DNA of 64,000 nucleotides, from NCBI RefSeq assembly GCF_007748195.1, contig NZ_CP037920.1, forward strand, positions 6,635,300-6,699,299. The letters run 5' to 3'. Positions 1 to 64,000 of the stretch are shown piece after piece. The position numbers and the translations under genes were made by a program. This DNA is from Gimesia aquarii. GTDB taxonomy: Bacteria; Planctomycetota; Planctomycetia; Planctomycetales; Planctomycetaceae. The number at the start of each line of letters is the position of its first letter. The first letter of the stretch is position 1. The notes under the pieces were generated by a model. The model was not told the origin of the DNA, searched no databases, and worked only from the letters and a program-made list of their open reading frames with translations.

Positions 1-1
1 A

Positions 2-829
2 TTAGTCAGGAATCGAAGTCACCAACTCTTCTGCCACTGCTTCAAGTACATCTGAAGAAATCAGAGGTAATTCATCTGCATAGCCGACCAGCAGTGCTAA
101 ATCACAAAGACGATTGATTTTGCGTGGATTCCCTTGCGTCAGTTCGAACAGAGTCTGAAAGCCATCGTCTTCAAAAATGGGTTCATTTCGACCGGCTACT
201 TCCAGTCGATGCTCGACATAGCCACGCGTATCTTCAATGGAAAATGGTTTTAGAAGGCAGCGAACAGCGATCCGATCATCAAGTTGTGCTGATCGTTGTA
301 GATGGCTTAAGAGGAGTTGGTCGCCTACCAGCAGCAAAGTAAAGTCGATTTCAGAAGTCTGTTGAAAATTCAAGAGCTGATGTAGTGTCTCAAAAATTCG
401 CTGATCGACAATCAAATGTGCTTCATCAATGACGATCACAGGCTTGCGGCCCTGTTCACAAAGTAACAGAAGCTGTCTGTGTAATGCCCGGATAATTCGA
501 TCTTTCCCGGGAGCACTTGGCTCAATATTGGCTTCTTCTGCGCCTAACTCGACAGCGAGATACGAAATCAATTCAATGGGCGATAGTTGCGGAAAAACCA
601 GATGCACAAAAGGCTGATTGACATCAGCCAATTGGCTTTTCAACACATGACACAGATAAGACTTACCAATCCCGGAACCACCGACAAGAAGACCTGCGCC
701 TTTGCTGTTCTCAATGAGGTATTGAAGCTTCAACAACCCTGCCTGATGTGGATGACTTTCGTAAAAAAAAGTGGCTTCCATTTTTTCTTCGAAAGGACCA
801 CTCTGTAAATTCCAGTAACTCTGATACAT
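2..829 (-). CDS. ExeA/GspA-like AAA ATPase
   Basis: 275-aa soluble ATPase of the ExeA/TniB type. Visible motifs are a Walker A (GGSGIGKS, residues 50-57), a Walker B (VIVIDEAHL with D136/E137), a sensor segment LLLVGD, and the C-terminal lid motif QGNPRKINRLCDLAL that is typical of ExeA-family proteins. There is no membrane segment and no C-terminal peptidoglycan-binding domain, so it is shorter than the GspA of type II secretion. The ATG start is 9 bases from a perfect 12-bp palindrome. The next gene upstream on the same strand encodes a single-pass membrane protein, so the two may work as an ATPase/anchor pair in secretion or pilus assembly. That role is inferred; the ATPase family is clear. 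The stop codon lies at the very edge of the window. Confidence 0.85.
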   Translation of the reverse strand: MYQSYWNLQSGPFEEKMEATFFYESHPHQAGLLKLQYLIENSKGAGLLVGGSGIGKSYLCHVLKSQLADVNQPFVHLVFPQLSPIELISYLAVELGAEEANIEPSAPGKDRIIRALHRQLLLLCEQGRKPVIVIDEAHLIVDQRIFETLHQLLNFQQTSEIDFTLLLVGDQLLLSHLQRSAQLDDRIAVRCLLKPFSIEDTRGYVEHRLEVAGRNEPIFEDDGFQTLFELTQGNPRKINRLCDLALLVGYADELPLISSDVLEAVAEELVTSIPD

Positions 830-837
830 AAACTCTC

Positions 838-849
838 ATTCCCGGGAAT
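838..849. promoter_or_regulatory. 12-bp perfect palindrome upstream of ATPase gene
   Basis: ATTCCC/GGGAAT is a perfect inverted repeat with no spacer, 9 bp upstream of the ATPase start codon. It could be an operator or overlap the leader; a 12-bp palindrome can also arise by chance. Confidence 0.25.
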
Positions 850-887
850 TGTTAAACGGACGGCATCCTAACTAACACGTATTATCT

Positions 888-1511
888 TTAATTCCTAAAA
901 CGACGATATGAGCCATCCACGGGCAGGTCGTGCACCTCTTCGATTTCTCCAGTCAACCAGACCGCGGCCTGTTTGTCTTTGGTCCTGATTTGATGATTCT
1001 GTTGCCCCGATTTCGAAACATAAACGGGACTTTCACCTGCGATGTGTTGAACCCGACCTTGATTTCTCTGCTGACCAATCTCGAGGCCGACAGCGTGATA
1101 GACACCCCCATCATTCCGATCAGTGCCTGTAGTCTGTTCCACAGAAACGGTTCTAATGACAGCTTTTGCGTTTGTGGAATCCTGGTTTGGAACATCCGTC
1201 GTCTGAAATTCAGATTCGTGGATCGGCAACGAGGCATCCAGACCAAATTCCTTGAACAAGTCATCGCTGGCGCCTAATTGAGGTTCCAGATTTTCTGCTT
1301 TGGATGGCGACTGATCGACAGACGATTCTTCTAATGACTCAAAAAAAGAAATGAGAATCACCATGGAAACAACGCTTGCTACAACCCCCACCAAAATCTT
1401 CTGGGTCTGATTCCAGCGAAAAACTAACAAAAAGCCATTTTTAGTTAGAGTAAAATCTGGTTTGACTCGTTTCGAAAAGCGTTTGTAAATGAAAGTCTTG
1501 AGCCAACTCAT
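888..1511 (-). CDS. Single-pass membrane protein of unknown function next to the ExeA-like ATPase
   Basis: 207 aa from the chosen ATG. I prefer this start over one 13 codons upstream because AAGGA lies 7 bases before it. The basic N-terminus (about residues 1-38) is followed by one hydrophobic segment (about 39-57), then a long polar, low-complexity region rich in S/E/D/Q, and a short conserved-looking C-terminal stretch (AVWLTGEIEEV). This is the architecture of a type II membrane protein with most of the chain outside the cytoplasm. The topology and its place just upstream of an ExeA-like ATPase recall GspB/ExeB, which anchors GspA, but I see no convincing GspB motif. The function is unknown; the pairing is inferred from adjacency. 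Confidence 0.6.
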   Translation of the reverse strand: MSWLKTFIYKRFSKRVKPDFTLTKNGFLLVFRWNQTQKILVGVVASVVSMVILISFFESLEESSVDQSPSKAENLEPQLGASDDLFKEFGLDASLPIHESEFQTTDVPNQDSTNAKAVIRTVSVEQTTGTDRNDGGVYHAVGLEIGQQRNQGRVQHIAGESPVYVSKSGQQNHQIRTKDKQAAVWLTGEIEEVHDLPVDGSYRRFRN

Positions 1512-1722
1512 CTCTCGTTCCTTCGAGGAGTGAATATTTTTTGACACCAAAATACGAGTTCAATCCCTGAATTGTTCGTAGCAGAAAACACCACTGCCTT
1601 CCAAAGAGAAACCCACTTTGTCGATAGACAACAAGCGCTTTTCAATTATCGGTTTCAGGGTGTATGAATCTTGACTATTTCACAGGCTTGGTAAAACAGA
1701 GAAACCTGCAAGAATACGTCGT

Positions 1723-2526
1723 CTAATTTAAGCCCAAAACGTCGGCCATAGAATACAGCCCGGGGCGTTGTGCAGCCAAATATTTAGCAGCAGCCAGAGC
1801 ACCGTAGACATAACTATCCCTGGTATGGCCGCGAACCGTTAAGTCAATGGTTTCCCCCATCATACCGAACACGATTGTATGTTCCCCGACATTATCACCA
1901 GTTCGCAATGCGTGATAGCCAATCTCACTGATCGATCTGGCTCCCGGTCGACCTTGCCGACCGTGAACATGATCGGTCTGTCCCATTTCTTCAGCAATGA
2001 TTTCGCCAAAATGCAGCGCCGTTCCACTGGGAGCATCTTCCTTAAAACGGTGATGGCGTTCGATCACTTCTACATCCACACCACTGGGAGAATTTTTCAA
2101 TGAATGAGCTGCTTCACGTACCAGCTTCATCATCAAATTAACGGCCAAACTCATATTTGGTGCCAGAATTAATGGCGTAGTTTGTGAAGCAGAGAGCACT
2201 TCGTCACGTTGTTCCGGTGTTAAACCGGTCGTCGCCGCCACTAAACCAATCTGTCGCTCTGCACAGACCTTGGCAACGCTCAATAGCCCCGATGGCATGG
2301 AGAAATCAATCATGACATCAACACGGTCCGTCAATTCCGATTGAATCTCCACTCCTACAGAACCAGTACCAGCCACTTCTCCAGCGTCTTTACCCAGCGC
2401 AGGAGAATTCTCTGAATCGAGTGCCGAGCCCAGCTTCAAATCCGGATCTTGACACACCAGAACAACCACGCGCTGTCCCATACGACCAGCGGCGCCATTC
2501 ACCCCAACGAGAAGTTGATCACCCAT
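1723..2526 (-). CDS. dapB: 4-hydroxy-tetrahydrodipicolinate reductase
   Basis: 267 aa, the usual DapB length. It reduces hydroxy-tetrahydrodipicolinate with NAD(P)H in the diaminopimelate/lysine pathway, in the cytoplasm. The N-terminal Rossmann motif GVNGAAGRMG (8-17) and the catalytic/substrate motif ERHHRFKEDAPSGTA (about 154-168) with the His-His pair and Lys are intact. The C-terminal segment GDNVGEHTIVFG is also family-typical. The start codon has a good ribosome binding site (GGGAGTGAG). No other lysine-pathway gene is in the window. Planctomycetes were long debated as lacking peptidoglycan, so DapB may serve lysine and/or cell-wall precursor supply. Confidence 0.95.
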   Translation of the reverse strand: MGDQLLVGVNGAAGRMGQRVVVLVCQDPDLKLGSALDSENSPALGKDAGEVAGTGSVGVEIQSELTDRVDVMIDFSMPSGLLSVAKVCAERQIGLVAATTGLTPEQRDEVLSASQTTPLILAPNMSLAVNLMMKLVREAAHSLKNSPSGVDVEVIERHHRFKEDAPSGTALHFGEIIAEEMGQTDHVHGRQGRPGARSISEIGYHALRTGDNVGEHTIVFGMMGETIDLTVRGHTRDSYVYGALAAAKYLAAQRPGLYSMADVLGLN

Positions 2527-2661
2527 CTCTCACTCCCACTTGCTGAATCTTATTGCATTCATTCGATTGAATTGTCGCGGATCCACCGCTCTCTTTGATC
2601 GTAATACACTCACTTCTACTTTTCCATAAGTGCCTGCGACAATCTAGCTGCATTTTTGACA

Positions 2662-3831
2662 TTATTCGCTTCGGTTTTTGATTTCTGTCATTGCCTGCTT
2701 TAATTCCTGAATTACATCAGACTCCACTTCGACGGCAAGTCGCTGATTGAGTAACGCAAAGACTGCTTCATCTCCCAGATTGCCGAGTGCCCAGGCTGCG
2801 GCTCCACGAATCATGGCTTCAGAATCATGTAAAGCCTTTAATAAAGCAGGAACTGCTGAGGAATCTCCCAAATTTCCTAAGACAATTGCCGCATTCCGTA
2901 ATAACCCGGCTCGTCGTGGTCTCGACATGGGTGTGCTCCGAAATCGTTCTTCGAAGGCTGTTTTATCCAAAGACAACAACTCGACTGCGTCCAAGGGGGT
3001 AAACCGTTCATCAGGTCGAAAGGCGGGTTCGTGACTGAAGGGGGCTTTATGGTTCCAGGGGCAAACATCCTGACACACATCGCAACCAAACATCCATTCC
3101 TGCATACCTGCCCGTAACTCACCTGGGATCGGCTGATCACGGAGTTCTATCGTCAAATAGGAAATACACTTCCGCGCATCTAAAATCCCCGCTTCAATGA
3201 ACGCATCCGTGGGACAGGCATCCAGACAACGTGTGCAAGTCCCACAGTGTGACGTTTGATGAGGGGTATCGTATTCCAGTTCGTAACTCAGTAACATCCC
3301 CGCCAGAAAAAACCAGCTTCCTTCTGTTTTGCTCAGGAGCAAAGTATTTTTGCCAATCCAACCCAGACCTGCGAGTTGCGCAAAATCTCGTTCTAATAAT
3401 GGAGCAGTGTCTACAACACCTCGAGTTTCGCAGTCTGGTAAATGCTCACGTATTCGCTTTGAAAGTTCTTTCAATTTTTTGCGAATGACATTGTGATAAT
3501 CGTCATTGCCCCAGGCATAACGCGAAATTCGGGCCTGCGTACCAGAAAGCGATGGTGGCTCGTCAGTCCGATAGTTGAGTGCCAGCATCAAGACACTCCT
3601 CACGGAACCCATAACAGTTTGGGGATGTTCATAGACATCTTTACGACGTTCCAGATAGCTCATCTCGCCCGCATAACCTTGATCGAGCCAATCCAGGAAT
3701 CGATGATAGCCTTCCGGAGACACAGCCGGCGCAATGCCCGCCAGATCGAAACCCACTTCATAAGCCATTTGCTTGATTAGTGTGCTCTGTTGGCTCTGAT
3801 CCCGTTCCAGGGGGGCTGATTCTTCGGCCAT
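2662..3831 (-). CDS. queG: Epoxyqueuosine reductase
   Basis: 389 aa, close to the E. coli-type QueG. This cobalamin- and Fe-S-dependent enzyme converts epoxyqueuosine to queuosine at the tRNA wobble position. Two 4Fe-4S motifs are visible: CGTCTRCLDACP (about 195-206) and CDVCQDVCPWN (about 250-260). The N-terminal DUF1730 region includes the conserved ERDFAQLAGLGWIGKNTLLL segment, split here around L/A-rich residues. The last about 80 residues form two HEAT-like repeats (PALLKALHDSEAMIRGAAAW, then ALLNQRLAVE), typical for QueG and used in tRNA binding. It stands between dapB and a dioxygenase with no other queuosine gene nearby. An AGGGA sequence precedes the ATG. Confidence 0.93.
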   Translation of the reverse strand: MAEESAPLERDQSQQSTLIKQMAYEVGFDLAGIAPAVSPEGYHRFLDWLDQGYAGEMSYLERRKDVYEHPQTVMGSVRSVLMLALNYRTDEPPSLSGTQARISRYAWGNDDYHNVIRKKLKELSKRIREHLPDCETRGVVDTAPLLERDFAQLAGLGWIGKNTLLLSKTEGSWFFLAGMLLSYELEYDTPHQTSHCGTCTRCLDACPTDAFIEAGILDARKCISYLTIELRDQPIPGELRAGMQEWMFGCDVCQDVCPWNHKAPFSHEPAFRPDERFTPLDAVELLSLDKTAFEERFRSTPMSRPRRAGLLRNAAIVLGNLGDSSAVPALLKALHDSEAMIRGAAAWALGNLGDEAVFALLNQRLAVEVESDVIQELKQAMTEIKNRSE

Positions 3832-3856
3832 AATTCCCTAATACAGATGATTCAAA

Positions 3857-4654
3857 TCATATCGATGGATGCGACTGCATCTGTTCCCATTGAGCATGAC
3901 CGACTTTTAAAACATCCGCATCATTGCGTTTCACTAAAGGTGTATAACGGGGATGTCGCGATTCCTTGTAAGGATCATTGTGCCGTGTATTATAACAGCA
4001 TATAAAACCCCAGCGTGGCAGCTCGCTTTTGTTTTGATCAGAACGATGTAAAAGGTTGGAATGAAAAAAGATGGCTGACCCTGGTTCCAAAGTACAATAG
4101 ACTAATTCAAATCGTTCCAGAGCTGCTTCTACCCGTTCTGGATCAGCGCCTGTCTGATCACCTACCGGTCCATGCTCGATACGTCCCATCAAGTGACTTC
4201 CCTTCAGCACCTGCAGACAACCATTTTCGACCGTGGCACGATCAACGGCAATCATACAGCTTGCCATATCGGGTAACAGGCAACCATTGTTGTACCAGTA
4301 GCCATAATCCTGATGCCAGGCCCAGGCCCCCCCTACCTTTGCTTCCTTTTGAATCATTTTATGATGGTAATGATAGACCTCGTCATCCAGTAACTCTTCC
4401 ATTCGGTTTACGACGCGCTCACTACTGGCGATGGCACCATAAATATCATCATGAACTTCATTCTCAATATTCAGCTTAACCGCACCCCCTTCGCCGTCAG
4501 CCCGACTGTATGTCGATTGCTGAATTGCTAAATCGGCGCGTCCAATCTGACCTAATAAAGTGACCTCTTCCTCACTGAAGAGTCCTTCAACAACCAGAAA
4601 ACCATTCTGCTGAAACTGAGTGATTTGCTCTGCGGTGAATAATGCGGTGGTCAT
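3857..4654 (-). CDS. Phytanoyl-CoA dioxygenase (PhyH) family protein
   Basis: 265-aa Fe(II)/2-oxoglutarate-dependent oxygenase. The N-terminus (TAEQITQFQQNGFLVVEGLF) is the classic PhyH opening. The iron triad is the WHQD pair in AWHQDYGYW (about 120) and the distal His in FFHSNLLHRSDQNKS (about 210); the following Arg in LPRWGFICCYN is suitable for 2-oxoglutarate. The substrate cannot be told from sequence; related proteins hydroxylate lipids, ectoine or secondary metabolites, and planctomycetes carry many paralogues. The gene is followed after 25 bp by queG on the same strand. A strong hairpin terminator lies upstream and separates it from pgk. Confidence 0.85.
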   Translation of the reverse strand: MTTALFTAEQITQFQQNGFLVVEGLFSEEEVTLLGQIGRADLAIQQSTYSRADGEGGAVKLNIENEVHDDIYGAIASSERVVNRMEELLDDEVYHYHHKMIQKEAKVGGAWAWHQDYGYWYNNGCLLPDMASCMIAVDRATVENGCLQVLKGSHLMGRIEHGPVGDQTGADPERVEAALERFELVYCTLEPGSAIFFHSNLLHRSDQNKSELPRWGFICCYNTRHNDPYKESRHPRYTPLVKRNDADVLKVGHAQWEQMQSHPSI

Positions 4655-4750
4655 GATCTAATTCCCATCTCAATTTAATAATGAGTTGAAACCTGTTACC
4701 TAGCTTAACGTATTTGAGGATTTGTTTCGAGTATCACCACGATTCAAAAC

Positions 4751-4785
4751 AAAAACACAGCCGACTTGTGAGGGGCTGTGTTTTT
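4751..4785 (-). terminator. Rho-independent terminator of pgk
   Basis: Perfect 12-bp inverted repeat (AAAAACACAGCC / GGCTGTGTTTTT) with an 11-base loop. Read leftward it ends in a T-run, 35 bases past the pgk stop. The A-tract on the other arm would also let it work rightward. Confidence 0.85.
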
Positions 4786-4819
4786 GATTTCGTTTCTATA
4801 TTATCAGTCCGAACAGACT

Positions 4820-6007
4820 TTATGCCTCATCCAGACGATTGACAGCCGCGAATTCCTGGCCTTCCAGCATTGCCAGACTAGCCCCCCCACCGGTACTGAC
4901 GTGAGAAACCTGATCGGCAAACCCGAGTTGCTGTACCGCAGCGGCACTATCACCGCCACCAATAATACTAATCGAATTGCTATCGGCAATTGCCTGCGCG
5001 ACTGCTTTTGTACCTTCATCGAATGGTGCCATCTCGAAGACTCCCATGGGGCCATTCCAGACAACGGTCTTGGCAGATTTGACGGTTTCTGCATACAGCT
5101 TTGCAGTCTCCGGTCCGATATCTAGTCCTTCAAAACCGTCAGAAATCGCACCTGCTTTTACAACCTGTTTATTACAGTCGCCGCTGAAGTCGTCGCCACA
5201 GTGGGTATCAACGGGCAGCATTAATTTATCGCCACCCTTCTGAATTAATTCGCTGGCCAAATCGACTTTGTCTTTTTCGACCAGACTGTCACCGACCTGC
5301 CCCCCCTCTGCAAGCGCAAAGGTATAAGCCATGGCTCCACCGATCAGCACTTTGTCACAAATTCCCAGCAAATTATCGATGACTTTGATTTTATCAGAAA
5401 CTTTAGCCCCACCCAATATGGCGACAAAGGGACGTTCTGGATTGGCAATCACATCCGTCAGATACTGAATCTCTTTGGCAACCAGAAAACCAACGACTTT
5501 CGGTTTACCTGCCATCGCTTCCGGCACCGCAACCATCGAAGCATCTGTGCGGTGGCAAGTACCGAAGGCGTCGTTGCAATAAATATCAGCAAAGGCCGCT
5601 AACTCGCTTGCGAATGCGGCATCGCCTTTTTTCTCACCGGGATTGAAACGCAGATTTTCCAGAATCAGCACCTGCCCTGATTCCAAACCTGCCACTTTGA
5701 CTTTCGCATCATCACCAATCGTATCAGTAGCAAATGCCACATCCTGACCCAATAACTCGCCCAGGCAGGAGGCAGTCGGTTTCAAACTGAACTTCGCATC
5801 TCCACCATCACCTTTCGGACGACCAAGATGACTCATTAATATCACACGTCCCCCACGATCAACGACCGATTTGATAGAAGGGAGTGCCATCCGGACACGA
5901 CGATCATCCGTAATTTTCAGATTGTCATCCAGTGGAACATTAAAGTCCACTCGCATTAATACAGCCTTACCTGCAACGTCTACATTTTCAATTGTCTTCT
6001 TTGCCAT
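4820..6007 (-). CDS. pgk: Phosphoglycerate kinase
   Basis: 395 aa, full length. It transfers phosphate between 1,3-bisphosphoglycerate and ADP in glycolysis and gluconeogenesis. The N-domain signature [12 protein letters not shown] (17-28), the MSHLGRPKG motif (about 59-67), [10 protein letters not shown] and the C-terminal nucleotide loop GGGDSAAAV are all present. It appears monocistronic: an own terminator lies downstream and a 152-bp gap separates it from frr upstream. In this organism it is not clustered with gap or tpi in the visible region. The ribosome binding site is weak. Confidence 0.97.
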
Positions 6008-6159
6008 GGAAACTTGAACCAGTCTCTTTCAATACAGAGTTAGAGAGATAATGATCTTGTTCTGAATACTTTTGTTCTAAAAGCATTCCTGATGATGTTT
6101 TTTTACGAACGCCAGAATCAGGCCATTTCTACGACGACTCACAAAAAACCGTTAAGAGA

Positions 6160-6720
6160 CTAGTCGTCCATAACGTCTTTTTCTTTTGCACCTGCGATGC
6201 TGTTGACCTTGCCCTCGTATTTTTTGGTCAGGTCCTGCACATCGGACTTCGTATTATCGCGTTCGTCTTCACCCATCAACTTATCTTTTTCTGCCTGGTC
6301 AGCATGCTTATTCGCATCGCGACGGATGTTTCTGATCGAAACACGGGCCTCTTCTGCTAATTCTTTCACACGCGAAACAAGCTGACGGCGACGTTCAGTA
6401 GAAAGTGGGGGAATATTCAATCGAACCACACGCCCGTCACTATTTGGTGCCAATCCGATATTGCTGGCTTGAATGGCTTTGGAAATCTCTCCCACCATTT
6501 GCGCGTCGAAAGGACGAATCAGAATCTGTTGAGGCTCTGGAACACTGACGTTCGCCATTTGCTTTAATGGAGTCGGTGAACCGTAGTAATCTACACGAAT
6601 CGAATCCACAAGCCCTGGTGTCGCACGACCTGTTCGAATGCCTTGCAACTGACCTTGCAAAACGTGAACCGCTTTGTCCATTCTCTCTTCAGCATCGAGT
6701 AAAATTTCGTCTTGGTCCAT
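6160..6720 (-). CDS. frr: Ribosome recycling factor
   Basis: 186 aa. I chose the ATG preceded by AAGGA at 8 bases and giving the family's normal length; an upstream start would add nine residues. RRF splits post-termination ribosomes together with EF-G. Family motifs are clear: the VRVDYYGSPTPLKQMA-like segment (here IRVDYYGSPTPLKQMANVSV), RPFD, GLAPNSDGRVVRLNIPPLSTERR (two parts) and the C-terminal helix with RRDANK. The usual partners tsf and pyrH are not adjacent. A stable hairpin lies in the leader at 6856-6872. Confidence 0.96.
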   Translation of the reverse strand: MDQDEILLDAEERMDKAVHVLQGQLQGIRTGRATPGLVDSIRVDYYGSPTPLKQMANVSVPEPQQILIRPFDAQMVGEISKAIQASNIGLAPNSDGRVVRLNIPPLSTERRRQLVSRVKELAEEARVSIRNIRRDANKHADQAEKDKLMGEDERDNTKSDVQDLTKKYEGKVNSIAGAKEKDVMDD

Positions 6721-6855
6721 GCCACAAGTCCTTCGTAGAGCCAGCATTTCTGAGTTAAGTTTTCAGGTGATGTTTTATCTTAGCCTTAAGAAATAACGGT
6801 ATTTCCCAATTCAAGATATAATTAAACACCACGTTTGATTCAAAAAGGGTCCTGA

Positions 6856-6872
6856 GTTCTCCGTAGGAGAAC
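6856..6872. other. Hairpin between the CBS-gene terminator and frr
   Basis: GTTCTCC-GTA-GGAGAAC is a perfect 7-bp stem with a 3-base loop, flanked by imperfectly complementary GGGTCC and GGCCC and by A- and T-runs. It lies about 136 bp upstream of frr. It may be a second terminator-like element or a leader structure; no function is assigned. Confidence 0.35.
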
Positions 6873-6928
6873 AGATACCGGCCCGATTTTAGTTAAACAA
6901 GAGATAAAATCAAACCGTAAGGAACGAG

Positions 6929-6961
6929 AAAAACCAGCCGAAACGGGTCCGACTGGTTTTT
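6929..6961 (-). terminator. Rho-independent terminator of the CBS-domain gene
   Basis: A 9-bp perfect stem (AAAAACCAG / CTGGTTTTT) around a 15-base GC-rich loop. Read leftward it ends in five T residues, about 55 bp past the stop of the CBS-domain gene. Confidence 0.75.
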
Positions 6962-7015
6962 AAGAGTATTTTGCTCAATTCTTACTGGAAAATCACCATC
7001 TCCATGAATGTGACA

Positions 7016-7495
7016 TCAGGAAATAGGAGACTCGGCCCGCTCAATAATTCCACTTAGGTAAAGCAGATTAATTTCAGCGGATTCATTAGATTCAAATCGT
7101 AAATTTTTGTTTTCAGCCTGTAACAGATCACGACGACTGATTTGGCCTACCAGATAGCGATCATCGCGTACCACAGGCAGCCTGCGCGCTGAGGTGCTGA
7201 GAAAAATCTGAGCGATTGTCAATAAATCAGTGTCTTCTGTAATGACTCTTGCTTCGGTATCCACGAAAGGAAAAATCTGCGAAGAGGGAAGCTGTTCATA
7301 ACTCGCTTTAATCAAAACTTCCATACAACAACGTTCAGAGAAGACTCCCAACACTCTGTTTTCTGCATCAACTACGGGAGCTCCTGAAATACGATGGCTC
7401 AATAACAACCCGATTGCTTCAAGAACATCCATGTCCGGAGTTAAAGTGACTAACTTCGTTACCATAATGTCTTTTGCAAGCATTGGTTTGTTCAT
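7016..7495 (-). CDS. Tandem CBS-domain protein
   Basis: 159 aa from an ATG with AGGGAG at 7 bases (an upstream start would add 11 residues). It consists of two CBS modules and little else: the first begins at MLAKDIMVTKLVTLTPDMDVLEAI and ends in GAPVVDAENRVLGVFSERC, the second holds ARRLPVVRDDRYLVGQISRRDLL. Such Bateman modules bind adenosyl nucleotides such as AMP, ATP or SAM and act as energy sensors; the target protein is not evident. The C-terminal about 25 residues are outside the fold. It has its own terminator, and a near-perfect 21-bp palindrome about 110 bp upstream could be its operator. Confidence 0.85.
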   Translation of the reverse strand: MNKPMLAKDIMVTKLVTLTPDMDVLEAIGLLLSHRISGAPVVDAENRVLGVFSERCCMEVLIKASYEQLPSSQIFPFVDTEARVITEDTDLLTIAQIFLSTSARRLPVVRDDRYLVGQISRRDLLQAENKNLRFESNESAEINLLYLSGIIERAESPIS

Positions 7496-7954
7496 CGCGA
7501 CACTCCCTGTAAAAATGATTTTAATCACACATGAAAATGAGGCACACTACTAAAGAAATGAATTCCAAACGATTGAGAACGTGTGATCTCACTTTAGAAA
7601 TGAAATAACGCAAATTGCGTTATTGAAAAATCGAATGTGGGAAACCTGTGTATTCTAACAGGAATTTCATGTAATCTCAAAAAGAATTCTGAAAACCAAG
7701 CATTAAGACACTGATTTTCAAACACACTATCTTCTTCTAAAACAACAACTTAATGAATTCATAAAAAAACGGCACGAACGACGTTTTTTATCAGTTTTCT
7801 GAATCATACAGCAAGAGATAGAATGTCAGATCTATGAGAAGTCAGCTCAGGTGCCTATAATCTGAGCTGATGATGATTAAGAGAAACTTCTTCAGAAATT
7901 CTCCAGCTACAACGGAAATGCCGCCAGCTGACCAAATAATAGAAAATAGATTCA
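7496..7954. other. Divergent intergenic region with two inverted repeats
   Basis: 459 bp between the leftward CBS gene and the rightward MoxR-type gene. It is A/T-rich and has no convincing ORF. It holds the 21-bp palindrome at 7605-7625 and a hairpin AAAAAACG / CGTTTTTT (7764-7789). No clear -35/-10 pair was found for either gene. Confidence 0.6.
7605..7625. promoter_or_regulatory. 21-bp palindromic operator candidate
   Basis: AATAACGCAA-A-TTGCGTTATT: a perfect 10-bp inverted repeat with a single central base. Symmetry at this length with a short centre is typical of a dimeric repressor site. It lies between two divergent genes and so could serve either one. Confidence 0.5.
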
Positions 7955-8935
7955 ATGTCAAATAGAGTGGAAATAGATGGGGTTGGTTTACACCTGGGCC
8001 GTGCTGACCAGACAAGCAGTGAATGGATCGGTCAACATGAAGCATTGAAACAGCTGCTTGCCTGCTGGCTCGTGATTGATGAGAAAGACATGCCGCTCAC
8101 ACCGCGTCTGGTTGGAACACCGGGAATTGGCAAAACTTCACTCGCCATCGCAGGTGCGCGAACCAGAGATCAAGAGCTCTTCATTTATCAATGTACGGCT
8201 GACACACGACCGGAAGACCTGTTAGTCACCCCTGTTCTCGCCGAGAGTGGCAAGATTGCCTACCATGCTTCCCCACTGGTAACTGCAATGATTCGTGGTG
8301 GTATTTGTGTACTTGATGAAGGCAACCGGATGAATGAAAAGTCATGGGCCAGCCTCGCACCACTTCTTGACCACCGCCGTTATATTGAATCAATTGTTGC
8401 CGGTCTGACAATTCCGGCTCATCCCGAATTTCGCTGTGCCGTGACCATGAATGAAGATGAATCCACGTTTGAAATTCCCGATTATATCCTTAGCCGTCTG
8501 CAACCCAGCATTACTCTGGAACACCCTAATCGGGAAGATGAAAAGATGATTTTGCATTATCATATCCCCTTTGCAGACGAGCACATGCTCGACTTGACGG
8601 TCGATTTTTTACAACAGTCTCATAGTTTAAAGCTCGATTTTTCAACCCGCGATGGAATTAATGTTTTAAGACTGGCATTGAAGCGGGCTGCTCAAGATAA
8701 AGATCACCCTCTCAGCAAAGATGTAATCTGGCTGGAATCACTCAAAAGCTGTCTGGGTGAGGATGCTTTAGATTTGGAGTCATTATCCGAAAAACGAACA
8801 CAAAGTTTGGGTGGAAATATGATGCCAATGGGATTGGGAGATTTCTTTTTCTCACCCGACAACCCGTTACACCCTGACCGCGATGAAGAAGACGATGATG
8901 AATTGGACTTTGATGATGAGCCGGAAAAGTATTAG
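7955..8935 (+). CDS. MoxR-type AAA+ ATPase
   Basis: 326 aa. The Walker A is [12 protein letters not shown] (about 53-64). The Walker B is CVLDEGNRM, and [10 protein letters not shown] and the sensor-1 stretch [21 protein letters not shown] fit the MoxR/AAA_5 pattern of chaperone-like ATPases that remodel or load metal into partner proteins. The C-terminal about 25 residues are strikingly acidic ([15 protein letters not shown]). MoxR proteins normally act with a VWA-domain partner encoded next door, but the downstream neighbour is convergent and the upstream one divergent, so the partner is elsewhere. No Shine-Dalgarno is visible before the ATG. Confidence 0.8.
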
Positions 8936-8998
8936 CCGATTACATACCCGTATTTAGTCATCCCCAACTCTAATATATCAGAACGCCGGCAATACCCA

Positions 8999-11900
8999 CT
9001 ACGGTTTCTGCGCAGCAACAGGCGGCTCTTCAAAGCTGAGCCTGATCTGGAATGGTTCTATTAAAATGTTTTTTCGGTCTACATCGGGCACAACCCAAAT
9101 ACGAGACCGATTGCTACGAGTTGTTTTATCCAAAATTATTTTTCCACTTCGTAAATCAACCAATTTTAAATCAATCTGCGGCCCCTCTCTTGAGGGACGA
9201 CCATTATTTGTTTGTATTCCAAAGACTATCACTGGAAGATCGAGAAACAGTGAGAGATTCACTCCTTGAGATTCCAATGGGCGCGACCACATTAATTCCC
9301 CAGTCTTGCGGTCGATAGAATAGACTCTCCCATTAAAGCCGACTGAGGTCGCACTTAATGAATGGTAAGAGACACCTTTTTTCCTACGAAACGGCTGACT
9401 GGCAAACAGCAAATACTGCCGTGAATTTTGCAGCATAAAAACACCTTTATGCTGAGCAGAAACTTTTTCTTTGACATCAAACTGCTTTTCGCCCGTTCTC
9501 AAATCCAGAAATGAAATGGTTCTCTCATCATCGATCAGTACGACTTCATAATGTTGCCCGAGGGTATAAATCGTTGACTCATTTAACTCACGACTCCAGA
9601 GTGCCTTGCCAGTTATTAAATCTCGTAATTGTAACCGACGGGGCGCTGTTGTTTCAGAAAGTAGGAAACGTTGAAAAGCAAATTTGGGAGACTCTCCTTT
9701 GTCAAGTTTGAATAAACGTAATACCTCGTCATTCTGACCACTTAAACCATTCTGACCACTTAATACGACATAGCGTGAATGAGAAGAAAACGATTCAGTC
9801 GGCACCAGGATGACATGGTCTGCATCGCCAAAATGCATGCTACCATTCACGATTCCCTGACGCTTCCATAATATTTTTCCTGTCAGTAACTCCGCGGCAA
9901 TCAATTCATTGCCGACCTGATATGTGATAAATTCTTCATTAATTGCACCAATTTTTCCTAATAACTCACGGTCCATATTCCGCACTGAAAATTTGCGTAA
10001 CACGGGAGTACCCCCATTGCGTTCAATGGAAATATAGTCACGCACACCCGGTGGGCCTGCAATCAGCCTTTGCTTCCATAACAAGTCAGGTGGATGTGTG
10101 GGGCTCGCATTCAAAGTATCCAGTACGAAAAAATGAGCGCCAAAATTAACAATCAGATATTGCTGATAGACTCGCGCAGAGAAATAAGGTTGACCTGGAA
10201 CTTCAATTTCTGCCTCAACTAACGAGAACGCCCACTGTTGTTTTCCCTGACCGTCAAACGCGTAAAGAAACTCTTTTGCGGGACCGACTTCAATTCGATA
10301 GTTAGTAAAGAGTGAATTCGAGAGACCAATCAACTCAACCGGCAAAGATAAATTCTGACCCTTTGGGTGTTCACCCTGATAAACCTGAGCCGCATATTCA
10401 GGCCAGCCAGAATGAGCCTGCTCCCATTTCTGAAAATCTGATTCAGATCGCCATTCACGCGTTAACTGTGCCGCAGTTTTTCCATCCAAACAAATCAGAT
10501 CTGGCCAACGCGTCTCCAGCTCCTTCAATAACTCGACAGCCTGCGAATAACGATTCGACTGAAGATAAATTTCCGCTAGTTTTGCAGTGGCAAACGCAGT
10601 TATGACTGGTTGCTTTGAAGTTCTCAGATGCTCGAGATGTAGCATCAATTTTCGACGAAGCTGGGGTTGTTGCGCTTCTGAACTATCATTGATGGATTGC
10701 TCAAATAACCGAATCAGCGCCACTCGTGCCTGCTGCGTCTCTGGTAGATTACCACAACAATAAATAAAACGTTCCAGATCAGATCGTTCTGCGTTCGCAA
10801 GATACTTCGCATAATATTCGGAAAAGAGAGACTTGATCAAAGCGCGTTCCCTTGCAGATGCATGAGCTGCGATAAATTCGATTTGAGCTCGAATCCAACG
10901 ATCCATGCGGACAAAAGAACCGCCGTTCGTTTTTTCTGCATGAAATACAGTATTGAGTTCTGAAAGTCGGAAATAACTTTGAAACGCGCCTTCAATATTA
11001 CCTTGCTTTTGGTAATTGATCGCCAGAATTTTAAAGAATTGTTGCTTTTGCTCATCGTTAACCAACAACTTCTCTATTTTCACTTTTTGATTTTGATGCT
11101 GATTGAAGTTGTGCTCCAACTTACTCAGTAACATTTCAGCATAAAGCCGCTTTGCTCGTAAAGTAGGCTTAATCTGAATCGATTTCTCTATTTTCTGCAT
11201 CGCCCGATCAACATCACCAGCAAATAATTCAAGCTCGCCTCGCCAAAGCTGGGCCAATGCTAAATCATCTGGCTGAGTGGATTGACTGGCAAGATGAATT
11301 TGTTGCCGTATTGATTCCACAGACTGAAAGCCAACAACTTCTGTCTCATTCTGAGAGACAATCATTCCCTTTGCGGCAACGAGATTTCCAATTGCCGGCG
11401 CTGTTTTGATTTGTGATCGTACAAGTACAAAACCGTCAGAGAGACGTATGCACAAGATCTCGCCAGTTTCAACCGGTTGATAATACGTATCTTTGACAAC
11501 AACTCCTCGCCCACTGGGTGGGGCAATCAGAGTCGATTTTGGCCAGGCAGGTGAACCGTCACTGACTTTAATTGCTTCAATTTGATCATTACCAACTAAT
11601 AATATTTTCCCTTCGTGGACAGCAGCCACGAACAGGTTGTCCTTACGAAGACGTGACCATAATAATCTTCCATCGAAAAGATTCAGACATTGTATACTTT
11701 GATCTTTGCGGGAATGAATCAAAACTCGATCCCCCACAATGATTGGAGCAAATTCTGCCCAACCTTCTACATTTTTGTAGGTCATAGTTGAATAAATCGC
11801 TAGCCGCGGGTTTATTTCGCCGTCAAGTTTTCTCCACAGCAATCTACGACTGACGGCATCGATGCCGATAGTACAACCGCTACCAGTCTGACAGACAATC

Positions 11901-13570
11901 ACACCATGTGCATAAGAGGGGCTCAAGCCCAGCCTGCGTCGAACGTGATCTACGGACCTTCGATCTGTGGTATGGTCATTCGCAATCGAGTTATTACTAC
12001 GGTACAACGATTGTGTCCAGAGTGTTTTCCCTGTTTGAGAATCCAAAACCAAAAGTCGAAATTCCCGCCCTTCTTCCGCAAGACAGTATAGTTTTCCGTC
12101 TAACGGTAATGGGGGGCCTAAGAAATAGTGACCTGAATAATCAATCGGATTTTGTAAACGGGGACCACCGACCTCCCACATAAATTTTCCGGAATCAACT
12201 TCAAAAGCAATGAGGCGATTGAAAGATTTTGGGACTCGAATGTTTTCCTTATCCCGCATTGAAAAGTGATAAAATCCTCCAATAAATCCTACATTTTCGA
12301 CGCTAAAGACCAGCTTACCATCCGAACTCAAATGCCCGGCGGTATAATCCTGCCAGGCGCGTTGCGCTAGATATCTTTCTAATGGGGTCTGAGGGATTCC
12401 AGAAAATTCCTGATCTGAATTGTCCGCATCTTTTAGCAGTTCATAATAGAGTGCATCGGTTAATGTGGTTTCCCAACTTAATTCGCCCGTCGAGAGAGAA
12501 ACCGCTTTCAAGTTGCGATGTGTTCTGAAAATCACCTTGTCATTCACAATTAATGGGCTCGCCGCGGGAAGTACTCCTTTAAAATGCTTACGCCGATATT
12601 GCCTTAATTTCTGAACCAACTCTTCCAACGGAGGTGCTGCTTGTGGATCATGACGACTCGAATGATCGATTGTAGAAAAGCGCCACAACGGTTTTGTCGA
12701 AGGCACAGCAAATCGTGCCGATGCCTGACGAGAAGGACCACCACGATACATGACCCAACTTTTTTGTTCCTGTGCTGCCTTCAAGTCGGGATTACCAACC
12801 AGACGGGACAACCATTCCACAGGATTCTCATCAGCTGTAAACAACGGCACTCTTTTTCCATTCGGAAATTGATATGCTTCTCCCTGATTCAAGCGTGCCA
12901 ACCGCATCAATGACTGACGGGATTTACCCAAATTACCGATATGATACCAGCAGACGGCAAGCTTGAAGGTGAGATGTGGTTCTTTCGTTCTCGCTAAATT
13001 ATGAAGATTACGCAAAGCATCCCACTGTTGGATCGCTGCCCAGAAATCTCCCCGCTCAAAATAATAGGCCCCCAGAGTGTAAGCGGCATTCGCACCTGCT
13101 TTCGTACAGAAATAACGTCGAACAACATCCTGTAACAGATTCACATCATGTTGTTCCATTGCCTGATTCAATAGTTGTTCTGCTGTAGCGCCATATTGCT
13201 GCGAATAAATTCGTTTTCCTTCAGGTGGCAGTTCAGCCATCGACTGTTGTGCCAAATGCTTCAAGCTGACGAACCCGGAATCTTTTTTATCGGAAATGTA
13301 ATCTTCCGGTGCTTCCAATACCTTCTGCAACTCAGGAATCCCGATCGAATACTTTTTCTCTCCAATTAACTTCAAAGCTTCTTGATAACTTTTTGAATAC
13401 GTACGGCTCTTCGGAAAGGAATTTTGCAGTTCTGTCTGATCCAGATTACGTAACGGTTGGGCACTACAAGGAACGGAAAATGTAGCCAAATGAAACAGGA
13501 GAATCACTACGAAACAAACGTGGTGATAACTCAGTCTGCTAGACCTGTCTTGCTGAACTGGAGAAACCAT
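8999..13570 (-). CDS. Giant exported double PQQ-type beta-propeller/TPR protein
   Basis: 1523 aa. An N-terminal signal peptide (hydrophobic about 18-35, cleavage near CSAQP) is followed by an all-helical, TPR-like region (about 45-240). A first PQQ/BamB-type propeller follows (about 330-740), with blades such as LLVLDSQTGKTLW, IGIDAVSRRLLW and IQCLNLFDGRLLW. Next comes a second TPR-like helical stretch (about 745-1050). A second propeller ends the protein (about 1090-1510), with blades LIAAELLTGKILW, LQLRDLITGKALW and VYSIDRKTGELMW. The start of the protein is paralogous to the 719-aa protein upstream in the same leftward block. It is probably periplasmic or surface-associated. Whether it binds PQQ or is only a scaffold cannot be decided. 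It lies last in a run of five exported proteins. Confidence 0.8.
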   Translation of the reverse strand: MVSPVQQDRSSRLSYHHVCFVVILLFHLATFSVPCSAQPLRNLDQTELQNSFPKSRTYSKSYQEALKLIGEKKYSIGIPELQKVLEAPEDYISDKKDSGFVSLKHLAQQSMAELPPEGKRIYSQQYGATAEQLLNQAMEQHDVNLLQDVVRRYFCTKAGANAAYTLGAYYFERGDFWAAIQQWDALRNLHNLARTKEPHLTFKLAVCWYHIGNLGKSRQSLMRLARLNQGEAYQFPNGKRVPLFTADENPVEWLSRLVGNPDLKAAQEQKSWVMYRGGPSRQASARFAVPSTKPLWRFSTIDHSSRHDPQAAPPLEELVQKLRQYRRKHFKGVLPAASPLIVNDKVIFRTHRNLKAVSLSTGELSWETTLTDALYYELLKDADNSDQEFSGIPQTPLERYLAQRAWQDYTAGHLSSDGKLVFSVENVGFIGGFYHFSMRDKENIRVPKSFNRLIAFEVDSGKFMWEVGGPRLQNPIDYSGHYFLGPPLPLDGKLYCLAEEGREFRLLVLDSQTGKTLWTQSLYRSNNSIANDHTTDRRSVDHVRRRLGLSPSYAHGVIVCQTGSGCTIGIDAVSRRLLWRKLDGEINPRLAIYSTMTYKNVEGWAEFAPIIVGDRVLIHSRKDQSIQCLNLFDGRLLWSRLRKDNLFVAAVHEGKILLVGNDQIEAIKVSDGSPAWPKSTLIAPPSGRGVVVKDTYYQPVETGEILCIRLSDGFVLVRSQIKTAPAIGNLVAAKGMIVSQNETEVVGFQSVESIRQQIHLASQSTQPDDLALAQLWRGELELFAGDVDRAMQKIEKSIQIKPTLRAKRLYAEMLLSKLEHNFNQHQNQKVKIEKLLVNDEQKQQFFKILAINYQKQGNIEGAFQSYFRLSELNTVFHAEKTNGGSFVRMDRWIRAQIEFIAAHASARERALIKSLFSEYYAKYLANAERSDLERFIYCCGNLPETQQARVALIRLFEQSINDSSEAQQPQLRRKLMLHLEHLRTSKQPVITAFATAKLAEIYLQSNRYSQAVELLKELETRWPDLICLDGKTAAQLTREWRSESDFQKWEQAHSGWPEYAAQVYQGEHPKGQNLSLPVELIGLSNSLFTNYRIEVGPAKEFLYAFDGQGKQQWAFSLVEAEIEVPGQPYFSARVYQQYLIVNFGAHFFVLDTLNASPTHPPDLLWKQRLIAGPPGVRDYISIERNGGTPVLRKFSVRNMDRELLGKIGAINEEFITYQVGNELIAAELLTGKILWKRQGIVNGSMHFGDADHVILVPTESFSSHSRYVVLSGQNGLSGQNDEVLRLFKLDKGESPKFAFQRFLLSETTAPRRLQLRDLITGKALWSRELNESTIYTLGQHYEVVLIDDERTISFLDLRTGEKQFDVKEKVSAQHKGVFMLQNSRQYLLFASQPFRRKKGVSYHSLSATSVGFNGRVYSIDRKTGELMWSRPLESQGVNLSLFLDLPVIVFGIQTNNGRPSREGPQIDLKLVDLRSGKIILDKTTRSNRSRIWVVPDVDRKNILIEPFQIRLSFEEPPVAAQKP

Positions 13571-13676
13571 AGGCGAATGAAGAACTTCAACTTCCTGCTA
13601 AAAGAAACACAACAATAAACCGGGATCGAGCGAGCATCGAAACCCTTGACATTATCTGAACTGGTAGGATTGAGAA

Positions 13677-14357
13677 TTAATTGATGATCAATTCGGTGTC
13701 GGCAATAACTTCCTCTATTCCTTGATCATTTAACTGCCCCTTTTGGAACGCACGATTTGCTTTTACATCACCCTGCCACATCATCACGTTCACTTCAGCA
13801 CCTCTTGCGACATTATACCCCACAGGGCCATCGGTCCCCAGATATACCGTCAAGGGAACGTTTTTAATCTCATTTTCTGTGGCGATCTTTTCCAGATCGG
13901 ACTTCGCTGACTCCGGCTCATCGGTTAGTACAACAACAAAAGCCGCCATCTTTTTATCTTGATGTAACTTCACTTCCTGATCTATTTTCTTAATCAGTGT
14001 TTTCGTATTGTCATCAAAATCACGTACAAAAATACCAACGACAGGTCGGTCGCCATACAAACAGCGGTAGCAAAGATGCTTCCCTCTATGAGGTCCAGTC
14101 ACATCAACCACATGAAAGGCAGGAGGTACTTCGCCAATTTCCATACCAGATCTAAAAGCCACTTCCTGCGTTTCATTCATTTCCGGCTCTTCAATGTTTG
14201 CTTCTATCTCTGGAATTTCAGCAGCTACTCCCAGTTCAGAATCTGGTTTAGCGGGTTCAGAAACTTCAGTTTGCCCACAACCTGAGAAAAGAGTGACTAC
14301 AATCAAAGGAGCTACAACCGAGGTTGCCAGAATCTTGTTAAGTCTAATTCCCTGCAT
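13677..14357 (-). CDS. Thioredoxin-fold lipoprotein
   Basis: 226 aa. The signal peptide ends in a lipobox LFSGC (Cys27), so it should be a lipid-anchored protein. An acidic linker (30-65) leads to a thioredoxin/AhpC-like domain that starts at GEVPPAFHVVDVTG. A CYRC pair (C96, C99) lies just before the first core strand rather than in the usual WCxxC place, and the predicted peroxidatic position has no cysteine, so canonical peroxidase activity is unlikely. A family of similar small proteins is common in planctomycetes. The gene sits 164 bp downstream of the peroxiredoxin, and the gap holds a 14-bp long-range inverted repeat. A GGGGA precedes the ATG. Confidence 0.65.
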   Translation of the reverse strand: MQGIRLNKILATSVVAPLIVVTLFSGCGQTEVSEPAKPDSELGVAAEIPEIEANIEEPEMNETQEVAFRSGMEIGEVPPAFHVVDVTGPHRGKHLCYRCLYGDRPVVGIFVRDFDDNTKTLIKKIDQEVKLHQDKKMAAFVVVLTDEPESAKSDLEKIATENEIKNVPLTVYLGTDGPVGYNVARGAEVNVMMWQGDVKANRAFQKGQLNDQGIEEVIADTELIIN

Positions 14358-14393
14358 GGTATTTCCCCGCCATCATCAAACACAAACTGAAAT

Positions 14394-14466
14394 CTCACCC
14401 GCAAAATCAATTGTATGCCGTCAACGCATTGACTGTCGAGTACGAAAGAGGAATTTTGCGGGTGAG
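14394..14466. repeat. 14-bp perfect inverted repeat with 45-bp spacer
   Basis: CTCACCCGCAAAAT and ATTTTGCGGGTGAG flank 45 bp that itself contains GTCAA-CGCA-TTGAC. It lies between the peroxiredoxin stop and the lipoprotein start. No T-run follows on the leftward strand, so it is not a standard terminator. It may be an RNA-level processing stem or a small palindromic repeat element. Confidence 0.6.
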
Positions 14467-14521
14467 TTGGCAGCCTGATACTGATAAGTTTCTTATAAAC
14501 AAACCAGACATTCGGACATCA

Positions 14522-15124
14522 CTATTTCAAGTTGTTGACGAGCTTCAGAATCGCTTTACTGTCGTCTGCTGCTTTCACTTTGGTATTTTTCATGACGACT
14601 TTACCGTTCTTGTCAATCACAAAAGTCCAACGGGCAGCCGTCACACCTCGGGTCAATGATTCTTCTTTGCCATCAATTGTTCGCTTAATAGTGCCACCAG
14701 GTCTTAAGGGAACACCAAACTTCTTAGCCACCTTTCCATCCTCATCAGCCAGCAGAGTGAAATTGAGGTCATGCTCCTTTTTAAAGAGTCGGTGATTTCT
14801 TGCAGAGTCGCCACTGACTCCAACCACCTCTACATCTTTACCTTGAAGCTTTTTCATATCATCTCGAAATCCACATGCCTGCTTTGTGCAGCCACCAGTT
14901 AAGTCTGCAGGATAGAAATAAACAACCAGTACTTTTTTGCCAACATAGTCTGTCGATTTCCAGCCTTTGCCTTGATCATCTGTCGCAGTGAAAGCAGGCG
15001 CAGAATCGCCGACATCCACTTTTCCAGGAGGACCTGAAACCTGACCAAACCCATTCGCTAACAAACCACATAAACACAAAACACCGCACAACGAAGAGAA
15101 AGTTTTACGATACAAACCTGTCAT
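14522..15124 (-). CDS. Exported PrxQ/BCP-type peroxiredoxin
   Basis: 200 aa. The signal peptide covers about residues 1-27 and points to a periplasmic location, which is unusual because most BCP proteins are cytosolic. The mature part is an AhpC/TSA thioredoxin fold. The active-site segment is YPADLTGGCTKQACGFRDD, with the peroxidatic Cys79 in a GGCT variant of the PGCT loop and resolving Cys84 five residues on, which is the PrxQ arrangement. It would reduce hydrogen peroxide or organic peroxides with an external thiol donor; the CYRC lipoprotein next door is a possible but unproven partner. It is flanked by two propeller genes and the lipoprotein, all leftward. Confidence 0.88.
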   Translation of the reverse strand: MTGLYRKTFSSLCGVLCLCGLLANGFGQVSGPPGKVDVGDSAPAFTATDDQGKGWKSTDYVGKKVLVVYFYPADLTGGCTKQACGFRDDMKKLQGKDVEVVGVSGDSARNHRLFKKEHDLNFTLLADEDGKVAKKFGVPLRPGGTIKRTIDGKEESLTRGVTAARWTFVIDKNGKVVMKNTKVKAADDSKAILKLVNNLK

Positions 15125-15217
15125 TTCATTTACCTTATTTCAAAAGTTACAGATCATTGATTCTAAACTGACAATAAATCAGTTACCTGATTGTCCAAAC
15201 AAACACATCTTATTTCA

Positions 15218-17377
15218 CTATTTTATCAATCCTGTAGGAACGCTCCGTGAATCATCAGCTTGTATCCTACCATAATTATCAAACGCAGTTAATTTGCCAG
15301 GTTGCGCAATTAATAATCGTCCACCAACCATAACCAGATTGCCACCTGATTCACCATGCATTGATCCCAAGGCAATTTTTTGGGCTAGAAATCCTTGTTC
15401 TGCATCAACCACAAGAATCTCTTCCCTTAAAGGCCAATATACATATTTTCCTGCCAATATTCCTCGCCCATATCCAAACCCTTCAGGGTCTTGATAACCG
15501 ACTTTCCAGCTAACAGTTCCCGTTCTTTTGTTTAAACCGAATAACTGATTGCCGCTCACACACAAGGTTGATTGATTCACGCCCAGTAAATCGCGGATTG
15601 GTTCAGGAAATTCTCGCTCCCAAAGTAACAAACCAGAATCAGCATCAAAGGCCATCAACAGAGAGGAATCTTGAGGTGCCGCGTATAAAATTCCTCGATC
15701 ATATAAACAAGGAACCATTCCGGTTTTCATGTGATCGCTTAATTCAGTATGCGTAGATTCTTCTTGTGTCGGATAGGTTACAACCCAGTTGATCTTGCCA
15801 TCATCTGAATCCAGTGAAGCAATCGCTCCCATATCTGTTGAAAGGTAAAGTTGACCTTCCGCGAGTGTCAGCAGCAAGTGGCTGATATAATTCACTCCCT
15901 CTTCAATGTTTCTTAACGCCATACAAACTTTTTGATTCCAGATTAACTCCCCTGTTTCAGTCGAAAAACAGGCTACGTTCGTTTGTACTTGAGGAAATCC
16001 GCGATGCAACACGACAAACAACTTGCTGCCTGAAATGACAGGTGTCCCTTCGAAAGACCAGATAAAATTCTGTTCGCGCAATTGCGAAGAGGAAATTTTC
16101 CAAAGCAATTTACCTTGCCCCTGGTCAAGATCGAGGCAGACTAAATCTGAAAAGAGACCTAATCGTTCATCTTTTGCAACAGAAGTCACCGGAGGTCCCA
16201 TCCGTGCATAGAGTCGGCCTTCGGAAATTGTCATAGTGAAACGAGGCACCCCCACTACGGGACGAAATGGCTTCCTGAAAAAGCCTCGTAACACAGAGGG
16301 ATAAATAACAGGACTGGCATTTTGATCGGTAGACCAGGCGGGTAGGCCACTCTTCCAGTTCAATGCATAAATCCGCTCGGCATCATTAAAAAAAACATGA
16401 TCGCGGTGCACAACCGGAAAGATCCCGGGAGCAACTGCCTGTTTAAATGCTGGTTTACGAGTAAACTCTTGATTTCCAGTTCTCGGAATTCGGAAAGACC
16501 ACGCGACAGCACCAACATCTACTTTTTTTTCTGCGCGGTAATTTCGAGTCTGGTGACCGGCAAACGTCTGCATTGCTGTCGTAGAATCCGGTAGAGAAAC
16601 CAATGCCCTGTTTGACAGAATGTCAGAGAGCAACGCAACAAAATTCCCCCGTTTCCCGGCAAGAGATCCAGCAGCCTGTGGGTAACGTTTACGAAACACA
16701 TTCAACTCAAATTCCGCGCGTTTGAAATTGCCCTCAAAAAAACTGACCAGAATTAATCGAGCCAAAATTTCAGGCACAGATAAATCAGTGTCGGGATACA
16801 GAAACACACCTGGATTTGAACTCTGTTTTCCGGCATTAGAAACCGGAATTAACTTTCTCCAATAGGCGCGTGCCTGCGAAAGAGCCCCTTGTTCCCAGGA
16901 GATATTACCCAGGCGATATAAGGCATCATCTCCATAGCTGCTCATTAACGCCTGTTCGACAATATTCAGCAGCGGCTGTTGGGACGATTCTGCAATTGCC
17001 TCTTCCCACCAGCGTTTCGCACGAGGATCTACTTTTTCACGATAGATGGCAATCGCCTCAGGCGGGAACTGAGAAAGAAAAATCTGACAATATTCTGAGA
17101 CCCGCACATAACGACCCGTCGATTCCGGGTAAAGCGAGTTACCATATTCATCAGATATCTGACGTAAAGTATTGACAGCATCTTCCCACTGTTGCGAAGC
17201 TAAATAATCACGAACAGAACCCATTTTTTTGAGAACTGCATTATTCACGTCTAATGAGACAGACTCGCGAAATTTTGGTGGATTGGTTACCCGTTCCTGT
17301 TGAGCAAAACTAATCTCAGTTGAGAGACTCAGGGTTCCCAACATGATCAGAGCGATGGAACCGCGTAGCCTATGCAT
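15218..17377 (-). CDS. Exported PQQ-type beta-propeller protein
   Basis: 719 aa with a signal peptide (about 1-25, ending SFAQQ). Residues about 45-250 are helical and resemble the corresponding region of the 1523-aa protein (both have a DALYRLGNISWEQG / AAYTLGAYYFERG type segment), so the two are paralogues. About 290-700 forms one seven-bladed propeller; blades include IYALNWKSGLPAW, VACFSTETGELIW, IASLDSDDGKINW, LMAFDADSGLLLW and LFGLNKRTGTVSW. No catalytic or cofactor residues stand out. It may be a BamB-like scaffold or a quinoprotein-like sensor. It lies 93 bp upstream of the peroxiredoxin on the same strand and downstream of a terminator that follows the cupredoxin-like gene. Confidence 0.78.
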   Translation of the reverse strand: MHRLRGSIALIMLGTLSLSTEISFAQQERVTNPPKFRESVSLDVNNAVLKKMGSVRDYLASQQWEDAVNTLRQISDEYGNSLYPESTGRYVRVSEYCQIFLSQFPPEAIAIYREKVDPRAKRWWEEAIAESSQQPLLNIVEQALMSSYGDDALYRLGNISWEQGALSQARAYWRKLIPVSNAGKQSSNPGVFLYPDTDLSVPEILARLILVSFFEGNFKRAEFELNVFRKRYPQAAGSLAGKRGNFVALLSDILSNRALVSLPDSTTAMQTFAGHQTRNYRAEKKVDVGAVAWSFRIPRTGNQEFTRKPAFKQAVAPGIFPVVHRDHVFFNDAERIYALNWKSGLPAWSTDQNASPVIYPSVLRGFFRKPFRPVVGVPRFTMTISEGRLYARMGPPVTSVAKDERLGLFSDLVCLDLDQGQGKLLWKISSSQLREQNFIWSFEGTPVISGSKLFVVLHRGFPQVQTNVACFSTETGELIWNQKVCMALRNIEEGVNYISHLLLTLAEGQLYLSTDMGAIASLDSDDGKINWVVTYPTQEESTHTELSDHMKTGMVPCLYDRGILYAAPQDSSLLMAFDADSGLLLWEREFPEPIRDLLGVNQSTLCVSGNQLFGLNKRTGTVSWKVGYQDPEGFGYGRGILAGKYVYWPLREEILVVDAEQGFLAQKIALGSMHGESGGNLVMVGGRLLIAQPGKLTAFDNYGRIQADDSRSVPTGLIK

Positions 17378-17415
17378 GGTTTTGGCAACCTCAACATTAT
17401 CAGCAGATTAACACT

Positions 17416-17444
17416 AAAAAGGACACGCCTTAGCAGACGTGTCC
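17416..17444 (-). terminator. Terminator after the cupredoxin-like gene
   Basis: A 7-bp stem GGACACG / CGTGTCC with a 10-base loop. Read leftward it is followed by TTTTT. It lies about 35 bp past the stop and would uncouple this gene from the propeller genes. Confidence 0.7.
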
Positions 17445-17477
17445 CTAATTTGAAATCTCGTAGACAAATAAGATCCG

Positions 17478-18251
17478 TTATTTAAACTTAGCAGGACTGA
17501 TTTTGATCTGTCCTAAATCAATCGTTTCTCCCGGTTTGATATCAACCGTAAATTTTCGTTCAACATAACCAACTTTTTCATGCCAGATACGAAAATCATT
17601 TTTCCCTTCGGGAAGATTTTCAATCGTAAATTTTCCATCTTTGTCAGACACAACCGCATAAGGGTGATCAACAACAAACCAGTAAGCGGTCATCCAGGGA
17701 TGAATGTCACACTTGACCTGCATTGGTAGAATTTCAGGAATGACATTGGCAACATCTTTTCCTTCACGATCATTGGGGGCCAGAATAAAATTCACGGCTT
17801 GATTTTTGATTGGATAGGTATGCGTATTATGTGCGACGCCATCAGCTGATTTCACATTCACTTTTTGATCGGTCCGCACAATCAAGGCATGTGGGGTAAA
17901 GGTACACCCCTTTTGATCGAAGACGACCGTTTTTTCCTTTGAAGATTTCAGATCGGGATGAACTTTCTTTGCCCGTCTCATATACATGAAGACATTTTGA
18001 ATCCCTTTGTTCTCTGGATTCACTACCAGATCGTTATTTAAATGCTCCATACTCGCACAGACCGCTGCGTCTTTCACAGCAGGATCTCCCTTTTTGCGTT
18101 GAACTGTTGGTTTCGGCACGGGACCATCAAATACGAATTGCCCTGTTACCGATCCCCACCCAGCTGCAGAAACGTTTGCTGGTGCAAGAAAGCTTGTAAT
18201 CGAAACCAAAAGAGCGCCAATAATTATTTGGCTAAAATTCATTTTTTGCAT
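17478..18251 (-). CDS. Exported cupredoxin-like / carboxypeptidase-regulatory-like protein
   Basis: 257 aa. The signal peptide ends near VSAAG (about 29). The central domain resembles methylamine-utilisation-type cupredoxins: His140/His143 in GVAHNTHTYP plus Cys180, His183 and Met186 in VKCDIHPWM form a plausible type 1 copper site. The C-terminal about 65 residues form a carboxypeptidase-regulatory-like beta-sandwich (VSDKDGKFTIENLPEG). Copper binding is inferred from spacing; the family is often listed as 'hypothetical' in planctomycetes. GAGG precedes the ATG. It could be an electron carrier for the neighbouring exported redox proteins, but it has its own terminator. Confidence 0.7.
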   Translation of the reverse strand: MQKMNFSQIIIGALLVSITSFLAPANVSAAGWGSVTGQFVFDGPVPKPTVQRKKGDPAVKDAAVCASMEHLNNDLVVNPENKGIQNVFMYMRRAKKVHPDLKSSKEKTVVFDQKGCTFTPHALIVRTDQKVNVKSADGVAHNTHTYPIKNQAVNFILAPNDREGKDVANVIPEILPMQVKCDIHPWMTAYWFVVDHPYAVVSDKDGKFTIENLPEGKNDFRIWHEKVGYVERKFTVDIKPGETIDLGQIKISPAKFK

Positions 18252-18565
18252 AATCTAAATACCTCGTTTATTTAAATATTGGTTGGATTGACTATTGTGG
18301 AGGTAGGTGCACGGAATCTGCATTCTTAAATAATCCGTACTGTAGGTGGGTTATAAGTTGGGTATGATCTGTATGCTCTACAAACCACCTGCACTCTGTG
18401 AGATATTCTCAACCTTCAGGATGACAGAATAAAGACCCAAAATCAAGCATTTATGAAATGGGATTACTGCAATTTCCCGGATCTTTGGAGGAACTAAAGA
18501 CTATATAAGCTGGTATTTATGTTTGAATTAGCCCATTTTCAATGAATCATGCACGTGTTGTAATA
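18252..18565. other. Intergenic region between lpxK and the cupredoxin-like gene
   Basis: 314 bp with no ORF of note. It contains an imperfect 9-bp stem (TGTAGGTGG at 18341 and CCACCTGCA at 18385, one G-T wobble). No clear promoter or terminator was recognised. Confidence 0.5.
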
Positions 18566-19624
18566 TCAACAGGAGGACACTTGATTTGCAAGATTCTGCA
18601 GGATCTCTTGATAATCTTCGCGACCTGCCGTGATTTCGACTCCTATTTCGACGGCCCAGACTGGCACTCCAGCCAACTTGTGTTCACTCATTTTTACAAG
18701 GTCTTTGCATGTCGTCAGGATCAGATCTGCTGAAGCAGCCGTAGCGTGAGTTCCGATTGTATTTAGCTCTGCTTGGGAATAGTGGTGATGATCGGGGAAT
18801 ACCTCCATTCCGGCAACCTGAAAACCAGCGCGTTTCAAAGTCTGCTTAAAGCCCTCAGGGTTTCCGATCGCACAGAATGAGACTACTGTTTTGCCCGCTA
18901 CAGATTCCAGTAATTGTGTTTCCCCATGCGCATTCACTAAATACTGCGGCCGAAACTCAGCATGCACAATCAAATTGCGAGGAACCTGTTTCTCAACTTC
19001 ACTTGTCAAGTTCTCCAGTTCTGCTTGCGAACATTGATCAGTACGCGTGAGAATCACTAAATCCGCCCGCTTTAATGCCGACTTTGGTTCGCGCAACAAA
19101 CCACGTGGTAATAAATAACCATATCCCCACGGACAAAGGGAATCGATCAAAACAATATTCAGATTTCTCGCAATTTTACGGTGCTGAAATCCATCATCTA
19201 AAATCAGTAGTTGCGCGCCTGCTTCAACGGCCTTCACAGCGGAAGCACATCGATTCGGGTTTTGATAATGAGGAACTCCGGGACAAAGACGATCTAGTAA
19301 TAATTTTTCATCGTTTACCTCGCCAGGCAAAGAACGATACCCGCGGCTCAATAGAGCCACATTGATATCCTGTTTTTGAAACCATTGAGTCAGATACGCA
19401 ACTAACGGCGTCTTACCTGTACCTCCCGTTGTAAGATTCCCTAAGCTGATCACGGGAACGGCCGCGTTCTTTACCGAACGCCAATGTCTATCGAACATCC
19501 AATTTCGAATCAAAACGATAATGTAGTAAGGTAGACTTAAAAGCCAGAGGCAGGGTTTGAGAAATTGGGCTCTCAAGTCCGTTTTTTGGCCTGAGATGAT
19601 TCTCAAATATTCCACTTCGTTCAC
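18566..19624 (-). CDS. lpxK: Tetraacyldisaccharide 4'-kinase
   Basis: 352 aa from a GTG start with AGG upstream. LpxK phosphorylates the lipid A precursor at the 4' position at the inner membrane. It has an N-terminal hydrophobic segment (about 28-45), the P-loop GNLTTGGTGKTPLVAYL (about 62-78), the DDGFQHR motif and the conserved RGYRS stretch. Its presence supports a Gram-negative-type outer membrane with lipid A in this planctomycete. No other lpx gene is adjacent. A structured, terminator-like element lies about 60 bp upstream. Confidence 0.92.
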   Translation of the reverse strand: MNEVEYLRIISGQKTDLRAQFLKPCLWLLSLPYYIIVLIRNWMFDRHWRSVKNAAVPVISLGNLTTGGTGKTPLVAYLTQWFQKQDINVALLSRGYRSLPGEVNDEKLLLDRLCPGVPHYQNPNRCASAVKAVEAGAQLLILDDGFQHRKIARNLNIVLIDSLCPWGYGYLLPRGLLREPKSALKRADLVILTRTDQCSQAELENLTSEVEKQVPRNLIVHAEFRPQYLVNAHGETQLLESVAGKTVVSFCAIGNPEGFKQTLKRAGFQVAGMEVFPDHHHYSQAELNTIGTHATAASADLILTTCKDLVKMSEHKLAGVPVWAVEIGVEITAGREDYQEILQNLANQVSSC

Positions 19625-19679
19625 GAATCGGCCTGCTTCAATTCTCGACAGGGTGAAATGATGCGGGCAGCGTTAACAT

Positions 19680-19785
19680 AAAAAACACGCCCTGTTCAGA
19701 ACATGATAGCTGAGTGCAATCATTCTGGCTAATCAATAGCCAGTATTCACATCTCAAAAAACTAGCACGATCAAAACAGGGCGTG
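19680..19785 (-). terminator. Large branched terminator-like element
   Basis: CACGCCCTGTT (19686-19696) and AACAGGGCGTG (19775-19785) form an 11-bp stem closing about 78 bases. Inside is a perfect hairpin CTGGCTA-ATCAA-TAGCCAG (19725-19743) with further partial pairing. Read leftward the structure ends in GCGTGTTTTTT, a terminator hallmark, and lies about 100 bp past the stop of the Cys/His-rich gene. It may be an unusual branched terminator or the 3' end of a small RNA. Confidence 0.5.
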
Positions 19786-19888
19786 GGTGCTGTGGAACGA
19801 ATCGAAACCAGTGAGAGCATTCGCAGCCTGTATTCGGGCAGTACAGGATCGAAAAGCTCTAAAATGCTACAAGCAAGTGTGATCAGCA

Positions 19889-20662
19889 CTATTTATAATT
19901 CTTCTTATATTTCTTGTAACTCAGTTCAACGATTCGTCCCATAATCAAACGGACTCGTCGAGTTTGCGGAACGTCTCCGGTCTCAGGAAAAATCGCGTAA
20001 ACCTGATAAACATGTTGAACTCCGGGAATTAAAGGTCGTTTTGTAACAAACTCCCAGATATCATCGTTTTCAGGATCACGGTAACCAATCATCTCGTCGC
20101 GTTGAACATTCAACGCAACAACTCGAATATCCGTCGCACCAGGTGCATAGATATCCAAACCCGCTTGACGGGGATGGCTATCTGGTCCCTCTACAGGCAT
20201 CATGCGGGTTGGACGAGAATACGCGGTCCCCATCGTCCCGGGATAATGCAAAATAGTGGGATGGATCGGGATTCCTCGTCTCGCTAATGGCGGCGGTATG
20301 ACACCACCGGCTGGCATCCCATAAGGACCAGCAATACCACTTCCAGCCTGGCACGACTGGCAACTACTGTGCGAATTGTATCCCATTCCACCATAGATGG
20401 CTCCTTGATAATAGTAATCTGCTATTGCCCCGCCACCATAGACGGAATCCAGGCATCCAGATTTACATTTGTGTTTATGTTTATGGCCGAGTTTCCAGGG
20501 ACTACAACATTTCCCTGAACCAAAAAGTTTCATGCCTCCATGTTTACAATGGCCTGAATTACATTTATGCCCCGCTTCTAACGGGCTTGCCATTGACATC
20601 CAGGCCATTCCCAGAACCAACAGTCCGGTAAGACCTGCCTTGGCAGTTTTTATTTTTATCAT
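19889..20662 (-). CDS. Exported Cys/His/Gly-rich protein with TIGR03000-like C-terminus
   Basis: 257 aa. The signal peptide spans about 1-31 (hydrophobic 10-27, end SPLEAG). Residues 31-70 are packed with Cys, His, Lys and Gly (HKCNSGHCKHGG, GKCCSPW, HKHKHKCKSGC) and look able to bind metal. A Gly/Tyr/Pro-rich linker follows. The last about 80 residues (from GATDIRVVAL to IVELSYKKY) resemble the TIGR03000 beta-domain seen in planctomycete exported proteins, including FVTKRPLIPGVQHVYQV. Function is unknown; a surface or envelope role is plausible. AGGTTAAG precedes the ATG. Confidence 0.65.
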   Translation of the reverse strand: MIKIKTAKAGLTGLLVLGMAWMSMASPLEAGHKCNSGHCKHGGMKLFGSGKCCSPWKLGHKHKHKCKSGCLDSVYGGGAIADYYYQGAIYGGMGYNSHSSCQSCQAGSGIAGPYGMPAGGVIPPPLARRGIPIHPTILHYPGTMGTAYSRPTRMMPVEGPDSHPRQAGLDIYAPGATDIRVVALNVQRDEMIGYRDPENDDIWEFVTKRPLIPGVQHVYQVYAIFPETGDVPQTRRVRLIMGRIVELSYKKYKKNYK

Positions 20663-21620
20663 CTTAACCTAATGCTCCCTGTTTCAATGAGACCGAACTG
20701 AAGTTCTTAATGCTCACTGTAAGCACAGTGATGTTTCTCATAATCATTAACGCAAAATCAAAACTCTTTAGATATTGTATGAAACGCACCAGTTGACTCA
20801 TGCAATAAAAATCAGACTGGCTTGATATCGAGAGACATCCCATCTCCCTAATCATTCAATTGCTGTATTTGCCAGAGTGGCTTGATACGAAGCACACTCT
20901 ATTTCCAAGCGTATCACTTCGGGAAAATGGTGCGGGAATGAAATTGAAGAAAGTCGATTCTTTTTGATTTGAGATGCATTGCTTTAAGAGTCCTTCCGAA
21001 CTGGTAAAAGATCCACTTCAATCAATTTAGATAAACCTGTCAAAATATGTCATTTCAAACTGAAAAGACACGACGATTGAATCAATCTTCACTAGTTTTA
21101 ATGGTAAATCCATATGCAAGCACTATTCACCCAAAACCAGTTATGGAAACTATTTGTGACATTCCTAACATACCCCTGAAAGGACCTGAACCGAGTCGGA
21201 TTAGTCCGCTTAATCCGGTGAGCACTAGCAGTTTGGAAGAGAAACAGACAACATTGACAATTCACCGTATGGCAACTAAATTGCCATCTCCAAAGTGTCG
21301 ATGCCGACTGATGTATTTGTCACACACTCTGATATCTTCGTGATCTGAAGATCAAATTTGATATCGGACACATAAATTTACTATAATGAAGCTTTGATAA
21401 ACTCCTAGTGATTCTGATTTTCAGAAAATACCCAAAAAGTTTGGATAAGCCCGATTATATAAGTAGTGTGAAACGTCTCTGTGAATGGATTCTGCACTAT
21501 TGATGAAAGAGTGAAGTGCTGAAAGTCGGTTAATTTTTCCTACCCTAAAAGAGCTCTCAGCATCTCAACTTTATTCATACATCAAAGTTAATTCTTTTTT
21601 TGCAGAAATGAGATTCAACC
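20663..21620. other. 958-bp intergenic region
   Basis: Contains a 7-bp hairpin TCACTGT-AAGC-ACAGTGA (20714-20731) about 55 bp before the leftward Cys/His-rich gene and two near-copies of TGGCTTGATA (about 20818 and 20878). A 98-codon rightward frame at 21047-21343 has an unusual composition, no ribosome binding site and no family motif; it might be a gene remnant. A/T-rich sequence before the DUF1573 gene probably holds its promoter, but no convincing hexamers were found. Confidence 0.5.
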
Positions 21621-22634
21621 ATGTTTGTAAAGAGTAGTTTCCGATTTGGTATTCTGGGTTTGATTTTATTTGTGTTGAGCGGCTCGGCTTCCTATGGTCA
21701 AGAATGGGCTCAAAAATTATTCAACAAGGACAAAATCGACTTCGGTGTCATTGCCCGTGGCTCTGATGCGGAATACCGTCTGAAAATTAAAAATAACCTC
21801 GAAAACACTGTCCATATTTCGAATGTACGTACGACATGCGGTTGCTCTGCCGCAGAACCTTCTAAAAGCACTCTGGCAAGTGGAGAAGAAGGTTATATCG
21901 CAGTCAAAATGAATACGACACGCTTTCAAAGGCGTAAAGATTCAAACGTCATCATCACCCTTGATGCTCCGCAGTACGCAGAGGTTCGAATTCCTATTAC
22001 TGCCTACATCCGTACCGATGTCGTATTTACTCCCGGTGCTGCTAACTTTGGATCAGTGGAAGTCGGAAAAGGAGCAGAGACAACAGTTGGTTTAGCATAT
22101 GCTGGCCGTGATGACTGGGCGATTACCGGCATCGAATCTAAAAACCCTTCTGTCACAGCCAAAGCTGTCGAGACCGCCCGTGGCGGTGGACGCGTCAATT
22201 ATAACGTGATGCTGACACTTGCTCCGGGAACGCCACTCGGACCAATCCGAGAGCAGCTCATTCTGAAAACGAATGATGTGAATTTCAAAACAGTCCCTTT
22301 GCTGGTTGAAGCAAAAGTGGAACCAGATATTACCATCACTCCCCAGGTTGTTTCACTGGGTATGATGGTTCCCGGTCAGGAAAAAACTGTGAATGTTGTG
22401 ATCAGGGGTAAAAAGCCTTTCGAAATCAATAAAATTGAATGTGAATCAGATGATGAAGCATTCAAAATTCGCATGCCCAAAGCAGCCCAGCCGGTTCACG
22501 TTTTACCATTGACAATTACTCCGCCGAATAAACCCGGAAATTATTCAGAAGAGTTTACTGTCACAATCGCTGGACGAAATACACCGATTACATTTAAAGC
22601 GTATGGTAAAATTTCGGATACGAAAACGAACTGA
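21621..22634 (+). CDS. DUF1573-containing exported protein
   Basis: 337 aa. The signal peptide (about 1-26) ends at SYGQ. Three tandem Ig-like/ASH-type domains follow: the first holds the DUF1573 signature FGVIARGSDAEYRLKIKN with TTCGCSAAEP; the second starts FGSVEVGKGAETTVGL; the third starts LGMMVPGQEKTVNVV. DUF1573 proteins are abundant in planctomycetes and Bacteroidetes and are thought to be periplasmic or surface adaptors; no enzymatic residues are present. It is followed by a perfect bidirectional terminator and stands alone as a transcription unit. Confidence 0.85.
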   Translation: MFVKSSFRFGILGLILFVLSGSASYGQEWAQKLFNKDKIDFGVIARGSDAEYRLKIKNNLENTVHISNVRTTCGCSAAEPSKSTLASGEEGYIAVKMNTTRFQRRKDSNVIITLDAPQYAEVRIPITAYIRTDVVFTPGAANFGSVEVGKGAETTVGLAYAGRDDWAITGIESKNPSVTAKAVETARGGGRVNYNVMLTLAPGTPLGPIREQLILKTNDVNFKTVPLLVEAKVEPDITITPQVVSLGMMVPGQEKTVNVVIRGKKPFEINKIECESDDEAFKIRMPKAAQPVHVLPLTITPPNKPGNYSEEFTVTIAGRNTPITFKAYGKISDTKTN

Positions 22635-22660
22635 TTTCTACATCAGTTCTTCATTGCGAG

Positions 22661-22692
22661 AAAAAAGGGTACTCAATAGAGTACCCTTTTTT
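22661..22692. terminator. Bidirectional terminator between convergent genes
   Basis: A perfect 14-bp stem (AAAAAAGGGTACTC / GAGTACCCTTTTTT) with an AATA loop. It serves the rightward DUF1573 gene and the leftward CbiX-like gene. Confidence 0.92.
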
Positions 22693-22704
22693 ATTTAATC
22701 ATTC

Positions 22705-23109
22705 TCATTCAGGACGATCGCTTTCGGGCTCATTCAACCGGTCCACCACAATTTCCAGCATCAATGGATGTAAGCCCAAATGGGAACAGAGCCGAAATTT
22801 GATGCCTGGATATTTAGCAGCAAACTCCTCTCGATACTGCTCTAAATCGTTCTGTACATGCACTCCTGCCGACAAAAAATAAGGTAACATCAGAACCTCA
22901 TCTACTCCAGCCGCCACACACTGTGCCGCACCATCCGGGATCGTTGGTGTCGTTAACTCAAGATAGGCAATCTCAATCACCGGAAATTGTTCCCGTTCGC
23001 GCAACATTTCAGCCAGTTTCACGAGATCCTGATTGGCGGCAGCGCGACGACTGCCATGTGCAATCAAGAGAACTGCCTTCGTTCTTGCATCAGACATAGA
23101 TTCAACCAT
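22705..23109 (-). CDS. CbiX/SirB-like sirohydrochlorin chelatase
   Basis: 134 aa, the length of small single-domain CbiX/SirB chelatases that insert Co or Fe into sirohydrochlorin. The metal-site motif LLIAHGSRRAAAN (about 15-27) and the second His in SAGVHVQNDL are present, with acidic IAYLELTTP between. Because it stands alone, the metal (iron for siroheme, cobalt for B12, or nickel) cannot be decided. QueG in the same window needs cobalamin, which fits either option. A start four codons downstream is also possible. Confidence 0.85.
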   Translation of the reverse strand: MVESMSDARTKAVLLIAHGSRRAAANQDLVKLAEMLREREQFPVIEIAYLELTTPTIPDGAAQCVAAGVDEVLMLPYFLSAGVHVQNDLEQYREEFAAKYPGIKFRLCSHLGLHPLMLEIVVDRLNEPESDRPE

Positions 23110-23260
23110 AATAGAGATAACAATAATACAATTACTGAATGATCGATGAGATTATAGACTTCTCACTCTTCTTGGACACTGTACAACTTAAATTCTGTAA
23201 ATCCATGAGCAACGACATCATTCAACGGTCTCAAATTCATCTCAATATCGAGTAGCAACC

Positions 23261-24994
23261 TTGAACAAGCATGAAAACGAAGTGACTCCCGAAAGGCTGG
23301 GAGAATATTTGATCGGAAAAAAAATTGGCGCCGGCGGAATGGGGTCAGTTTATCTGGCCACGAATATTCACACTGATCAACAAGTAGCCATTAAAGTACT
23401 CCCGAGTGCACTAGCCCGCGAACCTGGTTTCGTCGAACGATTTCATCGTGAAATTGAAGCGCTGAAAAAAATGCACAACCCGTATGTGATTGAATTTTAT
23501 GACAGTGGTGTTGACAATGAGACCTACTACTATGTCATGGAATATGTCGAAGGAGAAACATTAACCAAACGACTCCATAGAGAAAAACGGATCGACTGGA
23601 AAACCGCGGTTAATATTTCCATTCAGATTTGCTCAGCACTGAAAGCCGCCCATGATGCCGGTATCATTCACCGCGACCTGAAACCTTCTAACTTAATCCT
23701 CAAAGAAGATGACAGTATTAAGCTTGCTGATTTTGGTGTGGCCCAGTTGTTTGCAACAGAAAAGCTCACTGTCACCGGCGGGATTATTGGCACAGCGGAA
23801 TATATGTCACCCGAACAGGCCGAGGGGAAGCGCGTTACTAAACAGAGTGACTTATACTCTTTGGGTGCGGTCATGTATGTCATGCTGACCGGAAAGCCTC
23901 CGTTTAGCGGAAAAACGATGCTGGCCATTATTCAAAAACAAAAATATGGACAGTTTGATCTCCCCGGAAGATATGTCGATGACTTGCCCACCTGGCTCGA
24001 AGAGATCGTTTGCCAGCTACTGGAAAAAGATCCCCAGAAACGATTCCCGGATGCTTATGTTCTTTCTCGCCGATTGCAGGAGGTGTTGAACAAATTCGAG
24101 ATGTCGACCTCTGAAGATACCTACGCCTTCTCGAAAACAAATAACTCTTCAGAGACACCCACCGTGGTTCAATCGGGTTCTGAACCGGAGGCGGGTACTG
24201 GAACCTTGATGCAAGGATTAATGCGGGCACAACTGGAATCGGAAAGTACTGGCTCGCGCCTAAGCCAACTATTTGACAACACTTTTTTCTTACTTGGTCT
24301 ACTGATATTAGTAATGGTGGGAGGCTATTTCTGGTTCCAGGAACGCGCACTCTCTCCTCAGGAAATGTTCGAACAATCCGAGTTAATCTTGCAACAGCCA
24401 GAAAATCCGGAATGGTATACTGCTCGCGATAAATATCTGCTGCCACTTCTGGAATCACATCCCGATGAATGGGGGACACGGGTTGAAGACAGACTTGAAC
24501 GGATCAAAACCTATGAGCTCAGCACAAAAGCTGGTATCACAGCCAAACGTAGATCACGCACCGCCCCCCAGAATGAACCACAGCGATTTATGATGCTCGC
24601 ACAACATTATCTGGAAATCGGCAATAATTCTGAAGCAGAACACATTCTTGCTGCTTTAGTTGATGTACTCAATGAAAATCCTGATCAAAAAGAAATGCGA
24701 GATCTTGCCTTACAGATGCTGAACCAACTACGGCAAGACTCTCGTAAAAATGCTGAACGATTTGTCATGTTAACGCAAGCGATGGCAAATGCAGATGCAC
24801 TTGCTGAAGAAAAAAAGTACAAAGAAGCAGCCGCCCTCTGGAATGCTTTGATTGTTTTATATGAAGAAGACAAAGCAAAGGCAGCACAGGAATTCATAAG
24901 ACGCGCCAAAGAGAATCTCGCTAATTTACCAGAACTCAATCAGACTGAACAACCTCAATCAGAAGCTCAGAAAGCTAACACACCTAATGAATAA
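23261..24994 (+). CDS. Membrane-anchored Ser/Thr protein kinase with TPR-like sensor domain
   Basis: 577 aa from a TTG start; an in-frame GTG at codon 8 is the alternative, and the only nearby ATG is out of frame. Pkn-type kinase domain about 14-280: glycine loop GAGGMGSVY (23-31), Lys45, HRDLKPSN with catalytic Asp139, DFG, and SPEQAEGK in the activation/P+1 region. All catalytic residues are intact. A single transmembrane helix (about 345-363) precedes an extracytoplasmic helical region with TPR-like pairs (about 430-550). The stop overlaps the start of apt by 8 bases, so the two are probably translationally coupled. Substrates are unknown. Confidence 0.93.
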
Positions 24995-25520
24995 TCAAAT
25001 CAATCTAAAAGAATATATCCGTGAAATTCCCGACTTCCCCAAACCAGGAATTCTCTTTAGAGATATTACGCCCCTACTTGCTGAACCGACTGCATTTCAA
25101 GAAGTCATTGATCGCCTGACAGACTACTATCGCGATAAAAAAATTACAGCAGTCCTTGCCGCCGAAGCACGGGGATTCATCTTTGCGGCACCACTCGCAT
25201 TGGCTTTAGGAGCACGCTTTATTCCCATTCGAAAACCAGGGAAACTTCCCTTTGAAACCAGAGCCTTTCACTATGAACTGGAATACGGTTCGGATTCGTT
25301 GGAGATGCACACCGATTCGATTCATACAGATGATCGTGTGCTGATTGTAGACGATCTTCTGGCAACAGGTGGTACGATCTCAGCTTGTATTGAACTTGCG
25401 AAACACACCGACGCGGAAGTCGTAGGTTGTGCCTTTCTCATCGAACTCTTATTCTTACAGGCACGTCATAAAATGAATGGTTGCGACGTTTTTTCTCTCA
25501 TTCAGTATGATTCTGAATAA
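24987..25520 (+). CDS. apt: Adenine phosphoribosyltransferase
   Basis: 177 aa. It salvages adenine with PRPP to AMP. The N-terminal [18 protein letters not shown], the flexible-loop region [14 protein letters not shown] and the PRPP-binding motif [13 protein letters not shown] (about 113-125) are diagnostic. It overlaps the upstream kinase gene by 8 bases, and its stop is only 8 bases from the stop of the convergent methyltransferase gene. No terminator hairpin fits in the short gap. Confidence 0.96.
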
Positions 25521-25528
25521 GCGTCGTT

Positions 25529-26329
25529 CTACTCAGGAACCCAGATCGCAGTAGAGTTTTGAGGATTCGCCTGACTCTCCAGACGTCGCGCCTTGATTCG
25601 CACATAAGGCGCGACAAATCGACCGCGATGGCGAAAATGACCAACCGGCGCACTTGGATCTGCTCGACATGGCTCACGTAAATCTTCAATCACAAAACCC
25701 TGTCTGCACAACCCCCCTACTAGCTGATCCCAGCGGTGTAAGTATTCGGTTGCCCCTTCTTCACGATAGGAACGGTCATCTCCTTTCGGCAACGGGCCTT
25801 GCTGGTAATACTCCAACCCGATCACATAAGAATTCTGCTGGTCCCGATTGGTAATCTGCAAACTGGTGGGAGTCTTATGCTGGCTGATATACAGTCCCCC
25901 GGGCCGCATTACACGTGCCACTTCTTGATAAACAGCTTCGAGATCAGGCACATAACAAGTACTCACAGGTTGATGTACTATATCAAACCGGGCATCGTGA
26001 AGCTCAGATAAATCATCCATTGATGTTTCCAGAATACGCACGTTAAGCCCTCGCCGTCTCGCTTCCTGTTCATCCAGTTGCAACATCCTGTTGCTTAAAT
26101 CGACAACAGTCACGTGCGCGCCCGCGGATGCATAAAGAATAGACTGCCAGCCACCTCCCGATGCCAGACAGAGCACCTGTTTTCCCTCTACAGATGCAGG
26201 CAACCAGCCACGTGAGTCTAAGGTCTTTAAGGGCGCGCGACATTCTTCATCGGTAGCCACCTTGGTAAACTGGCTGCGATTTTCTGCCAACCGATTCCAG
26301 GCAGCACGGTTGGTAGGCAGGTGTGACAT
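25529..26329 (-). CDS. Class I SAM-dependent methyltransferase
   Basis: 266 aa. The SAM-binding motif I is VLCLASGGGWQS (52-63), with the acidic residue of motif II in VTVVDLSNRM (Asp77). Further motifs FDIVHQPVSTCYV and MRPGGLYISQHKTP fit a UbiE/Methyltransf_11 fold. The substrate is unknown. The N-terminus (NRAAWNRLAENRSQF) resembles small-molecule methyltransferases of this group. The gene is 45 bp downstream of the helical protein gene on the same strand and is convergent to apt. Confidence 0.85.
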   Translation of the reverse strand: MSHLPTNRAAWNRLAENRSQFTKVATDEECRAPLKTLDSRGWLPASVEGKQVLCLASGGGWQSILYASAGAHVTVVDLSNRMLQLDEQEARRRGLNVRILETSMDDLSELHDARFDIVHQPVSTCYVPDLEAVYQEVARVMRPGGLYISQHKTPTSLQITNRDQQNSYVIGLEYYQQGPLPKGDDRSYREEGATEYLHRWDQLVGGLCRQGFVIEDLREPCRADPSAPVGHFRHRGRFVAPYVRIKARRLESQANPQNSTAIWVPE

Positions 26330-26374
26330 ACGAAAGGCCTCGATTCCATGTAGATCGCGTTTAAGATTTCGAAA

Positions 26375-27541
26375 TTATTCCTTACCTTGTGCATCCAGTA
26401 AAGAACCTGCGAAGGTCACTAAATCACCTTTTCCACGTGCCACTTTCTGTAAGATATCAAGGCGCTGCGTTTCTCGACATAAGTCGGTAAAAGAAAATGT
26501 ATTCGGATCTTCAAACTGACTCAAATGTGTTTCAGCCAGTTCAATTGCCTGATCATTCTGCCCCAGGCGTGTGAGCAAATCGATCAACACATAGGCAATC
26601 ATCTGCTTATCATCAGCATCTGGTTCGAGCTCCAGCTTCTTTTCAAAATAAGCAATCCCGAGATTACGATCATTCTCGTCACCGATTAACGCTTTGAAAA
26701 AATGCAGATGAGCGGGATAAAAATCCTCGAAAGGAGTTTCCCCTGGATACTGAAACTGCTCATCCAAGCGAGAACCATATTCGCAGAGTTCAATGACTTT
26801 GGGTAAATTGGAATCATCGTCAGACAAAAGTCTGGCGAAGCGTACAACTGAGTTTAAATGCGATACATCAATATGATAACTGCCCCCTTCAAACATCCAG
26901 TCCCGTCCAGCCATCAGTTCCCGCAGGTTATCTGTCGGCTGTGCCATCGGAACTTTTTGCTGGACCTGATACTGCAAAGACTGTACAAGGTCTCCATAAA
27001 GATGGTCGACCAGCAGGCGTGCGACTTGCTGTCGACTTTCCGGTTTGAGCTGAGCATTCATTTGATCAAAGACGGTGATTGTGTTACAGATCCCATTAAC
27101 ATTCAGCATGATCTCAAACCCCTTCTCCGGGTTTGCCCCTTCATACACACAAACCTGAATCAATTCTTCAACTTTATCTTCGGGTACCGTTCGCGGATTA
27201 ATCTTATTCAAGGCCGCGGCAACCAACTCCGGCTCCTGAATCGTCTGATAATACAACCAGGCATCGGAATACTGTTTTTCTTCAAGGAATAAAGCACCTA
27301 TCTCACGCGCTGCGTCAATGTAAGCCTGCTCAAATTCTTTTTTGTGCTCTTCGGGAACAGTATCAAATGAAGTTGGTTGTAAGAGTTCAATTCCCAGCGT
27401 CTGCTTCTTTTTCATCAATAAGGCATCAAACAGGCGATGATAATTTTTTTGCTCAGTTAACGTTTCGATCAACCGTTCGAGCACAGCTTCGGGAGATTGC
27501 TGCTGTAATTCTTCCAGGACTGTAAATACATCTTCAGACAT
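26375..27541 (-). CDS. All-helical protein of unknown function
   Basis: 388 aa with no signal peptide or membrane segment. It is predicted helical throughout; the last third (about 290-380) looks TPR-like (FFKALIGDENDRNLGIAYFEKKLELEPD, in two parts, then LTRLGQNDQAIELAETHLSQ). I recognise no enzyme motif. It may be a conserved planctomycete cytosolic scaffold. A -10-like TATAAT with an adjacent palindrome (27606-27633) lies about 70 bp upstream. The methyltransferase gene follows on the same strand. Confidence 0.7.
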   Translation of the reverse strand: MSEDVFTVLEELQQQSPEAVLERLIETLTEQKNYHRLFDALLMKKKQTLGIELLQPTSFDTVPEEHKKEFEQAYIDAAREIGALFLEEKQYSDAWLYYQTIQEPELVAAALNKINPRTVPEDKVEELIQVCVYEGANPEKGFEIMLNVNGICNTITVFDQMNAQLKPESRQQVARLLVDHLYGDLVQSLQYQVQQKVPMAQPTDNLRELMAGRDWMFEGGSYHIDVSHLNSVVRFARLLSDDDSNLPKVIELCEYGSRLDEQFQYPGETPFEDFYPAHLHFFKALIGDENDRNLGIAYFEKKLELEPDADDKQMIAYVLIDLLTRLGQNDQAIELAETHLSQFEDPNTFSFTDLCRETQRLDILQKVARGKGDLVTFAGSLLDAQGKE

Positions 27542-27605
27542 GATTCTTCTCTTATTTTTTAAATCGTTTCAGTTTTATGGAATTCAGCAAACTCTGTTCT
27601 GGACG

Positions 27606-27633
27606 CTTATTATACTGCACAAAACCAGTGCAG
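27606..27633 (-). promoter_or_regulatory. Candidate promoter with overlapping palindrome
   Basis: On the leftward strand CTGCAC-N7-GTGCAG is followed directly by TATAAT, about 70 bp before the ATG of the 388-aa gene. The -10 is good; no clear -35 sits at 17 bp, which fits a promoter that depends on a regulator. Confidence 0.4.
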
Positions 27634-27834
27634 CTTGCAAACGAGAGTAGGAAATCTTTCGTACACTCCATTGTAAGAATTCTCGATAGTTCTGAGTACC
27701 CTGCCAATCGAGAAAGAGAAGATTCACCGTATTTCGCTTGAGTCGTAGAGCGTCCAATTTAAGCATGGCGACTTCAAAGCGATGATATGAGGTCCAAACA
27801 GTCCTGGAGACGCTACAATAAAGCTGGATACAGG

Positions 27835-29736
27835 CTATTCGACAAATAACAGTGGGGATACGTCACCATTCTTATCAAACCGACCGATCACTGATTCGTA
27901 ATTGGTGTTATGACCTAATACGGCGCGTGAACTTTCGCCTTTCTTCAGGCTGCGATAAACTAACAACTGATGTGCCCCAATACGTAATCGATGTCCCGAA
28001 GCTTCATCCCGAGCCGAAATTTTGCCCCCTTCACTCACAGTCAGACTAGCCCAGTCTGCAGGTTTCCGTTTCAACCCCGGCTCCCAATCAATGATTAACG
28101 GCGCATACAGGGCATTTCCGAGAGACGCCTGATGTAATACGAGCTGATTTTGGTCGTCCAGGGTCAGGCTGCCAGGCTGAAAGAAGTCACGTTCTTGTGG
28201 CAAACCAATCGGAAAGACACGGGCAGACAGGCCTTTGGTTTTGAATTGTAATTCATGAGTCCCTTCCTTCAAAGAACCTTTAATGCCGGGAGAAATGGGA
28301 ATCACAGAACGGTACTCAAGATTTGCTGTTTCTGTTCCTGTGACAATATCGGAAAGAAAGACAAAATGTTGATTACGCGGTAATAAAATTTGTCGCTCCA
28401 ACTTGTATCCAGACTCCAGATCCATTTGCAGTTCCAGATAATCTGCATCCTCATCAGAATGCCAGCAGATACAACTCCACTCACCATCTCCCGAGATTGC
28501 CCGTTCATCAGCGGTGAGTGAAAAATTCCAGTCACCCTCGATTAATAGCTTACCTGTTGTTGATAAACTCAATTCAGGTAAGTCGCCATTCCAGGTCGTG
28601 ACCAGCAAGTTTGACGCGTCAGACCAGTAATTGCGCATGGTAGCAATAGCAGACCAGTCAGACTGATTGGAAGGCTCTTCATCTGTCTGAAAGAAAAACT
28701 TTTGACGCTTTTTTCCGGAAGTCAGCGCCTTTAAATATCGACGCTCTACTCCTCTGGCAGGTAAATCCGCGTAATGAGCCGCGAGTGTAAGCAAGAAATA
28801 ATGCTCGACAGCATGCACAGGACAAAGTGCGATTTTTCCTGAACCGTCACAAAGCATAATCAAATTTTCAACCGACCATTGAAATCGTTCATGAGCTTCT
28901 TGATCCCACACTGTCTTTCCCCAGACATGGCCGATATATGACGCTCGTGTTAAGGCAGCCAACCAGTAATCCAGGCGAGCATGGAAGTCCGCATGTGGTG
29001 TCCCATCTGTATCAGTTCGATCAAAAAAGCAATCTCGCAGATTCTGCTGTCCTAACTGTCGAAAGTTTTTTGCCCCTGAAATCTCCTGGAAGAGAAACCC
29101 TAATCGCCAGGGCAACTCACCGGAAATGAGAATCACTTGATCTTCTGTCGTATCTGAAAAATCAGTCTCTTCAAGATTGAAACAAAGTGAAGCAGCTGCG
29201 AACAGACAATGGCGCCAAACCGTAACCAAAGTAGAGGGAGCTAAACAATACCCAACATTCTCCACGACTTCTGTTAAAAGTAATAACTCATATGGCAACA
29301 ATGGTTCTGAAATGCAAACCTGATCTAACCAGCCCACTAATAAACGGCTGACTTCATCCCAGCTCAATTCAGGTGTTTTTTTACGTTTTGCTTTCTTTGA
29401 TCCCTTTGTGTTCTTTTCAGATACGTCTCGAATCGACTTGACAAGATTGATTAAATCCGATGTGCGACATGTGTTCTCAGTCTCATCCTCAGACCAGAGA
29501 GCAGCCCAGAGCATCCCTTCAGATTGTTTACCCCGTCTCTTTTGCTTCGAAATTTCTTTGAGTTGTGAACCTAAGCCCCTGGAAAATCGATCCAGATCTC
29601 CCACTTGCGCGGCTTTCTTCAAATCCCTGGCTGATTTTGACTTCCATTTCACCGTCAGCAGGAATTCTTCATCAGTCAGCGAAAACAGCTGTTGAGGTAC
29701 CGATTGACCAAATACGATTGACATTGTTTCTTCCAT
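27835..29736 (-). CDS. Heparinase II/III-like protein (tentative)
   Basis: 633 aa from an ATG with GGGGA at 8 bases; a GTG 14 codons upstream is less likely. The N-terminal half (to about 370) is helical and contains the segments CLAPSTLVTVWRHCLFAA and LDYWLAALTRASYIG, like an alpha/alpha toroid. The C-terminal half (about 390-620) is beta-rich with WSCICWHSDEDADYLELQMD and LERQILLPRNQHFVFLSD, resembling the sandwich domain of heparinase/alginate lyases. No signal peptide is visible and I cannot point to catalytic Tyr/His residues, so activity is uncertain. Possibly a cytosolic or degenerate polysaccharide-lyase relative found in planctomycetes. Confidence 0.55.
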   Translation of the reverse strand: MEETMSIVFGQSVPQQLFSLTDEEFLLTVKWKSKSARDLKKAAQVGDLDRFSRGLGSQLKEISKQKRRGKQSEGMLWAALWSEDETENTCRTSDLINLVKSIRDVSEKNTKGSKKAKRKKTPELSWDEVSRLLVGWLDQVCISEPLLPYELLLLTEVVENVGYCLAPSTLVTVWRHCLFAAASLCFNLEETDFSDTTEDQVILISGELPWRLGFLFQEISGAKNFRQLGQQNLRDCFFDRTDTDGTPHADFHARLDYWLAALTRASYIGHVWGKTVWDQEAHERFQWSVENLIMLCDGSGKIALCPVHAVEHYFLLTLAAHYADLPARGVERRYLKALTSGKKRQKFFFQTDEEPSNQSDWSAIATMRNYWSDASNLLVTTWNGDLPELSLSTTGKLLIEGDWNFSLTADERAISGDGEWSCICWHSDEDADYLELQMDLESGYKLERQILLPRNQHFVFLSDIVTGTETANLEYRSVIPISPGIKGSLKEGTHELQFKTKGLSARVFPIGLPQERDFFQPGSLTLDDQNQLVLHQASLGNALYAPLIIDWEPGLKRKPADWASLTVSEGGKISARDEASGHRLRIGAHQLLVYRSLKKGESSRAVLGHNTNYESVIGRFDKNGDVSPLLFVE

Positions 29737-29807
29737 TGATTGTTCCCCAACAATACTTTTGATTTTCACTCGGAGCACTGATTCAAGACTGGATTGGTGA
29801 AGCCGAC

Positions 29808-29826
29808 GCTGAGCATGTATCTCAGC
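29808..29826. other. Hairpin between the amidohydrolase and heparinase-like genes
   Basis: GCTGAG-N7-CTCAGC, a 6-bp perfect stem with no T-run. It may be a leader structure of the leftward heparinase-like gene. Confidence 0.3.
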
Positions 29827-29901
29827 AGGTACCGGGATGGAAACCCCAGCACTTAGACTGCGACAATTAGAAGATATAGGGTAACCAGATTTCCCGTGAA
29901 A

Positions 29902-31128
29902 TCAATTGACCCAGCCCCCATTCAACATGACACGCGCAACATGTGACTGTGCATTTAACAAAAGATCACTGCCAGTAGAGGATTTTGAACCGTCGGGCAA
30001 TTGAACCAAAGCCAAATCAGCCCTTTTTCCAATTGTTATTGAACCGACATCTTGAGACAGACCTAAAGCACGTGCCCCAGCCAGGGTGCCACATTCCAAG
30101 ATTAAATCGGGAGAAATCTCTGAAAAGTTCTCACGTAGAAATTGTAGCTCATTCCAAAGGCTCAAATCCGGGTTGGACGCTCGGCTATCAGTCCCAATTG
30201 CCACATTGATGCCTCGCTCGATCATTCTCAGCCAGGGATGAGGGGTGTGACCGAAGTAATGGTGTGTTCTTGGACAATAGACAACCGAAATCTGTGGTGC
30301 CTGTCTCAGAAATTCGATTTCAATTTCACCAAAATAGTTGCCATGAACGGCTAAGGCAGACGTCAATTCTGCCAAAGGGGCCAGATAGTCAAACATCCGC
30401 ACATCCTCTCTCAAGATGTTTGGATCCCATAGCCCCAGTTCTGTTAACAATTTGACAAAGGGCCCTTGTTTCCGCTCCAGGAAATCCAGTTCTGCTTGTG
30501 TCTCTGCCAGATGGACGGCAACAGGTGCCACCTGATTTCGAGCCTCGTTGACAAGACTCAGATATAAATCGGGATGAACGCTATAAGGCGCATGTGGGCT
30601 CAATCCTAACTGTATCAAATGAGACTCAGCCTGATCTGGAATCTCCTCAAAAAACTGATCTGCGATACGTTCCTGTTCTGAAATACGATCAGCAGAAAAA
30701 CCCAGGCACTCTCGAAAGACCACTGCATGGGGTACCTGTCGATTCTGTGCGAACAGATGCAGACTCGCGACACTCGTCGCAATTTCCCCAATACACGTCG
30801 TTCCCGATTCCAAACACTCCTGGATGCCTTTTCGAATTTTCGGCTCTACGGAAGTAGAACTTTCAAAGCGCGACTTCATGACCGACCGAATCCAGTCAGT
30901 AAAAGGAGCGACCGGGCCTAATGGATTTTCAAGATCGCTGAATTCCAAATGTGTATGAGCATTTATCAATCCCGGAATGATGGCAGTATTTCCCAAATCA
31001 ACAGCCTGGGGATGATCACCCGCATAAACGGCGGTAATATGAGAACCTTCCACTTCTACCACCGCATGTTCAAGTGGTGGTCTTTCCACGGGGAAGACCC
31101 AACGTGCTTTTAAGATCTGACGTTCCAA
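29902..31128 (-). CDS. COG0402 amidohydrolase; candidate aminofutalosine deaminase
   Basis: 408 aa from a TTG start. It is a metal-dependent amidohydrolase of the ATZ/TRZ (COG0402) group: HxH in GLINAHTHLEF (His58/His60), LSPHAPYSVH (about 195), HLAETQAELDF (about 223) and GTDSRASN (about 318) supply the metal ligands and catalytic acid. Known members deaminate purine-like rings. COG0402 proteins are known to deaminate 6-amino-6-deoxyfutalosine in some menaquinone producers, and mqnA and mqnC lie in the same leftward run 3.4 kb upstream. A role as the aminofutalosine deaminase step is therefore a reasonable inference, but other deaminase or hydrolase substrates are possible. Confidence 0.7.
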   Translation of the reverse strand: MERQILKARWVFPVERPPLEHAVVEVEGSHITAVYAGDHPQAVDLGNTAIIPGLINAHTHLEFSDLENPLGPVAPFTDWIRSVMKSRFESSTSVEPKIRKGIQECLESGTTCIGEIATSVASLHLFAQNRQVPHAVVFRECLGFSADRISEQERIADQFFEEIPDQAESHLIQLGLSPHAPYSVHPDLYLSLVNEARNQVAPVAVHLAETQAELDFLERKQGPFVKLLTELGLWDPNILREDVRMFDYLAPLAELTSALAVHGNYFGEIEIEFLRQAPQISVVYCPRTHHYFGHTPHPWLRMIERGINVAIGTDSRASNPDLSLWNELQFLRENFSEISPDLILECGTLAGARALGLSQDVGSITIGKRADLALVQLPDGSKSSTGSDLLLNAQSHVARVMLNGGWVN

Positions 31129-31198
31129 AGTTCTACTTTTGATAAGATGGAATTTGAGTACAGATAGGGAAAAGAATCACGGCATTGTATCAGACCGG

Positions 31199-33607
31199 TC
31201 ATGATTTGGAATCAGTTAAACGGCGGTCCAATGTCAAAGGCTGGGTTGTATCAAGGTTTGCAGGAGTCACTGACTGATTTTGAATCCAACGTAACAAAAC
31301 AATCGCAATCAGACCGCAAATCAAGAGTAAAGGCCAGGAATACCGCAAACCCTCCGGTTCCATCCGCACAAAATGCTGTAACCCATTTGTGGGAACCCAA
31401 TTTTCAGGAATTCGTTCTCTGAATACGGAAAGACCGTTGTAAATAAAGTGAAAGACAACTCCTGGTAACAGACTGCGACTGTGAACGGCCATTAATCCCA
31501 GGACTAACCCCAACAACGTAGCGTTGAACACCTGCTGTGGAATCATATGCATCGCACCGAAGGTCACGCTCGACAAAATAATTGCCAGCCAGGCCCGACC
31601 ACGGCGGCCAAACCCACTTAAAATAAAACCCCGGAACGCCAATTCTTCACAAACGGCAGGAGCCAAAGCAAACGCCATCAACACTAACCAGATCGGTTGG
31701 GTCGGATCTGACATTCCCTTGAGAACTGCCACCGTGCCTTCAGGAAGTGCGGGGAAAAACCAATCCAAGCTCACCGCCAACTCGAGCGACAAAGGGTGTA
31801 AGATGAAAGGCAAAATAATGCCAACCGCTAAAAATCCAAGACTAGGCAAATAGAGTCGGAATGTTTTTCTGACACTGGTGGTCAACATGATCCCCATGAT
31901 CAAAGCGGGAGTCGCAATGATCGCCAATTGTTGAATCATCAAAAGCTGCATCATACGCAGGGGGCGTTCTGCTTCGGTTGCAGACTGAATTGCAGCACTC
32001 ATGCTGTTCATCACCCCGAACTGTAACAACATGATGATCACAAAACAGAATCCAGCTTCGGCAAAACTGGGTAATGAGTCCTTGGTTTTCAACAGGTGCC
32101 GTAGCCACAAACCGAGTTCAAACCGTTCCGCTTCTCGGAATAGAACATCTTCACGTTGAAATTGATCGATGGCCCACCAGAGTGCCAACAGACTGTAACC
32201 GATACTTGTGACTAAAACAGGAATCGCATACACATAAAGAATTCCGGCATTGACAGAGGAGAGGAGCATACCTTTCAAGAGCAATGCGACACCGACAACA
32301 GGCATCAAGCTGTAAAACGCATTGATTTCGACGGCCGGTGATAAGCAGAAAACCGTCAGCCCCAGTGTGACCATCAATAATGGTGTTAGATAATATTGTC
32401 CTTCTTTGCTACTGCGGGCGAAGGTGGCAAACGCGAGACATAGTGCGCTAAACAATGCCGACAGGGGAATCAACAACAGTACGATCCAGAATAAAGCTGA
32501 GAAAGATGGGAACGAGAGATCTCCGATCTTGGAAAGCGCCCCCGAACCTGCGAGATTGACCATATGTTTCCCGGTAAACCCCATACTGGCCAGATTCAGC
32601 AGAGCTGTGGAAACACTGAAAATCAGAACGGTTAAAAACTTTCCTAACACAATTTCAGTACGTTTTGCAGGAGAAATCAGTAACGTTTCCATCGTACCAC
32701 GCTCTTTTTCTCCGGCTCCCAAATCAATCGCCGGATAAAACGCACCTGTGGCTGCCATAATTATTAATAGAGCCGGAAAAAGTTTACTCCAGAGATTCGC
32801 CGCCAATTGTTCATCCTGAGCCAAATCGATGACATCCGGGTTGATGGGTGTTGGTAATGACTCGGGAAGATTAGCCCGATGCAATCGCGCTCTTAGTATC
32901 TCCTTCTCCCAGGCCTCTATTGCTTCATCCACACGACGATAGGCAATCATCGATTTTTCGTCTGCGTTGTTCTCTAAAATTAAAGGCCGCAGAGAATCAG
33001 CGGGATCAAAGTCAATCGGTTCATGCCGCTCCAGTTTCTCACTAACTCGTTCGATTTCCTGAGAAAGTCCCTTGGGAATCAAAATCAAAACTTGAATCTG
33101 ACTTTCCGCAAACAATGCACTCAGTCTGGCATTGGTCTCTTCCAACTCCACGATCAGCCGCGCAGCTTTCTGTTTTTCAGTTTTACTGTCGATTTCCTCT
33201 AATTCGTCGAGTAATTTCTGATGAGTCTTCAGCACCACTTCCAGTGCATAGGCTTGTTTCAAGATTTCCTGTTGTTGTTCATTTTCAAGAATATTTTCGG
33301 ATTCCTCAGATTGTTTACTGTCTGTAAAGACGCGTAACTTATCTGCATCAGCGGGAATTCGAAACCAATTCGAAACAAAACGGTCACCGTCTAATAACTG
33401 CGGGTGCTTTGGCAGATCATCGGCTCCGAGGATGACTACATTACGTGGCTGCTCGGAAAACAGAACGGTCATCTGGACCATTCCGATGCCCATCGCCGGA
33501 TAGAGTAACAGCGGGAGAATAGCCACCATGAATAGCGTGCGCCGATCTCTCATCTGGTCCCGCAATTCACGCAGCAAAATAAGCTTAATATTCTTCCAGT
33601 GTATCAT
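31199..33607 (-). CDS. ABC-2 permease fused to a CPBP/CAAX-type intramembrane protease
   Basis: 802 aa. N-terminal ABC-2 (NatB-like) permease: a first transmembrane helix at about 22-45, a large external loop (about 45-290, coiled-coil-like around 110-200) and a block of helices (about 290-530). The C-terminal about 230 residues form a CPBP/Abi domain with the glutamate pair EELAFRG (about 676-682), FGAMH (His, about 705-710) and the last motif VVFHFIYNGL, i.e. the metalloprotease residues are intact. The partner ATPase gene lies 5 bp upstream. Fusion of exporter and protease suggests processing of an exported peptide or envelope protein; the substrate is unknown. Confidence 0.88.
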   Translation of the reverse strand: MIHWKNIKLILLRELRDQMRDRRTLFMVAILPLLLYPAMGIGMVQMTVLFSEQPRNVVILGADDLPKHPQLLDGDRFVSNWFRIPADADKLRVFTDSKQSEESENILENEQQQEILKQAYALEVVLKTHQKLLDELEEIDSKTEKQKAARLIVELEETNARLSALFAESQIQVLILIPKGLSQEIERVSEKLERHEPIDFDPADSLRPLILENNADEKSMIAYRRVDEAIEAWEKEILRARLHRANLPESLPTPINPDVIDLAQDEQLAANLWSKLFPALLIIMAATGAFYPAIDLGAGEKERGTMETLLISPAKRTEIVLGKFLTVLIFSVSTALLNLASMGFTGKHMVNLAGSGALSKIGDLSFPSFSALFWIVLLLIPLSALFSALCLAFATFARSSKEGQYYLTPLLMVTLGLTVFCLSPAVEINAFYSLMPVVGVALLLKGMLLSSVNAGILYVYAIPVLVTSIGYSLLALWWAIDQFQREDVLFREAERFELGLWLRHLLKTKDSLPSFAEAGFCFVIIMLLQFGVMNSMSAAIQSATEAERPLRMMQLLMIQQLAIIATPALIMGIMLTTSVRKTFRLYLPSLGFLAVGIILPFILHPLSLELAVSLDWFFPALPEGTVAVLKGMSDPTQPIWLVLMAFALAPAVCEELAFRGFILSGFGRRGRAWLAIILSSVTFGAMHMIPQQVFNATLLGLVLGLMAVHSRSLLPGVVFHFIYNGLSVFRERIPENWVPTNGLQHFVRMEPEGLRYSWPLLLICGLIAIVLLRWIQNQSVTPANLDTTQPLTLDRRLTDSKS

Positions 33608-33612
33608 CTGAA

Positions 33613-34374
33613 TTATTGAGCCTTCATCGCCAGTTGGTCTTCATGCTCTTGAATTAAACTGAAGAACAGTTCTTCCATATCCGACTCATGGTACTGTTCC
33701 TCGAGCTCCGGAATACTACCGATTGCCAGAATCTTTCCTTTATAGATAACTGCCACACGATCGCATAATTTTTCGACCTCCCGCATGATGTGAGTCGAAA
33801 AGATGATGCACTTACCTTCCTCACGCAATGCTTCGATGGTCTTCAGAACCGCGCGTGCTACCAATACATCGAGTCCCGAAGTTGGTTCATCAAAAATCAG
33901 AACCGGCGGATCATGAATGATCGTACGGGCTATAGAAACTTTTTGTTTCATCCCGGTCGACATTTTCGAACCGAGTAGATCCTTGATGTCCTGCATTTGC
34001 AGCGTTGTAAAAATACGATCAAGTCGCTCTTGAAGTTCATTCTCTTCAATGTCATACAGACGACCAAAGTACTCGACCATCTCCCAGGCAGTCATTCGAT
34101 CATAGATGCCAGTATTACAGGACATAAAACCGATATGAGTCCTTACATCCTGTGCCTGGGTCACCACATCATAGCCGGCAACAGTCGCAGAACCTGCGGA
34201 TGGCTGCAAAACCGTACTCAACATACGAAGACAGGTCGTTTTACCGGCACCATTTGGTCCCAGTAAACCAAAGATTTCACCAGCTTGGACATCAAAACTC
34301 ACAGAATCGAGCGCAACAATACTTCCACGACGCAAATCATCGAAACTCTTGCTCAACTGTTCGACATGAATCAT
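33613..34374 (-). CDS. NatA-like ABC transporter ATPase
   Basis: 253 aa. Walker [13 protein letters not shown] (36-47), Q-loop region, signature [13 protein letters not shown] (the NatA-type variant, not LSGGQ), Walker [13 protein letters not shown] and switch His in FSTHIM. It partners with the permease-protease fusion 5 bp downstream. Together they resemble the NatAB sodium/drug exporters, but the sequence does not fix the cargo. The upstream neighbour mqnC is 154 bp away on the same strand, so all of mqnA-mqnC-natA-natB-amidohydrolase could be one transcript or two. Confidence 0.92.
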
Positions 34375-34528
34375 AGCCGTCCGTTATCCCTGATGCCTAC
34401 GAAATGAGCGATTGGCTTTTCACCAATACATTGACTTAAGAGGCTTACTTATACGATATTCTTAATAGCAAGCATACCCTATGGGCGCGAATCGGCTGGT
34501 TAGAGGCCTGAGTCTGAATGAATTTCTC

Positions 34529-35680
34529 TTAGTTGAGCACTGGCAGAGGAACGTGACCTGAACCTTTGGCAGGACCATTCGAATCAGGATCATCGATATA
34601 TTCATAAAAGACATTGCGTTGTCGAGGAATGTATCCCGATTCCATAATACAGTGTCGAATTGTATCCACGGTCAGATGATGTGTCGTTCCTGCCTGGGAA
34701 ACGACGTTTTCTTCAATCATCAAACTTCCCATATCATTGGCACCGAAAAACAAAGCCATCTGTCCTGTCTTTTCACCCTGAGTTACCCAGGATGACTGAA
34801 TATTAGCAAAGTTGTTCAGATAAAGTCGACTAACGGCCTGTGTTTTCAGATACTCAAAGGCTCCCGCGGGAGGCACATACTCCATATCAGTATGATCAGG
34901 CTGTAAGGTCCAGCAAATAAATGCAGAGAAACCACCAGTCTCATCTTGTAGTTCGCGTAGACGATCCAGGTGCTCAATTCGCTCAGCCAATGTTTCGACA
35001 TGACCGAACATCATGGTTGCGCTCGAAATCCCTCCCAGTTCATGCCAGACCCGATTCACTTCCAACCAGCCATCAGTCAACACTTTTCCTCGCGTGATTT
35101 TTTTACGCACACGATCAACGAGAATTTCTCCACCACCGCCGGGAAGACTTCCCAAACCGACAGCCTTCAATCGTTCAAGCACCTGCTGTAAAGAGAGTTT
35201 ATTGACTTTGGTAAAGTGATATATCTCGGGTGGACTAAAACCATGAATATTCACTGAAGGGAATTTTTCACGTAAATCACGCAAGAGATCCTCATACCAT
35301 TCCAGCTTTAAGGTCGGATGCAGACCTCCCTGTAGCAGAATCTGGTCGCCTCCTAAAGCAATCGTCTCTTCGATTTTCTGATAGAGCTGCTCGGGCTTGA
35401 GAACATAGACTTCGGGATCATTGGGAGTTCGATAAAAGGCACAAAAATCACAGACCGCCGAACAGGAATTCGAATAGTTAATATTACGATCGATGTTATA
35501 AGTACGATAAGGCTCCGGGTGCAAACGTTTCGTCACTTCATTGGCAGCACGTCCCAGCGCAATCAGATCATGAGATTCCAATAACTGGAGTCCCTCTTCA
35601 CGGTTCAAACGCTCGCCGGCAACTGCTTTATCCAGCAGAGATGCAATTTCGGAAGACAAGAGGAACCCCCTCGGGAGCAA
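34529..35680 (-). CDS. mqnC: Cyclic dehypoxanthine futalosine synthase
   Basis: 383 aa. Radical-SAM enzyme that forms the cyclic intermediate in the futalosine route to menaquinone. The SAM-cluster motif is C73-AV-C77-DF-C80 (CSAVCDFC) after NINYSNS. The GGGGEILVDRVR motif, TMMFGHVET and SSWVTQG are characteristic of MqnC rather than of MqnE. It overlaps the mqnA stop by about 50 bases if the ATG is used; a TTG seven codons downstream would shorten the overlap. Translational coupling to mqnA is likely. MqnE, MqnB and MqnD homologues are not seen in the window. Confidence 0.92.
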   Translation of the reverse strand: MLPRGFLLSSEIASLLDKAVAGERLNREEGLQLLESHDLIALGRAANEVTKRLHPEPYRTYNIDRNINYSNSCSAVCDFCAFYRTPNDPEVYVLKPEQLYQKIEETIALGGDQILLQGGLHPTLKLEWYEDLLRDLREKFPSVNIHGFSPPEIYHFTKVNKLSLQQVLERLKAVGLGSLPGGGGEILVDRVRKKITRGKVLTDGWLEVNRVWHELGGISSATMMFGHVETLAERIEHLDRLRELQDETGGFSAFICWTLQPDHTDMEYVPPAGAFEYLKTQAVSRLYLNNFANIQSSWVTQGEKTGQMALFFGANDMGSLMIEENVVSQAGTTHHLTVDTIRHCIMESGYIPRQRNVFYEYIDDPDSNGPAKGSGHVPLPVLN

Positions 35681-36449
35681 GTCCCGTTTTAATAGCTAAT
35701 TCTTGAAATAAACGTAACCCACAACATTCTGCAGGTCCCAGATAAAAACTCAGATTATTTTTCAGATAACTCTGCGCCACAGAAACATCGATTCCTAACT
35801 TAGGTGCCTCACGACACGCAATTTCATCTAACAGAGTCACTCCTTTATCACGTGACTGGCATAACGATGTCTCTAGTGAACCTGTCTCCTGGTCTCTGCG
35901 AACGGCCCACATGGCAAACACAAAAGGTAAGCCAGTCCAGCGTAACCATTCTTCTCCTAAATCCCAGGTCGATACAAAATTTGTTGACGGTGTATGAATG
36001 GCACGATCACCAATCAATAAAATCGCATCCGCGGTTGTTGCTTCGATTGTCTGTTCAATGGGTAGTGGCTCGACTTCAGGAATCACGCCATATTGCTCTG
36101 CTAACATTATTCGGACAAGAGTTGCACTCGTCCTTGAGCCCATATCCAATGCCAGTCGCCTGATCTTTCCCAGAGGCACACGACTATACATTTTCACACT
36201 CAACACCGGTCCTTGTGTCGCCACGCATGCATTCGAAATCACTTCGTAGTTCGAACTACGAAAAACCTCAATCGAAGGAACTAATCCTACATCAATCCGC
36301 CCTGCTGCCAGATCATCAGCCAGCAGGCTGGGATAATCTAACATTAGTTCAGCATTTTCAGCGAGACCTTCCAGATCTTCAATTAAAGGTTTCGAGTTGA
36401 GATAGGAGACCGCCCCCACACGTATCGGGGGTGGAACCAAGTTAGACAT
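35628..36449 (-). CDS. mqnA: Chorismate dehydratase
   Basis: 273 aa from an internal ATG chosen by family length; a start 20 codons upstream is also open and neither has a strong ribosome binding site. MqnA dehydrates chorismate to 3-enolpyruvyl-benzoate, the first step of the futalosine menaquinone pathway. The periplasmic-binding-protein-like fold shows IRVGAVSYLNSKPL at the start, GRIDVGLVPSIE and LALDMGSRTSATLVRIML. It overlaps mqnC. Nothing suggests regulation beyond a shared promoter upstream. Confidence 0.9.
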   Translation of the reverse strand: MSNLVPPPIRVGAVSYLNSKPLIEDLEGLAENAELMLDYPSLLADDLAAGRIDVGLVPSIEVFRSSNYEVISNACVATQGPVLSVKMYSRVPLGKIRRLALDMGSRTSATLVRIMLAEQYGVIPEVEPLPIEQTIEATTADAILLIGDRAIHTPSTNFVSTWDLGEEWLRWTGLPFVFAMWAVRRDQETGSLETSLCQSRDKGVTLLDEIACREAPKLGIDVSVAQSYLKNNLSFYLGPAECCGLRLFQELAIKTGLAPEGVPLVFRNCISAG

Positions 36450-36736
36450 TATCGTTTGGCTTTCATTTCCAGTTGCATTGTCCAACTTATTATAGCCAGC
36501 AATCTTCATCTCGCAATCAGCTCTACTATGGTTGACCAGAGGTAGAACGTACTCTGATGCACATCCCGACCGATGGTGTTACAATTCGTTATTAAACTTG
36601 ACCTTCGTTATTATATTCTAGCAGTTTGTGCCCTCTCAATCAGGGACTATACCCTTGAAAATTTAAGGACAAGCGAAATTCAGCGGGATGTTTCATACCG
36701 CATGATCATATATTTTCATAAGAAAGCACCTAAGGT

Positions 36737-37564
36737 ATGTCAGAAAATAGATGCGTAAATGTTGGATTCATCGGGGCGGGTCGTATGGCGACAGCTCTGG
36801 CAGGAGGGTTAATTTCATCTGGGTTCACAACAGCTGAACATGTCTGGGCCAGTGATAAGTTTGAAACCGCTCTCACCGGATTTGCCCAAGAGACCGGTGC
36901 GCAAGCCGTCGAATCAAATTTGACCGTAATCCAACAGGCTGAAGTCATTATTCTGGCAGTGAAACCACAACAAATGATTGACGTAGTCCAGGAAATTGAA
37001 GGCGCTCTCAATGCCCACCACCTGATTGTCTCCATCGCTGCGGGCTGTCCACTGTCGTTCTTTCTGGATGAACTTGGAAAGGGCGTACGAATGATTCGAG
37101 TTATGCCTAATACCCCCTGCATGGTTCAGCAGGGAGCCTCTGCCTTCTCACGAGGAGGTCAGGCAACTGATGAAGATGCGTGCCTGGTTGAGTCATTGCT
37201 TTCGACTGTTGGCACTGCAGCTGAAGTTCCGGAGTCCCAACTGGATGCCGTGACTGGATTATCTGGAAGTGGTCCTGCTTACGTTTATCAAGTGATTGAA
37301 GCGCTCAGTGATGGAGGCGTAAGGATGGGGCTACCCCGGCACATCGCTACACAACTGGCTGCTCAAACGGTTAAAGGTGCCGCGGAGATGGTTCTTGAAA
37401 CGGGTGAACATCCTGGTACCCTAAAAGATGCGGTCACCAGTCCCGGCGGCACTACCATTGCCGGCATCCACGAATTAGAAGCCGGTGGTTTAAGACACAC
37501 TTTGATGAACGCGGTTAGCGCTGCTACAAACCGATCGATTGAACTCGGTAAAAGCTCTGAATAA
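36737..37564 (+). CDS. proC: Pyrroline-5-carboxylate reductase
   Basis: 275 aa. It makes proline from pyrroline-5-carboxylate with NAD(P)H. Rossmann motif FIGAGRMATAL (11-21), RVMPNTPCMVQQG, SGSGPAYVYQVIEAL and the C-terminal signature LKDAVTSPGGTTIAGIHELE (about 223-242) are complete. AAGGT directly precedes the ATG. A hairpin AAGCTCAA / TTGAGCTT (37569-37594) follows the stop but lacks a T-run. Confidence 0.95.
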   Translation: MSENRCVNVGFIGAGRMATALAGGLISSGFTTAEHVWASDKFETALTGFAQETGAQAVESNLTVIQQAEVIILAVKPQQMIDVVQEIEGALNAHHLIVSIAAGCPLSFFLDELGKGVRMIRVMPNTPCMVQQGASAFSRGGQATDEDACLVESLLSTVGTAAEVPESQLDAVTGLSGSGPAYVYQVIEALSDGGVRMGLPRHIATQLAAQTVKGAAEMVLETGEHPGTLKDAVTSPGGTTIAGIHELEAGGLRHTLMNAVSAATNRSIELGKSSE

Positions 37565-37568
37565 TCCA

Positions 37569-37594
37569 AAGCTCAATAAGCCACTGTTGAGCTT
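37569..37594 (+). terminator. Possible weak terminator after proC
   Basis: A perfect 8-bp stem with a 10-base loop, 5 bp past the proC stop. No T-run follows, so termination would be weak or need a factor. Confidence 0.35.
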
Positions 37595-37741
37595 GTGGAG
37601 AAACCTCTCTTTCACTGTGGAATTATTTGTCATACCCATTTCATTAATTTTATTAACGAACTTGCGTTACCTGACTGGTTTTCTCAGAATAAAATAGAAC
37701 TTCCATTAATTCCCCACCTGAAAACATCGGGAGACACAACA

Positions 37742-40510
37742 ATGCTTAACCAATGCGCTTGCCGTTTGTTCGTTTTTTGTTGCCTGCTGATTCCTGCCTC
37801 CCACTACCTCAATGCCGCAGAGCAAAATCTGAAAACGTGGCTCGCAAAACCAATTATTGAAAAAGAACTTCCGTGGAAGGAAGTCCAAAAATATGTCGCA
37901 CCTAGAGTCCCTGGAATGCCTGAAATTGACAGTGTAAATGCATGGGAAAAATATATCTCCAAGGTACGTAGTAATGTTTTAAATAAAGTCGTATTCCGAG
38001 GAGAAGCAGCAAAATGGCGTGATTCAAAACTGAATGTTGTCTGGCTCGAAACCATTTCAGGTGGTCCCGAATACAAAATTCAGAAACTGAGATTCGAAGC
38101 GGTACCTGGCCTTTGGGTTCCCGCTCTACTTTATGTTCCGAAACAGCTTAGTGGAAAAGTTCCCGTCGTCATGAATGTCAATGGGCATGATCGGAATGGC
38201 AAAGCAGCCGACTACAAACAGGTACGCTGTATCAATCAGGCCAAACGCGGCATGATCGCATTGAACATTGAATGGTTGGGAATGGGACAATTAAATGTGC
38301 CCGGCCTGATGCATTATCGCATGAATCAATTGGACCTGTGTGGTACGAGTGGACTCGCGCCATTTTATCTTTCTATGGAACGTGGGCTTGACGTCCTGCT
38401 TTCCCACCCCAATGCAGACCCTGAGCGAGTTGCTGTCGCCGGCCTTTCAGGCGGTGGCTGGCAGACGATCTTCATCAGTTCGCTGGATAAACGCGTGACA
38501 CTTTCCAATCCGGTTGCCGGCTATTCCAGCTTTTTGACTCGTAACTATCATACAAAAGATCTGGGAGATTCCGAACAGACTCCCAACGATCTGGCGGTGT
38601 ATGCAGACTACACCCATCTCACAGCCATGCGTGCCCCGCGGCCTACTTTGTTGACCAATAACTCGAAAGACAACTGCTGTTTTGAATCCGGTTATGCACA
38701 GCCCCCACTTCTGAAGGCAGCCTTCCCCGTTTACAAACTATATGACAAAGAAAACTATTTACAGTCGCACGTCAACGACGATCCCGGTGATCACAATTTT
38801 TTACAGGATAATCGCGAAGCGCTGTACCGGATGTTCTCAGCCCACTTTTCCGAACCAGGAAAGCCACTACCCACTAAGGAAATCGAATGTACCTCAGAAA
38901 TAAAATCAGCAGACGAACTTAAAATTGAACTTCCCAAAAATAATGAGACATTTCATTCACTGGCGTTAAGGCTATGCAAAGATCTCCCTCGAAAAGCGGC
39001 TTTTTCTTCTATAAAGAATCCCAGGAAATTGCTCAAAAAGATTGTGCATTACAAAAAAACACTGGCGACGGGAGAAAAAAGCAGTCAAGCGGCGATAGAC
39101 AATACAACCATTAAATTCTGGAAGTTAAGGATCAATGACGACTGGACGGTTCCAGCTACAGAGTTTTCGAAAGGCCCCTCTAAATCAACAACAATCGTTG
39201 TCGCCGATGAAGGTCGCAAAAGTCTGGCATCAACGGTTGAAAAACTGCTTGCGCAAGGTGAAACGGTTCTGGCCATCGATCCCTTTTATTTTGGGGAGTC
39301 AAAAATCAGTCAACGCGATTTCCTGTATGGCCTGTTAGTCGCTTCAGTTGGAGAACGTCCGCTGGGAATCCAGGCGAGTCAGTTAACGGCAATTGCCCGC
39401 TGGTTACAAAAGAAACAAAACCAAAATTCCGTTAAAGTTCAAGCAGAAGGACCTCGCAGCAGCTTGTATACTCTTGCCGCGGCTGCCATTGAACCAAAGA
39501 CCTTTTCTAGCATCAGATTAAAAGATTCGATGGGCTCACTGAAACAAATCATTGAAGAAAATAAGTCCGTCAATCAGGCACCTGAATTATTCTGTTTCGG
39601 ATTACTCAAGGCATTCGACATCAAACAACTTGTGGAACTAGCGGGATCAGAAAAAGTCCAATTCATTGAACCAAGCGATCGCGTCAAACAGGAATTGCCT
39701 CAAATTCGCGTTAACAAAGATGTCAGCTATCTGGGTAAAGAACGCACTGAAAAACTCGACCTGTATTTACCAGACCCCAAGTTTCAGAAAGGGCCTTACC
39801 CCGCAATCATCGTCATCCACGGAGGTGGCTGGCACGGCGGTGATAAGGCAGCTCGACGAGAACAAAACATTGGCAACTCACTCGCCAAAGCGGGTTACGT
39901 TTGTGCCAGTATCAATTATCAACTGGCCAAGAAACGATCAAAATTTACAGACAACCTGAAACAAGTTTGGCCTGGGCATCTACAGGATTGTAAAACGGCT
40001 GTTCGTTTTTTGCGAAAACATGCAAGCCAGTATCAGATTGACGCCGATCACATCGGAGCCATCGGTGGCTCTGCAGGCGGTCATCTGGTCGCCATGCTGG
40101 CTGTCACCGGTAATGATCCCAAACTAGACCCTCAAGAACCCTATGCCGGTTTTTCTTCTCGCATTCAAGCCGTTATTCCCATGTATGGTGCGCATGATCT
40201 GATTGCATTGGCCCAATCACGGGACTTACTGTCTTCATTTTCTGAAGAAGAAAAGCTGCTCAGTCAACAGGCCTCGGCAGTCACTCACGTTACGAATGAT
40301 GATCCTCCATTCCTGATCCTGCATGGTACCAAAGATACTCTGGTTCCTGTTGAGCAATCAGAACTTTTAGCGGCTGCTCTGAAAAAAGGAAATATCCCCG
40401 TAGAATTGCTCATCATCGAGGGAGCACCTCATAGTTTCCATCTCCAGCCAAAACAAAAAGACTTACGGCCACTCGTCATCGGATTCTTTGATCGCCACCT
40501 GAAACCCTGA
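37742..40510 (+). CDS. Exported esterase with three tandem alpha/beta-hydrolase domains
   Basis: 922 aa from the ATG that has GGGAG upstream and opens a clear signal peptide (to about residue 23). Domain 1 (about 90-390) is acetyl-xylan-esterase-like, with the nucleophile in GLSGGGW (Ser236) and a His in GDHNF. Domain 2 (about 430-630) keeps the fold pattern (TTIVVADEG, VLAIDPFYFGES) but its elbow reads AEGPRSSLY, so it is probably inactive. Domain 3 (about 645-920) is a BD-FAE/HSL-like esterase: oxyanion HGGGW, nucleophile GGSAGG (Ser777), acid in HGTKDTLVP and His in GAPHSFHL. It probably deacylates plant or algal polysaccharides in the periplasm. Confidence 0.85.
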   Translation: MLNQCACRLFVFCCLLIPASHYLNAAEQNLKTWLAKPIIEKELPWKEVQKYVAPRVPGMPEIDSVNAWEKYISKVRSNVLNKVVFRGEAAKWRDSKLNVVWLETISGGPEYKIQKLRFEAVPGLWVPALLYVPKQLSGKVPVVMNVNGHDRNGKAADYKQVRCINQAKRGMIALNIEWLGMGQLNVPGLMHYRMNQLDLCGTSGLAPFYLSMERGLDVLLSHPNADPERVAVAGLSGGGWQTIFISSLDKRVTLSNPVAGYSSFLTRNYHTKDLGDSEQTPNDLAVYADYTHLTAMRAPRPTLLTNNSKDNCCFESGYAQPPLLKAAFPVYKLYDKENYLQSHVNDDPGDHNFLQDNREALYRMFSAHFSEPGKPLPTKEIECTSEIKSADELKIELPKNNETFHSLALRLCKDLPRKAAFSSIKNPRKLLKKIVHYKKTLATGEKSSQAAIDNTTIKFWKLRINDDWTVPATEFSKGPSKSTTIVVADEGRKSLASTVEKLLAQGETVLAIDPFYFGESKISQRDFLYGLLVASVGERPLGIQASQLTAIARWLQKKQNQNSVKVQAEGPRSSLYTLAAAAIEPKTFSSIRLKDSMGSLKQIIEENKSVNQAPELFCFGLLKAFDIKQLVELAGSEKVQFIEPSDRVKQELPQIRVNKDVSYLGKERTEKLDLYLPDPKFQKGPYPAIIVIHGGGWHGGDKAARREQNIGNSLAKAGYVCASINYQLAKKRSKFTDNLKQVWPGHLQDCKTAVRFLRKHASQYQIDADHIGAIGGSAGGHLVAMLAVTGNDPKLDPQEPYAGFSSRIQAVIPMYGAHDLIALAQSRDLLSSFSEEEKLLSQQASAVTHVTNDDPPFLILHGTKDTLVPVEQSELLAAALKKGNIPVELLIIEGAPHSFHLQPKQKDLRPLVIGFFDRHLKP

Positions 40511-40530
40511 TTTACCCCGTCCCGCTGGAG

Positions 40531-40558
40531 TTGACAGCAACCCAACCTCTGATAGAAT
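40531..40558 (+). promoter_or_regulatory. Sigma70-like promoter of the metal importer operon
   Basis: TTGACA (40531-40536), a 16-bp spacer, then TAGAAT (40553-40558). This is a near-consensus promoter. The expected start point, 6-9 bases further, falls inside the palindrome at 40564-40587. Confidence 0.75.
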
Positions 40559-40563
40559 AGAGA

Positions 40564-40587
40564 AAAATGTAGCCATGGCTACATTTT
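40564..40587. promoter_or_regulatory. 24-bp perfect palindrome: metalloregulator operator candidate
   Basis: The half-site AAAATGTAGCCA is repeated in perfect inverse with no spacer. It overlaps the predicted transcription start and ends about 38 bp before the importer operon, the classic position for repression. The TAGC/GCTA core recalls E. coli-type MntR boxes. The DtxR-like modules fused to the permeases, or a separate MntR, are the likely binders. Confidence 0.75.
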
Positions 40588-40625
40588 AGTTTTGTCGATA
40601 GCAACGCTCTAACGGGAGTTTATGT

Positions 40626-41621
40626 ATGAGAAGGCTTTTCGCTTTCGTTTTGTTACTGAGTTTTCTGGTTGGATGTAATACAGGAGAAAATCCCTCAACT
40701 AGTAATGCATCAGAATCACAAGATTCAGGAAAAGAACTAACCTATCCGATTCAGGCGGCAGCAACCGTTGGCATGGTTGCAGACCTAATCAAGAACGTTG
40801 GTGGTGATCATGTAAATGTGACTCAAATCATGGGTTCGGGTGTTGATCCTCATATGCATAAGGCAACCCGGGATGACGTGCAAACCATAATGAACGCCGA
40901 TATCGTCTTTTACTCAGGCTTAATGCTGGAAGGTAAAATGGCGGATACATTGATTAAAGTTTCGCGAAACAAACCTGTTTACGCGGTCACAGAATTGATC
41001 GATGAAAAAACATTACTCGAACCAGACGACTTCGATGGTCACTACGATCCGCATGTCTGGATGGACGTCGCTGCCTGGTCAGAATGTGTTGATGCGGTGC
41101 AAACGGCCTTGAGTAATTTCGACCCGACTCATGCAAAAGACTATCAAGAAAACGCGAAAGTATACAAACAACAATTGGAAAACCTGCACCAATATGGTTT
41201 AAAAATCGTAAAGTCAATTCCTGAGGAGAGTCGCATTCTGATTACTTCACATGACGCTTTCAATTATTTTGGTCGCGCTTATGACTTGAATGTGCAAGGC
41301 GTTCAGGGAATTTCGACGGAATCAGAAGCGGGGCTCAAGCGAATTAACGAACTCGTCAATATGCTGGTTAACAAAAATATCAAAGCGGTATTTGTAGAAA
41401 GCAGTGTCTCGAAAAAGAATATCACCGCACTCATCGATGGGGCGAAAGCACAAGGACATGACATCATCATCGGTGGTGAATTATTTTCGGACGCCATGGG
41501 TGAACCGGACACCTATGAGGGTACTTATATTGGAATGCTGGATCATAATTTCACAACCGTCACGCGTGCCTTAGGTGGAACGGCTCCGGAAAGAGGTATG
41601 CAAGACAAACTCTCGCACTGA
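40626..41621 (+). CDS. Metal ABC importer, substrate-binding lipoprotein (TroA/ZnuA family)
   Basis: 331 aa. The lipobox LVGC puts the lipid anchor on Cys17. Cluster A-I solute-binding protein for Mn, Fe or Zn: ligand candidates are the His in GSGVDPHMHK, the His in YDPHVWMDV, the acidic residue in VESSVSKKNI and the Asp in GGELFSDAMG. There is no His-rich loop of the kind seen in zinc-specific ZnuA, so manganese or iron is somewhat more likely. It is the first gene of the operon SBP, ATPase, permease, permease, equivalent to YtgA, and follows the palindrome-covered promoter. GGGAG precedes the start. Confidence 0.9.
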   Translation: MRRLFAFVLLLSFLVGCNTGENPSTSNASESQDSGKELTYPIQAAATVGMVADLIKNVGGDHVNVTQIMGSGVDPHMHKATRDDVQTIMNADIVFYSGLMLEGKMADTLIKVSRNKPVYAVTELIDEKTLLEPDDFDGHYDPHVWMDVAAWSECVDAVQTALSNFDPTHAKDYQENAKVYKQQLENLHQYGLKIVKSIPEESRILITSHDAFNYFGRAYDLNVQGVQGISTESEAGLKRINELVNMLVNKNIKAVFVESSVSKKNITALIDGAKAQGHDIIIGGELFSDAMGEPDTYEGTYIGMLDHNFTTVTRALGGTAPERGMQDKLSH

Positions 41622-41722
41622 TGAAATCAAGCGCAGCACAGCTCATCACCTATAAATTGATTTCCATGAGAGATAAAATCACATTTAGAACCTCAGATAT
41701 TTGATGAATCGATTTCTACCTT

Positions 41723-42538
41723 ATGAATATTAGAGAGAGTTCCACTACGACTACACAACCTGAACTTCCGCCCGAAGAAACTCCGCTCTCGGTCTATGAC
41801 CTGACAGTTGCCTATCATCGAAAGCCCGTAATCTGGGATGTGAGTTTTGAAATTCCGCCGGGCAAATTAGTCGGGATAGTCGGTCCCAACGGTGCCGGCA
41901 AAAGTACATTGATCAAAGCCATCATGGAACTCATCCCCAAAGCTTCCGGACGAGTGCAAATATTTGGTAAACCCTATCAAAAAAATCGACAACGCGTTGG
42001 GTATGTCCCGCAAAGAGAAAGCGTTGACTGGGATTTTCCCGTGGATGCCCTGGATGTCGTGACAATGGGGCTTTACAAAGAAATCGGCTGGTGTCTCCCC
42101 GTTCGTAAAAAGCACCGCGTCCTGGCGATGGATGCGTTAGAACGGGTTGGTATCGCCGATTATGCACGGCGGCAAATCAGTCAGCTTTCTGGTGGTCAAC
42201 AACAGCGGACATTTTTAGCAAGAGCCCTGGTTCAGAATGCCGATTTGTATCTGATGGACGAGCCATTCGCGGCCGTTGATGCCGCTACAGAAAAAGCGAT
42301 TGTCCAGATCCTGCAGGAAATGAAAGAGGCAGGAAAAACGGCGCTGGTCATTCACCATGATCTGCAAACCGTACCCGAGTATTTTGACTATGTGATCTTA
42401 CTCAATATGAGAGTCATCGATCACGGTTTAACCGCTGACGTGTTCACCCCAGAGAATCTTCAAAAGACCTATGGCGGACGCTTGACGTTATTGGAAGAAG
42501 CGACAGAAACCATGCGACGCCGGGAGCAGTCTTTATGA
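41723..42538 (+). CDS. Metal ABC importer ATPase (TroB/ZnuC family)
   Basis: 271 aa. Walker A GIVGPNGAGKSTLIKAI (about 48-64), signature QLSGGQQQRTFLARAL, Walker B LYLMDEPFAAVD and switch His in VIHHD. It energises uptake through the two permeases that follow. The stop overlaps the start of the first permease (ATGA), so translation is coupled. The N-terminal about 20 residues, rich in Thr/Pro/Glu, are an extension relative to the family. Confidence 0.95.
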   Translation: MNIRESSTTTTQPELPPEETPLSVYDLTVAYHRKPVIWDVSFEIPPGKLVGIVGPNGAGKSTLIKAIMELIPKASGRVQIFGKPYQKNRQRVGYVPQRESVDWDFPVDALDVVTMGLYKEIGWCLPVRKKHRVLAMDALERVGIADYARRQISQLSGGQQQRTFLARALVQNADLYLMDEPFAAVDAATEKAIVQILQEMKEAGKTALVIHHDLQTVPEYFDYVILLNMRVIDHGLTADVFTPENLQKTYGGRLTLLEEATETMRRREQSL

Positions 42539-44046
42539 GGCCGTACTTTCTGGTGTTTCTACTTGCCAGTTTTGTTCCGCAATCGTTAGTCATTGCCGAA
42601 GATAATGCAAGAGAAATTCAGTCACAACAGTCCATCACGGACCGGAGCATCACAATGCCCACATGGTCGGATTGGAAACGCGTTTTATTTTTACAGGATT
42701 ATAACACAAGGATCGTAATCCTGGGCACTACACTCTTGGGAATGTCAGCCGGTATGGTTGGCAGCTTTGCCTTATTACGCAAACGAGCACTGATGGGAGA
42801 CGCATTAAGTCACGCCACTCTTCCCGGTATTGCGATTGCCTTTATTGTCGCTACAACATTGGGGCTGGATGGAAAATCACTGCCAGTTTTACTCGTGGGA
42901 GCCGCTTTAAGTGGCTTAATGGGGATCGCCACCATTCTCCTCATCCGAAACCTGACACGTTTAAAAGAAGATGCCGCATTAGGAATTGTGCTGAGCGTAT
43001 TTTTTGGCGCTGGAATCGCGCTCCTGGGAATCGTACAACAAATGGAAACCGGTCATGCTGCTGGCCTGGAATCATTCATTTATGGGAAGACCGCCTCGAT
43101 GGTCGCCAGCGATGCCTGGCTTATCGGGAGTGCTGGTATGACTTGTATGCTGATTTCCATTCTGTTGTTTAAAGAATTGACACTCCTTTGTTTTGATGAA
43201 GGTTTTGCCGACTCACGTGGCTTCCCCGTCGTTTTTCTGGACATGATGCTGATGGGGCTGGTGGTTGTGGTTACCATCATTGGACTGCAAGCGGTGGGAT
43301 TGATTCTGATGATTTCTCTATTGGTCATTCCTCCTGCTGCAGCACGTTTCTGGACCGAAAAAATGGTCAACATGACAATCGTGGCCATCGTGCTCGGAGC
43401 CCTTAGTAGTATGATCGGCTCAGCCATGAGTGCCATCTTTCCCAATCTTCCCTCGGGTGCAATGATTGTGCTGGTCTCGACGGCGATGTTCTTGTTCAGC
43501 ATGGTCTTTGGTGTTCCACGCGGCATCTTGATCCGTAAACTACGACGATACGAATTGAACACAAAAATCAATCGACAACACCTGCTACGTGGCATTTATG
43601 AATACCTTGAAGCGCGTGGACTTCTCAATGAAAAACAGAGATTGGAATCCATACAGGTCCCCATTGACGCAGTCTTTCAAATGCGAAGCTGGTCTCGACC
43701 GAAACTCAAAAAAATCATAAAACGCGCCCAACAAGAACAACTTGTCGAACTAGTTCATGAAAATCAGATGCAACTCACGGAAGCAGGGCTCAAAGAAGCA
43801 ATTCGACTCGTACACGAACATCGTTTGTGGGAACTGTATTTGATCACATATGCCGATGTTGCTCCGAGTAAAGTCGATCAGGATGCCGATGCGATCGAAC
43901 ATGTCCTGGAACCAGAAGTGATCTCAGAATTAGAATCGTTGCTGGTTCAACAAACATCTGAAGGGGTACTTCAAAGTCCACACACGATAGAGATTGATCG
44001 AAACAAAACCAATTCACAAAATCCTCATGCTCGAAGGTTACGCTAA
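42535..44046 (+). CDS. Metal ABC importer permease fused to a DtxR/MntR-like regulator
   Basis: 503 aa. A hydrophobic, signal-like N-terminus (about 1-22) is an addition. The ABC-3 permease (about 55-325) has the hallmark GDALSHATLPGIAI. From about 345 to 470 it carries a winged-helix plus dimerisation module like DtxR/MntR: a HTH region with LKKIIKRAQQEQLVEL, the wing ending LTEAGLKEAI, the ligand motif EHRLWEL, and DADAIEHVLEPEV (the MntR-type E-x-x-E-H with the first Glu changed to Asp). The same permease-repressor fusion is known as YtgCR in Chlamydia, where cleavage frees the repressor. ATGA overlap with the ATPase and TAATG overlap with the next permease indicate tight coupling. Confidence 0.88.
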   Translation: MRPYFLVFLLASFVPQSLVIAEDNAREIQSQQSITDRSITMPTWSDWKRVLFLQDYNTRIVILGTTLLGMSAGMVGSFALLRKRALMGDALSHATLPGIAIAFIVATTLGLDGKSLPVLLVGAALSGLMGIATILLIRNLTRLKEDAALGIVLSVFFGAGIALLGIVQQMETGHAAGLESFIYGKTASMVASDAWLIGSAGMTCMLISILLFKELTLLCFDEGFADSRGFPVVFLDMMLMGLVVVVTIIGLQAVGLILMISLLVIPPAAARFWTEKMVNMTIVAIVLGALSSMIGSAMSAIFPNLPSGAMIVLVSTAMFLFSMVFGVPRGILIRKLRRYELNTKINRQHLLRGIYEYLEARGLLNEKQRLESIQVPIDAVFQMRSWSRPKLKKIIKRAQQEQLVELVHENQMQLTEAGLKEAIRLVHEHRLWELYLITYADVAPSKVDQDADAIEHVLEPEVISELESLLVQQTSEGVLQSPHTIEIDRNKTNSQNPHARRLR

Positions 44047-45374
44047 TGAGTGGGTTGGAACAGTGGAACTGGTCTCTTGATGGGTGGATCATCGCCGCTG
44101 GCATTTTGTGTGCTGTCTCGTCGGCTCTATTGGGAAATTTTCTCGTCCTGCGGAAAATGAGTATGCTCGGCGATGCTATTACGCATGCCATTTTACCCGG
44201 TCTGGCAGCAGCGTTCTTTATCAGCGACAGTCGTAGTAGTATTCCGATGTTTGCTGGTGCAGTTTTAGCAGGTATCCTAACGGCGTTATTTACAGAATGG
44301 ATTCGGAGCTTTGGGAAAGTAGACGAAGGGGCCTCGATGGGTGTAGTCTTCACCTCTCTATTTGCTTTAGGTCTGGTGATGATCGTGCAAGCAGCAGATC
44401 ATGTTGATCTGGACCCGGGGTGTGTTCTATATGGAGCGATCGAACTGACCCCCCTTGATACAATCCTCATTTCCGGTTGGGAAATACCGCGTGTTGTCGT
44501 GGTGCTGTCTGTTGTGTTACTGATCAATCTTTTATTTGTGGTCCTGTTTCTCAAAGAATTGAAACTCAGTTCATTTGACCCGGCCCTGGCAACCACGACA
44601 GGTTTTAATGCCACACTCATTCATTATACTTTGATGACACTCGTTGCCGTTACCGCAGTCGCCAGTTTTGAAACGGTAGGAAATATCCTCGTGGTGGCGA
44701 TGTTTGTCGTACCGCCGGCTGCCGCTTATATGTTAACAGATCGCCTGGTACGCATGATTATTCTCAGTGCCATTCTGGCAATCATCGCAGCAGTCCTCGG
44801 TCATATCAGCGCGATGACGGTTCCTCGCTGGTTTGGGTTTCAGAGCACATCCACAGCGGGAATGATGGCAGTCGCCGCAGGATTGCTGTTTATCATCGCA
44901 GCGTTATTTGCACCACGACATGGAATCATTGTTGTCTTTGTGCGAAGGCAGATCCTTGCCTGGAAAATTCTTGCTGAAGACATCATCGCTTTGATGTACC
45001 GGATCGAAGAACGTGATCCTCAACTAAAACCTGATGCGACTTACCTGAGAGAAATTCTTTTTTCGAGTCCGCTGCCTACCGATTGGAGTCTCCACTTCCT
45101 GGCTAGACATGGTCAAGTTATCGATTCAAATGGAACCTACGAGTTAACGGAAACTGGTCGTGATCGCGCGCGACAATTAGTACGCTCTCATCGACTATGG
45201 GAACATTACTTAGTTGAACACGCAGGTATGTCTGCTGAAAACATTCACAAACAGGCCGAACAACTGGAACACTTCACCGATCGACAGTTGCGCGAAAAAT
45301 TGAATAAAGACACGTTAGACACTGACCAAGATCCACACGGGCGCCCCATTCCACCGGAGGATGAGAGGGGTTAA
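44046..45374 (+). CDS. Second metal ABC importer permease fused to a DtxR/MntR-like regulator
   Basis: 442 aa. ABC-3 permease (about 8-295) with GDAITHAILPGLAAAF and VAMFVVPPAAAYML. The soluble tail (about 305-442) is a second, better conserved DtxR-like module: LAEDIIALMYRIEE at the first helix (with an Asp and Glu near MntR Asp8/Glu11), the wing ELTETGRDRARQLV, SHRLWEHYL, the metal motif QAEQLEHF and the family C-terminal motif DPHGRPIPPED. It would pair with the first permease in the membrane. The chlamydial YtgD permease lacks such a tail, so a double fusion is notable. Confidence 0.88.
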   Translation: MSGLEQWNWSLDGWIIAAGILCAVSSALLGNFLVLRKMSMLGDAITHAILPGLAAAFFISDSRSSIPMFAGAVLAGILTALFTEWIRSFGKVDEGASMGVVFTSLFALGLVMIVQAADHVDLDPGCVLYGAIELTPLDTILISGWEIPRVVVVLSVVLLINLLFVVLFLKELKLSSFDPALATTTGFNATLIHYTLMTLVAVTAVASFETVGNILVVAMFVVPPAAAYMLTDRLVRMIILSAILAIIAAVLGHISAMTVPRWFGFQSTSTAGMMAVAAGLLFIIAALFAPRHGIIVVFVRRQILAWKILAEDIIALMYRIEERDPQLKPDATYLREILFSSPLPTDWSLHFLARHGQVIDSNGTYELTETGRDRARQLVRSHRLWEHYLVEHAGMSAENIHKQAEQLEHFTDRQLREKLNKDTLDTDQDPHGRPIPPEDERG

Positions 45375-45418
45375 ACAAGTTCTGAACGCTATCTATCAAT
45401 GGTTTCAAAATGCTAGTC

Positions 45419-45449
45419 GCAAAAGTTTGGAGTCTGCCTTTCCTTTTGC
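45419..45449 (+). terminator. Possible weak terminator of the metal importer operon
   Basis: GCAAAAG / CTTTTGC (7 bp) with a 17-base loop, about 45 bp past the last stop. No good T-run follows. Confidence 0.3.
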
Positions 45450-45554
45450 AGCGATTTCATCTGGCAATTTATTAATCCACAACATATAATCAACCACTGA
45501 TATGTAATCAGTCTTGAAAGCGTACCCTACGAATACGGAATGGGAAGAAACCGT

Positions 45555-46919
45555 ATGGCAGGTAAGGTTTGTAACGGACCAGTAAATCGACGCGAGTTTA
45601 TGCGAATTGGTTCTCTCAGTTTGGGAGGACTCACGCTTTCGCAGTTGATGTCTCTACGTAGCGAAGCCGGACAACCCAAGCAGGATACTTCTGTGATTTT
45701 GCTGTTTCTGCATGGGGGCCCTTCACAGCTGGAAACATACGACCTCAAACCTGATGCTCCTTCCTCCTATCGTTCTGTATTTCAGCCCATTTCCACTAAC
45801 GTTCCGGGAATGGATATCTGCGAGTTATTTCCGAAGCAGGCCAAAATTGCCGACAAATTCTCTTTAGTCCGCTCACTGCATCACGATGTAGGAATACACA
45901 GTGACGGGGGTATCATTGTTCTTACCGGAAAACGGCCTTCCAAGCTGGATCCCTCGTCCCGATCGAAAAGCGAACATCCTGATTTCGGATCGATCACGAG
46001 TAAGATCCGTGGTCTATCGGAAGCTGGCACACCTCCTTATGTCTCGATTCCTTCGAAGTTCTACATGGTACAACCAACTTACCTCGGCATGCAGCATGGC
46101 CCCTTTGAATCGAGTGAACCTTCCTCGAAAAATTATCGTCCTCCTTCACTGAAACTGAATGCGGGCATGGACGGGAAACACTTATTGGAACGCCGACAAC
46201 TGCTTGAGCAGTTTGATCGTCTACGAAATGATCTCGATCTTTCCGGTGATCTGGAAGGCAACGAAAAGTTTCGCAACCTCGCATTCCAAATGTTAACGAG
46301 CCCGGAAGCAGCGAAGTCGTTTGATATCGCCCTTGAAGATGATCAACTCCGTGAGCGGTACGGACGCAATATGTGGGGACAAGGCTGTCTCCTGGCCCGT
46401 CGTTTGGCGCAAGCTGGTTGTGGTGTTGTTTCGCTCTACTTTAATACACCTAAAACCGGTCAGGAATTTACGAACTGGGACGACCATATTTCCAACGCTG
46501 GTCGACCCGGACACTTTGCAAAATATATGAGCATTCGGCTGTCTTACATGGACCAGGCACTGACAACACTCATCGAAGACATTCATGAACGTAATCTTGA
46601 TAAGAAGATTATGGTCGTCGCCGTAGGTGAATTCGGACGGACTCCTCGTCTCTCATCAAATAACACGGGAACGGGCCGTAATCACTGGCCAGAGGCATAC
46701 ACGGCGTTATTTTCTGGTGGTAACCTGAAAATGGGTCAAGTCGTGGGAGCCACAAATTCGAAAGCAGAGTATCCGACACATAGCCCCTACACTCCTCAAG
46801 ATATGCTGGCCACGATCTACCAACATCTGGGCATCGATTACGACAAGTCGATCGTTGATTTCCAGGGTCGCCCTATTCCAATTCTGCCGCACGGTAAACC
46901 GATTAAAGAATTAATTTAA
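45555..46919 (+). CDS. DUF1501 Tat-exported protein
   Basis: 454 aa from the ATG with GGGAAG at 7 bases; an ATG five codons upstream is the alternative. Twin-arginine signal NRREFMRIGSLSLGGL (about 10-25). The DUF1501 (sulfatase/phosphatase-like alkaline-phosphatase fold) motifs LLFLHGGPSQLETYDLKP, HHDVGIHSDGG and VAVGEFGRTPRLS are clear, and GRNHW follows. Planctomycetes encode dozens, normally paired with a DUF1549/DUF1553 cytochrome-like protein; here no partner is adjacent. Its substrate is unknown. Confidence 0.9.
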   Translation: MAGKVCNGPVNRREFMRIGSLSLGGLTLSQLMSLRSEAGQPKQDTSVILLFLHGGPSQLETYDLKPDAPSSYRSVFQPISTNVPGMDICELFPKQAKIADKFSLVRSLHHDVGIHSDGGIIVLTGKRPSKLDPSSRSKSEHPDFGSITSKIRGLSEAGTPPYVSIPSKFYMVQPTYLGMQHGPFESSEPSSKNYRPPSLKLNAGMDGKHLLERRQLLEQFDRLRNDLDLSGDLEGNEKFRNLAFQMLTSPEAAKSFDIALEDDQLRERYGRNMWGQGCLLARRLAQAGCGVVSLYFNTPKTGQEFTNWDDHISNAGRPGHFAKYMSIRLSYMDQALTTLIEDIHERNLDKKIMVVAVGEFGRTPRLSSNNTGTGRNHWPEAYTALFSGGNLKMGQVVGATNSKAEYPTHSPYTPQDMLATIYQHLGIDYDKSIVDFQGRPIPILPHGKPIKELI

Positions 46920-46942
46920 TCTGCTTTAGAATGAATCTCATA

Positions 46943-48253
46943 TCATTTTGCAGGCTGAGATTCAAAGACAGTCTGAATGCTCTTCATCAGTAAGCCATCC
47001 ACTTGGGGATCGCTAAAGGCAACGCTGACTTCATAGCCTCCTTGAAAATAGGCTTCAGCTGTCGGAATGTACCAGGGACCTCCGTCTCCATAACCGGCAG
47101 TCGCTACAAAACGTGTTGGTTGTAAGGTCTGTGAACGTAACTGATATTCCACAAAGGGCTCAGCCGGAAGATGAACTAGTGAAACTTGATTCATGTGTAA
47201 AGCACTGAGTGTAATGGGAATTTTCTGTCTGCAACGTCGGATCCAGGCTAAAGTAAAAGCTGGGCGATTACGAAGAACGACATTTTGAGAACGGTCATTG
47301 ATTTGTTTCTCAATCAATTCAGCAGAAAAAGATTTATGGACCGGAGGCAGAAAATCAGTGGTCGCCCAATTCATAATTTGGATCGGTTCAGGGCACAATT
47401 TTTGAGAAGCCTGTTGCATGGCATCAAATAATCGCTGTGTCAGCACTTGACGATTTTCTTTATGGGAGCTGTTGTTATATTTACCTGTATTCAGGTTCCC
47501 TGCACAACCAGTAAAATAAATATGTGTGCAATCTGGTGTATCATGTTGTTCCTTTAACCTTCGAGCCTGGCCAACAAATTCACTAGTCACATGCCCTTCC
47601 TGACAACAGTAACTTATCGGATGCACGGCGTAGTAATAACAGGCTGCGACCTTCTCTCGTCCATCATAAAAGGCAACCGTTTTCAACCACGGATCAATCA
47701 CTCCCGCTGGTAAATCGCGTACGTCATCACTACTGGCGGCAACGCTACGATTCTTCAATATCTTGCCGGCATCATCCAGGATACGTCGATTTGATGCGAC
47801 CTGCTCTACTTTAGACTGCGCTGCAGCGACATGCGTTAATCGTCGAGGCACCTTTAAACTCTCTCGAATAGCAGAATCAGCTCGCTTTAAACAGGTCTGA
47901 AAAAATTCCGGATCTACATTCGGCGGTAAATCACCTTGAGCACGCACAATACGGTCTGTCTCCAGACAGACGAACGGTGCATCATGTTGATGCACACATT
48001 GGACGGCCACTCGTTCTATTGTTGTTCCCGCTGCTTCTGCCAGCACTTTTCTCCACTGCTGATGCGCGGCGTTGCACAGTCCAGTCCAATCGACTGCGCA
48101 AACAATAATCGGACGCTGATCACTCAAGATTACAAAGCCGATCGCTTCTAGCGAATCGACGATTCGTGAAGCGGGTGGTATCCAACCTCCACACAAGGAA
48201 TGGCCAAGGGGAGGCGTCACATCAAAACGAAAAGTGGCGATTTTTAATTTCAT
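46943..48253 (-). CDS. Neutral/alkaline ceramidase-like protein
   Basis: 436 aa from an ATG with TTGGA upstream (a GTG 11 codons earlier is less likely). It starts without a signal peptide: KIATFRFDVTPPLGHSLCGG, the typical opening of planctomycete 'neutral/alkaline non-lysosomal ceramidase' proteins. The metal motif region CVHQHDAPF (about 100) and the conserved GCAGNLNTGKYN (about 253) match the family. The true substrate is doubtful, since planctomycete members mostly lack the Ig-like C-terminal domain of real ceramidases. It follows NDH-2 on the same strand by about 90 bp. Confidence 0.75.
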   Translation of the reverse strand: MKLKIATFRFDVTPPLGHSLCGGWIPPASRIVDSLEAIGFVILSDQRPIIVCAVDWTGLCNAAHQQWRKVLAEAAGTTIERVAVQCVHQHDAPFVCLETDRIVRAQGDLPPNVDPEFFQTCLKRADSAIRESLKVPRRLTHVAAAQSKVEQVASNRRILDDAGKILKNRSVAASSDDVRDLPAGVIDPWLKTVAFYDGREKVAACYYYAVHPISYCCQEGHVTSEFVGQARRLKEQHDTPDCTHIYFTGCAGNLNTGKYNNSSHKENRQVLTQRLFDAMQQASQKLCPEPIQIMNWATTDFLPPVHKSFSAELIEKQINDRSQNVVLRNRPAFTLAWIRRCRQKIPITLSALHMNQVSLVHLPAEPFVEYQLRSQTLQPTRFVATAGYGDGGPWYIPTAEAYFQGGYEVSVAFSDPQVDGLLMKSIQTVFESQPAK

Positions 48254-48343
48254 CGTTATTCCAAGTAAACCTAGGAGCGCTAGCACTTTTCAGCATACGA
48301 GAAACATTACAAAATATCGATCCCCTTGACAAATTTCCGTTCT

Positions 48344-49687
48344 TCATGGCTCTAAAGAAACAGGAACCTCTTCTTCAGGCTTGGCCTCCGGTGCCTTTGG
48401 TGGTTCTGAACTCGAGTCTCGATCAACGATTAAACGTGCCCCCCGCCTGAAACTGAGATAGGACCAGGCCCATTGCATAACGACCAGCACCCGATTCTTA
48501 AATCCGGTCAGATAGAAAATATGAACGACCAACCAGGCTAACCAAGCAATAAATCCAGAAATTTTAAATCGTCCCAGCTCCACAATCGCTCGACTGCGAC
48601 CGATAGTCGCCATCTGCCCTTTATCATGAAAGCGGAATTTACTTCGTGGCTTTCCCGTAAGTTCCTCGCGAATTGTTTTCCCGATAAACGTTCCCTGTTG
48701 AAGTGCCACTGGTGCTGTTCCCGGTAAAGTGTTTCCTGTCTGATGTGTGAAGCTGGATTGATCACCGGCAACAAAGACATTGGGATGATCCTGTATACTC
48801 AAATCGGGTTCCACAACCACACGTCCGCGGTTATCAACTGGCATGCCCCCCGACTTACCCAATTCAGAAGCTTCCACGCCAGCTGCCCAGAGAACAGTGG
48901 CGGCATTGATTCGTTCTTCACCCAGTTCAACACCTTCTTCATTGATATTTGTCACAACGGACGAAGTCCAGATTTGGACTCCCAGATTCTCCAGATCGCG
49001 AGCCGCCCGGTTTGACTGCTGCTCGGAAAACATCGGCAAAATGCGAGGACCGGCTTCGACCAAAATGACTCGTGTATGGCTGGGATTGATCCGACGAAAA
49101 TCTCTGGAAAGTGTAAAGCGGCTCATCTCTCCGATTGCACCAGCCAATTCCACTCCGGTAGGACCTCCGCCAACAATGACATAGGTAAGATACTTCTTTT
49201 GCTCATCAGGATCTGTAATCCGTTCTGCATGCTCAAATGCAGAAAGTACGCGCTTACGAATTTCTGTTGCATGCGCTACGGTTTTCAATCCTGGTGCATA
49301 CTTTTCCCACTCATTATGGCCAAAGTAACTGTGCGTCGCACCGCAAGCAAGAACCAGATAATCAAAGTTCAGCTCTCCAAAATCAAACTGGACTTTTTGC
49401 CCGGCAAGATCCACGGATTGTGCCTCTCCCAGTAAGACACTTATATTTTGATAAGCCGAAAGCAAACTTCGAATTGGCGCTGCGATATCAGCAGGACTCA
49501 AGCCTGCCATCGCCACCTGATACAAAAGCGGCTGAAATAAATGGTAGTTGTGACGATCAACGAGAGTGACTTCCACTCCCGTGACATTTCCCAATTGCAA
49601 TGCCGCATTTAAGCCGGCAAAACCACCGCCAACAATCAATGCCTGCTTAGGCCTGGTTTCCTTACCAGGACTCTGTAATTCATTCAT
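48344..49687 (-). CDS. ndh: Type II NADH:quinone oxidoreductase
   Basis: 447 aa. Single-subunit, non-proton-pumping NADH dehydrogenase that reduces menaquinone. FAD site LIVGGGFAGLNAALQL (about 18-33), NADH site VIVGGGPTGVELAGAIGE (about 172-189), the GDQSS FAD-tail motif and PVALQQGTFIGKTI are family-typical. The C-terminal hydrophobic/amphipathic stretch (GFIAWLAWLVVHIFYLTG) anchors it to the membrane. A 9-bp spaced inverted repeat lies about 145 bp upstream and could be an operator. It fits with the mqn genes: menaquinone would be its acceptor. Confidence 0.92.
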   Translation of the reverse strand: MNELQSPGKETRPKQALIVGGGFAGLNAALQLGNVTGVEVTLVDRHNYHLFQPLLYQVAMAGLSPADIAAPIRSLLSAYQNISVLLGEAQSVDLAGQKVQFDFGELNFDYLVLACGATHSYFGHNEWEKYAPGLKTVAHATEIRKRVLSAFEHAERITDPDEQKKYLTYVIVGGGPTGVELAGAIGEMSRFTLSRDFRRINPSHTRVILVEAGPRILPMFSEQQSNRAARDLENLGVQIWTSSVVTNINEEGVELGEERINAATVLWAAGVEASELGKSGGMPVDNRGRVVVEPDLSIQDHPNVFVAGDQSSFTHQTGNTLPGTAPVALQQGTFIGKTIREELTGKPRSKFRFHDKGQMATIGRSRAIVELGRFKISGFIAWLAWLVVHIFYLTGFKNRVLVVMQWAWSYLSFRRGARLIVDRDSSSEPPKAPEAKPEEEVPVSLEP

Positions 49688-50400
49688 TTGACTAACGATT
49701 GCAAGATAATGTTAAATCCAACCAGACTGAAGAAATTACATCTCCAATAAGCTGATCGTGAACGCTCACTGTCGCTATTTTAGACAATTGGACTTAATGC
49801 GGAAATTGGGTTCTGCGAAAAATCCAAACGTTATTTTGACATTTAATTTTGAAGGGTCAAAATATTAGTCGGAAATACAACAAATGATCTTTCCATTGAT
49901 ATTGATTTCAGCCATTTTGATCTGAATCTAACAGCTTTCTAGGCAACTCATTGAAAGTAGCAAAATCAGTATATTCGGCACCATAGCTTCCATAGTGATT
50001 ATTGCTGATCATATGAAGAACATTTCAAATGATTTAATAGTTATTTTCGTCAGCAACTCCAGTAGTCCCCTGCATTGCATCCGTTTGACATCCTGCGTCC
50101 GCGACCTACCTTTAAGCATAGTCCCTCTGCATTGATGCATGCATTGTGTTCGAATCTCAACACGAGAACGCATTAACGTATAGAAAATACTCCAAATTAC
50201 ATTGTCTTTTGTTTTGACACTAAGATTATTAATACACAAGTTCGATTGCTCACTGCGGTGTACTAAAACAGAACAGTTTTCAGACAAAGACATTGCGATA
50301 AATAAGATGATTTTAGGGATACAAAATAGATATCTAGTCAGTTTGAAATACATCTCAACAGGACTCAGATCGCTTTTTATTCCCACATTAAGGTCGCAAG
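49688..50400. other. 713-bp divergent intergenic region
   Basis: It lies between leftward ndh and the rightward HD/GGDEF gene. It contains a 9-bp inverted repeat (49832-49864) and a T-loop-like GTGTTCGAATCTCAACAC at about 50148 with no tRNA around it. Short open frames (for example leftward 50009-50386) have odd composition and no motifs. No clear promoter hexamers were recognised. Confidence 0.5.
49832..49864. promoter_or_regulatory. 9-bp inverted repeat, spaced operator candidate
   Basis: TATTTTGAC and GTCAAAATA are perfect inverse copies 15 bp apart (about one and a half helical turns centre-to-centre of 24 bp). The position 145 bp before ndh is suitable for a regulator site. Confidence 0.4.
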
Positions 50401-52542
50401 ATGAATAGTCCTCTCATAGCAAATAGTAACACTGTGCAGCAGCAGAATTCTGTGCATGGTAGCTATAATATGGACTCTTCTCAGATTCTGAAGCAACTCC
50501 TTGCACTTTCAGAGGAATATGAAGAATTTTCACTGGAAGGCAACGAATCAGATGATGTCGATCAGGTCATTTCTCGAAAACACCTGAGAAAATTATTGAC
50601 GGCTCTGCAGGCGCGCGATGCTGCCACATTATGTCACTCCCGCCGTGTTGCTTTTCTGGCAAAAGGAATTGCAACGAATTTAGGCTGGGAAGGAATTCAT
50701 CTGAAACGGCTGGAAATCGCAGCGCTGGTACACGACATCGGAAAAATTGGTGTCCCCGATCACATTCTCTTTAAGCCTGGTAAACTGACATCAGATGAAA
50801 TTGAACTAATGTCACATTACCACAACATCGGCCTGGACGTCCTACAAGCCTGCCGTACTGACCATGAAGTTTTGACGATCTTATCGCAAACTCGCTATCA
50901 CTTCAGCGGCGCAACAAATGGCTATCAATATATTGGTAGCGATGTCCATCAGGGAGCACGTATTCTGGCGATTGCCGATGCCTACGATTCTCTGGCAACA
51001 GATCAGGTTTATCGATCTGGCAAAAAACATAATGAAATTATGTCGATTTTAATGGAATCGGCGGGAACACAATTTGACGGCAACATTGTTTGTGCGCTGT
51101 CGCGCTGGGAACAGAACGAGAAAGAAGTTTTCCACGATGCATTGCTGGAAGTCAATCGACTCTATCAACCCAAGCCATTCAGCGAGAAGGAAGCTCAGGA
51201 AGCAAATCTGATTAGTAATATCTTCTCATATTTGTTTCAGATTGAGAGTCTGTATGATGGGGTTTATATCGTCAATTCTGATCTTCAGTTTGTGATATTC
51301 AGCCCGGGACTGGAAAAACTGGCTGACATCCATGCAACAGATGTTTTAGGTGAGACTTGGACCAGTAATAGCCTGCCATTAACAAATAAAGAAGGTACGA
51401 GCCTGACAACAGCTGAATGTTCAATGAATCGAGTCATCGCCAATGGAAAACCGATGACCACAGAATATATGCTGGAACGTCCTGGTGGGCGTTTAATTAA
51501 TATTGAAGTTCAATCGGTCCCCATGTTCAATGATGAGGGACATCTGGTTGGTGTTGCGGAAATCTATAGAGATCTATCTCGCGGTTTAAAGCGACCACAA
51601 GAATTCAGCGATTTAAAATTAGCAGCCAGCATGGACGCGTTGACTTCGGTTGCCAATCGAGGTGAATTGGAAACTCAACTGGCAATTATGCTGGCCAGAA
51701 TTAACAAAGAGCAAAATTCACCCCCTTTAAGTATCATGTTCATTGATGCTGATCACTTCAAAAATATCAATGATACTTACGGGCATTCTATTGGCGATGA
51801 TGTTCTGATCGAACTGGCACGTTTATTTCAGCATGAAACTTATTCGGGGGAACTGGTAGGCCGTTACGGTGGAGAAGAATTTGTCATTCTTTGTCCTGAA
51901 ACCGATCTGGAACATGCCGTCAAAAAAGCAGAACGATTAAGGCTGGCTATTAGCAATTTAAAAATCGAAAACATCATTAAAACTCGTTTGTCAGCTTCAT
52001 TTGGTGTCGCGCAAGCTGAGTCAGGAGATACGGTTGAAAGTCTCTTCCGTAGAGCAGACAAAGCCTTGTATAACGCAAAAGAAACGGGCCGAAATCGAGT
52101 TTGCTCCTTAACGAGCCATCAATTACTTACAGGAGAAGAACCTGCTCAGGTTACAAGTGAGTCAACATCTGACGAAATGCTCTTTGAAAATACGTTCAAC
52201 GCGTTCATCTCATCAGATATCGTTGTTTATAAGTTGGGCGGATTTGTTAACGATAACGACGCTAAACTGACAGAAGTCAATACAAGTCACGCTATATTGC
52301 GCCTTGGCCAAACAGGTTTGCTCCCTTTTTGGGGGAAAACTGACGACCGCAGACCAGTTGAAGTCGAAGTCGAATTCGGCAACTTTGTCAAAAAAACAGA
52401 CGGTAATAAACGGTCTTCCACTTCGCAAGTTGAAATTAAGGTCAGGATTTCTCCTTTGGGATGGGTGAAACAGACCACTCAGTTTCAACAACGTGCCAAT
52501 CGTGTTTTCCGACTTTTAAAGAACTATTTCGCTGCAGATTAG
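50401..52542 (+). CDS. HD-domain / PAS / GGDEF signalling protein
   Basis: 713 aa, no transmembrane helix seen. An HD domain (about 70-240) keeps His-Asp at 111-112 (HDIGKIGVPD) but the GYP signature is altered to GYQ (174-176) and HHE to YHF (His167). A PAS-like domain follows (about 275-395; LQFVIFSPGLEKLADIHATD), then a diguanylate cyclase domain with GGEEF at 490-494. The inhibitory site RxxD is replaced by YSGE. The last about 140 residues (from LFENTFNAF) are beta-rich, PilZ-like in pattern at most, and unassigned. Prediction: an active cyclic-di-GMP synthase lacking feedback inhibition, with a doubtful HD phosphodiesterase. Confidence 0.85.
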   Translation: MNSPLIANSNTVQQQNSVHGSYNMDSSQILKQLLALSEEYEEFSLEGNESDDVDQVISRKHLRKLLTALQARDAATLCHSRRVAFLAKGIATNLGWEGIHLKRLEIAALVHDIGKIGVPDHILFKPGKLTSDEIELMSHYHNIGLDVLQACRTDHEVLTILSQTRYHFSGATNGYQYIGSDVHQGARILAIADAYDSLATDQVYRSGKKHNEIMSILMESAGTQFDGNIVCALSRWEQNEKEVFHDALLEVNRLYQPKPFSEKEAQEANLISNIFSYLFQIESLYDGVYIVNSDLQFVIFSPGLEKLADIHATDVLGETWTSNSLPLTNKEGTSLTTAECSMNRVIANGKPMTTEYMLERPGGRLINIEVQSVPMFNDEGHLVGVAEIYRDLSRGLKRPQEFSDLKLAASMDALTSVANRGELETQLAIMLARINKEQNSPPLSIMFIDADHFKNINDTYGHSIGDDVLIELARLFQHETYSGELVGRYGGEEFVILCPETDLEHAVKKAERLRLAISNLKIENIIKTRLSASFGVAQAESGDTVESLFRRADKALYNAKETGRNRVCSLTSHQLLTGEEPAQVTSESTSDEMLFENTFNAFISSDIVVYKLGGFVNDNDAKLTEVNTSHAILRLGQTGLLPFWGKTDDRRPVEVEVEFGNFVKKTDGNKRSSTSQVEIKVRISPLGWVKQTTQFQQRANRVFRLLKNYFAAD

Positions 52543-52794
52543 TTCGTTTACGCCAATCTCCGGCAGATTCTGCCACCCAAGTCCTCTAGATGCACCCACC
52601 GAGTCAAAACAGGCAAACCAACTGAACCTTACGCATTGTAGTAATCATACCGAATCTGGTAGTTCAAACGATTCTATCTTTCTTACGCCCCCCTATAATC
52701 AGTAAGACGCGAAAAACCATGCACAACGGAATAATACGAGTCCGATAAATCATCCGTATCGATTAACAATCAATCTGCGCATGGTGGTTTTATA

Positions 52795-53901
52795 GTGCAC
52801 TTCAAAATACGAAACAACGTGAAGTATTTCATTTCGTTGATACCTGAATCTCTATTGCTGTCCGGTGCGTTCCTTTTATCAGTTCTAGTTGGTTTTCCAG
52901 GTTGTGCTAATACCGACAACTGTTCCGATGGAACTTGCTCAACAACCATCGGCCGGGTCAAAAAATGTTTCCTGTTTCATCACGATAAATGTTCTCCTCA
53001 CCCTTACTATTCATTGGACGGTTATCAAACCGATCTTGATAAGTTTGTTGTAAAACATGCTGCTAAAAAATGCGCACATCAATCACTGAAAAACATGGCA
53101 TGCCATTGTAAAGACAAACCATCGAAAGCGTTCCGAAAAGGTTATCGACAGGCTTATATTGATATTGCATTAGGAGATTCTGGTGAAATCCCTCCCGTTC
53201 CTCCTGAAGAATACTGGGCAGCCCATTATCGCACACCAGCAGGTTATGTGGAAATTCAGGAATGGTTCACAGGTTACAAACTCGGCGCCGAACATGCTTT
53301 AGCCGATGGACGATACGAATATAACAAAGTCGCGACTCCCTATTCCTTAACAGGTTGGGATCAACCAGAGTTTGAACAGTGGGACGAAAATATAAACTAT
53401 CCTCAGCACGCAGTAGAGCCTGGACCAAGTTCAAATTACGCACCACCTGCGCCGATGAGCGGCCCTCAACGACCAACGATAAAGATACCAAATCAACAAC
53501 CAGCGCCTGCACCTCAACCGGAAATTCCCGCGCAGCCAATTCCACAACGGCAACACACGCTTCCACCTCCGCCGATAACACCAAGACCTCAAATTCAACA
53601 ACCCGTATTGCCCAAACCAAAAGTCCACAACCAGCCGCCAATTGTAGCACCTAAGCCTCCGTTGAGGTCTCAAGCTCCCCCTTCGAAAAAAAGCCATCAC
53701 CCTGCAATCGGTAAACCTGCAAGACCTGCATATATCAATGATGATCCGCCGCCAAATCCATATTCACTACAGTCGTATCCTTATACTCCGTTACCCCAGA
53801 ACATGTTGCCCTCAAATCAGTATAGGCAGTTAGATTACCGAAGAAATCCGCATGCTCTACCCTACTCTGGCTCTGGTCAATCATTCAGAAACAGGTATTA
53901 A
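52795..53901 (+). CDS. Proline-rich lipoprotein-like planctomycete protein
   Basis: 368 aa from a GTG start. Hydrophobic segment 18-36 ends in GFPGC, a possible lipobox. A Cys-rich stretch (CSDGTCSTT, CHCKDKPS) leads to a conserved motif block KAFRKGYRQAYIDIALGD ... PPEEYWAAHYRTP ... EWFTGYKLGAEHAL (about 120-175), which I recognise as a planctomycete-type pattern but cannot name. The last about 160 residues are rich in Pro/Gln and probably disordered. It lies 122 bp upstream of a Wza-like export gene and may be part of an envelope assembly. Confidence 0.6.
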   Translation: MHFKIRNNVKYFISLIPESLLLSGAFLLSVLVGFPGCANTDNCSDGTCSTTIGRVKKCFLFHHDKCSPHPYYSLDGYQTDLDKFVVKHAAKKCAHQSLKNMACHCKDKPSKAFRKGYRQAYIDIALGDSGEIPPVPPEEYWAAHYRTPAGYVEIQEWFTGYKLGAEHALADGRYEYNKVATPYSLTGWDQPEFEQWDENINYPQHAVEPGPSSNYAPPAPMSGPQRPTIKIPNQQPAPAPQPEIPAQPIPQRQHTLPPPPITPRPQIQQPVLPKPKVHNQPPIVAPKPPLRSQAPPSKKSHHPAIGKPARPAYINDDPPPNPYSLQSYPYTPLPQNMLPSNQYRQLDYRRNPHALPYSGSGQSFRNRY

Positions 53902-54023
53902 TTTTGGATGACATAAAACAGGTTCAGAACGTATTTAACGACGAAAAAAAGCCAAAGGGAATTTACGACAGGATGTCGCAACAATTCAACCACGCCATCA
54001 TCGAATTAAAAGGTTCGGTCAGG

Positions 54024-55490
54024 ATGCTGAAACTTAATGAATTAATGCTTTCAATCAAATGGCAAATACTTTGCGCACCGATGTTAATTACGATTCTGAA
54101 TGGATGCGCTGCGATCCACCCGATCAAAGGGGTTCCCGCTCAATACCTGCCAACCGAATACAAGGCAGAAAAGAAATCCGGCAAGGAAACCATTGACCTC
54201 TCTTTACTCCGACAACCGACGCCAAAACATTACCTGCTCGATTCAGGAGACGTTTTAGGCGTTTACATTGAAGGCGTGCTTGGTCAATTTAAAGATGTGC
54301 CGCCGGTTCATTTCCCCCAAACTCAGGAGGTTGCCCCCTCACTTGGTTATCCCATCCCCATTCGTGAAGATGGCACCATCTCACTTCCATTGATCGGAAC
54401 TGTCTTTGCCAGAGGGTTGACACTCACGCAACTCGAAGAAACGATTCGTCGCAAATACACAAGTGAAAAAAATATTCTGAGAGAAGGACGTGACCGAATT
54501 CTCATTAGTCTCCAGAAACCACGATCGTACCGCGTACTGGTCATTCGACAAGAAAATTCCAATGACGTTGTAGGCAGCGATGGGAATACTTTGAATATTG
54601 GAAGATCGAAACGGGGTACAGGTCGCGTGGTCAACCTGCCAGCATACAATAACGACGTTCTGCATGCATTGGCCGAAACAGGCGGACTTCCCGGGTTGGA
54701 CGCAGAAAATACGATATATATCATTAGAGGTGGTGCACACAAATTAAATAATTCGATCTGTCCACAGCCCATTCATACGGGTTCCAGCAAGCCCCACCAC
54801 CTGACATCCAACCAGAACATTCAACAGGTCTCTGATACTTATACGCCGATTCCACAATCACCGACACCGATGGACTCCGGGTTTCAAGTAGGACAGCCGC
54901 TTTACAATATAGACGGTGGAATAGACTACGATGGTTACATGACACCATCAATCATTAACGAATCGACAATGCAACGCTCTGGAATTATCAAAGTTCCCAT
55001 TCGCTTGAGTCCTGGCGAGCAGATTCATTTGACGCGCGATGATATCATTCTCCATGATGGCGATGTTGTCTTCATCGAATCAAGAGACACAGAAATATTT
55101 TATACAGGAGGTTTACTGGGTGGAGGCCAATACACGCTTCCACGTGATTATGACCTGGATATTCTCGGCGCTATCTCAATTGCACAAGCATCACAAAATG
55201 GAGGTAACACCAGATCCAACGGTGGGCCTTCTGGATTAAATCAGGATGTTACAATCAGTGCCAGTAATGCCATTATATTGCGGCAGCTTCCTAATGGGAC
55301 ACAACTGCCAATTAAAGTCGATTTATATCAGGCAGTGCGACACCCCAGTCAACGCGTTCTGATTCAGCCCGGGGATTTTGTGATCCTGCAATATACCAAG
55401 TCTGAAGCAATTGCGGCATTTATTGAACGCCATCTCCTGGAAGGTGCGTTATTCGGGCTCGCCGCTTCTAATTTGCAGAATAATCGCTAA
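54024..55490 (+). CDS. Wza/SLBB-family polysaccharide export lipoprotein
   Basis: 488 aa from the ATG that places a lipoprotein signal at the N-terminus (lipobox ILNGC, Cys about 28). A TTG 40 codons upstream, 2 bp past the previous stop, would give an odd N-terminal extension. Poly_export domain HYLLDSGDVLGVYIEGVL and IREDGTISLPLIGTVFARGLTLTQLEETI (two pieces) is clear, then SLBB-like regions with LHALAETGGLPGLDAENTIY and YTLPRDYDLDILGAISIAQ. An Asn/Gly/Ser-rich insert occurs near the latter. It acts as the outer-membrane channel for exopolysaccharide, but no synthase, tyrosine kinase or flippase is nearby. Confidence 0.82.
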   Translation: MLKLNELMLSIKWQILCAPMLITILNGCAAIHPIKGVPAQYLPTEYKAEKKSGKETIDLSLLRQPTPKHYLLDSGDVLGVYIEGVLGQFKDVPPVHFPQTQEVAPSLGYPIPIREDGTISLPLIGTVFARGLTLTQLEETIRRKYTSEKNILREGRDRILISLQKPRSYRVLVIRQENSNDVVGSDGNTLNIGRSKRGTGRVVNLPAYNNDVLHALAETGGLPGLDAENTIYIIRGGAHKLNNSICPQPIHTGSSKPHHLTSNQNIQQVSDTYTPIPQSPTPMDSGFQVGQPLYNIDGGIDYDGYMTPSIINESTMQRSGIIKVPIRLSPGEQIHLTRDDIILHDGDVVFIESRDTEIFYTGGLLGGGQYTLPRDYDLDILGAISIAQASQNGGNTRSNGGPSGLNQDVTISASNAIILRQLPNGTQLPIKVDLYQAVRHPSQRVLIQPGDFVILQYTKSEAIAAFIERHLLEGALFGLAASNLQNNR

Positions 55491-55532
55491 CCGTTTAGAT
55501 TCTGTTACTTGACGACCAAACACGGAATACAA

Positions 55533-56345
55533 CTACTTTCGAATCACAAAGCCCTGTTTCTTATTGGGATCGGCCAGAAGGACTTTACCCGTATGCATCT
55601 TTTTAGCGTCCTTCGCTCCTCGACCGATTAAAAGCAGCTTGTCAGTGACGCGTTCTATTCCGAGGCTACAATCTATGTTGTATTTTTCAGTGAAATTAAA
55701 GGCGGCATCTGCTTTCAAAAGTTTTGTCCCGTAGCAACCAAACCACCACTGATTATCTGCAAAAGTAGCAGTTTGAATTCCCAATAGCGTATAGCCGCTT
55801 TTGAGAACGTGTTTTTTGACGAATTTAAAGTTCTCGTTATATTCATAGAGATAGTTCTCATTCACTCCCTTTGGAAGGCCACCAACGACAATGAACTTTC
55901 CATTGTGGGATGCAATTCCCCCCGCTCCGTAAATCACTTCTGGTGTCTGATGCTTGGCAATCAGTAACAGCTTTTCTGCATCATACACATAAACCCAGGA
56001 ATCTGCTTTTCCTTGAGGATTATTGAAATCACCAAAATTGACAGCAACAAAAATTTTGCCATCACGAAAACAGAGATCACCATGATGATTCCCGACGGGA
56101 ATTTTAGTCAAAATTTTGCCGGACGCATTGGTTTTAACGAGTTCTGTTGTAAAGCTCCAGAAGATATTCCCGAGGCCATCAATGCAAATTCCCTGCAAGT
56201 GGTGCGGATATTTTCCCTCGCACTGAGTATTAACATATTCGGTTTTCTTCTGGTTTGATTGCTTTTTTGTATCAGCGATTACATCTGAATGAAGGCTAAA
56301 AGCGATAACGAATGTCAAAAAGAAGTATAATAACTGTAAATTCAT
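55533..56345 (-). CDS. Exported beta-propeller-like protein of unknown function
   Basis: 270 aa. Signal peptide about 1-25. The rest is rich in short beta-strand repeats (GICIDGLGNIFWSF, GDLCFRDGKIFVAVNFGD, GGIASHNGKFIVVGG, ATFADNQWWFGCYG), a pattern of a small propeller such as NHL or quinoprotein-like folds. No catalytic residues are recognised. It is convergent with the Wza-like gene and stands alone upstream of the FmdB-like gene. Confidence 0.65.
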   Translation of the reverse strand: MNLQLLYFFLTFVIAFSLHSDVIADTKKQSNQKKTEYVNTQCEGKYPHHLQGICIDGLGNIFWSFTTELVKTNASGKILTKIPVGNHHGDLCFRDGKIFVAVNFGDFNNPQGKADSWVYVYDAEKLLLIAKHQTPEVIYGAGGIASHNGKFIVVGGLPKGVNENYLYEYNENFKFVKKHVLKSGYTLLGIQTATFADNQWWFGCYGTKLLKADAAFNFTEKYNIDCSLGIERVTDKLLLIGRGAKDAKKMHTGKVLLADPNKKQGFVIRK

Positions 56346-56453
56346 ACCTCAGAAATCTCCCTCAGCAGACAGAACTCTTAGATAACAGTAGACCAAAATT
56401 CCAAATCAATGATGATATTTCAAGCTATAAAATAGTTCTGAATTACATACAAT

Positions 56454-56750
56454 CTAATCAGAGGAAATGAGATCCGGACCATCCCCGGCCCTTTTTTCGT
56501 AAGTTCCTTTTGACGACTTTACATATTTCGTGAAGCCCAAGTCTCCCAAACGTTTGTCATCATTTAATGTTCGCTTCGCCTCAGAGTCAGACCATTTTCC
56601 GGAAATAAAAGCAGCTGAAATCACTCTGCGAACGGACTCACCAGTTTTGGGATGTTCGGTTAATACAGGGTCGCTCATTCTCTGAATGACTTCAAATCGT
56701 TCGCCCGGAGTTCCATCCGGGTTAATTACCTCATAAACATAAGTAGGCAT
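56454..56750 (-). CDS. FmdB-like protein that has lost its zinc-ribbon cysteines
   Basis: 98 aa from the ATG seven codons after a TTG; GAGAGG lies about 11 bases upstream of the ATG. FmdB proteins normally begin MPxYEYxCxxCG and continue ...CPxCG...VRRVIS. Here the opening MPTYVYEV, PVLTEHPKTGESVRRVIS and the downstream helix are recognisable, but all four Cys positions are replaced (for example by Asn-Pro-Asp-Gly and His-Pro-Lys-Thr), so no zinc ribbon can form. The Lys/Gly-rich tail is unremarkable. A real gene judging by its conserved pattern; the role is unknown. Confidence 0.65.
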   Translation of the reverse strand: MPTYVYEVINPDGTPGERFEVIQRMSDPVLTEHPKTGESVRRVISAAFISGKWSDSEAKRTLNDDKRLGDLGFTKYVKSSKGTYEKRAGDGPDLISSD

Positions 56751-56800
56751 TGCTACTTTTTTACCTCTCAACTCAATTTTAATTTGTTCCGGCCAATAAT

Positions 56801-56816
56801 CAGAATCCAGATTCTG
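56801..56816. promoter_or_regulatory. 16-bp near-perfect palindrome
   Basis: CAGAATC-CA-GATTCTG, 7-bp arms with 2-bp centre, in the leader or promoter region of the FmdB-like gene. Possible operator or hairpin. Confidence 0.35.
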
Positions 56817-57207
56817 AACCGGTTCCTTATCTAAAGTGTCTTTAGCTTACACATAATATGACGGACGTAAAACAAGTTAATCCAAGTATTCGTAGGAATA
56901 CTGACTCTTTTCTAAGTGAGAAAAGCCTACTGAAAATAAAGATACCGGAAGTCCTTGAACAACAGGAACTTTTTCTTATGGTTTCTATCAGAAAGTCTGT
57001 ATAATCTTTCAGACAGGGTAATTTCGGCAATCGAAACTAAAGTAGCACAAAATTGTTTACTCCATAGATTTACGTGAAATAAAATACGAAATCTCTTATA
57101 AAATGGGTACCCAAAGCCTGATTCTGCCTGATTTCAATCATATCCAAACCATTTAGGCAAGAAAAGGTTCTGATGTTTGAACCTCAAGGTTAACAATTAG
57201 TGGCTGG

Positions 57208-57263
57208 TATTGCTGGACCTGGCCAGCTAGAATCTGTTAGCATCAGCGTCTATTGCTGGACCT
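57208..57263. repeat. 13-bp direct repeat upstream of hpf
   Basis: TATTGCTGGACCT occurs at 57208 and again at 57251, 43 bp (about four helical turns) apart. The first copy also overlaps a GCTGG-N6-CCAGC inverted repeat. The spacing suits cooperative activator binding. Confidence 0.4.
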
Positions 57264-57322
57264 AAACAAACTCACATAAGTACACATCCAATAGATGGTA
57301 TTATTAAATAGGAGAACAGTCA

Positions 57323-57673
57323 GTGCAAGTTGCGATTACTTGTCGTCATGGTAGCGTTTCAGATGGTCTCCGTGATTATATTACTGAAAAGTCTGAGAAG
57401 TTACTGACGTACTTTGAGAGGGTAACTGCAATCCAAGTCACGATCGACCAGGGACAAAACCAGAATCGGGTCGAAATTCTCGTAGACGCAGAACATAAAC
57501 ACAACTTTGTTGCTCATGCGGAAGGTGATGAAATCAAACCAAATTTCCATTCCGCGTTGAGTAAAATGGAGCAACAAATCAAAAGATATAAGGAAAAAAT
57601 TCAGGATCACCGTCGCGACCGTCCCATGAATGAAGTCGTAGAAAATGAGATTTCGGAAGCAGAATCTGAATAA
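57323..57673 (+). CDS. hpf: Ribosome hibernation promoting factor (short HPF/RaiA family)
   Basis: 116 aa from a GTG with a perfect AGGAG at 8 bases. Short HPF: VAITCRHGSVSDGLRDYITEKSEKL, VTIDQGQNQNRVEILVDAEH and SALSKMEQQIKRYKEKIQDHR match the RaiA/HPF fold that binds the 30S decoding region and stabilises 100S ribosomes in stationary phase. There is no C-terminal dimerisation domain of long HPF. It is followed by ptsN after 190 bp, recalling the proteobacterial hpf-ptsN order. Confidence 0.92.
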   Translation: MQVAITCRHGSVSDGLRDYITEKSEKLLTYFERVTAIQVTIDQGQNQNRVEILVDAEHKHNFVAHAEGDEIKPNFHSALSKMEQQIKRYKEKIQDHRRDRPMNEVVENEISEAESE

Positions 57674-57681
57674 TTCCTGGT

Positions 57682-57780
57682 CGTCAGAGGAGACATTTCT
57701 CAACTGACGAATAAAAGTATGAGATCATCATTGTGTTATCAGCTTGGGAACACTTGCTGCTTTTTGTGTTCTTGAAAGCT
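57682..57780. other. Structured leader between hpf and ptsN
   Basis: Two hairpins: CGTCAG-N16-CTGACG with inner GAGA/TCTC (57682-57709), and AGCTT...GAACAC / GTGTTC...AAGCT (57741-57780). Neither ends in a T-run. They may tune expression between hpf and ptsN. Confidence 0.35.
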
Positions 57781-57862
57781 GTAACAGTTTACAACAACGT
57801 CTCGCATCTTTAGATCGCAGACACTGAGTTTTTTTACAGATGTAGTTAGAAGGAAAAAATAC

Positions 57863-58336
57863 ATGAAGTTAACAGACTTCGTGGTTTCGGATGCCATCAT
57901 TCCGGAATTGAATGTAACCACTAAAGAAGAAGCAATCCGCACGATGGTTGCCGGGCTTAAAAATGCAGGCAGTATTTCAGTCGAGGACGAGGAAGGCATT
58001 GTCTCCGCAATCCTAAAACGGGAAGAGCTGGGCTCTACCGGAATAGGAAATGGTGTTGCTGTACCTCACACCAAACATTCTTCCGTTGAAAATCTGACCG
58101 CTGCTGTTGCCCTGTCTTCGGAAGGTGTCGACTTTGCCAGCCTGGATGGTGAAGATGTTTATATTTTGTTTTTATTGATTTCACCTCTGGATCGTCCGGG
58201 AGATCACTTACGCGGATTAGAAAATATTTCCCGCCACCTGAGAAATCAAAACTTCTGTAAGTTCCTGAGACAGTCCAAGAACATTAAGGATATTGTTGAA
58301 TTACTCAACGAAGCGGACAGTAACCAGCTGGACTAA
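57863..58336 (+). CDS. ptsN: PTS EIIA (nitrogen/fructose-type) domain protein
   Basis: 157 aa. Single EIIA-Ntr/Fru domain. The phosphorylated His is His69 in GVAVPHTKH (with His72 close by), and [10 protein letters not shown] and [22 protein letters not shown] are family-typical. It would take phosphate from the HPr encoded next. As no EIIB or EIIC is nearby it is likely regulatory, like PtsN. It stands between hpf and the HPr gene. Confidence 0.92.
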
Positions 58337-58557
58337 GTAACGAGGTATTTCTGTCAGAGAGAACTCTGGCGAATACAGTTTTATCTGACATTAAAGTCAA
58401 ACGTGCATCCTCAAATGCAGAAAGTGTGTTCTACTTTGGCTCATTGCTGGTCAAACTAAGAGGAAAGGGGTAATTACCAAATCTTACTGAACTGATCATG
58501 ATTTCTGATTGAAACATGTTTGCTTTTCAGGTTGCTTGAGTAGTTATCAATTGTGCC

Positions 58558-58860
58558 ATGCAAGAATCTGTTTGCCGTCAGAATGTCACTGTCAAAATGA
58601 AGCAAGGATTACATCTACGTCCTATTTCAGAGATTGTCCGAATTTCCCGAAACTACGCTTGTGATTTTAAGATCTCTAATGGAAGCCGGTCAGGGAATGC
58701 CAAAGAGATCTATGACCTCTTGGAGTTAAAGGCAATGCCTGAAACTGAGCTCGTTTTAGAGGCAAATGGAGATGATGCCAACAAACTCATAGAGGAGATT
58801 GTTTCGTTTTTTGAATCAGGATATAAAAAGTTTGAAGAAACGATTGACCCATCTGATTAA
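58558..58860 (+). CDS. HPr-family phosphocarrier with Ser46 replaced by Glu
   Basis: 100 aa. The active-site His is His19 in KQGLHLRPISEIV (family GxHARP). An ungapped alignment to B. subtilis HPr puts Glu50 (in GNAKEIYDLL) at the Ser46 position that HPr kinase phosphorylates; the neighbouring residues I-Y replace I-M. A short C-terminal tail of about 10 residues is extra. It passes phosphate from EI to EIIA. Substitution by an acidic residue resembles a permanent phosphomimic, so classical catabolite regulation is unlikely. Confidence 0.9.
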   Translation: MQESVCRQNVTVKMKQGLHLRPISEIVRISRNYACDFKISNGSRSGNAKEIYDLLELKAMPETELVLEANGDDANKLIEEIVSFFESGYKKFEETIDPSD

Positions 58861-58936
58861 CCCCCATGCACACCAATCGGGTGGTTTTCCACTCGTTCCC
58901 TGTCTGTTAGAAAGTGCCGTATTAGGCTCTGATTAA

Positions 58937-60700
58937 ATGCTTGTTAAACGTGGAATTGCAGTTTCTCAGGGAGTGAACTTTGGCCCCGCGCTTATTCTGG
59001 GGTCAGAGGACTTTCGTATTCCGCGACAATTTGTGAGTGTGAATGTGATTGATACGGAAATCGCACGCCTCACATCAGCCTTGGATGCCGTCTGCGAAGA
59101 AATTGCCGAAAACGAACGGCTCGCATCAGATAAACTTGGAAAACAGTACGGAGCCATTTTTGCTGCACACCTGCAAATGGTTAGTTCACCTCGATTACGG
59201 GAAGAGATCGAAACGTTAATACGTGAGAAGTGCTACTCCCCAGAACATGCCTCCAGTCGCGTCTTCCGCAGATATACGAAGCTGGTCCAACATCTCGGTG
59301 ATAACTATCTGGCAGAACGAGCCAGCGATATTATCGATCTGGAAAAACGGCTTCTCAAACAGTTACTGGGTGAAAAACGAGAAGAGCTCTCTAATCTGAC
59401 TGAACCGATTATTGTGCTCGCGAATAATTTGACCCCCAGTGAAACCGCAAGCCTCACTAAAGAATACGTATTGGGATTCGCGACAGAGGTTGGTGGTCGA
59501 ACCAGTCATACTGCGATTCTGGCAGGCGCACTCGAAATCCCTGCTGTGGTTGGCTTAGGTGAGTTCCTCTCAGATATTTCGGGCGGTGACATGGTCATCG
59601 TTGATGGGAATAACGGCGAAATCATTATTGACCCGGATGAAGAGACTCTTGCAAAATATAAAGATACGGGTGAACGGCAACGCTCAATGGCAGCGCGGCT
59701 GGCGTCCCGTCGAAAAATTCGTTCGGAAACAAAAGATGGAACTCGCGTTCATGTCATGGGTAATATTGAGTTCCCCAACGAAGTTGAACATTGTACTGAG
59801 CGTGGTGCTGATGGAATTGGCCTCTATCGAACAGAGTTTCTTTATCTGCAATCCAATTCAGAGCCTACTGAACAAGTCCACTATGACGCCTATTGTCGAG
59901 TGATTCAAGCGGCTAAAAATCGTCCCATTGTCATCCGGACTCTTGATCTGGGGGCTGACAAGATACCGCGAGGCTATCGACATTTGTCTAAAGAGGGAAT
60001 GAATCCAGCGCTGGGACTAAGAAGTTTAAGACTGAGTTTACGCGACTTACCTCTATTTAAAACTCAGCTTCGTGCCATCTTCCGTGCGGCTGTACACGGT
60101 GATGTACGCATCATGTTCCCTCTCATTTCAACACTGTTGGAATGGCGGCAGGCAAAAATGATTGTGGGTGACGTCTTTGAAGACCTTGAAGAACGGGGGA
60201 TGGAGTTCAACTCAAATATCCCCATCGGGATGATGGTAGAAGTTCCTGCTGCTGCGCTTCTGGCTGAAGAGTTTGCTGATGAAGTTGACTTTTTCTCCAT
60301 TGGGACAAACGACTTAATTCAGTATACTCTTGCAGTAGACCGCTCTGACCCAGCTGTCTCATCTCTCTACAACTCATCGGATCCTTCGATTCTAAGGCTC
60401 ATTAAAATGGTTGTAGACGCGGCAAATAAAAAAAACATTCCTGTTACTGTTTGTGGTCAAATGAGTTCTGATCTGAAATCGATTCCTTTATTGACAGGCA
60501 TGGGAATTCGACAGATCAGTGCAACACCACTTGCAATCCCGGAAGTAAAAGAAGTCATTCGACATCTGACAATCGAGCGGGCAGAAGAAATTGCAGCACA
60601 TGCGATGACTATCGATGTTGCCCGTGAGGTAGAAAGTTATTTAAGAGGAGAACTATATAAAATATGTCCTGATCTGTTTGATGAAGAACTACCTCTGTAA
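58937..60700 (+). CDS. ptsI: PTS Enzyme I, phosphoenolpyruvate-protein phosphotransferase
   Basis: 587 aa, full length for EI. Phosphohistidine His191 in [21 protein letters not shown] (two pieces), the PEP-binding Arg in [24 protein letters not shown] and catalytic Cys506 in [10 protein letters not shown] (family CGEM; here CGQM) are present. No GAF domain, so it is the sugar-type rather than the PtsP-type EI. It starts the chain EI to HPr to EIIA. It follows the HPr gene by 76 bp. Confidence 0.94.
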
Positions 60701-61569
60701 TCAAAATTGATAAACCAGAACGTATCATCTAACGACAGATAGCACATATGACACAATTGGCTAATGCTGACCATTAAGGTCAATATTAATCATCACAATT
60801 TAACGTTTACATTTTGTGGTTGGTGGAATCCATTTTGAAATTAAATTAACCAACCGCTATCCATATCACCTCGGTGGTGAGTGGATTAAGTAAGAACTAA
60901 TTCAATTAAGACGAAATGTATTGTAAATCATTTCCTGACCTTGAAATTGACAGCGTGTGAACAGAATAAGGAAAGTAATTAGAATTCTGCAAACGAATCT
61001 GACAATTCGTATCCAGCCAGATTGATCTTCCTGCTTCCTGTCTCTTCACATCAGTAGCAGCATGCATAAACGAACCAGTACTTTACAACAAGTAGTTCAA
61101 AAAGCGGTAAAATCCGACTTAGTGTGGTATGCTACGGCTAGTGCTTCTCATTTTCAGAGTCAACGAGGGGCTCTTATGCCTATTGGGACAGCCTGTTCTG
61201 CATACCAGCTATCCAGTGATGACGTGCGACACTTCGAGTTGCGATCCGTGACTGGTAACCCTGATGAGAAAGTAAGCAGAAAAGAACCTGTCCAGGCTAG
61301 ATCAATACTCCCTCAAGACATCACACAGGAAGTGATTCGGCTCATTTGTCGTATCAAGAACACTCTCATTGATTTGATTTGTCCGGTTTCCTATCAGACA
61401 GAGACAATTCATCCCGAGAGACCTGCCCATTCCTGGACTCTCCGCGAATACTACAGGTTACAGACAGACAACGCTAGCGTATCGCTACAGTTAGCGCACA
61501 AAATGTCTGTCTCTTCAACGACTGATGGAGCATACATGATTCGTCGTGTCAAACGACAGAGGGTACTCC
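60701..61569. other. 869-bp region upstream of the RNase E/G gene
   Basis: It contains an inverted repeat GGTTGGT / ACCAACC (60818-60855). A 176-codon rightward frame (61062-61592) runs into the rng start but has a composition unlike its neighbours, no known motif and no ribosome binding site; I do not call it a gene. The region may be a long 5' leader, as RNase E is autoregulated through its leader in E. coli. Confidence 0.5.
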
Positions 61570-63132
61570 ATGAAAAAGGAAATGCTGATTAATGTCCTCC
61601 AGCCGGAGGAAAGTCGAATCGCCATCGTTGAAGATGGAATTCTCGAAGAACTATATGTAGAACGCAACAGCGTCGAAAATCTGGTCGGTAATATCTACAA
61701 AGGAAAAGTAGTCAATATCGAACCAAGTATTCAGGCTGCATTCGTTGACTTTGGTGTAGGCCGCAATGGTTTTTTGCACGTCAGCGACGTCGAACACCAA
61801 TACTATAAGCACCTTACCGAAGCAGCCGAAGAGAATGGGAAACCATCACGGGGAAGAAATCCAAAAGGCCGTCGGGGCAACGAAAGAAGCGTTGCCAATA
61901 AACCTCCGATCCAGGAAATTCTCAAGCGAGGTAGCGAAGTTCTGGTACAGGTCATTAAGGAAGGGATCGGAAATAAAGGCCCAACTCTGTCAACTTACAT
62001 CAGTATTCCCGGACGCTATCTGGTTATTATGCCCGGTCTACAACGGGTAGGAATCAGCCGTAAAATTACTGATGAAGATATCAGACGACAACTAAGGACA
62101 ATTCTTACAAAGCTTGCCCCCCCGCCCGGTCTTGGATTTATTGTTCGGACCGCTGGTATTGATCGAACAGCCGAAGATCTCAGACGCGATTTAAACTACC
62201 TCCTTCGCCTCTGGGGGACGATTGTAGGACGCATCAAAAAGCTGCCTGCTCCGGTGGAGATTTACTCCGAAAGCGACATGATGATCCGTACGATTCGCGA
62301 CATCTACAATAAAGAAATTGACGCACTTTATATTGATGAACCTACAGCCTATCAACGCGCCAGAGATTTTATGAAAGTCGTGCTCCCCAAGCACGTTGAT
62401 AGGGTAAAACAATACAGCGGCAATGATCCCATTTTCTATGACAGCGATCTTGATGATGAAATATGCAGCATTCAAAACCGACACGTCCCCATGAAAGGGG
62501 GAGGGTCGATTGTCATTGATCAGACAGAAGCTCTGGTCGCGATCGATGTCAACAGCGGTAATTACCGCGCAGATGACAACGCTGAAAAAACTGCGTTCAA
62601 AGTGAATATGAAAGCGGCAGAAGAAATCAGTCGTCAAATCAGACTCCGCGATTTGGGCGGCGTGATTGTGATTGACTTTATTGACATGCGAGAGGAGAAA
62701 CATCGTCGTCAGGTAGAACGCAGATTAAACGAACTCGTTAAACGAGATCGAGCCCGCACCAAAGTCTTGCGAATTAGCCCCTTCGGTCTCATCGAAATGA
62801 CGCGCCAGCGAATACGCCCCTCATTAAGGAGAAGCATGTATGAAGACTGTCCATCATGTCGAGGGACAGGCCAGGTGAAAACAGCCGAAAGCATGGCGAT
62901 CGAAGTGATGCGGACCCTGATGAAAACGATCAACAAGAAAAAGATTTCCCGGATTGTTTTAAATGTACATGAAACAGTGGCCAATTATTTGAATAATAAA
63001 CGCCGTAAAGACATCACGAATCTAGAAGAATCAGCTTCGACCTCAATAATAATAAACGCACGTACAGATGTCGAGCCGGAGCATTTGATTGCACGTTGTT
63101 ATGACGATATTGGAAATGAAGTGAATTTCTAG
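61570..63132 (+). CDS. rng: Ribonuclease E/G family endoribonuclease
   Basis: 520 aa from the ATG with GAGGG upstream; the family opening MKKEMLINVLQPEESRIA confirms it. S1 domain (about 30-130) with a basic insert (GRNPKGRRGNERS), then RNase H-like and DNase I-like catalytic parts. Catalytic Mg ligands Asp326 (LVAIDVNSG) and Asp369/Asp372 (VIDFIDM) and the Zn-link CPSCRGTG are intact. No C-terminal scaffold, so it is RNase G-like in length. rplU follows by about 250 bp. Confidence 0.93.
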   Translation: MKKEMLINVLQPEESRIAIVEDGILEELYVERNSVENLVGNIYKGKVVNIEPSIQAAFVDFGVGRNGFLHVSDVEHQYYKHLTEAAEENGKPSRGRNPKGRRGNERSVANKPPIQEILKRGSEVLVQVIKEGIGNKGPTLSTYISIPGRYLVIMPGLQRVGISRKITDEDIRRQLRTILTKLAPPPGLGFIVRTAGIDRTAEDLRRDLNYLLRLWGTIVGRIKKLPAPVEIYSESDMMIRTIRDIYNKEIDALYIDEPTAYQRARDFMKVVLPKHVDRVKQYSGNDPIFYDSDLDDEICSIQNRHVPMKGGGSIVIDQTEALVAIDVNSGNYRADDNAEKTAFKVNMKAAEEISRQIRLRDLGGVIVIDFIDMREEKHRRQVERRLNELVKRDRARTKVLRISPFGLIEMTRQRIRPSLRRSMYEDCPSCRGTGQVKTAESMAIEVMRTLMKTINKKKISRIVLNVHETVANYLNNKRRKDITNLEESASTSIIINARTDVEPEHLIARCYDDIGNEVNF

Positions 63133-63176
63133 TGGTTTCTGACTCGAAATTTCAAAAGTGAAGCTTTACAATGCCC

Positions 63177-63240
63177 TGCTCGCTACGAGAACGATTGGCG
63201 CATTTCTTGCGCATTGAATCATTCCCTCCTTAGCAGAGCA
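63177..63240 (+). ncRNA. Possible structured leader of rplU
   Basis: Outer arms TGCTC / GAGCA enclose two hairpins, CTCG-CTA-CGAG and GCGCA-TTTCT-TGCGC. It sits about 140 bp before rplU, where ribosomal-protein autoregulatory leaders occur. Stems are short, so this is weak. Confidence 0.3.
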
Positions 63241-63378
63241 CCAAGAAGACGGTTTTAAGTATCTACTATCAATAGCATTACGCAATTGATTCTGAATATA
63301 ACTCGGACTGACTTTGAGTCACGCATCCGACTTCAGCAAATTATTGATTCAAGAGTAAGAAGAAAAGAAGGTTTGAGG

Positions 63379-63747
63379 ATGTTTGCAGTAATCGAAGATG
63401 GCAGTCATCAATATACGATTCAGGAAGGGGACACCCTGACAATCGACTACCGTGCTACAGCGAATGAAGGTGATGCGATTACATTTGAGAGCGTTCTACT
63501 TGCCAATGGTGGTGGAGCCAGTTCAATTGGTGCCCCCACAATTGAAGGGGCCTCTGTGGAAGCAGAAGTCGTTCAACCCGAAGTAAAAGGGGAAAAGCTC
63601 GAAATTCAAAAGTTGCGACGTCGAAAAAATTCACGACGACACACTGGTCACCGCCAGAAATACACAACCGTTCGCATCAAATCAATTACTGTCCCTGGCT
63701 TAGAAGTCGTTGAGACTGCTGCTGTTGAGACAGCCACCGAAGAATAA
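63379..63747 (+). CDS. rplU: 50S ribosomal protein L21
   Basis: 122 aa from an ATG with AAGAAGG at 7 bases; an upstream ATG would add 31 residues not found in L21. MFAVIEDGSHQYTIQEGD opens the family, and KLRRRKNSRRHTGHRQKYTTVRIKSI (two pieces) is the 23S rRNA-binding signature. The C-terminal tail is Glu/Thr/Val-rich. Normally rpmA (L27) follows; here a terminator comes 76 bp after the stop. Confidence 0.95.
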   Translation: MFAVIEDGSHQYTIQEGDTLTIDYRATANEGDAITFESVLLANGGGASSIGAPTIEGASVEAEVVQPEVKGEKLEIQKLRRRKNSRRHTGHRQKYTTVRIKSITVPGLEVVETAAVETATEE

Positions 63748-63823
63748 TCAATCTATTGATTATCGTCTGAGTGAGTTGAACAGACCAATAATACAAGCAC
63801 ATATAATATCGCTTGATAAGAAG

Positions 63824-63853
63824 CTCCCCGAAAATGTTTTCAGGGAGTTTTTT
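63824..63853 (+). terminator. Rho-independent terminator of rplU
   Basis: CTCCC-C-GAAAA / TTTTC-A-GGGAG stem (10 pairs with one mismatch), TG loop, then TTTTTT. Confidence 0.85.
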
Positions 63854-63939
63854 CGTGGATCTTACTTTTTTCCAAGGTCGTACATCTGATTCTTGCTCTC
63901 TAAAACGGGGTTGACCAAAAACCGTTATTCCGCATAGAT

Positions 63940-64000
63940 TTACGCTGCTTTTGTAAATAATTCAGCAGCGATATACCCTTTGCTCTTTCGCATATCGTGT
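63940..64000 (-). CDS. Possible C-terminal end of a leftward gene, cut by the window
   Basis: An open leftward frame ends ...MRKSKGYIAAELFTKAA at a TAA (63940-63942). It may be the tail of a gene that enters from beyond the window; about 19 codons are too few to be sure. Confidence 0.2.
   Translation of the reverse strand, partial: HDMRKSKGYIAAELFTKAA

Follow-up and report, generated by a model that had tools for sequence, protein, structure and literature searches.

DtxR-type tails on both permeases of a Gimesia ABC-3 importer may act as a built-in metal-sensing brake

Both permeases of a metal ABC importer in Gimesia aquarii end in a DtxR/MntR-type domain. The operon lies in a stretch of 64,000 nt of contig NZ_CP037920.1, in the following called the window, whose own numbering is used throughout. 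This double permease-DtxR fusion, with a YtgCR-like layout and conserved metal-ligand positions, is real. Our analysis suggests that the tails act as a brake built into the importer and not as gene switches. In the reading that we judge to be the probable one, they are metal sensors that restrain the importer, and a free MntR represses the operon at a palindrome at 40564-40587. The operon contains the following elements:

40531-40558, plus strand: sigma-70-like promoter TTGACA-16-TAGAAT, its second hexamer preceded by TG (11/12 matches, best of 6 in 40400-45600)
40564-40587, no strand assigned: perfect 24-bp palindrome AAAATGTAGCCATGGCTACATTTT, core TAGC-N4-GCTA, 5 bases downstream of the -10 hexamer, predicted MntR operator
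40626-41621, plus strand: metal-binding lipoprotein of the ZnuA/AztC/MntC type, the importer's binding protein (PF01297, 253 bits)
41723-42538, plus strand: ATPase subunit, Mn/Fe type (best NCBIfam models are Mn/Fe ATP-binding proteins, with scores under their cut-offs)
42535-44046, plus strand: permease 1, 503 aa, ABC-3 domain and DtxR-type tail 1 (Pfam, model)
44046-45374, plus strand: permease 2, 442 aa, ABC-3 domain and DtxR-type tail 2 (Pfam, model)

A binding protein, an ATPase and ABC-3 permeases share this operon, as in ABC-3 type Mn/Fe/Zn importers. The Pfam search placed the ABC-3 domain at residues 57-325 of permease 1 (E 1.8e-59) and 16-288 of permease 2 (E 2.9e-44), and the models of both match the fold of the manganese permease PsaC (7kyp; E 6e-15 and 7e-15). 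The substrate of this two-permease importer is most likely manganese, with iron as the alternative. PsaBC and MntBC have the same permease fold (7kyp) but are described as homodimeric (PMC11779740), whereas the Gimesia importer has two different permeases; the solved PsaC chains, 258-290 residues long, lack such a tail.

An earlier note on this DNA had read both tails as DtxR/MntR-like regulators, and the profile searches bear out the fusion. The metal-binding/dimerisation domain Fe_dep_repr_C (PF02742), with its ligands, was detected by Pfam at residues 415-470 of permease 1 with 49.5 bits against a cut-off of 27, and at residues 368-436 of permease 2 with 74.4 bits, scores that rule out a chance match for both tails. 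The motifs listed in that note are also present, HRLWE and AIEH/QLEH in both tails and DPHGRPIP in tail 2, and the metal-ligand positions are conserved. Its winged helix stands in part: because neither tail matched the N-terminal DtxR DNA-binding profile PF01325 up to E 1 in Pfam, this assignment rests on the predicted structures, in which both tails form a winged helix plus a metal domain, and on weak overlaps with NCBIfam MntR/DtxR profiles scoring under the cut-off. A frame error does not account for the fusion either. Permease 2 and tail 2 form a single open frame in 25/25 related loci, and permease 1 and tail 1 do so in 23/25, two of which (L017 and L022) run into a contig edge. The exceptions are a locus cut by a contig edge that leaves tail 1 alone (L020) and one with no permease 1 within 13.3 kb (L027).

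The layout resembles that of YtgCR, encoded in ytgABCD of Chlamydia trachomatis, where a DtxR-like domain is fused in frame to the C-terminus of an ABC-3 permease and the operon contains a second permease (PMC5599777, PMC6504234, PMC7755916). In these papers the fusion is described for one permease (YtgC), whereas in Gimesia it affects both. The claim that the double fusion goes beyond YtgABCR-D agrees with this Chlamydia literature; yet the double fusion recurs across related Planctomycetota loci, which rules out a peculiarity of this genome. The repressor part of YtgCR is reported to be cleaved off (PMC5599777, PMC7755916), and with the same domain order one or both Gimesia tails could likewise be released to repress the operon, or other genes, in a metal-dependent manner. 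The modelled winged helix plus metal domain would suit such a role, as would the third helix of tail 1, which has kept its basic character (mean net charge +3.7 versus +1.4 in free MntR). Nevertheless, we consider this explanation unlikely: the DNA-reading part of the tails drifts, whereas MntR proteins from the same genomes keep theirs conserved. The relevant segments are:

43525-43614, plus strand: predicted helix, permease 1 residues 331-360, running on from the last membrane span to form the first helix of tail 1 (in the trimmed model H290-319, pLDDT of the block 86-88; conserved in the alignment)
43663-43776, plus strand: DNA-reading part of tail 1, comprising helices 2 and 3 and the wing, with drifting sequence (model, conservation)
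43777-43944, plus strand: PF02742 segment of tail 1 for metal binding and dimerisation, with the same H, E, D, D, E, H in 25/25 aligned tails
44925-45014, plus strand: predicted helix, permease 2 residues 294-323, from the last membrane span into helix 1 of tail 2 (model, block pLDDT 87-91)
45147-45353, plus strand: tail 2 metal-binding/dimerisation part (PF02742), ligand positions H, E, H, E, E, H, with DPHGRPIP

Among the metal-ligand positions (DtxR numbering), H79, E83, E105 and H106 are invariant in the alignment, in tail 1 (25/25) as well as in tail 2 (26/26). Positions 98 and 102 are D and D in 25/25 tail 1 sequences; in tail 2 the former is H in 26/26 and the latter E in 24/26. The full ligand sets are H,H,E,D,D,E,H in tail 1 and D,H,E,H,E,E,H in tail 2. 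The reading parts behave differently from these metal parts. Over the same 15 genomes, the mean pairwise identities of the reading and the metal part were 0.352 and 0.729 in tail 1, 0.324 and 0.652 in tail 2, and 0.648 and 0.636 in free MntR. The reading part was the less conserved one in 105/105 pairs for each tail and in 42/105 for MntR. For this comparison, a motif filter recovered 16/21 MntR genes, 15 of them with both tails; from two MntR genes with an internal stop the open piece alone was used. In seven free DtxR-type regulators, too, the reading part was conserved less well (helices 0.42, wing 0.48) than the metal part (0.59), with a smaller gap than in the tails. A proline in the wing occurs in 11/12 free MntR and 4/7 free DtxR-type regulators but in 0/73 transporter-linked tails; this count took all 12 MntR, including three (L044, L045, L049) that the MntR group of the alignment omits. 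Conservation is centred on the sensor and not on the DNA reader, although drift does not prove loss of DNA binding. A conserved reading part, expected of a YtgCR-type repressor, is not found, conservation serving here as a proxy and not as DNA binding itself.

Transcription of the operon can be explained by a regulator outside the transporter. The genome encodes two unfused PF02742 regulators, one of which is an E. coli-type MntR (NF008273) above the NCBIfam cut-off, so that the fused domain is not the cell's only such regulator. In Chlamydia, YtgR is described as the only identified iron-dependent regulator (PMC6504234), which contrasts with the separate MntR, the MntR-type palindrome and the drifting reading part of Gimesia. 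Among the genomes of related loci, 20/24 have an E. coli-type MntR above the cut-off, and mntR is adjacent and divergent in 5/25 of the loci.

Because six promoter candidates were found versus a shuffle average of 7.7, only the rank and position of the predicted promoter are telling. The core TAGC-N4-GCTA of the adjoining palindrome also occurs at E. coli mntH and mntR. It lies upstream of 15/19 operons in this genome and close relatives, in three genomes with a divergent mntR on its other side; at L011 and L028 it was not found at up to 2 mismatches. Only 1/14 more distant loci has the core, which is absent at L041, L046 and L054, all two-tailed. The operator pattern was not enriched genome-wide, with 5 sites versus 29 for the reversed control in the own genome (up to 1 mismatch) and 29 versus 20 in 13 related genomes (exact pattern); the operator argument for 40564-40587 is one of position. 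The palindrome also scores as a terminator-like hairpin. A terminator alone is not what we favour, given the core's conservation beside divergent mntR and its presence at E. coli targets; because of the former, we predict that the palindrome is an MntR operator. Of the two fates proposed earlier for the tails, the membrane-tethered sensor is supported, and the released repressor is not favoured in view of the free MntR, the MntR-type palindrome and the drifting reading part.

The structure models also speak for tethering. In both permeases the last span runs as a continuous helix into the tail, with no flexible linker or long loop predicted at the join, which argues against release by cleavage; the metal part of the permease 1 model is of low confidence (pLDDT <50 in places). 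Positive charge prevails after the last span (K+R 8 versus D+E 3 in permease 1, 6 versus 4 in permease 2). Together with the models and the comparison with MntBC, which has a cytosolic extension of its last helix, this predicts that the tails are on the cytosolic side. Truncation of that extension in Bacillus anthracis MntBC is reported to abolish transport while membrane expression is kept (PMC8487065). Such a dependence would also fit tails that serve as metal-binding acceptors or structural braces aiding import or assembly and not inhibiting it, roles that equally need conserved ligands and a conserved helix after the span. We give this alternative a low probability. Many relatives have tailless ABC-3 permeases, as in our sample of 59 genomes of the phylum, where 52 have ABC-3 and 20 the fusion, and a DtxR-type site would by descent be a sensing site.

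All 20 fusion-bearing genomes of this sample also have an unfused PF02742 match, where unfused means not in one open frame with an ABC-3 match and includes some long, uncurated frames; in G025 one such match (in a frame of 475 aa) may belong to a fused tail, but a further unfused match is left. An unfused MntR/DtxR-type gene shares the stretch with a tailed permease in 10/16 more distant stretches, counts that are no frequency sample because the 20 stretches were hand-chosen. The two fused permeases are unlinked in G018 and G052. In L042 and L043 the metal domain is confined to permease 1, and permease 2 keeps no more than a stub resembling a winged helix; in L047 and L052 only permease 2 is tailed. 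Because of these four loci, paired metal-binding tails are not a general requirement. Outside the phylum, no clear case of the fusion appeared among the best 30 of 1248 plasmid records, the best match listed being from Deinococcus deserti (81% query cover, protein of ~363 aa). Thompson et al. 2012 reportedly found permease-DtxR fusions in 11 phyla, as cited in a review, and the permease-DtxR fusion itself is therefore already known.

In their fold and their metal-binding/dimerisation domain the tails agree with free MntR (E. coli type, NF008273) and DtxR/IdeR. They differ in being fused to a membrane protein, in their poorly conserved reading part and in forming a separate group in the tree. 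This unrooted tree of 60 rows, all from Planctomycetota, with hand-picked subsets of tail 1 (9/25) and tail 2 (10/26), places 41/41 transporter-linked rows on one side of a branch with 100/99 support and 19 free regulators on the other. Since every tail falls on that one side, recent separate captures of neighbouring repressors are not supported, within one phylum and an unrooted tree. The transporter-linked rows include DtxR-FeoA proteins, two of which directly precede feoB. It is very unlikely that the tails dock free MntR in mixed DtxR-type dimers and retain it at the membrane depending on the state of transport, by which the transporter would adjust the activity of its own repressor: the dimerisation part is kept and free MntR coexists with the tails in 20/24 genomes of related loci, but tails and MntR are well separated (100/98 and 100/99) and their ligand sets differ.

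We therefore return to the sensor brake. In this mechanism, free MntR at the palindrome would shut off transcription of the operon, and the DtxR-type tails, no longer repressors, would be cytosolic metal sensors of the transporter, each hanging from a predicted rigid extension of the last membrane helix. With plentiful cytosolic manganese (or iron), the two chemically different sites would load. The metal-loaded tails may then pair under the membrane and hold the gate helices, so that import halts. This would be a fast post-translational brake (trans-inhibition) alongside slow transcriptional control. MetNI and ModABC are alike in idea, as there a cytosolic add-on domain binds the imported substrate and halts transport, but their add-ons sit with the ATPase and are folded differently, whereas in Gimesia the add-on would be a DtxR-type domain on both permeases (PMC10710835). 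The term DtxR does not occur in this trans-inhibition review.

More tentatively, DtxR-type domains might constitute an old and distinct transporter-borne metal-sensor family in Planctomycetota. It would comprise an allosteric brake on ABC-3 importers (a heterodimer of two non-identical sites under both permeases, or a single kind where the transporter has one permease), proteins beside FeoB (a DtxR domain plus FeoA domains, some with a membrane span) and a domain borne by the ATPase in an ABC system linked to FTR1, i.e. a trans-inhibition class recruited from a transcription-factor family.

Permease-DtxR fusions have so far been interpreted on the model of YtgCR, as repressors stationed on a permease, a view that the review citing Thompson et al. 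extends to other phyla. Neither a double permease-DtxR fusion nor a DtxR-type transporter brake was named in the titles and abstract openings found by our literature search, which reached a minority of the subscription papers. The Gimesia domain appears to keep the sensor and to drop DNA, and an ordinary MntR would run the promoter. With its ligand residues open to mutation, the system lets one test directly whether manganese import is under cytosolic feedback. If our reading is true, the default annotation of fused DtxR-type domains as regulators in databases is unwarranted, and a transcription-factor fold has been turned into a transporter brake.

The operon consists of four genes, all on the forward strand of the window, in which both ABC-3 membrane subunits (permease 1 and permease 2) continue into a C-terminal DtxR/MntR-type part (tail 1 and tail 2).

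40626-41621, +, metal-binding lipoprotein
41723-42538, +, ATPase
42535-44046, +, permease 1: ABC-3, then Fe_dep_repr_C (PF02742)
44046-45374, +, permease 2: ABC-3, then Fe_dep_repr_C (PF02742)

The PF02742 domain scored 49.5 bits in permease 1 and 74.4 bits in permease 2 (Pfam cut-off 27), and the sequence matches of the tails in the PDB were DtxR, IdeR, SloR, ScaR and Mn-dependent regulators. Both permease models begin with a PsaBC-type permease (7kyp), and in both a single 30-residue helix continues from where the last membrane span stops into helix 1 of the tail. The permease 2 model has a DtxR-type tail, for which the Mn repressor DR2539 is a match (8pvt; rmsd 1.7 A, target TM 0.83). The tail model of permease 1 is poorer (DtxR 1ddn, E 5e-3, rmsd 4.3), with pLDDT <50 in places within its metal part, the metal-binding and dimerisation domain PF02742. 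By eye, a signal-peptide-like stretch lies at the start of permease 1, ahead of the first membrane span (window 42535-42600).

Among 25 related loci fetched from public genomes, permease 2 and tail 2 share one frame in all, and permease 1 and tail 1 in 23, the exceptions being L020, which the contig edge truncates, and L027, where permease 1 was not found and permease 2 is seen alone. Gimesia is the label on several of the closest relatives that bear a name, so the window probably comes from Gimesia or a near relation. An evenly drawn sample of 59 Planctomycetota genomes contained an ABC-3 permease (E up to 1e-10) in 52, a PF02742 match in 34 and a fusion of the two in 20. In a survey of 20 further, hand-chosen stretches, we found two tailed permeases (L041, L046, L054, and L053, where the stretch end cuts one), a full tail confined to permease 1 (L042, L043) or to permease 2 (L047, L052), and a tailed permease with no partner alongside (L037, L038, L039, L044, L045, L049, L051). 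The double fusion is therefore an established planctomycete arrangement, though one of several layouts.

Some loci deviate further. In L042 (6654-7052, +) and L043 (3694-4059, -), where permease 1 is tailed, permease 2 has only a short terminal stub, which lacks a metal domain and gave only weak winged-helix matches below cut-off. In L055 (1-2144, -), one stop-free frame takes in permease 1 with its tail and then the beginning of permease 2, which may be a genuine fusion of three parts or the result of a sequence error. Two genomes of the sample carry two tailed permeases at separate places (G018, C1:960664 and 4508032) or on different contigs (G052, C30 and C34). L022, on a contig labelled Bdellovibrionales, has a 64% identical permease 2 linked to a tailed permease 1 and is perhaps a misplaced planctomycete contig.

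To place the tails, we used an unrooted tree of 60 Planctomycetota sequences, comprising 41 tails (from permease 1, permease 2, single permeases and FeoA fusions) and 19 free, that is unfused, regulators. One branch with 100/99 support separates all 41 tails from all 19 free regulators, so the tails resemble a separate family that has travelled with transporters. DtxR-type domains were also found fused to FeoA domains:

L056:5107-6192, DtxR-type domain + FeoA domains (Pfam)
L040:5307-6341, DtxR-type domain + FeoA domains (Pfam)
L048:3241-4932, DtxR-type domain + FeoA domains (by eye)

In L056 and L040, feoB follows the fusion directly; in L056 and L048, a membrane-span-like stretch resembling the end of an ABC-3 permease precedes the DtxR domain (by eye). 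In L050 (5442-6533, -, and 8459-9916, -), an ABC ATPase carrying PF02742 at its C-terminus clusters with an FTR1/FtrD-like iron permease and a pair of membrane proteins that are MacB-like by eye.

In DtxR numbering, H79, E83, E105 and H106 are present in 25/25 tail 1 and 26/26 tail 2 sequences. At position 10, tail 1 carries H (24 sequences, one gap) and tail 2 D (26/26); at 98, tail 1 carries D (25/25) and tail 2 H (26/26); at 102, tail 1 carries D (25/25) and tail 2 E (24/26). These consistent differences at ligand positions indicate that the two tails carry different, separately conserved sites. The reading part (the DNA-reading helices and wing), in contrast, is variable in the tails, with free MntR from the same genomes as the relatedness control (mean pairwise identity, 15 genomes, 105 pairs). 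Free MntR reached 0.648 in the reading part and 0.636 in the metal part, tail 1 0.352 and 0.729, and tail 2 0.324 and 0.652; the MntR-minus-tail difference was 0.39 for tail 1 (bootstrap 0.34-0.44) and 0.34 for tail 2 (0.30-0.38). The wing proline occurs in 11/12 free MntR, 4/7 free DtxR-type regulators and 0/73 transporter-linked tails. Because the seven free DtxR-type regulators are also less conserved in the reading part (0.42 and 0.48 vs 0.59 in the metal part), and the third helix of tail 1 is still basic, the tails may still contact DNA.

The genome itself encodes two unfused PF02742 proteins, one of which (C1:1133879) scored 167 bits against the E. coli-type MntR model (cut-off 153) and is identical to E. 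coli MntR at 53/124 positions. A perfect palindrome (40564-40587) with the core TAGC-N4-GCTA starts on the sixth base past a TTGACA-16-TAGAAT promoter, which leaves five bases between the two. In E. coli, TAGC-N4-GCTA sites lie upstream of mntH and within that gene, and two more are located in the mntS-mntR interval. Counting the window and those close relatives whose sequence includes the binding-protein gene, the core lies upstream of the operon in 15/19 loci, vs 1/14 more distant loci, among them the two-tailed L041, L046 and L054. L025 has two one-mismatch sites and L029 one two-mismatch site, while none was found at up to two mismatches in L011 and L028. In L012, L013 and L023 the core occupies the space separating the operon from a divergent mntR; L025 and L029 also have an adjacent, divergent mntR. 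The 7.4 Mb genome contains 3 exact copies of the 16-base palindrome; with one mismatch allowed there is no enrichment (5 sites vs 29 for the reversed control), and 13 related genomes gave 29 exact sites vs 20 in the control. The evidence for an operator is therefore its position, not its number. An unfused MntR/DtxR-type gene shares the stretch with a tailed permease in 10/16 more distant stretches. On this evidence, free MntR most likely controls transcription of the operon.

A DUF1559 gene whose product has a pilin-like N-terminus (L035:1839-2924, same genome, C1 near 1129967; PF07596 and N_methyl by Pfam) likewise has the palindrome upstream, as do look-alikes, by eye, in four other genomes (L058, L063, L072, L073); several of these sites are tandem pairs. 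This suggests that the DUF1559-type protein is a Mn-regulated surface protein.

Permease-DtxR fusions as such are already known, with YtgCR as the chlamydial case and an occurrence in 11 phyla given in a review (PMC5599777). YtgR is described as being cleaved off and repressing DNA (PMC5599777, PMC7755916) and has been termed the sole identified iron-dependent regulator in Chlamydia (PMC6504234). The planctomycete systems share the permease-DtxR layout but lack two of the YtgCR features tested, and are therefore treated here as a distinct variant. A review of transporter switching gives MetNI and ModABC as importers under trans-inhibition; a count of the term DtxR in it gave none (PMC10710835).

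In B. anthracis MntBC, transport is reported to require a cytosolic extension of the last helix (PMC8487065), to which, by analogy, we infer that the 30-residue span-to-tail helix corresponds. A pairing of tail 1 with tail 2 is an appealing idea, but relatives with a single metal-binding tail show that it is not a requirement. The MntR-type palindrome makes manganese the likeliest metal. A metal sensor on the span-to-tail helix would be well placed for stopping the gate, and high cytosolic metal would then act through the tails as a brake on import.
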